Below are positions 1 through 32,555 of a stretch of DNA of 32,555 nt, one piece after another. Made by a program: the position numbers and the translations under genes. The stretch is from a virus. The notes beneath the pieces are model-generated. The model had not been told where the DNA came from. It ran no database searches and saw only the letters and a list, made by a program, of their open reading frames with translations. The stretch's first letter is position 1. The number at the start of each line of letters is the position of its first letter. Location of the stretch: positions 1 to 32,555 of IMG/VR virus record IMGVR_UViG_3300010375_000582. One strand, 5' to 3'.

Positions 1-147
1 ATGAAAAAATCAATTATCACCCGCTTACAAATCATTTGGTTCAAACTGATGAACGACCAAATGACCCGAAACGAAGCTATAGCGTTGTTCGTGCTGCTCA
101 TGTGCATAGCTGCATGTATCTGCTACCTGGCATCACACATTTCTTAG
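1..147 (+). CDS. Small single-pass membrane protein, possibly 5'-truncated by the window edge
   Basis: A 48-residue frame opens with ATG at the first base of the window and stops with TAG at 145-147. The N-terminal half is basic and polar; residues about 25-44 form one hydrophobic helix rich in Leu, Ile, Ala and Cys, so an inner-membrane location is likely. It lies 84 bp before the transposase on the same strand, where transposable phages keep small early genes. The real start may lie upstream, outside the window. I recognise no family and infer no function. Confidence 0.45.
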   Translation: MKKSIITRLQIIWFKLMNDQMTRNEAIALFVLLMCIAACICYLASHIS

Positions 148-173
148 ATCACACAGTAACCGTCAATCACCCA

Positions 174-216
174 TCCCGGCTTAGAGAATAACAGCAGCGC
201 GATACTGCAGCCGGGA
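174..216 (+). promoter_or_regulatory. Nested inverted repeat upstream of the transposase gene
   Basis: TCCCGGCT (174-181) is the exact reverse complement of AGCCGGGA (209-216). Inside, GCAG (194-197) can pair with CTGC (205-208). The structure ends 15 bp before the transposase ATG, so it could be an operator or a 5'-UTR hairpin limiting transposase expression. The pairing is seen; the role is inferred. No U-run follows, so it is not a simple terminator. Confidence 0.35.
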
Positions 217-231
217 GCACTACTAATTAAC

Positions 232-2211
232 ATGAAGCTAATAGACCACATTTTATACATCGAATTTGCCGAGCTTGAGGCCTGTGATATTTCCCGCCGT
301 ACGATTCTGTCATGGGATAATATAAAAGACCCAACCGACAAACGTAAAGTGCTGATTAAATACGAGGCGCTTGCCGACAAGTATCAAAGCAGCCTTGTAA
401 AAAAATACGGTGACCCGTACACCTACGTACACAACCAGGTTATCAAGCAGTTTCTAAAGTCTGACTATAAGGCTCAAGATTTTTTCTTTTCATTCCGCAC
501 ATCTGAACGTGTCGCGTTACCGCTCGACTATCAAGCTCAATACCTCAAAGCTGCCAACTGGCTTAACCTCATCATCGACATAGAAAACAATTGGGCTAAG
601 TGCAAGAAAATACTTTGCATGGAAAGCAAACCGGAATTATACGAGGCCGTAATCAAAATCATAGATGCCGAGGGTATAAAATTACCTGCTACTTATCAAA
701 CACTTAAACGCAAAATAGCCGAATACAAAGAAACTGGTTGCAGCTGCATCATTAGCAAGAAGTTCGGCAATGATAACAGCAAAAAGGTTAAGGATGAGCT
801 AAACGAAGCGCTATTAGTTGAAATGATGAGTGACCAGTACGATGATACATTTGTCGCTCTAAAATATAATAAGGTTTGTGACGGTTACGGATGGAAACGA
901 ATTACCGCCGTTACAGTTGGCAACTACCGTCACCAATTCAAAGCCAAAATAGAGGGCTTTAGGAACGGTAACGCCTCCTGGTATGACTATGCCGGTAAGA
1001 CAGTACACCGCGCCCGGCCATCCGCCCCGTTAATGCTAATCAACTCCGATGATAACGAGCTTGACTTGTATTTTATTGAGGAGCGTATTGTACTCAAAAA
1101 AGTTGAGACTAAGGACGGCAAAGAAAAGCGCGAACGGAAAGAAATCAACCCGTATTACCGCCCGGTACTGTACGTTGTTATTGATGGCTTTAATGACCTT
1201 ATTTTAGGTTACGCCATAGGTGACACCGCCACAACTGATTTGGTTAAAGAGGCCTATTTAAATGCCGCTAATTACGTAAAGCAGCTTACGGGTGATAACT
1301 ACTTTTGGCGGCAATTACAGGCTGACCACTGGAACCTAAAGGCGCTCACCCCTTTCTTTGAACAGCAGGGAAACTTTACGCCTGCAGGCGCTAAAAACGC
1401 CCGTGCTAAGATTATTGAACAAAGCTTTAATAAGAAATGGCATAGCAAGCTCAAAGAGTTATTCCCCCGCAACTATGCAGGCCATAACATCACCGCCAAA
1501 GCAAAGGTTAACCGGGATGCTATCGAAGCAAATAAGAAATTTTTCCCTGCCAAATCCGAAGCGCCTGACCACATCGAATTTTTCATTGAGGAAATGCGCA
1601 ACCTGGTTGACCCGCAAACCGGCAAAACCAAAAAGGAGCAATGGCTTGAGGCCTGGAAGTGCATGCAGCAATCAGAAAAGCGCCTGATTACGCAAGAACA
1701 GCGCTTAATGTGGTTAGGTTACGAACACCGCAACCAATACACCGGCGTACTGCAGCAAAATACCATCACTAAAGAGGGCTTAATGCCGTCGATTAACGGC
1801 CTTGAGTATGTCTATGAGATTCCAAAAGAGTTGTACCGCGACACGCTCGGCCTCAAGGTTAAAATCAAATATGACCCTTACGACATGAGCCAAATACTGG
1901 CCGTAAGCAGCGACGAGCGTACACGCATGGTGTGCAGTCAATTTGAGCGCGTTCCTATGGCGCTTGCCGACCACAAAGAGGGTACAAGAACCCATTTAAA
2001 CAGTCTTTTAACAGAAAAAAAGGGTCACGTTGCCGCAAATGTAGAGGAGCGTGAACAGCGTTTAAACGCCCTTAAAAGGGCCGGAATCAACGCTGAAAGT
2101 TTGATGCAAGCTGGTGTGTTGACGAAAGAAATTAAGCAGTCTGCTCAAATGCAGATAGAGCAAAAGTCGGGTGGAGATAAACGAACATTGGACATATACG
2201 AGCTGATGTAA
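232..2211 (+). CDS. DDE transposase, MuA-like (phage integration and replicative transposition)
   Basis: This 659-residue protein should bind the phage ends and carry out strand transfer during integration and replicative transposition. The N-terminal ~150 residues look like helix-turn-helix DNA-binding subdomains. The catalytic RNase H-fold core shows D318 in VVIDGFND, D365 in QADHW and E396 in KIIEQSFN, the expected D,D,E order. A basic domain follows, with a Lys/Gln-rich C-terminus where MuA contacts MuB. The length matches MuA (about 660). The MuB-like ATPase starts 34 bp downstream, the diagnostic Mu A-B gene pair. The ATG at 232 has no strong Shine-Dalgarno, common in Bacteroidota. The family is clear; subdomain limits are approximate. 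Confidence 0.93.
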   Translation: MKLIDHILYIEFAELEACDISRRTILSWDNIKDPTDKRKVLIKYEALADKYQSSLVKKYGDPYTYVHNQVIKQFLKSDYKAQDFFFSFRTSERVALPLDYQAQYLKAANWLNLIIDIENNWAKCKKILCMESKPELYEAVIKIIDAEGIKLPATYQTLKRKIAEYKETGCSCIISKKFGNDNSKKVKDELNEALLVEMMSDQYDDTFVALKYNKVCDGYGWKRITAVTVGNYRHQFKAKIEGFRNGNASWYDYAGKTVHRARPSAPLMLINSDDNELDLYFIEERIVLKKVETKDGKEKRERKEINPYYRPVLYVVIDGFNDLILGYAIGDTATTDLVKEAYLNAANYVKQLTGDNYFWRQLQADHWNLKALTPFFEQQGNFTPAGAKNARAKIIEQSFNKKWHSKLKELFPRNYAGHNITAKAKVNRDAIEANKKFFPAKSEAPDHIEFFIEEMRNLVDPQTGKTKKEQWLEAWKCMQQSEKRLITQEQRLMWLGYEHRNQYTGVLQQNTITKEGLMPSINGLEYVYEIPKELYRDTLGLKVKIKYDPYDMSQILAVSSDERTRMVCSQFERVPMALADHKEGTRTHLNSLLTEKKGHVAANVEEREQRLNALKRAGINAESLMQAGVLTKEIKQSAQMQIEQKSGGDKRTLDIYELM

Positions 2212-2222
2212 TCCCATCAAAA

Positions 2223-2240
2223 GCCCCGGCTAACCGGGGC
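2223..2240 (+). promoter_or_regulatory. GC-rich hairpin between transposase and MuB-like gene
   Basis: GCCCCGG (2223-2229) and CCGGGGC (2234-2240) form a perfect 7-bp stem with a 4-nt loop in the 34-bp gap between the two transposition genes. It ends 5 bp before the first ATG of the next gene and has no downstream U-run. It may protect the mRNA, attenuate transcription or slow initiation at the ATG at 2246, which would favour the internal ATG at 2273. The structure is seen; the function is inferred. Confidence 0.45.
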
Positions 2241-2245
2241 AATCA

Positions 2246-3133
2246 ATGAGTCACAATAAGAACAACAATAATATGGAAAATCTGGAAAAACTTAAAATCA
2301 AAGACCTGCTAATTAAGTATTGCGATGGCTATACCAGCCAAAACAAAGCAGCCAACTCTTTAAAGGATGTATCATCTGCAACTATCTCACAAATCAGGAA
2401 CGGCAATTGGGCGCTGATAAATGATAAGATGTGGTTGAACATCGGCAAACAGGTTGGTTACGATGGCTTAGACTGGATTGATGCCGTGACACACAATTAC
2501 GAACTCATCAACAAGATGCTTTGCGATGCTAAAGAAAAAAGCCGCTGCCATGCGATAATTGGTGCAGCTGGTTGGGGTAAGGACACCGGCCAAAGAGGTT
2601 TTAAAATAGGCCGTAAGCACGTGTACCAGGTTAATTGCGATGGTACAATGACTATTCGTTGCCTGCTGATAGAAATTCTTGAGGCGTTAGGTGAAGTGCC
2701 TGCAGGTACACCCTATAAAATGGCAAAACGCATTGTTTCTATTATGAACGGCATCGACGCGCCGGTACTGATACTAAACGAGTATGAGAAGCTTCAGAAA
2801 AAGCCTTTCATGTACTTTATCACCCTTTATAACCTGCTCGAAAACAAATGCGGTATAGTGCTTTTTGGCACACCTGAATTAGAGGCCAGGATTATCCGTA
2901 CCGACAATACAGGCACATATGTTAGGCAGGGTTGCGGCGAAATATACTCAAGGATTGGGAGCCGCTTTATACACCTGGTTAGGCCTGACCTTTCAGACAT
3001 TGCCGCGATATGCGAGGCTAACGGCGTGTATGACGCCAACGACATTTCAGAAATATTCAACAGCTCGGGCGGTGACCAGCGCCGGGTAAAAAAGCTTGTA
3101 CAAAACAAGGCGAAAGGAGATAAGGCCGCATGA
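2246..3133 (+). CDS. AAA+ ATPase, MuB-like transposition target activator
   Basis: MuB-type proteins bind DNA with ATP, select target sites and stimulate the transposase. This 295-residue protein (MuB is 312) has an N-terminal helix-turn-helix around residues 28-55, as in MuB, then an AAA core. The P-loop is G106-AAGWGK-DTG with K112. The Walker B strand reads VLILNEY, with N178 where Asp is usual and E179 kept. A sensor-like LFGTPE follows at 206-211, then Arg residues around 236-240. The residue after the P-loop Lys is Asp, not Ser/Thr. Starts at 2246 and 2273 (M10) are both possible; the Asn-rich first nine residues are probably dispensable. It directly follows the transposase. Confidence 0.87.
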   Translation: MSHNKNNNNMENLEKLKIKDLLIKYCDGYTSQNKAANSLKDVSSATISQIRNGNWALINDKMWLNIGKQVGYDGLDWIDAVTHNYELINKMLCDAKEKSRCHAIIGAAGWGKDTGQRGFKIGRKHVYQVNCDGTMTIRCLLIEILEALGEVPAGTPYKMAKRIVSIMNGIDAPVLILNEYEKLQKKPFMYFITLYNLLENKCGIVLFGTPELEARIIRTDNTGTYVRQGCGEIYSRIGSRFIHLVRPDLSDIAAICEANGVYDANDISEIFNSSGGDQRRVKKLVQNKAKGDKAA

Positions 3134-3297
3134 TAGCGCTTTATACCGTTGTGGCGATGGCTGTATTTACAGTCATTGCCATACAGGCAGTAAAGCAAAT
3201 CCGCCTGTTTTTGATAAAGCTGTACGAACACACGCAAGGCGAAAAGTTTGAGGCCTCGCCCGATGATGAGACCGATTCAAACGGAATGTGGATATAA
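3130..3297 (+). CDS. Small membrane protein, translationally coupled to the MuB-like gene
   Basis: This 55-residue ORF starts with an ATG overlapping the TGA stop of the preceding gene (ATGA), an arrangement typical of translational coupling. Residues 4-32 form a hydrophobic segment (Val, Ile, Ala, Leu, Phe), followed by a short acidic tail. One transmembrane helix with the tail on one face is likely. Its stop overlaps the possible upstream GTG of the next gene. I recognise no family. Position and coupling support a real gene in the early operon. Confidence 0.6.
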   Translation: MIALYTVVAMAVFTVIAIQAVKQIRLFLIKLYEHTQGEKFEASPDDETDSNGMWI

Positions 3298-3308
3298 CAA
3301 AATTGAAT

Positions 3309-3719
3309 ATGAACCAATTAAAAAAGCAAACCGAGGCCGATATGCTCAAGCTGGTAAATACGTCTAACCAGCAACTGATAATGGCTTTGTTCGACCTGAC
3401 AGATTTTGACTATGGTCAGCTCGTATTTAATTCGGGTGTGGCTTATGCTAACCGTATGACCGGTGCTGACGATATAGGCTTTGAGTTTCTAATAAAAACT
3501 ATGTTCTATTGGTCGTGGTGGCGTTCGGAGTGGTCAGCTCGTGACGCGGTATTTTTAGATACCTATTCGGCTGGCGCTGACCAAAGCATCCTGTATGATA
3601 ACTACCTGTTTCAACACAACATTTATCGCCTAAAAGATGATAGCCTGATGCAGCGTAAAGCCGCGTCAATCGTTGGGTATTGTATGGATGAGTATTTGAA
3701 AAAGGAGGGCGTGAAATGA
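3309..3719 (+). CDS. Hypothetical early phage protein
   Basis: This 136-residue protein starts at the ATG at 3309. A GTG at 3288 would add seven residues but overlaps the previous stop codon region. It is soluble-looking and aromatic-rich, with a Trp cluster (YWSWWRSEW) near the middle and no membrane helix. The stop overlaps the ATG of the next gene by 4 bp, and an AAAGGAGGG-like Shine-Dalgarno for that gene lies in its 3' end. I do not recognise the family. The location suggests a role in early control or replication, which is inference from position only. Confidence 0.6.
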   Translation: MNQLKKQTEADMLKLVNTSNQQLIMALFDLTDFDYGQLVFNSGVAYANRMTGADDIGFEFLIKTMFYWSWWRSEWSARDAVFLDTYSAGADQSILYDNYLFQHNIYRLKDDSLMQRKAASIVGYCMDEYLKKEGVK

Positions 3720-4165
3720 GTTTAGCAGCTACATACGAGGCCGTAACGATAATTGCCAAAGCTCAAAAAAAGCTAACGAAGCTTATCGGCCAGCCGGTTC
3801 AGTTAGGTATAATATCACCGGAAATTGACCTTGGCCAAATCCCATTGCCTGGCTTACTAAAAAGCATTGAGGATGTTAAGGCTATAGTTTGCGAGGAAAT
3901 GGAAATAACACTTGAGGATATTTCAAGCCAGTCGCGAAAACAGGTGATAGTTGACGCCCGAAAACTCGCAACATTGGCAATATACAGGCTTATCAAAGGT
4001 GTGTCGATTGAGCAAATAGCTGATTCGCTCGGTTATGAGAGGACTAATTTCTACAGTAACAATAATAGTGCAAAAAGGCTGCTTATAAGCAGCAGGTATT
4101 TCAACGGTCACTTTAATGCTATTCGTAACCGTGTAATTACGGAGGTGAAATATGTTAACTATTAG
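3716..4165 (+). CDS. DnaA domain IV-like helix-turn-helix protein (stand-alone)
   Basis: Residues about 52-124 of this 149-residue protein resemble the DNA-binding domain IV of the initiator DnaA. VCEEMEITLEDI is followed by SQSRKQVIVDARKLA, which matches the DnaA pattern of a regulatory helix then (S)RKR-x-IV-x-AR. Next comes a helix-turn-helix segment, GVSIEQIADSLGYERTNFY. The DnaA signature DHTTV is here ERTNF, so recognition of DnaA boxes is doubtful. There is no AAA+ domain. In this position it could be the early-to-middle activator (the Mor/C role in Mu) or a replication accessory; that is inference. Translation is coupled at both ends (ATGA at 3716; overlap at 4152). Confidence 0.7.
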   Translation: MSLAATYEAVTIIAKAQKKLTKLIGQPVQLGIISPEIDLGQIPLPGLLKSIEDVKAIVCEEMEITLEDISSQSRKQVIVDARKLATLAIYRLIKGVSIEQIADSLGYERTNFYSNNNSAKRLLISSRYFNGHFNAIRNRVITEVKYVNY

Positions 4166-4451
4166 CCTTACACCGTCAACGCTTAGCGCTTTAACATTTC
4201 GCCTAAGCGAGGAATGCCAGGCATTCAAGCCAGCTGATTACTACGAAAAAATGCTGCACGCCCTATTGCTTGAGTTTTATAAAAAGCTATTGGTTAGATG
4301 TTCATTCCCTAAAAAGGTAAACAGGTTTACACTGTCAGCACCTCAAGCAATGGCCTTTATACTCTACTTCGGAAACAACAAGCATTCAAGCGATTTAAGC
4401 GACAATACAATACTTCAAATAGTCCTATCAATCCAACAACATGCAACATAA
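4152..4451 (+). CDS. Hypothetical small protein
   Basis: This 99-residue protein overlaps its upstream neighbour by 14 bp, with a GGAGGT Shine-Dalgarno just before the ATG. It is helical-looking, with a basic centre (FYKKLLVRCSFPKKVNRF) and no clear membrane segment or motif. The next gene starts inside its 3' end at 4441. I do not recognise it. The overlaps support it as part of the early operon. Confidence 0.55.
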   Translation: MLTISLTPSTLSALTFRLSEECQAFKPADYYEKMLHALLLEFYKKLLVRCSFPKKVNRFTLSAPQAMAFILYFGNNKHSSDLSDNTILQIVLSIQQHAT

Positions 4452-4614
4452 CGAACAATCATTAGAAGGGCAAATAGCCCTCATAAAATTGCGGCTAATC
4501 AACATTCCGGATGCCCAATTTGACGAACGCCGGGAACTGCGATTAAAGCTTTCAGAGCTAACCAACCAATTAAATAATCAACCAGCAATCAAAGAACAAA
4601 TAATAGAAATATGA
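4441..4614 (+). CDS. Small charged coiled-coil-like protein
   Basis: This 57-residue ORF overlaps the upstream stop region by 11 bp and its TGA overlaps the next ATG (ATGA at 4611). It is rich in Glu, Gln, Arg, Lys and Leu (for example ERRELRLKLSELTNQL), giving an amphipathic helix or short coiled coil. Small proteins of this kind often sit before DUF3164 genes in Mu-like phages. No function can be assigned. Confidence 0.55.
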   Translation: MQHNEQSLEGQIALIKLRLINIPDAQFDERRELRLKLSELTNQLNNQPAIKEQIIEI

Positions 4615-5243
4615 AAACAGGAGAAACACGCTTACCACAAGAAATGAGCATTGACGAATTACAGGCCCTATTGAATGACAAGCTGCAGGCCGAGAAAGAG
4701 CTAAAGCAGCAAGAGCGGCAATCTTACGAGGGTATTAAGGAAAATACTATCACAAGCCTTGCAGGTCAGGCTATCGCTATTCACAACTCTTTAAAAGTGT
4801 TCAAAGAAACTGCTTTTGGCGACTGTGAAACGCTCTATAAATTACTTCAACAGTACAGCTCACGTCACGCCGATGGCAAAGGAAACTTTACCGTGAAAAG
4901 CGCTGACGGCAAAATAGAGATGAGCCTGAAACGTGCCGAGCTTGGCGGCTTTGACGAACGCGCCGACCAGGGCGAAAAGCACATCATTGATTTTGTAAAT
5001 AAACAGTTTGCCGGTGATGTGCGCACAAAGAAATTAATCATGAGCCTGCTTGAGCGCAAAAAAGATAAGCTGGATGTAAAGCTTGTACAAAAGCTTTATT
5101 CAATGGAGAACGACTACGACGATGCCAACTGGAAAGAGGGAATCCGCCTGCTGAAAGAAGCTTGGCAACCATCGGAAACTAAAGATTACCTGTCATTCAA
5201 GGTTAATGGCAAATATGTAATCCTTGACTTTGCACGCATTTAA
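4611..5243 (+). CDS. DUF3164 family protein of Mu-like phages
   Basis: This 210-residue protein looks like the DUF3164 family. It has an acidic/Gln-rich N-terminal helix (residues 10-45), then a conserved core with a DGKGN...F.VKSADGKI....KRAELGGFDERAD pattern around 90-120, and a C-terminal part ending KVNGKYVILDFARI. DUF3164 genes are common in the early regions of Mu-like phages, but their biochemical role is unknown. It starts in an ATGA overlap with the previous gene. Confidence in the family is good; the function is open. Confidence 0.75.
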   Translation: MKTGETRLPQEMSIDELQALLNDKLQAEKELKQQERQSYEGIKENTITSLAGQAIAIHNSLKVFKETAFGDCETLYKLLQQYSSRHADGKGNFTVKSADGKIEMSLKRAELGGFDERADQGEKHIIDFVNKQFAGDVRTKKLIMSLLERKKDKLDVKLVQKLYSMENDYDDANWKEGIRLLKEAWQPSETKDYLSFKVNGKYVILDFARI

Positions 5244-5267
5244 TCACCATTTAAACACAATAAGAAA

Positions 5268-5435
5268 ATGGCACAAACAAAAGAAACCAGCATCAAAACC
5301 GAGTGCGCTAACTGCCTTGAGGATGTGAACGTATTTGAGACGCATCAATGCCCTGACTGCAATGCAACACTTTGCTACGACTGCATTTGTGAGGACTGCG
5401 AAAACCAAAAGGTAGGAGGCAAAACCCATGCGTAA
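5268..5435 (+). CDS. Small zinc-finger protein with four Cys pairs
   Basis: This 55-residue protein has cysteines at 13, 16, 28, 31, 37, 40, 42 and 45 (CANC, CPDC, CYDC, CEDC). That is enough for two zinc sites in a cross-braced arrangement. The Cys-only pattern resembles treble-clef or RING-like knuckles. It is likely a small nucleic-acid or protein-binding adaptor. Its stop overlaps the ATG of the next gene, which is also a zinc-ribbon protein. I know no specific family. Confidence 0.6.
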   Translation: MAQTKETSIKTECANCLEDVNVFETHQCPDCNATLCYDCICEDCENQKVGGKTHA

Positions 5436-5700
5436 TGAACCAGCCACAACCTTTAAACAGCAAATGGAGGCCTTTCATAAGAAAATGCTGAATAACGGAA
5501 AAACGCTAACGCAATGGACTTGTCCGCATTGTCAAAAGCCAAATGATACGGTTCAACCTAAGCCGGGTGATGTAAGTTCAAAGGGTTATTGGGATAGCTT
5601 AAAACGATGCTATGAATGTGATGAGTCATCCTTTGTCAGTGTTTACCCATCCGGTATAACATCGGTTCAAGCTTTCGGAGTTCCGGTACATGTTCATTAA
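5428..5700 (+). CDS. Zinc-ribbon protein
   Basis: This 90-residue protein has CPHC at about residues 32-35 and CYEC at about 61-64, a two-knuckle zinc ribbon separated by about 25 residues. A charged helical N-terminus precedes it, and a GGAGG Shine-Dalgarno lies upstream of the ATG. It overlaps the preceding Cys-rich gene and comes just before the methyltransferase. A DNA-binding role is plausible but unproven. Confidence 0.55.
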   Translation: MRNEPATTFKQQMEAFHKKMLNNGKTLTQWTCPHCQKPNDTVQPKPGDVSSKGYWDSLKRCYECDESSFVSVYPSGITSVQAFGVPVHVH

Positions 5701-5752
5701 TAACCCGCTATGGAGCATGGCCGGGGTTCGTTTCCCCGACCGGGTTCAAATT

Positions 5753-6502
5753 ATGAAACAATTAACATTAGGGAGCTGGTACAGCGGGGGAATTGATGGT
5801 ATCGCCTATGCCGCAAAACAGTTGGGAATAGAGACCAAATATCACATAGAGGTTAATACCGATTTGTGGAAATATCTAAAAGAAATTTATGGAAACGACA
5901 CAATCATTCACAGACACGACACACAATGCGGGAAGCGAAATCTACCATGGACAAACATTATGGGGGGGGGTGACCCTTGCCAACCGAGCAGTAATGCCGG
6001 GCTCGGACTTGGCATGTCAGATGACCGTTACCGCTGGCCTCAAATGTTTAGAGGAATTTCAGAAATGCGGCCCGATTGGGTTATTAACGAAAATGTTGTT
6101 GGAACAATCAGCAACATGGTACTCGACAAAAAGATTGCTGATTTGGAAAGTATCGGCTACACCTGCCAAGCATTCAATATTCCAGCTGTTGCCGTTGATG
6201 CCCACCATACCCGGGCGCGAATTTTCCTTATTGCCCACGCCAATGTTCAAGGACGGCGAGAGTTATTACATACTGACTTTGGAGCAATCTTTAAAGAGAG
6301 TCGGCAGGCAATTACATTGGGGGCACAAGGCAATGCTTTTCTACAATTTAGAGAAAGGTATAACGAACCCGCGATTTTCCCTTTTCCTTATGGGATACCC
6401 GACCACGTTACTCGACTTGGCGCGACTGGAAATGCAATTGTCCATCAAATTCCAATGATAATACTAACCTGTATAAAATGGATAGAGGAAAATTATTTAT
6501 AA
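5753..6502 (+). CDS. DNA (cytosine-5) methyltransferase, compact phage type
   Basis: This 249-residue enzyme should transfer a methyl group from SAM to C5 of cytosine. Motifs appear in order: I (LGSWYSGGIDGIAYAAKQLG, 6-25), IV with catalytic C76 in GGGDPCQPSS, VI (INENVVG, 111-117), VIII (RARIFLIA, 154-161), and the IX/X region (RLGATGNAIVHQIP, 221-234). The target-recognition segment (about 165-215) is very short. I chose M22 of the longer frame as the start because motif I then sits near the N-terminus. A G9 run (5962-5970) encodes the Gly stretch before the catalytic Cys. Likely roles are protecting phage DNA from restriction or marking it during transposition. The same DNA carries a second long open frame, described separately. 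Confidence 0.85.
   Translation: MKQLTLGSWYSGGIDGIAYAAKQLGIETKYHIEVNTDLWKYLKEIYGNDTIIHRHDTQCGKRNLPWTNIMGGGDPCQPSSNAGLGLGMSDDRYRWPQMFRGISEMRPDWVINENVVGTISNMVLDKKIADLESIGYTCQAFNIPAVAVDAHHTRARIFLIAHANVQGRRELLHTDFGAIFKESRQAITLGAQGNAFLQFRERYNEPAIFPFPYGIPDHVTRLGATGNAIVHQIPMIILTCIKWIEENYL
5889..6458 (+). other. Overlapping open frame inside the methyltransferase gene with methyltransferase-like C-terminal motifs
   Basis: The +1 frame relative to the methyltransferase is open for 570 nt. Its 3' half encodes LLPTP...KDG, then TNPRF...FLMGYP and a DLARLEMQLS tail. I recognise these as features of the C-terminal part of other phage cytosine methyltransferase proteins (the LPTP and NPRF-x-x-x-LMGFP signatures). 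The end of this frame uses the same bases that encode the GNAIV motif X in the main frame. The 5' half of this frame shows no motif. It may be an overprinting relic, a frameshift product or chance. It is not a confident separate gene. Confidence 0.35.
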
Positions 6503-6522
6503 TAAACAGCCTTAGCGACTAT

Positions 6523-6581
6523 AAAAACGCGGTTTTTACCCAAAAACCTTGCACTTTTTAAGCTTTTATTGTGGGTAAAAA
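6523..6581 (+). promoter_or_regulatory. Mutually exclusive hairpins in the gap before the P-loop ATPase gene
   Basis: AAAAAC (6523-6528) pairs with GTTTTT (6532-6537) around a GCG loop. The arm TTTTTACCC (6533-6541) can instead pair with GGGTAAAAA (6573-6581) across a 31-nt loop. The two structures cannot coexist, an arrangement like an attenuator. They lie in the 139-bp gap between the methyltransferase stop and the ATPase ATG at 6642; nothing else is recognisable in that gap. The function is inferred. Confidence 0.35.
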
Positions 6582-6641
6582 CGCCCGGCTTTAGCCACTT
6601 AACAGCACCTAATTAACACATAACACCACTGATTTAACTAC

Positions 6642-7289
6642 ATGGCAACAATAGGAATTACAGATTTTTACGATAAGACATATAAGGAACTTGAGTTTGA
6701 CGGCGAATGGCTGGCGTCATTCGGCAAGCCTGAAAAGAATTTTAAATGCTGCGTTTATGGAGCTTCAGGAAACGGAAAAACAGAATTTGTAATTAAGCTA
6801 ACTAAGTACCTCGCTCGGTTTACAAAGGTTTATTACAACAGCTTCGAGCAAAAATTCAGCAAAAGCTTGCGAGACGCCATTATCCGAAACTGTATGAAAG
6901 AGGTAACAGGAAAAGTAATTTTTGCCGATGGTGAAAGCGTTGCCGAAATGAAGCGGCGATTGAGCAAAAAGAATAGCCCTGGCGCTATAGTAATAGATAG
7001 CCGCGACTACATGAATTTAACTATGGAGCAATTCAAGGAACTAATTGAAGCGTTCCCTGCCAAATGCTTTATAGTCATATGCTGGTCAGAGGGTACAAAG
7101 CCGAAAGGTGACCACGCAAAGGCAATAGAGTACATGTGTGATGTGAAAATATTCGTAAAGGATTTTAAAGCGAATATGAGAAGCCGTTTCGGTGGTAATC
7201 AGCCCTTTGTTGTATGGGATAAAGGGGGCGCCAAGAAAGAACCGGAGGTAACACAAATCAACCTCTTTAAAGGCTCCAAAAGTGCTTAA
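6642..7289 (+). CDS. P-loop ATPase (AAA/RecA-like), phage accessory
   Basis: This 215-residue protein has a clean Walker A, GASGNGKTE (residues about 39-47), and a Walker B-like strand, GAIVIDSRDYM (about 113-123). Near the C-terminus, RSRFGGNQPFVVWDKG resembles the terminal strand seen in Bacteroidota phage AAA proteins. The order and size fit a single RecA-like NTPase domain. It may help DNA replication or transposition as a second ATPase besides the MuB-like protein. The ATG at 6642 follows a gap with possible attenuator hairpins. ATP binding is confident; the role is not. Confidence 0.7.
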   Translation: MATIGITDFYDKTYKELEFDGEWLASFGKPEKNFKCCVYGASGNGKTEFVIKLTKYLARFTKVYYNSFEQKFSKSLRDAIIRNCMKEVTGKVIFADGESVAEMKRRLSKKNSPGAIVIDSRDYMNLTMEQFKELIEAFPAKCFIVICWSEGTKPKGDHAKAIEYMCDVKIFVKDFKANMRSRFGGNQPFVVWDKGGAKKEPEVTQINLFKGSKSA

Positions 7290-7335
7290 ACTACCCCTAA
7301 AACGTGCAGAAATACCCACAATAAACGCCCAAAAT

Positions 7336-7749
7336 ATGACTACAACAGCAAGCAAAAAAGCCTTTCTAAGCCTAATTAAGGCACTTCAAGCCACTAATCA
7401 ATACAATCGCAGGCATGACTTTGCTTTCAGGCATTCTTGTGAGGTTACCGAAAGCACTAAAGAGCTGACCGATGAGGAGTGTTACAGCATTATTGCCGAG
7501 TTGGAAAAGGACTATGGTTACATAAATGAAGATTCGCAATGTAACCAGGTACGCCGCAAAATAATTGCTATGGCTCATGATATGCGTTGGAAAACAGCCA
7601 GCGGCAAAGCTGATATGAAACGAATTGATAATTGGTGTAAATCTCAAGGCCCTTATCAAAAGCCATTAGCTGACCATGACCTCAAGGAGCTTGGCATACT
7701 CGCCGGTGTCTTCACCAAGATTTTTAAAGGATATATGAATAAACAATAA
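7336..7749 (+). CDS. GemA/gp16-like early protein (tentative)
   Basis: This 137-residue protein starts at the ATG at 7336; an in-frame upstream GTG near 7282 would overlap the previous stop. Its C-terminal half has VRRKIIAMAHDMRWK followed by DMKRIDNWCKSQGP. This recalls the (R)KIxALxxxLG...ax...FVxxxG pattern of GemA/Mu gp16 (DUF1018) proteins. In Mu, GemA affects host gene expression and DNA supercoiling. The N-terminal part (KAFLSLIKALQATNQYNRRHDFAF) is basic. Position among the early genes fits. The similarity is weak by eye, so the call is tentative. Confidence 0.45.
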   Translation: MTTTASKKAFLSLIKALQATNQYNRRHDFAFRHSCEVTESTKELTDEECYSIIAELEKDYGYINEDSQCNQVRRKIIAMAHDMRWKTASGKADMKRIDNWCKSQGPYQKPLADHDLKELGILAGVFTKIFKGYMNKQ

Positions 7750-7757
7750 CCTAACCT

Positions 7758-7985
7758 ATGGCAATAAACGAACGAAAGGCAAAGAGAGACCAAATGATAT
7801 ATGATGATTACGCTAACCTATGGAGTACCGGAATGCGTGAGGAATTGATTTGGCCTATACTGGATGCCAAATGGCATTTGGCCGAAGCTACTATTTACAG
7901 GATAGTACTCAAGATAACCAAACAAAAAGAACAGGAAATTAAAACAGGACATTCAGAGCTTACAGATGGAACTAACGAAATATAA
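7758..7985 (+). CDS. Small helix-turn-helix-like protein
   Basis: This 75-residue charged protein starts 9 bp after the previous stop. Residues about 29-54 (EELIWPILDAKWHLAEATIYRIVLK) have the spacing of a helix-turn-helix in which the second helix (AEATIYRIV) would read DNA. The ends are strongly basic and acidic. It overlaps the next gene by 20 bp. A transcription-regulator role is plausible but not shown. Confidence 0.5.
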   Translation: MAINERKAKRDQMIYDDYANLWSTGMREELIWPILDAKWHLAEATIYRIVLKITKQKEQEIKTGHSELTDGTNEI

Positions 7986-8643
7986 AATAAAAGCCAGCGG
8001 TATAGAGGGTTATTTGCTGGTCATATATAATGATAATCATTTTAAAAGCTGTTTAAACGAGTTTAAAAAGCCTTTGGATGAAACGCAATTGAGCTATCTG
8101 CTTAAGCGCATCCCCGAAAATTCAGCTGCCTTGCCCCAACTTTTTGCGCCTGCAGGTGATAAAATTACCGTTGAGCGTATCAAGCAAATAGGCGAGGAAA
8201 TTGAGCCGGTAGACCCTCAAGCTGCCAGCTTTGAAACAAAGGACAAAATTGCCCTTTGGTGTAATCATTATGCTGCGAACCATAAGGACGGTGACGGCAA
8301 CCCGGTCAAATATAAGACCGGGCCAGCCGAAGCCGGTAAGCTCAAAAACCTTGTGGTTACGCCGCTTGAACTTGAATCGCTTTTGGTTATTTATTTTGAA
8401 TCAAACGAATGGTTTTTAAAGCCTAAAAGCATAAGCAACTTTATTAAAAAGTTTAACGAGGTGCGGGCGATAGCATACGCCAAGCCGTTACCTAAAAAAT
8501 TCCCTTTGCCTTATAGTGAGGCTTACTTCAATGACCTTGACCTGATGGGTAAAAGGAATTATCACGCATTCTTAAAAGCCAACGGTTACGAGTATCAACA
8601 CAGCGCGGTACATGGCGTAAAATGGGTATTAAAACAGCAATAA
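7966..8643 (+). CDS. Hypothetical protein at the end of the early operon
   Basis: This 225-residue soluble-looking protein overlaps its upstream neighbour by 20 bp. The N-terminal ~75 residues are separated by an acidic linker (EEIEPVDPQAASF) from a C-terminal region with several Lys-rich helices and an ending YEYQHSAVHGVKWVLKQQ. There is no membrane helix, Walker motif or Cys cluster. I do not recognise it. It is the last gene before the cargo block. Confidence 0.55.
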   Translation: MELTKYKIKASGIEGYLLVIYNDNHFKSCLNEFKKPLDETQLSYLLKRIPENSAALPQLFAPAGDKITVERIKQIGEEIEPVDPQAASFETKDKIALWCNHYAANHKDGDGNPVKYKTGPAEAGKLKNLVVTPLELESLLVIYFESNEWFLKPKSISNFIKKFNEVRAIAYAKPLPKKFPLPYSEAYFNDLDLMGKRNYHAFLKANGYEYQHSAVHGVKWVLKQQ

Positions 8644-8649
8644 AACAGT

Positions 8650-9255
8650 ATGAATAAAATAAACAAACTCCATCCGATACACAAGGTGTATGACGGAATT
8701 TTTAACAGTTGTTCGGGCGTTCAGGTCTCTTTGAAAGAGCCAACGGCAAAAATGATAGTATTGCAAGATATAGCAGTCAGCTTAAATAATATTTGTCGTT
8801 TTGGCGGACAAATCCCCGAGTTTTACAGTGTGTTACAGCATAGTCTTTTAGTGTATGCTTTGGCACCAAAAGAGCTTGCCGGTGTCGCTTTACTTCATGA
8901 TGCAACGGAAGGTTACTTAGGTGATGTTATTAAGCCTTTAAAAGTAATTTTAGATTACAGTTATAGTGATATTGAAAAAAGATTTCAAAAGGCAATATTC
9001 GAGCGGTTTTCACTGGATGAGAGCTTGATGTCTGCAATAAAGAGGTATGATACACAAGCCTTGCAAATGGAGCATGACTATTTCTTTAATATTCGTAAAT
9101 CGCCACTCAAACATATTTTAGACATGTTTAAACCGGATGTAGAGCGCCGCTCACCGTTTATTGTAGATACAGACTGGGTTAAAATTTACAAAGATTTGGT
9201 TTATGAGAATTGCCCAAACTTGCTAAACGATGAGTTGATTGGAGGGGCAATATGA
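8650..9255 (+). CDS. HD-domain phosphohydrolase (YfbR-like, nucleotide metabolism)
   Basis: This 201-residue protein has the metal-binding set of the HD superfamily: H64 in SVLQHS, H83-D84 in ALLHDATEGYLGD, and a later Asp, D134 in KRYDTQAL. The segment DIAVSLNNICRFGGQ ahead of it is typical of phage and bacterial YfbR-like phosphohydrolases, which remove phosphate from deoxynucleotides. Likely roles are reshaping the dNTP pool or countering nucleotide-based defence; both are inferences. The ATG lies 6 bp after the previous stop, but the base composition is more AT-rich than upstream, suggesting later acquisition. A strong terminator follows at 9292. Confidence 0.8.
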   Translation: MNKINKLHPIHKVYDGIFNSCSGVQVSLKEPTAKMIVLQDIAVSLNNICRFGGQIPEFYSVLQHSLLVYALAPKELAGVALLHDATEGYLGDVIKPLKVILDYSYSDIEKRFQKAIFERFSLDESLMSAIKRYDTQALQMEHDYFFNIRKSPLKHILDMFKPDVERRSPFIVDTDWVKIYKDLVYENCPNLLNDELIGGAI

Positions 9256-9291
9256 TTGAAAAATTGATAGGTATTTACCTTATGCGATAAC

Positions 9292-9320
9292 AAAAAAGCC
9301 CTCAATTTGAGGGCTTTTTT
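9292..9320 (+). terminator. Intrinsic terminator after the HD gene
   Basis: A-run plus GCCCTCA (ending 9304) pairs with TGAGGGC plus T-run (9308-9320), around a 3-nt ATT loop. It is a classic hairpin with six T residues, and the upstream A6 makes it functional in both directions. It closes the early/HD transcription unit and isolates the next gene. Confidence 0.85.
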
Positions 9321-9321
9321 G

Positions 9322-9340
9322 TTAGTTTTACGTAAACTAA
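9322..9340 (+). promoter_or_regulatory. 19-bp operator-like palindrome upstream of the moron gene
   Basis: TTAGTTT (9322-9328) and AAACTAA (9334-9340) are perfect inverted repeats around TACGT. The site lies directly after the terminator and 11 bp before the ATG at 9352, the position of an operator in a self-contained moron. An imperfect -7 element (TAGTTTTA, 9323-9330) overlaps it. Repressor binding is inferred. Confidence 0.4.
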
Positions 9341-9351
9341 AAAATTAAATT

Positions 9352-9606
9352 ATGGCTGCTGAATATTTAGTAATTAATGAAACTGATTCGGGAACTTTTC
9401 AAAGGAAACTTTTAGAACACACCAAGGGTAGTTCCGGAAGAGTAATTGCGTCAAATGCTTATTTTGCCAATTATTCCACAAATTATTACGCTCTAATTGA
9501 AAAAGGGGGTATGTCAGATTATTACTTACAGGAGATTGCCGGGGATGTAGCTCAAATTGCATTGAGTGCCAGTTCTATTTCGGTCAATACTCAAAAGTAT
9601 TATTGA
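9352..9606 (+). CDS. Hypothetical moron protein between twin terminators
   Basis: This 84-residue protein is rich in Ser, Tyr, Asn and Ala, with no membrane helix or known motif (for example IASNAYFANYSTNYYALIEKGG). It is insulated by near-identical intrinsic terminators at 9292-9320 and 9614-9637 and preceded by a palindrome, so it is probably transcribed alone. That is the structure of a phage moron, expressed from the prophage independently of lytic genes. Such genes often alter host surface or defence; here the function is unknown. The ATG at 9352 follows an A/T-rich leader without Shine-Dalgarno. Confidence 0.6.
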   Translation: MAAEYLVINETDSGTFQRKLLEHTKGSSGRVIASNAYFANYSTNYYALIEKGGMSDYYLQEIAGDVAQIALSASSISVNTQKYY

Positions 9607-9613
9607 AATCGAC

Positions 9614-9637
9614 AGCCCTCAAGTTGAGGGCTTTTTT
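9614..9637 (+). terminator. Intrinsic terminator after the moron gene
   Basis: AGCCCTCA (9614-9621) pairs with TGAGGGCT (9625-9632) around a 3-nt loop and is followed by a T-run to 9637. It is nearly the same sequence as the terminator at 9292-9320, differing mainly in the loop. The two bracket a single gene. Confidence 0.85.
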
Positions 9638-9669
9638 ATTTCAAATAATCATTTCCTAAATTGCGCCAC

Positions 9670-9677
9670 TAACTTTG
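9670..9677 (+). promoter_or_regulatory. Bacteroidota -7 promoter element (TAACTTTG) of the glycosyltransferase gene
   Basis: TAACTTTG matches the Bacteroidota consensus TAnnTTTG exactly and ends 5 bp before the ATG at 9683. Transcription would start at or next to the start codon, giving a leaderless mRNA. No good TTTG -33 box is visible at 17-23 bp upstream. It follows the terminator at 9614-9637. Confidence 0.55.
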
Positions 9678-9682
9678 TCGCA

Positions 9683-10552
9683 ATGAATAGAGCAAACGAT
9701 ACAAGCCTGGTGATTTTTACAAGTGAGGGCCGTGAACATCTAATTAAACAAACTATACCATCATTTTTAAACGCGTGCAGCTTTCAGTTCAGCGCAATAA
9801 TAATCGCGATTGACGGGCAATATAATTTGCAGGAGCTGGAACGGTATGACTACGACCACTTAATTTATCACCCTAAAAGAATTGGTTATGTAAACAGCCT
9901 TATACAAGCGTTAAAGGCTATTGATACGCCCTACTTTTTTTTGTTAGAAGATGATTTTTTATTTAAGCAAGCCGTTCCGTTAGATAAAATGCTTAACCAT
10001 TTAAAAGCTGATGATGGTTGGGGTGCGGTGTTTCTTAGCAGAAGTGCGCCATTGACCGAAGCTGACAAGGTTGGGTATTATAGCGATGATTTGTTTAAGC
10101 CCGAATATGGCTTGTCAATTTCTCCTGCCTTGTTCAATACCAAACACTTGCGTTCTGCATTTAAAAGCCTGGTTGATGAGCCGAAAAACGAAGTTACCGC
10201 CTTTGTTGGTTTTGAGCCTTACGTAGAGAATTATTTCACTCAAAATGATATTAAGTTTGCTGTAATTGACCCCGGCCAAACGGCACATGTAGACCACATC
10301 GGATATTTGGAAAGTACAGCGAGGGAATATCACATGATTAATTCAGTTGATGAGAAATTTACGGATGTGAACAAGCGCTATCTTTCCGGCTTTGGTAAGG
10401 AAAGTACGTTAACGTTATATAATAAACTGGCAATGCTGCCTAAGCTATGGCTTGCCGTTGTTGTGATGAGCTTTAAGATTTTTAATGTTCGTCAGGCTTA
10501 TGATACAGCTTTCAGGGTTTATATATCTTACCTCCGAAAATTTAAATATTGA
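9683..10552 (+). CDS. Glycosyltransferase, GT-A (family 2-like)
   Basis: This 289-residue protein begins with a GT-A Rossmann strand (TSLVIFTSEGREHLIKQTIPSFL), has a second strand IIIAIDG at about 39-45, and the metal/nucleotide-sugar motif LLEDDF with E89-D90-D91. It ends with a hydrophobic segment (LPKLWLAVVVMSFKIF) that may bind the membrane. It should transfer a sugar from a nucleotide-sugar donor, perhaps to host surface polysaccharide (superinfection exclusion by seroconversion) or to a phage component. I chose the ATG at 9683 because the longer frame would run through the upstream terminator, and because TAACTTTG lies 5 bp before this ATG. T8 at about 9945-9952 lies in the codons before the EDD motif. 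Confidence 0.72.
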   Translation: MNRANDTSLVIFTSEGREHLIKQTIPSFLNACSFQFSAIIIAIDGQYNLQELERYDYDHLIYHPKRIGYVNSLIQALKAIDTPYFFLLEDDFLFKQAVPLDKMLNHLKADDGWGAVFLSRSAPLTEADKVGYYSDDLFKPEYGLSISPALFNTKHLRSAFKSLVDEPKNEVTAFVGFEPYVENYFTQNDIKFAVIDPGQTAHVDHIGYLESTAREYHMINSVDEKFTDVNKRYLSGFGKESTLTLYNKLAMLPKLWLAVVVMSFKIFNVRQAYDTAFRVYISYLRKFKY

Positions 10553-10563
10553 TTGCTTTAACT

Positions 10564-10571
10564 TAACTTTG
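10564..10571 (+). promoter_or_regulatory. Bacteroidota -7 promoter element (TAACTTTG) of the small ORF at 10576
   Basis: A second exact TAACTTTG (TAnnTTTG consensus) lies 4 bp before the ATG at 10576, with a TTTA at 10541-10544 as a possible -33 box at 19-bp spacing. The start site would fall on the ATG, again suggesting a leaderless mRNA. It may drive 10576-11503. Confidence 0.55.
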
Positions 10572-10575
10572 ATAT

Positions 10576-10815
10576 ATGGATGATATGATTTCCGAGATAC
10601 GCGAATATTTTAACGGCTTTTTTGATGACATGCAATTTTATCAATCCCCTGGACGCGGTCAGCATAACTTAGCTTTTGCAGGCAAGAGAAACGGCAATGT
10701 TTATGATTTTTTATTGCCGCAAAACATGTACGCCGGTGACATGCTTTATCATTGGCTTGAAAACCTAAAGGGCGACATAATTCAGTCCGACGAACAAATA
10801 ATATTAGAAAAATGA
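10576..10815 (+). CDS. Hypothetical small protein
   Basis: This 79-residue acidic protein starts directly behind a TAACTTTG promoter element and overlaps the next gene by 4 bp (ATGA at 10812). Residues are mixed, with an aromatic-rich start (IREYFNGFFDDMQFYQSPGRG) and no membrane helix. I do not recognise it. Promoter and coupling support a real first gene of a short cargo operon. Confidence 0.5.
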   Translation: MDDMISEIREYFNGFFDDMQFYQSPGRGQHNLAFAGKRNGNVYDFLLPQNMYAGDMLYHWLENLKGDIIQSDEQIILEK

Positions 10816-11246
10816 GAAAGCTTATACTATCGCTCTTTTTGCTTTTTAGCCTGGTATCTGCTAAAGCTCAAACAACGGTACAGGCGCTGGCCGATAGCAG
10901 CTTTGCACACCAGGACTACGTTAAGGCTGCTGACTACTATAACCAGGCGTTAACCATCAACCCGGCCAACGTAAAGAACTTACGCCGGATGGGTTTTTGT
11001 GTGATGAATTTCAAGGGCCAGGAGCTAAGCGCAACCAGGTACTTTAATGACGCCCTCAAGCTGCAGCCTAATGACCCGGTATCAAATTATTATTTAGGCA
11101 AGATTTATTTAGATGCTGCCAAGCGTACTGCAGATAACACGCGAAAGGCCAATTTTAAGGCGCTGGCTCAAGCCCGACTAAAGGATGCGGCTGCTAATGG
11201 GAGTAAAGAGGCAACCGCCGCTATTAAGGATTTAAACGCTATTTAA
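10812..11246 (+). CDS. Secreted tetratricopeptide-repeat protein
   Basis: This 144-residue protein has a typical signal peptide: MRK, a hydrophobic core LILSLFLLFSLVS, then AKA before QTT (cleavage about residue 19-20). The mature part carries at least two TPR units, about 21-55 (ADSSFAHQDYVKAADYYNQALTINP) and 58-92 (GQELSATRYFNDALKLQPNDPVSNYYLGKIYLDAAKR). It should lie in the periplasm and bind another protein. This is an unusual cargo for a phage and may be a lysogenic-conversion gene. Translation is coupled to the gene before. It is followed by an AAGGAGG site for the next ORF. Confidence 0.75.
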   Translation: MRKLILSLFLLFSLVSAKAQTTVQALADSSFAHQDYVKAADYYNQALTINPANVKNLRRMGFCVMNFKGQELSATRYFNDALKLQPNDPVSNYYLGKIYLDAAKRTADNTRKANFKALAQARLKDAAANGSKEATAAIKDLNAI

Positions 11247-11257
11247 AAGGAGGTTAA

Positions 11258-11503
11258 ATGTTAAGATTTGTTGATGTTTCGCAGGCGATGGCCGATGATG
11301 AAGAAATTAAAACTGCGTTTTCTTTTTTCGATACCGTTAGCGGTAAGTATTTAGAATTGGATGGCACACAAGTCTTTGAAAGTGAAGAAGAATTGAGATG
11401 GTGTCACACTATGCATAATAGCTTATATTATACACATGAAATAGAACGCCTAATTTGGCTTATTCCTGATGACTATTTTAAGCTTTTAAAAAAGGCAGAT
11501 TAG
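11258..11503 (+). CDS. Hypothetical small acidic protein
   Basis: This 81-residue protein has a strong Shine-Dalgarno, AAGGAGG (11247-11253), 4 bp before its ATG. It is acidic and aromatic-rich (LRWCHTMHNSLYYTHEIERLIWLIPDDYF), without membrane helix or known motif. The stop codon lies right at the strong bidirectional terminator, so it is the last gene of the rightward cargo operon. The function is unknown. Confidence 0.55.
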   Translation: MLRFVDVSQAMADDEEIKTAFSFFDTVSGKYLELDGTQVFESEEELRWCHTMHNSLYYTHEIERLIWLIPDDYFKLLKKAD

Positions 11504-11535
11504 AATAAAGGCCGCTCAACCGAGCGGCCTTTATT
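11504..11535. terminator. Bidirectional intrinsic terminator between convergent operons
   Basis: AATAAAGGCCGCTC (11504-11517) is the perfect reverse complement of GAGCGGCCTTTATT (11522-11535), a 14-bp stem with an AACC loop. The A/T-rich ends allow termination in both directions. It separates the rightward cargo genes from the leftward late operon, whose last stop codon overlaps the right arm. Confidence 0.9.
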
Positions 11536-12139
11536 ATGTAATGATAAACCCACTTGCAAACGTATCGCCTGCAGGCCTGGTGATCTGCTTAACCCGCTGT
11601 ACGTTTACATCCGCATCCGCCAACACCTGGTTACGGGCTAAATCTGAAACGGTGTCAGTAATAATGGTGCTGTACTCAATCATGCTGGTGATAATCATGT
11701 CTTGAGCTGTGTCTTCGTTATCACCTGTTCGCTCGAGCGGCGTCATGTATGGCAGCGCAAAGCCCTGTAATGCCAAATGCACCTGCTCGGTAAATTCAAA
11801 GAACCGCAAAGCCATCTCCTGGTTAATTGAGCCGTTAAACGAATCGGCATAGTTTTCAAAGTAAATATAAAAACGTATGATGCCATTACCCCGCTGCTGA
11901 TTTTGGCCTATGGTTACCCACTGGAACTGGCCGAACTCCATTAATACGCCCGGCAACGGTATGGCGTAAAACATTTCCGGATTGTCGAATTGCCCCATTT
12001 GTTTATCAAACCATCGCAGGCCGGGTAAATTCATTTCGGGTTTTAAAATTCCGCTCGGAAAGTTAACGGGGTCATTCACCTGCAGTACATTCATTAGGTA
12101 GTCGCCAATGTCTTTAAAGATGTCTTTTTTTACGCTCAT
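11534..12139 (-). CDS. Phage tail/neck protein, possible tail terminator (gp37-like)
   Basis: This 201-residue protein is the last gene of the leftward late operon and overlaps the gpG-like gene by 4 bp. It shows a mixed alpha/beta pattern with a PGVLMEFGQFQWVTIGQNQQRGNGIIRFYIYFENYADS stretch split over its middle and a C-terminus rich in Thr/Val. The size, the strand pattern (I-R-F-Y-I-Y-F) and the position after the gpG-like protein recall tail-terminator proteins such as Mu gp37 (DUF1834). The identification is by position and general look only. Confidence 0.45.
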   Translation of the reverse strand: MSVKKDIFKDIGDYLMNVLQVNDPVNFPSGILKPEMNLPGLRWFDKQMGQFDNPEMFYAIPLPGVLMEFGQFQWVTIGQNQQRGNGIIRFYIYFENYADSFNGSINQEMALRFFEFTEQVHLALQGFALPYMTPLERTGDNEDTAQDMIITSMIEYSTIITDTVSDLARNQVLADADVNVQRVKQITRPAGDTFASGFIIT

Positions 12140-12711
12140 AATGCTTGAAAATATTTGTCCAGTTCCCCGGTGATGTAAGTTTTAAGTTGCCGTTCCAATG
12201 TCGCGCTATCGCCGATAAATTGGCGCTTTGGTATCTTGATAACCTGGTCTTTTGTAATGGCAAGGTTTCTGTAAAAATTCGCAAGGTCGTTAACCGCTTG
12301 CGCCCGTTGGCTATGTCCCTTTTCCTGACCGCCGCCGTACTTATAATACATAGCCCAAAAGAACCGCCTCATTTGCGCCGTTATTGGTATTTCGCCGCCG
12401 TAGTTGTGTATGTCTGCGTATGGAATAGCGTCATCCATACCCACAACTGCACCGTCAATGGAGGTCTTTTTGATACGTAAACCGCGTTTAAGTACGCCGC
12501 GATTAACCAGCACGGCCCGGCCTGTGTTCTTTGGGCCTCCCTCGCGGCCTTTCCATTTAACAAGTGCGTTATCCGTAAAGCCCTGGTTAATGAAGCTCTG
12601 TTTAAAGAATGCTAAAGCCTGCACCGCGCATTGCTGGATGATGCGAAGCTTTAGCGCCTTTAAATCCTTAATAAGGTTATCAAAATCTCCCGCGTGCTTA
12701 TTTTCTGCCAT
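12136..12711 (-). CDS. Phage virion morphogenesis protein (Mu gpG / tail-completion-like)
   Basis: This 191-residue protein resembles the phage virion morphogenesis family (P2 gpS, Mu gpG). It has an N-terminal helical region, then a WKGREGG...VLVNRGVLKRGLR stretch (residues about 53-78), the signature PYADIHNYGGEIPIT (about 98-112), and the closing RQFIGDSATLERQLKTYI near the C-terminus. These proteins help join heads and tails or complete tails. It overlaps both neighbours by 1-4 bp, so translation is coupled. The usual length (150-200) fits. Confidence 0.8.
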   Translation of the reverse strand: MAENKHAGDFDNLIKDLKALKLRIIQQCAVQALAFFKQSFINQGFTDNALVKWKGREGGPKNTGRAVLVNRGVLKRGLRIKKTSIDGAVVGMDDAIPYADIHNYGGEIPITAQMRRFFWAMYYKYGGGQEKGHSQRAQAVNDLANFYRNLAITKDQVIKIPKRQFIGDSATLERQLKTYITGELDKYFQAL

Positions 12712-14372
12712 TATTGTGACCCTAATGCTAATTCACTGTCATGTACAGCGCCGGTAAGTATTTCAGTTATTCGCCTCTTGAGTTCACCAGCTCCAACGCC
12801 CTGCAGGTTGGTAGTATGCACCTCAATCTTACTAACCAGGTTGCCAATTGTTACCTTTACGTTACGTACTGATTTACCGCTTGAAACGGTGTCGCTACCC
12901 TCGCCTTTAGAGCCTTTACCCGTGCCTGATACCGAGTAAGGTTGATTGCCTTGTTTCGGCTTAAATACCTCGCTTGCGGATGCTGGCTTTGCAGGAGCTG
13001 CAGGATTATCGTGTTCGCGTTTTTCCTTTTCGGTTGCACGGACTGATTCCATTGCGCCTTTCTCAAACACGCCGCCTATGCCGCCGTTGTTAATGATATC
13101 TTTAACGCCGTTTACGCTATCCTCAAACCCTTTCTTTATCATGGCCGGGTCGAACGTAAGAGCGCCCCAAATAACTTCTCCTAAGCCTTTAAAAATCGGG
13201 AATATGGATTTTGCAACCGCGCCGATACCTGCCAGTATCGCCCGGAATACCTCTGACTTTTGATAAGCTATGTAAATGCCCGATGCCAGCAGGCCGATAC
13301 CTGTTATTATCAGGCCGATGGGGTTGGCGTCCATCGCAACATTGAGCGCCCATTGCGCTGCCGTCAATACGCCTTGTGCAACGGCCAGTGCGCCGGTTGC
13401 AATAGCACTCACACCCATTTCCACGCCATAGGCTATTATTGCCGGATTCGCTACCAGGAATGCAACCGTAGCAGTACCAACGGCAATGCCGAGCGCTTTG
13501 AAGTAAACCGCATTATCCTCTACCCACTGAACGGTATCGCTGAATACATCGCCAATACCCTTTAAAGCCTCAATGCCTTTGAGCAGCCACGGAACAACCA
13601 CCTTGAGGCCGTCATTTATTAAATGACCAAAAGACTTTTTAAGCTCCTCAATCTCGTGGTCTAAATCGCCGGTCGGCCCTAACACCTGGCGGGCTGCAGC
13701 CGCCGAGCCGCCGAACTCGGTGTTAAGCTCTTTTAAAATCATGCCTTGAGCTTTCATTACATCGCCATGTTTCACGGCGTTAGCAATCAACTCCTTTTGA
13801 GTGTCGCTGAATGACACGCCGACACGGCGCAAGGCGTTAATGCCGGTTATAGGGTCATTCAATGCCTTGCCTACCTGTATAGCCGCGCCTTTTAAATCGG
13901 CGGGGCCATCACCGGCCATACGTTGCGCTAAGTCCTGTATAGCAGGTATTGCCTGGTCGAAAATCGTTCCCCGGATATTGGTAAAGGTTAACAGCAGGGA
14001 ATCGGCCTGCAACGTTTGTTCGTCGCCGAATAAGGTTGTTTTTTCGAGCGCCTCGGCTTTCTCTCTTAATTCGTCAAGGCCCTTACCAGCTATGCCGTTG
14101 GTGTGCTGTATGGCAACGGATACTTGTGCGGCTGCAGCCTCCGATTTTAGGAACGCAGCGCGGCTTTCCTTTCCGAAATCAATCACCCTGTCAACCGCAA
14201 AAATACCAGCAATGGCAAGGCCAGCGCCAACGATAAGTTTGTTTAGCCCGGTGATGCCATTGCCTGTTTTTTCGACGGCCTCGTCAATGCCCTGAACCGC
14301 TGATTTAGCTTTCGACGCGCCGCCAAAATCGCCGTCTTTCAGGTTAATAACATAGTCTAATCCTTTTGGCAT
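12711..14372 (-). CDS. Tail tape measure protein
   Basis: This 553-residue protein sets tail length and is ejected with the DNA. I chose the ATG at 14372 (MPKGLDYVINL); the longer frame adds an unlikely Asn/Lys-rich leader. It has an N-terminal coiled-coil-like region (1-170, with GLDELREKAEALEKTTLFGDEQTLQADSLL split here from the TMP family pattern), a central hydrophobic block of two or more membrane-type helices (about 290-400), and a Ser/Gly/Lys-rich linker before a C-terminal strand-rich part. It is short for a myovirus tape measure, implying a short tail. It lies in the terminase/portal operon, not with the other tail genes. Confidence 0.85.
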   Translation of the reverse strand: MPKGLDYVINLKDGDFGGASKAKSAVQGIDEAVEKTGNGITGLNKLIVGAGLAIAGIFAVDRVIDFGKESRAAFLKSEAAAAQVSVAIQHTNGIAGKGLDELREKAEALEKTTLFGDEQTLQADSLLLTFTNIRGTIFDQAIPAIQDLAQRMAGDGPADLKGAAIQVGKALNDPITGINALRRVGVSFSDTQKELIANAVKHGDVMKAQGMILKELNTEFGGSAAAARQVLGPTGDLDHEIEELKKSFGHLINDGLKVVVPWLLKGIEALKGIGDVFSDTVQWVEDNAVYFKALGIAVGTATVAFLVANPAIIAYGVEMGVSAIATGALAVAQGVLTAAQWALNVAMDANPIGLIITGIGLLASGIYIAYQKSEVFRAILAGIGAVAKSIFPIFKGLGEVIWGALTFDPAMIKKGFEDSVNGVKDIINNGGIGGVFEKGAMESVRATEKEKREHDNPAAPAKPASASEVFKPKQGNQPYSVSGTGKGSKGEGSDTVSSGKSVRNVKVTIGNLVSKIEVHTTNLQGVGAGELKRRITEILTGAVHDSELALGSQ

Positions 14373-14383
14373 ATTGTTGATAT

Positions 14384-14415
14384 TTTGATACTTGCTTTTA
14401 TTATGTATATTTTTG
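14384..14415 (+). promoter_or_regulatory. Complete Bacteroidota-type promoter (TTTG-N20-TATTTTTG) for the opposite-strand moron
   Basis: TTTG (14384-14387) and TATTTTTG (14408-14415; consensus TAnnTTTG) are separated by 20 bp, inside the known 17-23 bp range. The -7 box ends 5 bp before the ATG at 14421, predicting a leaderless transcript reading against the surrounding late operon. This is the best promoter match in the window. Confidence 0.65.
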
Positions 14416-14420
14416 TTTTT

Positions 14421-14630
14421 ATGACAGGAGAACAATTATTTTTTAAGTACCAGGACGAAAGCCCGGCCGAATATGCGAGCCTATTGATGTCCATTTTTAT
14501 GTCTATCGGCGATAAACTTTTTCCAATACTGGAAAAGGCTCAAGCCAATAATAAACGGGTTGATGTTAAGCCTTACCCGGTGGATGATGTTATCCGCGAC
14601 ATCACCGTTGACGATGTTATTTTGGTTTAA
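14421..14630 (+). CDS. Opposite-strand moron, hypothetical small protein
   Basis: This 69-residue acidic protein lies on the + strand inside the leftward late operon, in the gap between the tape measure start and the MuF stop. I chose the ATG at 14421 because the promoter ends 5 bp before it. The sequence has an amphipathic helix (AEYASLLMSIFMSIGDKLFPILEKAQ) and an Asp/Val-rich tail. Its last 14 bp overlap the 3' end of the MuF gene, tail to tail. The gap it fills would otherwise be non-coding, which supports a late insertion. The function is unknown. Confidence 0.55.
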   Translation: MTGEQLFFKYQDESPAEYASLLMSIFMSIGDKLFPILEKAQANNKRVDVKPYPVDDVIRDITVDDVILV

Positions 14631-16038
14631 ATTTTTTGGTTAACTCAATCATATCATCGTACAAGTCCGGCATGTGCTTTTTGAAAAGCGGGTTTCCCAC
14701 AAATCTATTTTCAAAAGCATGTGCTATAAATTCGGCCTCTTTCATTCCCGGAACGTTGAAATAATCCATCCTTTTACCGCCGTACGTTACCTTATATCCA
14801 TGTCCGGCACCATACCGTTTATCAAGTGACATTATCGTGTCTAATACTGATGTCGTTTGTTCGGCGGTGTCAAAGTCACCTGATTTGAATGCAACTCTCC
14901 CCTCGGCAAGCAGCTTGCTTGTCAAGTCGGCAAAATCATTTTTGTATTTCGCTTTATAGGTAGACATCATTTCTTTTACGCTATCAAGCTTTTGAAAATC
15001 GTTTTGAAAATCAGCAGCATGACCAAACTCATGATACACGGTTGATTCAGCTACCCACTTGCTTTTTTGGCGTCTTTCGTCATTAGGTATATTGACCACC
15101 TTACTATTGGAGTTATAATAAGCGCCGCCTTTTTGCTGAGTAAACTTTGTCGGCTCCGATAGGTAATTAAATATTTCCTTATCAATCTCTATCCCTGCAG
15201 ATTTTTCGTAGCTGGTAATATTTTCAGGCATAAACTCGCTTGCCGGTTCCGCTGGTAAAATATCATCTACCTGTTCAATTATTTTTGTGCCTATCTCTTT
15301 GGCAACATCGAAATAAGGGTGCGTTTCCGGAAATACGATGCCGGATTGTCCGACATTATTTCGGAACATATCCGGAATATCAGGCAACTCGTTTTTTGCG
15401 ATACGGTCGGCCTTGTCGCTTATTGACGGGGAAACATCACACCTGCAGCCCCAACCGTTGGGCGGATAGAACTCACTCCAAAAAGGGTCGTCTATCGGAT
15501 AGGTTGCGCCCTCTAAAATTGCGTGCTCATCTCTTACGCGGTCATCTCCCGCAGTTTGATAAGTCAGCATAGACACGCCGTTATTTTCAAAGTCCTGCCA
15601 TGATTGCGCCATTTGCCCCGATGCGATAGCGTTACCATATTCGGCATTTAGATAAACCTCGTTATAGGTTTCGTTTACCTGCTTAACATCGTTTAAAAAG
15701 TCATTAAACGGCCTTATTTTGCCATCATCCGTTTTTAGCAACAAGGTTGTTTCTGCTAACTGATGGTAGTTTTTAAAGCCGCTGAATACATAAATATTTT
15801 CCTGCAGCTTACCCATAAACGTGCGTTCACTATCCGTGAGGCCCTTACTGTCAAAGTCCTTACCATAGCCTTTAAAAACCCCGTTCATTAGCTGACCGGC
15901 TATTTTTTTTACCATGCCTGCATCAATGTCGCCGGGCTTGAGCTTTCCGCTGTGTATCAGCTTGGCAACGCGCAATAATTCCGGCTCAAGGCCGTCGACC
16001 TTGCCGCTCAATTCTATGGTGATGCAATTAATGCACAT
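14617..16038 (-). CDS. MuF head-morphogenesis protein fused to a zincin metallopeptidase-like domain
   Basis: This protein has 473 residues. The ATG at 16038 is chosen over a TTG at 16059 because GGAGGG lies just upstream. Residues about 90-205 are the MuF domain, with the hallmark DDRVRDEHAILEG then PPNGWGCRCD. MuF proteins sit at the portal and are packaged in the capsid. The C-terminal ~200 residues are extra: they carry HEFGH at 336-340 (the HExxH zinc motif, within STVYHEFGHAADF) and a later acidic/His stretch (EAEFIAHAFE, 434-443) that could give the third ligand. MuF proteins with variable C-terminal toxin or enzyme domains are a known polymorphic class. An ejected protease or a capsid-acting enzyme are the main options. 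Confidence 0.8.
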   Translation of the reverse strand: MCINCITIELSGKVDGLEPELLRVAKLIHSGKLKPGDIDAGMVKKIAGQLMNGVFKGYGKDFDSKGLTDSERTFMGKLQENIYVFSGFKNYHQLAETTLLLKTDDGKIRPFNDFLNDVKQVNETYNEVYLNAEYGNAIASGQMAQSWQDFENNGVSMLTYQTAGDDRVRDEHAILEGATYPIDDPFWSEFYPPNGWGCRCDVSPSISDKADRIAKNELPDIPDMFRNNVGQSGIVFPETHPYFDVAKEIGTKIIEQVDDILPAEPASEFMPENITSYEKSAGIEIDKEIFNYLSEPTKFTQQKGGAYYNSNSKVVNIPNDERRQKSKWVAESTVYHEFGHAADFQNDFQKLDSVKEMMSTYKAKYKNDFADLTSKLLAEGRVAFKSGDFDTAEQTTSVLDTIMSLDKRYGAGHGYKVTYGGKRMDYFNVPGMKEAEFIAHAFENRFVGNPLFKKHMPDLYDDMIELTKKFKPK

Positions 16039-17488
16039 GGTTCCCTCCGAACGTGTCAATTATTTTAGCGTGCAGCTGTATCAGGTCTTTCGCTGTCAGC
16101 TCCTTATCACCCGGCTTTTTGCTGGCAGGTTTCTTTTTACCCTCTTTAGGCTTTTCGTTATCGTCGGGCTTGTCGGGTGTTTCCTGTTCCTGCTCGTCAT
16201 CGTCGGCGGGCTGCTCGTAGCCTGGTGCCGGGTCATCGCCGGGCGCTGGCGGCGCTACAGCTTTTAAGCCGATTATCTTAGTGCCGAATTTTTCCTCCAC
16301 CTGTTTAGGGTCAATCTGGAATCCCATTTGGGTAACGCCCTGAAATATTTTAAGCAACGCCTGCAGGTCTTCGGGTTGACAAAATTCAAAGTAGTCCCCC
16401 TCGTCGAATGGATATTTGAAGACGTTAATGAGCAATGGCATAACCTGCTCATTAAATGCGTTCTCTATAAATATTTCATCATCCTGTGTAATGCCATCCA
16501 TTACGCGCTCATGAACTTCGCCCTGGCTTTTGCTCGAGCCGTTCATTGAGGTCATGGTTTGACCGCAAATCAAAATGGCAAGCTCTGTATTAGCCTTGTC
16601 TATTATTTGCGCGAATACCTGAAAGGCATCCGTCTTTTGATTTTCCTTGATGTCCATTTCGGTATCCATCGGAAAAATGCCATAAGCACCGGTAGACAGG
16701 GTTTGTAACCACTCCTCAATTTCATCCTGTACGCGTGAATCCTGTGAAGCGGTTTTAACCGTGATAATAGGCAGGCCAAACTTTTCAGCAAACTGATCCC
16801 AATTTTGCCAGCCGTGCTTTTTAAGTATTGCAAGCGGTGTGGCTTTATTTAACAGGCCTAAATCGTACTCATCACCGATAGGTGTAACGTAATCAGCAAC
16901 CGGCGAAACGGTGTAATCTATGCCGTTTAAATCACTTTGGTAAATGGTATAAACGTGTCTTTCAGAAATGACGTGCTTACGGGGAATTAGTTCAACCTTT
17001 TTAATCCATGCGGTTTTTCCATCATATTGCTGCTGGCTGAAATATGGCAGCGAAAAGCCGTAAAATATACTCTCAAGCGCAAATCTCATCCAGTCCCTTA
17101 ACCAGGGCTTTTTAGCAAGCAGCTTTGTTTTAACCGGATTGATTTTATCGTCGCTGCCTTTGATAGCGAATAGCTTATTTTTAACCGGCAATATGCGGTG
17201 ATTGTAAATGAGGCCGGTTAAAACGGCATCTATCATTACATCCGAATAGATATCATACAACATTGCCCTCATCGGGTTCAGCGGACTTTCAGCGGCTGCA
17301 CGCGCTAAAATCCAATTCTCAATTTCTTTGGCAAAAAGGGTGCGTTGCTGCTGGATAATACCGGCCATAATCTTAGCCGGGTCGCGGATAAAATCTTTTC
17401 GGCTAAAGCTTGTGCCATCGCTTAGCGTTATAGTTCCGGTGTGTTTAATGCCAACCGGCGTTGTCTTTCCAATTCGTGCGTTTTGCAT
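16028..17488 (-). CDS. Portal protein, DUF935 (Mu gp29-like)
   Basis: This 486-residue protein should form the dodecameric channel at the capsid vertex. It matches the DUF935 pattern: an N-terminal region with RDPAKIMAGIIQQQ, a PVKNKLFAI...KPWLRDWMRFALESIFYGFSLPYFS core, HGWQNWDQFAEKFGLPIITVK around residues 225-245, and ILICGQTMTSMNGSSKSQGEVHERV around 310-335. The last ~80 residues are a Pro/Asp/Glu then Lys-rich tail, probably disordered. It overlaps the MuF gene by about 11 bp, as portal-MuF pairs usually do. The start is the ATG at 17488. Confidence 0.9.
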   Translation of the reverse strand: MQNARIGKTTPVGIKHTGTITLSDGTSFSRKDFIRDPAKIMAGIIQQQRTLFAKEIENWILARAAAESPLNPMRAMLYDIYSDVMIDAVLTGLIYNHRILPVKNKLFAIKGSDDKINPVKTKLLAKKPWLRDWMRFALESIFYGFSLPYFSQQQYDGKTAWIKKVELIPRKHVISERHVYTIYQSDLNGIDYTVSPVADYVTPIGDEYDLGLLNKATPLAILKKHGWQNWDQFAEKFGLPIITVKTASQDSRVQDEIEEWLQTLSTGAYGIFPMDTEMDIKENQKTDAFQVFAQIIDKANTELAILICGQTMTSMNGSSKSQGEVHERVMDGITQDDEIFIENAFNEQVMPLLINVFKYPFDEGDYFEFCQPEDLQALLKIFQGVTQMGFQIDPKQVEEKFGTKIIGLKAVAPPAPGDDPAPGYEQPADDDEQEQETPDKPDDNEKPKEGKKKPASKKPGDKELTAKDLIQLHAKIIDTFGGNHVH

Positions 17489-17511
17489 TTAAAAGGCGTT
17501 TAAATAGTTTT

Positions 17512-17928
17512 TTACCAGCGTTTAGATTGTTGTGTACCCGATGAGCCAAATCGGAATAAGGGGTCTTTTTCCGGCGCTTCAATCGGCGGCAATGACGGGA
17601 TGAGCGAACCGCCGTTAACTCCGTTTAACCAAGTGTTCGCAGCGTTAAACCTGTCTTCACGGTTTTTGGGTACAACCCTTGATGGTGTGTTGCTATGCAG
17701 GTGATAGAGAATGATGTCTATCATGTACATTACTATAAGCGGGTTTCGAGCCTCGTCACGCGCCGCAAATGTCGCTGCTGCATCAAACCGTGTCTTGATA
17801 CTTGAGCTTACCGTTTCCATAGCTACCAGCTCGCCGGTGTCAAGCGATGTAGTACTAATTTTAAGCACGTTTAGAACCTCGTTCCGAACCTGCATTTCTT
17901 CAAAGTCGCTATCCTTTAGGAAAATCAT
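17512..17928 (-). CDS. DUF1320 / Mu gp36-like head-tail connector protein
   Basis: This 138-residue protein has the layout of the gp36 family: a short N-terminal strand/helix with acidic residues (DSDFEEMQVRNEVLNVL), a central helix with VMYMIDIILYHLHSNTPSRVVPKNREDRF, and a WLNGVNGGSLIPSLP stretch, ending in a Ser/Gln/Lys tail. Such proteins act at the portal neck. It lies between the membrane protein and the portal gene; in Mu, gp36 is elsewhere among the head genes. It overlaps the upstream gene by 4 bp. Confidence 0.75.
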   Translation of the reverse strand: MIFLKDSDFEEMQVRNEVLNVLKISTTSLDTGELVAMETVSSSIKTRFDAAATFAARDEARNPLIVMYMIDIILYHLHSNTPSRVVPKNREDRFNAANTWLNGVNGGSLIPSLPPIEAPEKDPLFRFGSSGTQQSKRW

Positions 17929-18173
17929 TTCTTGGCGGCTTTAAGGGTTTCGACATCTTTTTGCAAAAGCGTTACCTGGTTCTCCAAAACAGTTATCCGG
18001 ATGTTGTTAATCCGTGCTTCGGTCTTAGAATCCGCTTTCATTTCCTGTATTTGAGATTTTAATCCGAAATAGGTTGTCATCACGGATATAACTATGCTTG
18101 CCGTACTTATAATCGTGACGATTACGTTTTTAACTGTTATTCCCTTTAGCTGGGTGTGTTCAAATGTTGTCAT
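17925..18173 (-). CDS. Small membrane and coiled-coil protein
   Basis: This 82-residue protein has one transmembrane helix at about residues 16-38 (VIVTIISTASIVISVMTTYFGL) followed by a coiled coil (about 40-80: QIQEMKADSKTEARINNIRITVLENQVTLLQKDVETLK split by charge into heptads). It starts 1 bp after the large terminase stop. The layout recalls phage lysis accessories (Rz-like or XhlA-like) but also small membrane proteins of unknown use. The location inside the packaging genes is unusual for lysis. No firm call. Confidence 0.6.
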   Translation of the reverse strand: MTTFEHTQLKGITVKNVIVTIISTASIVISVMTTYFGLKSQIQEMKADSKTEARINNIRITVLENQVTLLQKDVETLKAAKK

Positions 18174-18174
18174 A

Positions 18175-19764
18175 TTACCATCTCTTTTTTTTGCGTTTGA
18201 TTACTCTTGGTTTAAAGTTTCTGCCTGCCTTATGCTGGTCTAAATAATACCAGGCTCCCTCGTCGGCATCCGGGGAATCGTCGGGTGTGTCATAGCCCGG
18301 CTCAATGCCTTTGAGCTGATTGTTGCCCTCAATCATATCCGGGTTGTACATCTCGTCGATGTTGAAATAATTCTCGTTGTTGCTATAGGCTGGCTCCATT
18401 TTGACCATGCGGGTGTACTTCTTTTCTTTCGCCCTGGTATCAGTTGTTATTGCCAATTCACGCTTGCCATTTTTGCGGCGCTGCTTGTTATGCTCGTAAA
18501 GAGCGTCCGACATAGGCCGGTTGTAAAACTGCCTTTCTATGTACCAAACAATGCCAACGCCGGGCGGCAACCTGTCTTCTACATCCGACATCCATTTGTA
18601 AGCGTCGACAATAGGGACTTCGCGGCGAACGAATGATTTGAGGCAATGGCGCTGCCAGTCGCCGGATGCAGTGGTGTAACCAGCCCAAACGCGAACCGCT
18701 TTAAAATCGCTGGTGGGGTTGTCTTCTAAAGACGGGTCAAAATAACCGATGATGATTTCGTACTCCTGCAGCAAATGCCACATCTTGAGCCAATGCATCA
18801 TACTTTCTTTAAAAACCTTTCCCTCTACATGATGCTCGTGAAATAACTCGGTACGCCCGAAAATGCCGGATGCCTTGAGCTTGCTGTTAATCATGTCAAG
18901 CGTATAGCGTTGCCACCAGGCAGGTTTTCCGGTTTTCGGGTCAATCGCGAAAATTTTAGAATGATAGATGCCCTCACGTTTCGGAGCGCCCGGCTTAATG
19001 TCACCTACGATGTGAGCTAAGACAGATTGCGGGTGTATGCGGTTACCGGCAATTATCATAGTACAGCCGCGTGTGTCCAACGCAAAAAAGAAAGCGCCTA
19101 AAATGGTTTTGACAACCTTGCCGACACGCTTTTGATTGTTTACCAGCTCGTCATCGTCGACGTCATCAATAGCTCCGTAATTTGGTCGCTTCTGTCCTTT
19201 ACGCGCCCCTCGTGGCGATTGTCCTCGACCAACCGCTAAAAATCGTATGCCGTCAAGTGTAGTAAAGTCGCCATCCTGCCAATCGCCAAAATTGAACTGC
19301 TCACCAAAGTCATGGATAAATAAAGCGTTATGCTGCAATTGTGCCTGCAGGTCGCCGAGTAGGTTACACGCGTCATTTTCATTCTTACCCATTAGCAACA
19401 TCCCGGTAAGGGTTCCCCTCGCTATTTTCCACAGCGGTATCAAAATGTCGATGTGTACTGATTTAGCGTGTTCGCGCGGCCATTCAGCAACTGCTATTTT
19501 GTTAGGGTCTTCTTTGGGGCGTTTTTTTAATTCAACCTCATTTGCAAGGTCAACATGAAAATCGGCGCAATCGGTTTTGCCACCATCCGTGTAAACACTG
19601 GCGTATGTACTAACAAAAAAACGATAGTCAGACCGCGCACGTTTCTTTCGCGCTTCCTGTTCTTCTTTTGTCTCAAGAAAATTGACGCTGTTACTATTTT
19701 GAACCTGTTCGCAAAACTGCTTCCAGTCGTTGTAATCGCGTCTTTCAACTACTGGTTTAGCCAT
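18175..19764 (-). CDS. Terminase large subunit (Mu gp28-like packaging motor)
   Basis: This 529-residue protein pumps and cuts DNA during packaging. The N-terminal ATPase has a deviant Walker A, WPREHAKS (K101), as is common in terminases, and a Walker B-like GAIDDVDDDE with D200-D201. The C-terminal RNase H-like nuclease begins with IIGYFDPSLED (D343), followed by an IVDAYKWMSDVEDRLP segment. A basic C-terminus (RVIKRKKKRW) ends the protein. The small terminase gene overlaps its start by 8 bp. Mu-type motors use headful packaging into host DNA beyond the phage end. Confidence 0.9.
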   Translation of the reverse strand: MAKPVVERRDYNDWKQFCEQVQNSNSVNFLETKEEQEARKKRARSDYRFFVSTYASVYTDGGKTDCADFHVDLANEVELKKRPKEDPNKIAVAEWPREHAKSVHIDILIPLWKIARGTLTGMLLMGKNENDACNLLGDLQAQLQHNALFIHDFGEQFNFGDWQDGDFTTLDGIRFLAVGRGQSPRGARKGQKRPNYGAIDDVDDDELVNNQKRVGKVVKTILGAFFFALDTRGCTMIIAGNRIHPQSVLAHIVGDIKPGAPKREGIYHSKIFAIDPKTGKPAWWQRYTLDMINSKLKASGIFGRTELFHEHHVEGKVFKESMMHWLKMWHLLQEYEIIIGYFDPSLEDNPTSDFKAVRVWAGYTTASGDWQRHCLKSFVRREVPIVDAYKWMSDVEDRLPPGVGIVWYIERQFYNRPMSDALYEHNKQRRKNGKRELAITTDTRAKEKKYTRMVKMEPAYSNNENYFNIDEMYNPDMIEGNNQLKGIEPGYDTPDDSPDADEGAWYYLDQHKAGRNFKPRVIKRKKKRW

Positions 19765-20188
19765 TGCTTATAAATTCGTTTAGGAACTCCATTTGCGCTT
19801 TATTCACCTCTTTAGCCAGTTCAGGTTTTTTGGGGAATAGCCAGGTGATAAAAAGCTTAAAGCAATTGATTAGCTGGGAGCCGGTTACCTTTTTGTTAGA
19901 CATAAACTCTATGGCCTTAGCTACCTTAATTAAGGCATCGGCATTTATCTCTTTGTCATCGGTCAGCTCGTCAAGTTTCAGGTAAAGTTTTTTGATAATG
20001 TTGGCGGCGGTTATGGTAGTCGCCCCCTTTAACGCCTCCCAATCGCCTTTTTCTTTATTATCTGTAAACGTTGCCTGTGTCCATCCAACAATTTCACAGA
20101 TTTCTTTCTGTGTTTTATCTGTGTTTAAATACAGGTCAAGCGCGCTCGCCCTTTTATCAGCGCGGTTCATTTCTTTCTTTTTACCCAT
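19757..20188 (-). CDS. Terminase small subunit-like protein (DUF1804-like HTH)
   Basis: This 143-residue protein starts at the ATG at 20188 (MGKKKEMNRADKR); a longer frame reaches 20215 but would run through the palindrome. The N-terminus is strongly basic. A helix-turn-helix follows, TQKEICEIVGWTQATFTDNKEKGDWEALKGA, typical of small terminases that recognise the packaging site. The C-terminal half is helical and could form the oligomer. It overlaps the large terminase by 8 bp and opens the leftward late operon. Confidence 0.8.
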   Translation of the reverse strand: MGKKKEMNRADKRASALDLYLNTDKTQKEICEIVGWTQATFTDNKEKGDWEALKGATTITAANIIKKLYLKLDELTDDKEINADALIKVAKAIEFMSNKKVTGSQLINCFKLFITWLFPKKPELAKEVNKAQMEFLNEFISNG

Positions 20189-20195
20189 GCTTTTA

Positions 20196-20213
20196 GCTTT
20201 GTGAATACAAAGC
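20196..20213. promoter_or_regulatory. 18-bp perfect palindrome at the head of the leftward late operon
   Basis: GCTTTGT (20196-20202) and ACAAAGC (20207-20213) are perfect inverted repeats with a 4-bp GAAT spacer. The site lies 7 bp upstream of the small terminase ATG at 20188. On the minus strand it contains TTTG elements, so it may overlap the promoter or be an operator. It could also form a 5'-UTR hairpin. The structure is certain; the role is inferred. Confidence 0.5.
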
Positions 20214-20372
20214 AATAGGAAAAAAGGCCCTTAAAATAACTCCTATTTCAATTCTGTACAGGGTTATGTATAATCTGTAATCAATACGGATTAATACTGA
20301 ATTATCTGTTTTTTTTCAGTGAATTAACACAGCACTTTTGAGCCTAAATAAAGAAATAGCTTTAAAAGTTGA
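20214..20372. promoter_or_regulatory. Divergent late control region
   Basis: About 159 bp of A/T-rich non-coding DNA separates the two divergent late operons. It holds three TCTGT-containing repeats (TTCTGT at 20252, ATCTGT at 20273, ATCTGT at 20304), the palindrome CTGTACAG (20254-20261), and TAATC/GATTA (20278-20282 and 20289-20293). The repeats are 21 and 31 bp apart, about two and three helical turns. An activator like Mu C could bind here. No exact TAnnTTTG was found. Confidence 0.5.
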
Positions 20373-21398
20373 ATGAAAAAAAGCACTAAGACATTTGTTA
20401 TTTCGGATGAGACACCAAACCTATTCGGCTTTGTAACCAAGACGGACGGGATTGACCTTTCGGACTTTTTTGAGAACCCGGTTTTATTGTTTAATCACGA
20501 TTATAATAAAGTGATAGGCCAATGGACTGATGTTCGGGTTGAAAGCGGAAAGTTACTTGGTGTTCCTATGTTCGACGAAAGCGACCCCGAGGCCATGTTA
20601 CTATACGGCAAAGTTGAACAGGGTATTTTAAAGGCCTGCAGCGCTGGCCTCACGCCGATTCAGTTCGATGAGCAAAAGAACATCCTTGTAAAATCATCAC
20701 TAAAAGAGGGTACGCTTACGCCCGTTGGAGCCAATAGGAAAGCTATAACGCTAAGCCTGTATGACACCAAAGGTAAAAGCCTTTCAGGTACAGATGTCAA
20801 AGAGTTTCTCTTATCACTTCAACCTACTCAAGCAGACAAACCACAAAATCAAACAATGAAACAAAGCTTAATTAATGCTATGGTCGTGCTGTGTGCAGCG
20901 GCCGGGCAAACAGTCGCCTTGAGCGCAACAGAGGATGAATTTGAGGCCGGGCTAAAAGCTGCAGGCGTGAGATTAAGTGCTTTAACTAATCAGGTCAATT
21001 CACTTGAGCTTTCAGCAAAGTTACTTGCCGGGAAAGAGCTTGATGATTTGCTTACAAATGCTGTAACTGAAAAGTTATTAAGCGCTGCACAAGTGCCAGC
21101 ATTCAGGGCGCTTGGAGAAATGAACATCGAGCAATTAAAGGTCACTCTTTCGGCCATGAAGCCAGCCATTACTAAGCCGGTTGAGCAGCAGCGTACAATC
21201 ACAACTACAACTATTGACCCTAACGACCCAACCGCAAAATGGACTTACGACGAATTTGCCTTGAACGCTCCTGATGAATTGAAAAAAATGCAGGTGAACG
21301 ACAAGGCCCGTTTCGAGCTGCTATTGAGCGCAAAGGTTAAATCAGCCCGTACCAAATACTCAATCGCCGCTGATGACGAACCGGATATGAATATCTAA
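20373..21398 (+). CDS. Prohead protease with fused scaffold domain (Mu gpI-like)
   Basis: This 341-residue protein has a serine-protease N-terminus: H42 in NPVLLFNHDYNKVIGQW, S90 in ACSAGLTPI and E112 in KEGTLTPVGANRKAI, the layout of HK97/U35-type prohead proteases. Residues about 150-341 form a helical, Ala/Leu/Gln-rich scaffold with a TTTTT linker near 278. The protease matures the scaffold and capsid during assembly. An in-frame ATG at 20856 (M162) could start a scaffold-only product, as gpZ is made from within gpI in Mu. It opens the rightward late operon, upstream of the capsid gene. Confidence 0.82.
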   Translation: MKKSTKTFVISDETPNLFGFVTKTDGIDLSDFFENPVLLFNHDYNKVIGQWTDVRVESGKLLGVPMFDESDPEAMLLYGKVEQGILKACSAGLTPIQFDEQKNILVKSSLKEGTLTPVGANRKAITLSLYDTKGKSLSGTDVKEFLLSLQPTQADKPQNQTMKQSLINAMVVLCAAAGQTVALSATEDEFEAGLKAAGVRLSALTNQVNSLELSAKLLAGKELDDLLTNAVTEKLLSAAQVPAFRALGEMNIEQLKVTLSAMKPAITKPVEQQRTITTTTIDPNDPTAKWTYDEFALNAPDELKKMQVNDKARFELLLSAKVKSARTKYSIAADDEPDMNI

Positions 21399-21457
21399 AC
21401 GTGCATTAGTACCCACTATAAACACATAAAAAAGGACAATAAACCACTAAATAAAAC

Positions 21458-22558
21458 ATGAAAAATTATCAAAAAACGATTACAGACCTGCTTTTTAACT
21501 TCATCATGGGGTGTGTTGTAGGTTTGGTTTTACTATTGCCTTTCCGCTATAATCCACTTTACGGCGGCGTTGCGTTCGTAGCTTTTACAATCGTAGCATT
21601 TATCTATTGCTTTTATACCGGCAAATCTATTTTGCCGCGCTGGCTGCTTTACGCTGGCTTGTTAAAGGAAATTTGGATAAGCCGCCTGATGGAAAAATTC
21701 TATCCTACCGCTGCATGGTTGGATAGAGCGCAGGATTTGAGCGGCTCGGTAGAATATAACACTATCAACCTTGCCGAAATTGGAGCTGACCCGGATGTAT
21801 TGGTTAATAACACTTCTTATCCCGTGCCGTTCGCCGAGCGTACCGATGTGCCGCAACAGTTACCGCTTGACTACTATGATACAAAGGGAACGGTCGTAAG
21901 GAACTCCGAGGTGATGCAACTGGCTTACCCTAAAATGGACACCGTTGTAAGACAGCACGGCCAAGCCCTGGCTAAGGAACAAAGTAAAAAAGCTGCCTGG
22001 AACTTTGCCCCGGCTGCAGATGGAGCCTTTACGCCTGTTATAGGTACTGATGTTGGTTTTGATGCCGCTGCACAAGCCGCCGCCGCTTCGGGTTTCCAGT
22101 ACACTTTTACCTTTGAAGTAATCATCCAGTTAGGGCAAAAATTTGACGATATGGATGTTCCACAAGAGGGCCGCGTGTTGGTGTTAAATACACAGCATAA
22201 AGCCGACTTGTTGAAAGCCGACCTGAAATTGTACAAAGCCCTAACTAACCAGGCTAAAGGCGAAATGCTAATGCAATATGGCAGTTTTGACATATACGAT
22301 AGCACCCAAACGCCGACCTACAATGGCTCAACCAAAGCTAAAAAGGCTTATGGTGCAAGCGCTGCAGGTACTGATGCGAAATCTTCTTTTGCTTTCGTAG
22401 ATACCGAGGTAATGCGTTGCAGGGGTACAATGGATATGTTTTCGCGTCTTAAAGACCCGGAAGCCCGTGGCGACATTATCGGTTTCCAGCAACGCTTTTT
22501 AGCGATGTCGTTGCGAGGTAAATACATCGCTGCTATTGTAGACCAAAAGAAACCTTAA
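21458..22558 (+). CDS. Major capsid protein with an N-terminal membrane-helix extension
   Basis: This 366-residue protein has a capsid-like body from about residue 65 (LYAGLLKEIWISRLMEKFYPTA then VEYNTINLAEIGADPDVLVNN) to LAMSLRGKYIAAIVDQ. This matches Bacteroidota phage capsid proteins of the HK97 fold. Ahead of it are two hydrophobic helices, about 11-28 (LLFNFIMGCVVGLVLLLP) and 34-54 (LYGGVAFVAFTIVAFIYCF), not needed for a capsid. They could be a scaffold-like delta domain removed by the upstream protease. There is no second start codon in a good place after the helices. The ATG at 21458 follows AAAAGGAC. Confidence 0.83.
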   Translation: MKNYQKTITDLLFNFIMGCVVGLVLLLPFRYNPLYGGVAFVAFTIVAFIYCFYTGKSILPRWLLYAGLLKEIWISRLMEKFYPTAAWLDRAQDLSGSVEYNTINLAEIGADPDVLVNNTSYPVPFAERTDVPQQLPLDYYDTKGTVVRNSEVMQLAYPKMDTVVRQHGQALAKEQSKKAAWNFAPAADGAFTPVIGTDVGFDAAAQAAAASGFQYTFTFEVIIQLGQKFDDMDVPQEGRVLVLNTQHKADLLKADLKLYKALTNQAKGEMLMQYGSFDIYDSTQTPTYNGSTKAKKAYGASAAGTDAKSSFAFVDTEVMRCRGTMDMFSRLKDPEARGDIIGFQQRFLAMSLRGKYIAAIVDQKKP

Positions 22559-22639
22559 AGATATTCCCAATTAACGCCGAGATACGCCCCCGCATACGTG
22601 CCGGGGCTATCCGGGCGGGAACTTAAAACCACTTAAATC

Positions 22640-23113
22640 ATGTACAGTAAAGTAGAAAAATACCAGGCAGCAAAAGTCTGCTTCGCATTTAATAAAGCGC
22701 AAGACACCTGTTTTGTAACCGGAGATTTGGAGTGTTTCTCCGTTCGCAATCTCGCCGTTAATCACGGTCGCGGCCTTGAGGATAAAACTATAGAGGTTTT
22801 TGAGCGTGACGGCGACGAGGTTACTAATAATGCCGCCGAGGCAAGCGGCTCAACCGCCGATGCAAACACACAGCCTGATTCAAAGCTTGCTAATGACCAG
22901 GCTAACGGCCAAAAATTAAACCAGCAATTTGCTACGGTTAAGCCGGGCGGCACGCCTGTAAAGGCCAAAGCTGAAACTAAACCTACAGCTCCAAAGGCGA
23001 CTAAAGCGCCTGCAGCTCCAAAGGCGACCAAAGCGACTGCAGCTCCAAAAGCCGCGAAATCTGACGTACCGGCAACCGAGCAAAAGGCTGACGAGAAAGG
23101 AGCTGACGCGTAA
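22640..23113 (+). CDS. Ala/Lys/Pro-rich protein downstream of the capsid gene
   Basis: This 157-residue protein has a folded-looking N-terminus (1-60, with CFSVRNLAVNHGRGLEDKTIEVF) and a disordered C-terminal half rich in Ala, Lys, Pro and Thr. The latter holds repeated APKATKAPA-like units encoded by 27-bp repeats (22987-23058). The composition resembles histone H1-like tails, so DNA or capsid-interior binding is possible. It may be a head-associated protein, given its place right after the capsid gene. Function is inferred. It overlaps the next ATG at 23113 by 1 bp. Confidence 0.55.
   Translation: MYSKVEKYQAAKVCFAFNKAQDTCFVTGDLECFSVRNLAVNHGRGLEDKTIEVFERDGDEVTNNAAEASGSTADANTQPDSKLANDQANGQKLNQQFATVKPGGTPVKAKAETKPTAPKATKAPAAPKATKATAAPKAAKSDVPATEQKADEKGADA
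22987..23058 (+). repeat. 27-bp tandem repeat encoding Ala-Pro-Lys units
   Basis: Two full 27-bp units (22987-23013 and 23014-23040) and a third partial, diverged one begin with AGCTCCAAA and encode APKATK(A)PA-type peptides. The copy number may change by slippage. It lies in the disordered tail of the protein at 22640-23113. Confidence 0.7.
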
Positions 23114-23547
23114 TGGACATCATTGTAAGGCGAAAAACCCGCACATCTATTAGCACCATTGGCGTGTTAACGATTATGGGAAATCCATTTACCTGCTTTA
23201 CGCTTGAAGACCAGGACAGGGGGCTTAATAATAAAATGCCTTTGCCTCAAATTAAGATGGCAAAGGTGTTTGGTAAAACCGCCATACCATCGGGACGCTA
23301 CAAGCTGACTATAGACCAAAGCACACGCTTTAACAAAATGATGCCGCACGTGCTGAATGTGCAAGGCTTCGAGGGTATCAGGATTCACAGCGGCAATACC
23401 GCCGCCGATACCGAGGGCTGTTTACTGCTTGGTAAGGATGAGGGTACAAATATCATCACCCGGTCGCGTGAAGCTTTCGCCGAGTTTTATCCCATCTTAA
23501 ACCAGGCGCTAACGCGTGGCGAAGAGGTGTATTTAACCATCGTTTAA
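23113..23547 (+). CDS. DUF5675 family protein, possible lysis enzyme
   Basis: This 144-residue protein shows the DUF5675 pattern: a start MDIIVRRKTRTSISTIG, then TCFTLEDQDRGL, KTAIPSGRYKL, and the core EGIRIHSGNTAADTEGCLLLG (residues about 87-107, split by a Thr/Ala turn). The His...Gly-Cys arrangement recalls the active site of L,D-transpeptidase-like enzymes, but this family has no proven activity that I know. It sits next to the holin/spanin-like gene, so a role in cell-wall cutting is inferred. No signal peptide. Confidence 0.7.
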   Translation: MDIIVRRKTRTSISTIGVLTIMGNPFTCFTLEDQDRGLNNKMPLPQIKMAKVFGKTAIPSGRYKLTIDQSTRFNKMMPHVLNVQGFEGIRIHSGNTAADTEGCLLLGKDEGTNIITRSREAFAEFYPILNQALTRGEEVYLTIV

Positions 23548-23561
23548 ACACCATTAAAATT

Positions 23562-24371
23562 ATGATTCATATTAAAAACTATTTCAAAGAAACTTCGGTC
23601 AGGGTCAAAAAATTTGGCCTTTGGCTTAAAGGGTTAATCGGTACTGCAGCCGCATCGGCGTATATACAAAGTGATGTAAAAACTGCTTTTTATTTATTGC
23701 TCGCCGGTGCCGTCATCACCGGAATATTGGAGCTTTTGCCTCCTGACAACGAACAGACCAGCGGCGACAAGTCGGCACTCAAGGGAGCTGCACCGATAGC
23801 CGCCGCGCTTATAGCGCTGATTTGTCTTGTCAGCTCGTGCAGTGTCATACGCCCCGGCTCTGACACTGTTAAGACTGACAGCACCAAAACCACCTTTACA
23901 CATCAAACGGTTGACGTGAAAGGCGCTAAGGTGACGGCCAGCCTGAACATTGACAGCCTGCTAAAAGCGGCGACTAAAGCCCGTTTAAAACAGCAGTTGG
24001 ATTCGGCAGCTTACGCGCAAAAACTTGCGCAATACAAAGTTGATTCAGCTGCAGCGGCAAAGGCAGGCAAACCATTAACCGAGACCCGCCCCGCCCCGCC
24101 AAAACCGCAAACGCAATACGTTACCGACCCGCAAACAAAGGCGCAATTATCGTACTGGATTGACCAATATGATAACCTGCAGGTGGGTTGCGAAAGTAAA
24201 GACCAGGCTATTGACGTGTTGACTACACAGATAGACCATTTAAAAAGCCAGGTTACGACCAAAACAGTAGTGAGTTATAAAACATCGGTTTGGGCTTACG
24301 TTGTGATGGCTATTGTCGGCGTGCTATCACTCATTTTATTCATCCTGTATCAAACCAAGAAAGGAGCTTAA
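23562..24371 (+). CDS. Multi-TM holin/spanin-like membrane protein with internal lipobox-like motif
   Basis: This 269-residue protein has a basic N-terminus, hydrophobic helices at about 20-35, 41-59 and 75-92, then C93 in a lipobox-like LVSSC. A Thr/Lys/Asp- and Gln-rich region (about 95-240) with coiled-coil potential follows, and a final helix at about 244-263 with a Lys-rich end. The first part looks like a holin, the middle like a spanin lipoprotein, the end like an inner-membrane anchor. It is unusual as one ORF and could be a fused lysis protein. It precedes the sheath gene, whose AAGGAG lies in its 3' end. Confidence 0.55.
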   Translation: MIHIKNYFKETSVRVKKFGLWLKGLIGTAAASAYIQSDVKTAFYLLLAGAVITGILELLPPDNEQTSGDKSALKGAAPIAAALIALICLVSSCSVIRPGSDTVKTDSTKTTFTHQTVDVKGAKVTASLNIDSLLKAATKARLKQQLDSAAYAQKLAQYKVDSAAAAKAGKPLTETRPAPPKPQTQYVTDPQTKAQLSYWIDQYDNLQVGCESKDQAIDVLTTQIDHLKSQVTTKTVVSYKTSVWAYVVMAIVGVLSLILFILYQTKKGA

Positions 24372-24373
24372 CC

Positions 24374-25621
24374 ATGTCAAGACCTAACGTAACTATCAAC
24401 AAGCAAAACGGCAAGCTCGGACGCCGCTCACCGAGTGTGGATGCCGTGTTTGGCTTGTGTATATCAGCCCCGGAAGTTGCTGGCGCTGATAACTTGAAAA
24501 ACGGCACGGTTTACGAGCTGGCCAGCATCCGTGATGCAATTGCAATCGGCATAACCGCCGACTATGATACAGCTAATACAGTGTTGGTTTATCACCATAT
24601 CAACCGTTTTTTTACCCGTAACCCTAATGCCTCCTTAAAGCTCATTACCGCGCCGCAAACCGCCACTTTGGCCGCAATGGCAAGTGTTGCGAACGACTAT
24701 GCCAAAAAGCTTTTGCGTACGATGCAGGGCAAGGTTAAATATTGCGGTATCGCGCGCAACCCTGCAGATGCTTACGAGCCTGTATTAGTTACCGGCCTTG
24801 ATACCGATGTGCTTACTGCAGTAGCAAACGCGCAAGCTTTGTACACCGCCGAATTTGCCTCTTTCCGTTACGCTTCATTCCTTATTGAGGGCCGTAGCTT
24901 TAACGGTACTGCAGCCGCCGCAAAGGACTTGCGTACACTGGACGCGCCGAACGTGTCGGTAACTATAGCCGCTGACCCGGCCATAAGCAACGCCGATGCT
25001 GCCTTTAATGGATATGCAGCCGTTGGCGATGTGTTGGGTATCATAAGCCTGGCAGCTGTGAGCCAAGACCCCGGCGAGCTAAACCCGGCGTTCAACCTCA
25101 ATAACGCTGGTTTAGGTATGTTCCTGACCGCTGGCCTGTCAAGCAATTTGGACATTAACAGCTATGCTGATGCTGACCTCGACACGCTGAATAGTAAGGG
25201 GTATATTTTCCCGGATGTTACTGCAGGTGTTGACGGTTTTTATTTGAGCGATTCGCATACCTGCAGCGCGATTGCAAACAATGACTACGCATACATTGAA
25301 GCTAACCGCACGATTGAAAAGGCTATTTTCTTAGCCCGTACAGCATTGTTGCCAAAGGTTAAATCCCGCGTTTACGTTGACGCCACAACAGGCCAGCTAA
25401 ACGCCGAAGATTGCAAGACGCTGGAAACAACCGGCAAGGGCGCTCTTAAACCTATGCTGGATGGTGGGGATATTTCAGGCGGTATTGATTGCTATGTCGA
25501 CCCTACTCAAAACCTGCTGGCAACGTCGACTTTGAACGTGGAAATTGCGTTCACGCCTGTAAGTATTGCAAGGCAAATCGTGTTAACAATCGGATTTTCA
25601 AACCCTCTTAAAACCGCTTAA
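24374..25621 (+). CDS. Contractile tail sheath protein (DUF2586-like)
   Basis: This 415-residue protein starts at the ATG at 24374, 7 bp after AAGGAG; the longer frame from 24290 lies inside the previous gene. It has the DUF2586 look: MSRPNVTINKQNGKLGRRS start, LKLITAPQTATLAAM, then GIARNP, FLIEGRSFNG, and a C-terminal SRVYVDATTGQL / TLNVEIAFTPVSIARQIVLTIGF pattern split by a Gly-rich turn. The sheath surrounds the tube and contracts on infection. The tube gene starts 2 bp after its stop, as in other myoviruses. Confidence 0.82.
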   Translation: MSRPNVTINKQNGKLGRRSPSVDAVFGLCISAPEVAGADNLKNGTVYELASIRDAIAIGITADYDTANTVLVYHHINRFFTRNPNASLKLITAPQTATLAAMASVANDYAKKLLRTMQGKVKYCGIARNPADAYEPVLVTGLDTDVLTAVANAQALYTAEFASFRYASFLIEGRSFNGTAAAAKDLRTLDAPNVSVTIAADPAISNADAAFNGYAAVGDVLGIISLAAVSQDPGELNPAFNLNNAGLGMFLTAGLSSNLDINSYADADLDTLNSKGYIFPDVTAGVDGFYLSDSHTCSAIANNDYAYIEANRTIEKAIFLARTALLPKVKSRVYVDATTGQLNAEDCKTLETTGKGALKPMLDGGDISGGIDCYVDPTQNLLATSTLNVEIAFTPVSIARQIVLTIGFSNPLKTA

Positions 25622-25623
25622 AA

Positions 25624-26055
25624 ATGGCAAAAGAACAAGCAATTAACGGCCAGGTATATAGCTGGTCAGACATCCGGACAAATATGTTAGGGCGCAACCT
25701 GGTCGGCTTTAGCGAGATTAACTATGGCGATGCGCAAGATACAAAAGGGGTTTACGGTCGCGGTCGTAAAATCATTGGTCGTGTTTCCGGGCCTTATTCG
25801 GCAAATGCAGATATAACCCTTGAAATGGGAGAGCTTGAGGCGCTCATTGCATCGTTGCCAGCCGGTACGACAATTTATGATATAGCGCCGTTTGACATCA
25901 CTGTAGCGTATGTCAACCCTGAGAATATCCTGGTAACTCACATCATACAAGGCTGTGTATTTACCAAGCAAGACAGGGGCGCTAAATCAGGTGATGTAAA
26001 ACAGATTGACTGCAAGCTACCTCTATTCGTTAGCGATATAGATTGGGCTGCATAA
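25624..26055 (+). CDS. Tail tube protein
   Basis: This 143-residue, strand-rich protein starts directly after the sheath gene. Patterns such as YSWSDIRTNMLGR, GRKIIGRVSGPY, ADITLEMGELEALIASLP and HIIQGCVFTKQDRGAKSGD fit tube proteins of Bacteroidota phages. It should polymerise inside the sheath into the DNA channel. Usual tube proteins are 120-180 residues. The 113-bp gap after it holds a hairpin (26110-26134). Confidence 0.78.
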   Translation: MAKEQAINGQVYSWSDIRTNMLGRNLVGFSEINYGDAQDTKGVYGRGRKIIGRVSGPYSANADITLEMGELEALIASLPAGTTIYDIAPFDITVAYVNPENILVTHIIQGCVFTKQDRGAKSGDVKQIDCKLPLFVSDIDWAA

Positions 26056-26109
26056 AATTAAACAACCATTAAACAACCCGCTAAACGCGGAATATCAAAC
26101 AGCGAGTAA

Positions 26110-26134
26110 ACCGCCCGGCAAATGGCTGGGCGGT
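26110..26134 (+). terminator. Weak attenuator-like hairpin after the tail tube gene
   Basis: ACCGCCCGGC (26110-26119) pairs with GGCTGGGCGGT-type sequence (26125-26134), 10 bp with one G-T pair and a 5-nt loop. Only a short ATTTAA follows, so termination would be partial. It may set lower expression of chaperone and baseplate genes than of sheath and tube. The role is inferred. Confidence 0.45.
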
Positions 26135-26168
26135 ATTTAAACAGTACTTAAACACAATTTAAAATACG

Positions 26169-26528
26169 ATGGCAAACGAAAAAGAAACAAAAAAACAATC
26201 TGCACCAGGCAATTTGCCTGGCGGCACTACACAGGCGCAATTGGATGCCTGGAAAACGAAATATGGCGAAGTTCATATTGTGACCGTTCAATTAACAGAT
26301 GATAAAACTATCACTGGTTATTTTAAAAAGCCGGGCCGCGACATATTGGCTAACTGTGTAAATATGTCTACTGAGGGCAAAACCTTTGAGGCCCGTGAAT
26401 TTTTAGCAAACAACACATTTATAGGCGGCGATAGCGAAATTCAAACAAACTTCGACGCGGCGGTGATAACTCAAACTAAGCTTTGGGCCTCGCTAAATTT
26501 TCTCAAAGCGGAGGTTCGGAAGTATTAA
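26169..26528 (+). CDS. Tail assembly chaperone, zero-frame product (gpG-type)
   Basis: This 119-residue protein lies between tail tube and tail proteins, the fixed place of tail chaperones in long-tailed phages. It has a Lys/Gln-rich start, a YGEVHIVTVQLTDDKTITGYFKKPGRD strand region and a helical end. Near its 3' end, a perfectly phased A-AAT-TTT slippery heptamer (26495-26501) lets part of the ribosomes shift to -1 and extend the protein (next entry). Without shift, it stops at 26528. It should act as chaperone for the tape measure. Confidence 0.78.
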   Translation: MANEKETKKQSAPGNLPGGTTQAQLDAWKTKYGEVHIVTVQLTDDKTITGYFKKPGRDILANCVNMSTEGKTFEAREFLANNTFIGGDSEIQTNFDAAVITQTKLWASLNFLKAEVRKY

Positions 26529-26575
26529 ACATTTCCCGGCCTGTTAATAGCCGGGCCGGGAAAGACCTCCTCCGC
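26495..26575 (+). promoter_or_regulatory. Programmed -1 frameshift signal
   Basis: The slippery heptamer A-AAT-TTT (26495-26501) is in phase with the zero frame. A 6-nt spacer follows, then GCGGAGG (26508-26514), which pairs with CCTCCGC (26569-26575). Inside it TTTCCCGGC (26532-26540) pairs with GCCGGGAAA (26555-26563), a 9-bp stem. Heptamer, spacer and stimulating structure have the standard form of -1 frameshift cassettes. An alternative GGAGGT/ACCTCC pairing exists. Confidence 0.75.
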
Positions 26576-26725
26576 AAAGCGGATGGATTGTTAAGGTATC
26601 ACTTTGGTGTAGAAACCGACAACCTATCTGACGAAAAATTCTCACAACTATGGCAGGAATTGCGCTGGGTACTCGAATTTGAGGCTAAGCGCCATTCGTC
26701 CGATAACGAAAAACTAAAACTATGA
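26501..26725 (+). CDS. Tail assembly chaperone, -1 frame extension (gpGT-type)
   Basis: After slippage at 26499-26501 the -1 frame continues to the stop at 26725, adding 74 residues (SQSGGSEVLNISRPVN ... EAKRHSSDNEKLKL) and giving a fusion of 185 residues. The extension is helical and charged. In lambda the matching G-T fusion binds the tape measure and the tube protein. An ATG at 26483 in this frame could give an independent product, but it lies upstream of the slip site and has no Shine-Dalgarno. The end overlaps the next ATG by 4 bp. Confidence 0.72.
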   Translation, partial: SQSGGSEVLNISRPVNSRAGKDLLRKADGLLRYHFGVETDNLSDEKFSQLWQELRWVLEFEAKRHSSDNEKLKL

Positions 26726-27459
26726 CACCGCACAATTTTAACATCGTCGACCTTTATCAAAAGGCCTTTGGTCTTACAGGTATGCGGTTTGCCATTACCG
26801 ATCGTTTGGTTGCTGGTATAGGTCGTGAAGCCGTTGCAGCTGGCGAATTTGCAGCCGGGCGCGCGCTTAATGACCTTACCAGGGCCGGACATTTTCCGGG
26901 CTATATTCAAAACGGGTTTGACAGCGCGGATATTCAAACAATCCCGCTTCGTAAAACCGCAATCACCAGCGTTTTAGGCACGCCAATTTTTGAGCAAATC
27001 ACACTTACTATACCGCCTGTTCTACAAAATGGCCTCGTGATAGCCGACGAGGTGCAATATACTTTCCCATACTGGCCGCTGTTCGACATTACCGGGCAAA
27101 ACATTATTGTTAAAACGCCGGGGCCGGGCCGTAAAGGTCAGATAAAGGAGTATATCACCGAGGACGATTCTGCGATAACAATACGAGGTTTTTGCATCAA
27201 CGAGGGTTCATGGGAATATCCGGAAAAGCAGGTGCAGGATTTAAAGCGCGTTATCAATACCAAAAAGGCTTTGGGCATCACTTCACAGGTTATCAACTTG
27301 CTTGATATTCACAATATCGTTATTGAAAGCTGGAGCTTTCCATCTATTGAGGGCGTCGAAAACGTGCAACCTTTCGAGCTGCAGTGTACCTCTGATTACC
27401 CGGTTGAGCTTGAGATTAAATCAATGAAAACCCGTCAACCTATCGTACAAGGATTATGA
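26722..27459 (+). CDS. DUF6046-like tail protein
   Basis: This 245-residue, strand-rich protein fits the DUF6046 proteins of Bacteroidota phages: an N-terminal FGLTGMRFAIT region, a core LPLRKT-like segment (TIPLRKTAITSVLGTPIFEQIT), KTPGPGRKGQIKEYITEDDSAITIRGF, and YPEKQVQDLKRV. Such proteins are encoded between tail chaperone and baseplate genes and are probably part of the tube-baseplate joint, the place of DNA-circularisation or gp53-like proteins in other phages. It overlaps both neighbours by 4 bp. Confidence 0.7.
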   Translation: MTPHNFNIVDLYQKAFGLTGMRFAITDRLVAGIGREAVAAGEFAAGRALNDLTRAGHFPGYIQNGFDSADIQTIPLRKTAITSVLGTPIFEQITLTIPPVLQNGLVIADEVQYTFPYWPLFDITGQNIIVKTPGPGRKGQIKEYITEDDSAITIRGFCINEGSWEYPEKQVQDLKRVINTKKALGITSQVINLLDIHNIVIESWSFPSIEGVENVQPFELQCTSDYPVELEIKSMKTRQPIVQGL

Positions 27460-27770
27460 GAGCAGTGATAGTACAAAACCGTCAAAACGTTATTGACCTC
27501 GCTACGCAATACTATGGCCGCGCAAGCGCCCTGGTTGACTTTTGCGATGATAACAATTTAGAGTTAGACAGCAATGTTGCGGCTGGCTCTACGGTTCTGA
27601 TACGCGACGATTACCCCGCAAATGCGGATGCCGAGTATGCTGATTACATCAAGATTGCCGGTATAGTCATAGTCAGCCTATCCAGCGCCGACGATGACGA
27701 GTATAGCGCATTAGGCACAAACAATAACGAATTCATCATAACCAACGACAATAATTACATACAGTCATAA
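27456..27770 (+). CDS. LysM-like baseplate protein (gpX-like)
   Basis: This 104-residue protein begins with NRQNVIDLATQYYGRASALVDFCDDNNLELDSNVAAGSTVLI (split around residue 25), the LysM or P2 gpX pattern of a helix-strand unit that binds peptidoglycan or structures the baseplate hub. The C-terminal half is acidic and variable. It overlaps both neighbouring genes by 1-4 bp, showing a tight tail operon. Confidence 0.6.
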   Translation: MRAVIVQNRQNVIDLATQYYGRASALVDFCDDNNLELDSNVAAGSTVLIRDDYPANADAEYADYIKIAGIVIVSLSSADDDEYSALGTNNNEFIITNDNNYIQS

Positions 27771-29413
27771 TGTTAGACTTAAAGAAAATAGGGGAATTAG
27801 ACGCCGCCACTGACTTACAGGACGGCTATAATGGCGTTGTTTCAACCGGGCCTGGCGCTACCGATGTTAAACGTTTTTCATTCGCCTTATTGCGTTCATG
27901 GATTAATAGTTTGATAACGGCGGCTATCGCTGGTATTACGCAAGGGCCTGCAGGCCCGCAAGGTTCGCCGGGCGCTCCTGGTGCTACTGGCGCTGCAGGT
28001 GCTAAAGGCGACAAGGGCGACAAGGGTGATACTGGATTAAAAGGTGACGTTGGGCCAACAGGCCCGGTTGGCATTCAGGGAGCTAAAGGAGACAAGGGCG
28101 ACAAAGGCGACAAAGGAGATACCGGCGCACAAGGCATTCAGGGCGTGAAGGGTGAAAAAGGCGACAAAGGAGACACCGGCGAAAAAGGAGATACAGGCGA
28201 ATCCGGGCCTGCAGGTGCTGACGGCCCGGCTGGTGCAACCGGCGCTGATGGTGCACCGGGTGTAGGTGTTCCTGCAGGCGGTTCTGCAGGCAAGATATTG
28301 GCAAAGCATTCGGCAACCGATTACGATACAGAATGGATTGACGCACCTACAAGCGGCGGTACACCGGGCGGGGCAAATAAGCAGATACAGTATAACAATT
28401 CCGGCGTGTTCGGCGGCTCGTCAAAATTGGTTTTTGACAACGGAACGGCGCTTGTTGAGATGGATAGCACCAACCAGGGCTTGCTGATTCCTTGCATGAC
28501 CGAAGCGCAAAGGTTAGCTATAGTATCGCCTGCAGTTGGCTTGCAAGTTTATCAAACTGATAGCGGTACTTATGGCGAGGGTTGTTATCAATACAGGTCA
28601 ACCGGGTGGACGGCAAGCAGCGGCGGCGTTGCTGGTTCTACGGGGCAAATTCAGTTCAATAATGCGGGGGCATTTGCTGCTACATCCGCGATGTCGTTTG
28701 ACCCTGTAAATAGTATTCTTTCATTCATTGCTCATTCTTTTTATGGTATCGTATATGATAGTCTTGCCCCTTACTATACTGCGATTAGGCTTAATTCAAA
28801 CGGTGTAAATTTTGGCTCTATTGGTGCTGGTAACAGTTCAGTTATAGGCGGCACTACTGACTTGTCAATAATAGGCAGTCACCATGTCAGTATAGAGGCG
28901 GCAAACAACCTTTATCTAAAGGGGAATGTAATTTTCGGGGAAACGGGAACTTTCGGAGATGGTTCTCACGGGTCATGGCAATACGGGTGTTTTTCAGCGG
29001 GGGCAAATAAATCGGTTAGTATAGGTTACAACTTTACAGGCGGTCAATTCAGTATGGGTAATGCAGGCGGCGGGTTAGCCAGCTTTCAAACAGCAACAGA
29101 TTGGCTTTTCGGCGGCGTAAACATCGGCATAGCTGACGCTTTAGGGCCTGGCACGTCACAGAGTAATGTTTATGCACAATTTATGGCTGCAACTAAATCG
29201 CTGATATTAAACGGTGGTGGCAACTTCACCGCAGAAGCATCAGCTCAATTGCAGGTAGACAGCACAACAAAGGGAGTGTTATTTCCCCGGATGACCACTA
29301 CGCAAAAGAACGCGATAACCAGCCCGGCCGAGGGCTTGACTGTTTATGATACTTCGTTGCATAAGCTTTGTATTTACACAGGTTCAGCCTGGCAAACCAT
29401 AACCTCTGTTTAA
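27770..29413 (+). CDS. Collagen-like tail fibre protein
   Basis: This 547-residue protein has an N-terminal attachment domain (1-58), a collagen-like Gly-X-Y stretch (59-167) with many GDKGDKGDTG and GPAG triplets, and a long C-terminal part rich in Gly, Ser and Asn. The latter has repeated domains that begin ...GGSSKLVFDNG and ...TGQIQFNNAGAF, with two related ends, GLLIPCMTEAQRLAI and GVLFPRMTTTQKNAI. It should be a trimeric fibre for host attachment. It lies within the baseplate genes, before the gpD hub, not at the usual fibre locus near the end. Confidence 0.82.
   Translation: MLDLKKIGELDAATDLQDGYNGVVSTGPGATDVKRFSFALLRSWINSLITAAIAGITQGPAGPQGSPGAPGATGAAGAKGDKGDKGDTGLKGDVGPTGPVGIQGAKGDKGDKGDKGDTGAQGIQGVKGEKGDKGDTGEKGDTGESGPAGADGPAGATGADGAPGVGVPAGGSAGKILAKHSATDYDTEWIDAPTSGGTPGGANKQIQYNNSGVFGGSSKLVFDNGTALVEMDSTNQGLLIPCMTEAQRLAIVSPAVGLQVYQTDSGTYGEGCYQYRSTGWTASSGGVAGSTGQIQFNNAGAFAATSAMSFDPVNSILSFIAHSFYGIVYDSLAPYYTAIRLNSNGVNFGSIGAGNSSVIGGTTDLSIIGSHHVSIEAANNLYLKGNVIFGETGTFGDGSHGSWQYGCFSAGANKSVSIGYNFTGGQFSMGNAGGGLASFQTATDWLFGGVNIGIADALGPGTSQSNVYAQFMAATKSLILNGGGNFTAEASAQLQVDSTTKGVLFPRMTTTQKNAITSPAEGLTVYDTSLHKLCIYTGSAWQTITSV
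27944..28270 (+). repeat. Collagen-like coding repeat (Gly-X-Y)
   Basis: About 36 triplets with Gly at every third codon (GGN-NNN-NNN), with near-identical 9-bp units such as GGCGACAAG repeated several times. The unit number can vary by recombination, which would change fibre length. It is part of the tail fibre gene. Confidence 0.8.
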
Positions 29414-29415
29414 AA

Positions 29416-30369
29416 ATGTTTGGCCTTTCGTCACATATAGCAATAACTGACCCGACCGGGACTAATTTTATCGAGTTCAACTTTGTTAACGAGGTTGAGA
29501 TTGATAGGAGCCGCCGCAAGCTGACCACAACAGCAACGGTAAAAGTTGCCCGCAAGTTGAAGATACTGAACGGTGATATAAACGACATCATTAAGCGCGG
29601 CTCAAAAATAATTGTCCAACTCGGTTATGATGATAATTACACCGAGGAATTTACAGGCTATGTAACCGGCCTCGGCGCTAAAATTCCGCTCGAAATAAAA
29701 TGCGAAGATTCGATGTGGACGCTCAAGCAAAACAGCTTTAGCAAGGCTTGGAAAAACGTCAAGGTCGCTGAAATAATCGACTACATCTACAAGGGCGCTG
29801 CACAAGTTGTTGATTTAAAAATTGGCGGCTTAATTGTAAAGCAGCAAAGCACTGCTCAAATACTGGATGATTTAAAAAAGTTTGGCCTGCAATGCTATTT
29901 CGATGAGGGTATTTTGATAGTTGATTTTGCCGGTGCGGTTCACAACAAAGGCAAAGAGGTAAATTTTGACTTTGTCAAAAATGTAGTCGCCAATGATAAC
30001 CTTGAGTACAAGCTTAAAGATGATGCACGCATAAAAGTAAGGGCAACATCAAAGCTGGCAACGGGCAAAAAAATAGAGTTGGTTTTAGGTGATAATGACG
30101 GTGAGGAACATACGCTGCATTACGTGAATATGGATAAAGACCAACTACAGAAAATCGCAACCGCCGAGCTGGATAAGCTTAAATACAATGGTTTTAAAGG
30201 CAGCTTCAAAGCGTTTGGCTTGCCAACTATTAAGCCGGGCGACATCGCGGTTTTAAATGACCCGGATTACCCGGAACATAACGGCGCTTACCTGGTAGAG
30301 GCTGTTAAAACAACTTATGGTATGGACGGATATAGGCACGAAATAACGCCGGAAAGGAAAGTAGCATAA
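29416..30369 (+). CDS. Baseplate hub protein, gpD/late control D-like
   Basis: This 317-residue protein starts at the ATG at 29416; the longer frame overlaps the fibre gene. It resembles the P2 gpD/Mu gpP hub: DRSRRKLTTTATVKVARKLK strands, LGYDDNYTEEFTGYVTGLGA, a CEDSMWTLKQ turn, AEIIDYIYKGAA, and the C-terminal KPGDIAVLNDPDYPEHNGAYLVEAVKTTYGMDGY region (split by short turns). It should form the trimeric hub under the tube. The spike gene starts at its stop (overlap 1 bp). Confidence 0.78.
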   Translation: MFGLSSHIAITDPTGTNFIEFNFVNEVEIDRSRRKLTTTATVKVARKLKILNGDINDIIKRGSKIIVQLGYDDNYTEEFTGYVTGLGAKIPLEIKCEDSMWTLKQNSFSKAWKNVKVAEIIDYIYKGAAQVVDLKIGGLIVKQQSTAQILDDLKKFGLQCYFDEGILIVDFAGAVHNKGKEVNFDFVKNVVANDNLEYKLKDDARIKVRATSKLATGKKIELVLGDNDGEEHTLHYVNMDKDQLQKIATAELDKLKYNGFKGSFKAFGLPTIKPGDIAVLNDPDYPEHNGAYLVEAVKTTYGMDGYRHEITPERKVA

Positions 30370-30965
30370 TGGAAATTAAAGAGGCTATAAAAAAAATGGC
30401 AGGCGTCAACGGGTTTGATGCGATAATCGACAGGGCAATTGTGTTAGCGGTCGACAAAAACACGGTCACCTGTACTGTACAGCTCATCACCGATGACGAT
30501 TGCATAATCGAAGGTGTTAAGCTTTGCCCGGTGGAAAATGACAACGATTTGTCGGCGCTCGGTATCATCTTTTACCCAAAGCTGCAATCAATGGTTATCA
30601 TCGGACAGGTGCATGATAAAGAGGATTTGGTTATTCTCAAGTTCTCTGAAATTGAAAGCATCGAAATGGACGCAAATAGCGCCGTTGACATGCTTTTATC
30701 CGCTGATGGTACAATTAGTTTAAACGCTGTTAAAATGGTGTTTAACGGCGGTAAAAACGCCGGGTTGCCATTGCTAAAGCCACTGCTTAAAAAAATCAAC
30801 GCACTTGAAAAATCGATTAATGACCTGGCTGATTCGTTCGCAGGTCATACGCATTTAGGTGTTAAGTCGGGCGCTGACGTATCAGGATTGACAGAGGCCT
30901 CAACGCCCGACAAAATTACCCTTACAAAACAAGCCGAATTGGAAAACACAATCATACTGCAATGA
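30369..30965 (+). CDS. Baseplate spike protein (gpV/Mu gp45-like)
   Basis: This 198-residue protein has an OB-fold-like N-terminus (DRAIVLAVDKNTVTCTVQLITDDDCIIEGVKL, split near Val 40), followed by a strand-rich stem and the tip motif AGHTHLGV, the metal-binding HxH of central spikes. It should cap the hub and pierce the outer membrane. Length and position (after gpD) fit. It overlaps the next gene by 4 bp. Confidence 0.72.
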   Translation: MEIKEAIKKMAGVNGFDAIIDRAIVLAVDKNTVTCTVQLITDDDCIIEGVKLCPVENDNDLSALGIIFYPKLQSMVIIGQVHDKEDLVILKFSEIESIEMDANSAVDMLLSADGTISLNAVKMVFNGGKNAGLPLLKPLLKKINALEKSINDLADSFAGHTHLGVKSGADVSGLTEASTPDKITLTKQAELENTIILQ

Positions 30966-31258
30966 GAGATATAATGCTTGATAACGATTTGGATTTAGCC
31001 ATCGAAAACGGCGACTTCGTTGTAGATGACTGTGAGCAGCAAAATCAGGAGCTAATCCTTATTGCTACTCAAGGTAGTTTCAGGGAAAGCCCGTTAACAG
31101 GCGTTGGTATCATCAAACTTTACAAATCGGCTTTTACCCTTTCTGCAGTTGACACGCTTAGGCAAAAAATCAGGCTGCAACTGCAGTATGACGGCTATAC
31201 AAATACATCTGTTACAATTAATTCATTTACGGACATAGAAATTGAGGCAACAAGATAA
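30962..31258 (+). CDS. Baseplate wedge protein (Mu gp46/GPW-gp25-like)
   Basis: This 98-residue protein has a pattern DLDLAIENGDFVVDD-C-EQQNQELILIA, GSFRESPLTGVGIIKLY and RQKIRLQLQYDGY, which fits gp46-like wedge proteins of Mu relatives. It should link hub and outer baseplate. It is coupled to both neighbours (overlaps of 4 and 1 bp). Confidence 0.68.
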   Translation: MRDIMLDNDLDLAIENGDFVVDDCEQQNQELILIATQGSFRESPLTGVGIIKLYKSAFTLSAVDTLRQKIRLQLQYDGYTNTSVTINSFTDIEIEATR

Positions 31259-32073
31259 TGGCACGAACAGTTGAAGAAATCGAAGACCAGATTGATACCA
31301 TTAAGGCGACAAAAGCCGAGCTGGCCGCGCTGGATAGCGTAAGCAATACCGCTATATGGCGGCTATGGCGCTTCATAACCGCACAAGTAATAAACTACTT
31401 TGAAGTTGCCTGGGATAAGTTTCAGGCGGTTATACAGGCAATCATTGACAATAACCAATACGGCACTGATGATTGGTGGTATAAAAAAATGCTGGCCTTT
31501 CAGTTCGGCGACTTGCTTGGCTTTATCAATAACGTCTATCAATACCCGGTCATTGACGCCGCGAAGCAAATTGTAAAATTCTGCAGTATCACTTCAAACA
31601 GCGGAAAGGTTCAAATAAAGGTTGCCGCGTCGAGCGGCGGTCAGCCGGTGGTTTTAACCACCGACCAGCTCGACGGCCTGCTATCCTATTGCCAGCAAAT
31701 CAGGCCTGCAGGTATTCGCTTTACAGTGCAATCGCTTGCCGCTGATAAACTGAAAATCACCGGCAACATTTATTACAATGCTCAAGGTGATATTGCAGTA
31801 ATCAAACCCGCTGTGTTTGCGGCTATAGGGACGTTTTTAAGTACGCTGAACACTACGAATTTTAACGGCACACTATTTTGCAATAAATTGATTGATGCTG
31901 TTCAAGCCGTTCCTGGTACAATCAATAATCAAATTGATTTATTGCAGATAGCAGCCAAAAGCGGTGCTGGCGAGTACCAGGTATTTGCCTCAAGCTATCA
32001 ACCTGCATCCGGTTACTTTCAGATAGACCCGGATTTTGATTTGAATGATACTTTAACCTTTGTTTCAGCATGA
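31258..32073 (+). CDS. Baseplate J-like protein (gp47-like)
   Basis: This 271-residue protein comes after the wedge gene, as gpJ or gp47 does. It has a helical N-terminus (EEIEDQIDTIKATKAELAAL), WRFITAQVINYFEVAWDKF, then a strand-rich core with VQIKVAASSGGQPVVLTTDQLDGLL (split around Gly 127) and the J-like RPAGIRFTVQSL...LKITGNIYYNAQGD. It is shorter than the usual J (300-400). Similar proteins in this phylum are often mislabelled nucleotidyltransferase. Overlaps of 1-4 bp with neighbours. Confidence 0.65.
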   Translation: MARTVEEIEDQIDTIKATKAELAALDSVSNTAIWRLWRFITAQVINYFEVAWDKFQAVIQAIIDNNQYGTDDWWYKKMLAFQFGDLLGFINNVYQYPVIDAAKQIVKFCSITSNSGKVQIKVAASSGGQPVVLTTDQLDGLLSYCQQIRPAGIRFTVQSLAADKLKITGNIYYNAQGDIAVIKPAVFAAIGTFLSTLNTTNFNGTLFCNKLIDAVQAVPGTINNQIDLLQIAAKSGAGEYQVFASSYQPASGYFQIDPDFDLNDTLTFVSA

Positions 32074-32555
32074 CAAACTTGAGTTTTAACATCAATAAGA
32101 CTATAAAGCAATTGCTGCCTTACTTCTTGGTAAAACCTAAGCAGCTGGCTTGGCTGCAGGTGCTGCTTTATCCGCTCGTTTGGCTATATGCTAATTTCTT
32201 AACCTATCGGGCCGCTCAACTAAAGAACGCAACGGTTAACTCAACAGTTATCCGGTTCACCCGCGCCTTACGGGATGAGTTCGCTGATGAGACGATTTAC
32301 ATATTTCACCCGGAAGAAATTTTAGACCAGGCATTTATTTACCTGGCTGTAGAGGGCGCAATATTGGAGTACGATTATTTAGCCAGCGAAAACCATGTTC
32401 CGGTTGACTATGATTACACGGTTATTGAGTACAATTCAAATTATGACTTTATAGTGCGTATTCCCGTTGCCTTAGCGTCAAGGGCCGATGAGGTAATGGC
32501 CTATGTAAAGAAATACGCTTTTTTCGGACTTCATTATACAGTAGAAACATTTTAA
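32070..32555 (+). CDS. Baseplate/tail protein I-like (gp48-like)
   Basis: This 161-residue protein is complete and its TAA is the last codon of the window. It starts with TIKQLLPYFLVKPKQLAWLQVLLYPLVWLYANFL (in two helices), followed by EEILDQAFIYLAVEG and a strand-rich end. Following J-like, it fills the place of tail protein I. The sequence similarity is weak, so the call rests on order. The true tail-fibre genes and the right phage end would lie beyond the window. Confidence 0.5.
   Translation: MTNLSFNINKTIKQLLPYFLVKPKQLAWLQVLLYPLVWLYANFLTYRAAQLKNATVNSTVIRFTRALRDEFADETIYIFHPEEILDQAFIYLAVEGAILEYDYLASENHVPVDYDYTVIEYNSNYDFIVRIPVALASRADEVMAYVKKYAFFGLHYTVETF

Follow-up and report, generated by a model that had tools for sequence, protein, structure and literature searches.

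A predicted hydrophobic hairpin at the N-terminus of the major capsid protein of a Winoviridae-like phage, repeatedly switched among relatives, and its possible role at the host membrane

Tailed phages are generally assumed to have soluble capsid proteins, with N-terminal delta domains that act as soluble scaffolds. The gene at 21458–22558 (plus strand) of the viral sequence analyzed here (32,555 nt, further referred to as the window) departs from both, as its product starts with a hairpin of the membrane type, and the question is what such a hairpin does on a shell protein. The ORF starts with ATG and encodes 366 amino acids, and its product is an HK97-fold major capsid protein. The capsid body, from residue 67 to the stop (21656–22558, plus strand), belongs to the curated family phrog_267, “major head protein” (residues 67–360, E 3.2e-18), and is matched by capsids in PDB using Foldseek (best E 1.1e-11). 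In VIA-align 2 the best structural match is the LME-1 capsid (Z 17.4, 249 residues aligned, rmsd 3.3), and HK97 itself (1ohg) yields Z 13.8 with 229 residues aligned and rmsd 3.9. Other searches gave little: none of the Pfam capsid models matched the window capsid protein, Phage_capsid_2 matching 17 of the 77 members of its alignment A5, an NCBIfam search of the window produced no match, and the sole match in a PDB sequence search was a weak one (4bml, E 0.013).

The window also encodes a transposase (phrog_310), a terminase (phrog_38), a portal protein (phrog_113) and a sheath protein (phrog_907, DUF2586), with the protease–capsid gene pair standing beside the oppositely oriented portal and terminase genes, and its gene order matches that of Peternella_1. 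By its gene content and order, this Bacteroidetes phage belongs with the transposable phages of the Winoviridae kind. Several further ORFs deserve mention. A 289-aa ORF at 9683–10552 (plus strand), glycosyltransferase-like by eye, precedes the structural genes, in a region of small unassigned genes. An 82-aa ORF at 17925–18173 (minus strand), between the terminase and adaptor genes, has a hydrophobic segment at residues 17–35 followed by a charged helix-like part, and no PHROG match at 0.001. The predicted 547-aa protein at 27770–29413 (plus strand) has a collagen-like Gly-x-y stretch near its start and is, by eye, a tail fibre candidate.

Ahead of the capsid body lies a hydrophobic extension (residues 1–66; 21458–21655, plus strand), which is conserved in all five close relatives and absent from the unextended ones. 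In 19-residue Kyte-Doolittle windows the level of 1.6 is reached only at residues 11–29 (2.46) and 34–52 (2.13). The AlphaFold2 model of the window capsid (77 sequences, mean pLDDT 85.1, pTM 0.75) has helix 1 at residues 4–29 (21467–21544, plus strand), containing Asn14, Gly18 and Gly22, helix 2 at residues 33–54 (21554–21619, plus strand), a poorly defined linker at residues 63–73 with pLDDT below 50 (21644–21676, plus strand), and then the body. Ten-residue pLDDT means are 84–89 over residues 11–50, and 69 for residues 1–10. Both modeled helices have sufficient length to cross a bilayer. The model of the capsid from lotta8-1, a representative of a distant lineage, has a similar order, with helices at residues 7–24 and 27–44 and a weak stretch at 51–71 (mean pLDDT 78.8). 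As modeled, the extension is a two-helix hydrophobic hairpin of about 65 residues on a flexible linker. Hydropathy, AlphaFold2 and phrog_267 thus bear out the sequence-only reading, which had noticed two hydrophobic helices (residues 11–54) ahead of a normal capsid body. The models agree with a delta domain in placing a helical domain at the capsid N-terminus; a soluble coiled-coil make-up is not seen, given the hydropathy maxima of 2.46 and 2.13 and the few Asp and Glu residues. A match of Pfam DUF7670 to residues 6–66 (E 0.0097, 16.7 bits with the cut-off of 29) was taken for a chance one.

An extension of this kind might be an artefact of start choice or sequencing, with the real protein beginning at the junction between the extension and the body, as unextended relatives do, and methionines at position –4 or –5 relative to the body anchor in 24 of the 114 extended representatives could be read in the same way. 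We consider this practically negligible. The window capsid has no methionine at the junction, and the same extension, starting from an ATG at the same place, is present in all five close relatives (64–73% identity). Within the 20 nt preceding the ATG, the fraction of A equals 0.56 for extended (n = 113) and 0.62 for unextended starts (n = 55), compared to 0.19 at the junctions (n = 114) and 0.21 before the junction methionines. Hence an active internal start at these methionines is not supported, the upstream sequence not being start-like; in the lotta8-like lineage, the methionine is at –4 in 15 of 25 extended proteins, again with no start-like leader. Such methionines could be relics of a fusion ahead of a plain start or of a loss back to it. 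The extension is also under purifying selection. Out of 47 pairs of sequences, 45 were examined, and dS lay between 0 and 3 for both extension and body in 30 of them; the extension has dN/dS below one in 29 of these 30 pairs, some of which repeat near-identical phages, with a median of 0.23, compared to 0.08 for the body, the sole exception being the pair L210/L209. For the window, which is outside this set and was computed later, comparison with the five relatives L002–L006 yields extension dN of 0.24–0.43, dS of 0.97–2.83 and ratios of 0.14–0.29, the body dS being saturated. Taken at the sequence level, the extension reads as translated and selectively maintained. Both explanations that would have removed the helices are therefore unlikely: a later or non-ATG start, since the A-rich leader is found only at the extension ATG, and a frameshift error, since the frame is single and open and the extension starts from ATG in five of five close relatives.

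The composition of the extension resembles that of a membrane segment. In 114 extended representatives, Asp and Glu constitute 0.6% and 0.9% of the extension residues, respectively, compared to 7.3% and 5.1% in the body. Simple hydrophobicity and charge scales, applied with our own scripts in place of a trained topology predictor, yield a median KD17 of 2.26 for helix 1, and, in 102 representatives, another hydrophobic segment with KD15 of 1.2 or more, helix 2 being weak in the other 12. By the same scales, 111 of 114 proteins have a net positive charge ahead of helix 1, the loop is positive in only one and negative in 39, and the region after helix 2 is positive in 56 and negative in 12.

One face of helix 1 is conserved. 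In alignment A5, Asn14 is present in 70 of 77 sequences, with Gly or Ala four residues on in 73 and eight residues on in 62. The alignment-free pattern Asn-x3-[Gly/Ala] occurs in 95 of 114 representatives (shuffle mean 33.6, maximum 51), and its extended form, with a second [Gly/Ala] four residues further, in 76 (shuffle mean 8.1, maximum 19). The Peternella group, with short extensions, deviates, as the strict Asn motif is failed by 8 of its 11 representatives. Helix faces of the Asn/Gly/Ala type drive helix association. Together, the charge pattern, of the type expected for both ends in the cytoplasm (N-in/C-in), and the Asn-x3-Gly/Ala face point, at the level of sequence features, to real membrane helices with a specific job.

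Two other readings of these features were considered. The hairpins might never enter a membrane, but pack with each other and with the scaffold inside the prohead as a hydrophobic bundle to be digested later. The face of helix 1 would suit such packing, and the N-terminal scaffold domains of HK97 are described, in the excerpts of the paper used here, as helical, interior and removed (PMC10275583); still, the charge pattern and the near absence of Asp and Glu fit a membrane better, and we regard the bundle as rather unlikely, although the strongest of the alternatives. Alternatively, helix 1 could be a Sec-type signal sequence cut by the host signal peptidase in the loop, with helix 2 remaining as an anchor or lost later. 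Like a Sec signal, the extension has a basic start, lysine-rich and positive in 111 of 114, and after it a hydrophobic core, and the starts of the Peternella and lotta8 proteins look signal-peptide-like by eye. On the other hand, the core is not single: another hydrophobic segment follows in the window and in 102 of 114 representatives, which would be uncommon in a plain signal peptide, and an exported capsid protein could not package DNA. A loose test for a signal peptidase site (small-x-small-Gln), positive in 14 of 114, is uninformative. Export by Sec thus seems improbable.

Signal peptides nevertheless provide the only precedent that we found in the open-access literature, a single sentence in the consulted part of a paper on a Porphyromonas phage family, Nixviridae, whose capsid proteins are reported to have signal peptides, cut, as its authors think, by the prohead protease (PMC10367356), which lends some support to the signal-sequence explanation. 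The similarity consists in a hydrophobic start on the capsid protein of a Bacteroidetes phage; however, this is a different phage family, and the reported feature is a signal peptide and not a two-helix hairpin, the comparison being made by description. The annotated capsid protein of Porphyromonas phage019a (L236, 11676–13682), dissimilar by eye, also has a short signal-like hydrophobic stretch at its start and, after it, a charged, helix-like region. Hydrophobic starts may thus exist on more than one family of Bacteroidetes phage capsids. In the excerpts used, no such extension is mentioned for Peternella (PMC8776804), for lotta8 and pippi8 (PMC7077304), for hankyphage (PMC12135933), or in an AlphaFold-based taxonomy (PMC9855967).

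The search for the same extension in relatives, suggested as a check of the initial observation, was successful well beyond the five close relatives. The loci, 231 including the window, came from scans of viral contigs (five) and of genomes (one) and from records of the phage collection. Of these, 151 have an in-frame hydrophobic extension, 76 were scored as having none, three are truncated, and one (L013) is truncated but extended by eye; as the two largest scans each contributed only their 80 top-ranking relatives, out of 275 and 356, respectively, this is a biased sample, and 151:76 is not a population frequency. Starts were selected by rule, six being reset by hand, and two phages are present twice (L007/L220 and L008/L060). 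In one locus scored by the script as unextended, L143, a frameshift or sequencing error around 3980–4180 has split the extension from the body, and its exclusion leaves 75 loci with no extension. Among 170 representatives, 114 are extended and 56 are not. Extensions are 43–74 residues long (median 58), while unextended proteins start two to seven residues before the body anchor, at –4 in 45 of 55. In the first set of unextended capsids, none of 24 had a hydrophobic segment anywhere. The frequency of the extended capsids exceeds chance expectation, as a hydrophobic segment within the first 60 residues is seen in only 15 of 436 other ORFs of at least 250 aa from the representative loci.

The extension is found in the cultured phages Peternella_1, lotta8-1 and FPSV-S1, and a Mucilaginibacter metagenome-assembled genome (L014) is the only relative from a named host lineage whose extension is of the window’s type. 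The extension is absent from Porphyromonas phage015a and Flavobacterium phage fF4, and, from their annotated starts, neither the fF4 nor the Hankyphage p00 capsid has such an extension. A profile of the extension matches 135 of the 151 extended capsid ORFs (at most 77 of them by construction), none of the unextended ones, and, additionally, three capsid pieces (L013, L143 and L232). No standalone homologue of the extension was apparent in these loci, the only other ORF retrieved being at E 0.033. Nor was a separate short membrane gene seen upstream of the capsid gene in the 76 loci scored as unextended: 70 had no candidate, although L102 and L136 among them, with less than 150 nt upstream, are hardly informative, L143 has the extension in another frame, and hydrophobic stretches in other frames upstream in L097, L108, L111, L112 and L121 were taken for shadow frames of the upstream gene.

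On a tree of 170 representatives built from capsid bodies only, the extension has been switched at least 15 times (16 changes as scored, 15 with L143 corrected or omitted), compared to the mean of 47 changes when the extension label is shuffled on the same tree. The tree is a quick build with SH-aLRT as the only support, and its starred branches force ten changes, as scored with L143 included. This distribution bears on the possibility that the helices are kept in the virion and act at infection, e.g., in the passage of DNA through the membrane. Unextended close relatives manage with no such device, and hydrophobic helices on each subunit would crowd the space for DNA; we consider this the least probable of the functional readings.

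Another function of membrane helices in phages, holin-like action at lysis, was set aside as an explanation of the extension, as three hydrophobic segments are present in another ORF of the window (23562–24371) and a holin is reported in the excerpted description of Peternella (PMC8776804). This 269-aa ORF (plus strand) has a weak PHROG match to a lipoprotein (E 0.00053) and, judged by eye, is possibly a fused holin and spanin-like lysis protein.

Directly upstream of the capsid gene, as is typical for a delta domain, a phage protease is encoded. The ORF at 20373–21398 (plus strand), a prohead protease with a scaffold part, matches the head maturation protease family phrog_80 (E 1.2e-07), its best matches being to phrog_11321, a family with no assigned function (E 6.3e-47), and to phrog_617, “major head protein” (E 2.3e-10), while Pfam Peptidase_S78 scores 17.3 bits, below its cut-off of 21. 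An internal ATG at 20856 (plus strand; residue 162) follows an A-rich stretch and coincides with the apparent start of the scaffold part; a methionine near the equivalent position is frequent in relatives, and a distinct scaffold protein may be translated from this ATG. The stretch that follows is fairly hydrophobic in the window (KD19 1.74 at residues 165–183). The class of the protease does not explain the presence of the extension, as both classes occur with and without it: among 109 extended loci the protease is S78-like in 64, ClpP-like in 32 and unassigned in 13, and among 54 unextended ones, in 19, 11 and 24, respectively, many unassigned cases resulting from a crude choice of the upstream ORF.

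Our preferred reading, to which we assign about an even chance, is that the extension is a membrane-inserted domain of the delta type, N-in/C-in, that keeps the capsid precursor at the inner membrane during early head assembly, until the prohead protease removes it. Inserted in the inner membrane of the host, the hairpin would have both its termini on the cytoplasmic side and thereby leave the capsid body in the cytoplasm, and the conserved face of helix 1 may let precursor subunits associate at the membrane. The protease (S78-like here, ClpP-like in other members) would then cut the flexible linker at residues 63–73. As the junction is where unextended proteins start, cleavage there would produce a mature protein similar to them, that is, a soluble shell protein. 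The presence of the hairpin and the weak linker in two models from distant lineages agrees with this scheme. Speaking against it, the extension is dispensable across the family (76 of 231 sampled loci scored as lacking it, 75 with L143 excluded), extensions in the Peternella group are short, 12 of 114 representatives have a weak helix 2, and the flank after helix 2 is positive in only 56.

The sequence-only reading had gone further, suggesting a cleaved delta domain that anchors proheads at the membrane and works with the upstream protease. A separate N-terminal domain, membrane-type helices and an adjacent protease gene are indeed observed, but the logic of anchoring needs correction: as the HK97 N-terminal scaffold is inside the procapsid, according to the cited excerpts (PMC10275583), the hairpin alone does not explain anchoring of the prohead from outside. 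An interior scaffold would imply that the membrane phase precedes shell closure, or that the membrane is inside the growing shell, or that helices pack with each other in the absence of lipid. The second option would make the host membrane a transient scaffold inside the growing prohead, with inserted precursors coating the cytoplasmic face of a membrane bulge and lipid expelled after the helices have been cut. It combines the N-in/C-in hairpin with interior N-termini as in HK97 (same excerpts, PMC10275583), but we know of no lipid-expelling step, and we deem it a little less probable than export by Sec, and slightly more probable than retention of the helices in the virion. If true, capsids would here be assembled in a new way, the head of a tailed phage being shaped on a lipid bud.

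Known systems share parts of the preferred scheme. The delta domain of HK97 gp5 is a coiled-coil scaffold of 103 residues, whereas the extension in the window, of about 65 residues, is strongly hydrophobic with membrane-type charge, and its removal is putative; the place and likely fate of the extension are those of a delta domain, and its make-up differs. T4 heads begin at the inner membrane through the portal protein gp20 and leave it after cleavage, as stated in the excerpts of PMC9958956. The T4 capsid protein gp23 loses an N-terminal segment, as the window protein probably does, but in T4 the link to the membrane is gp20 with gp40 and not the capsid protein. The major coat protein pVIII of filamentous phages is transmembrane before assembly into a lipid-free virion (PMC3185693, in excerpt); however, it is an unrelated protein of an extruded filament, not of an HK97-fold head. 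For JBD30, the consulted part of the paper describes a separate scaffold and no membrane step (PMC11445458).

The pattern of the trait suggests a shell protein that is first held at the host membrane and trimmed later. As it was gained or lost repeatedly, relatives with and without it form natural pairs in which one can ask why certain heads, but not others, would be assembled at a membrane, and the cultured extended phages, Peternella_1, lotta8-1 and FPSV-S1, make the hairpin model testable now.
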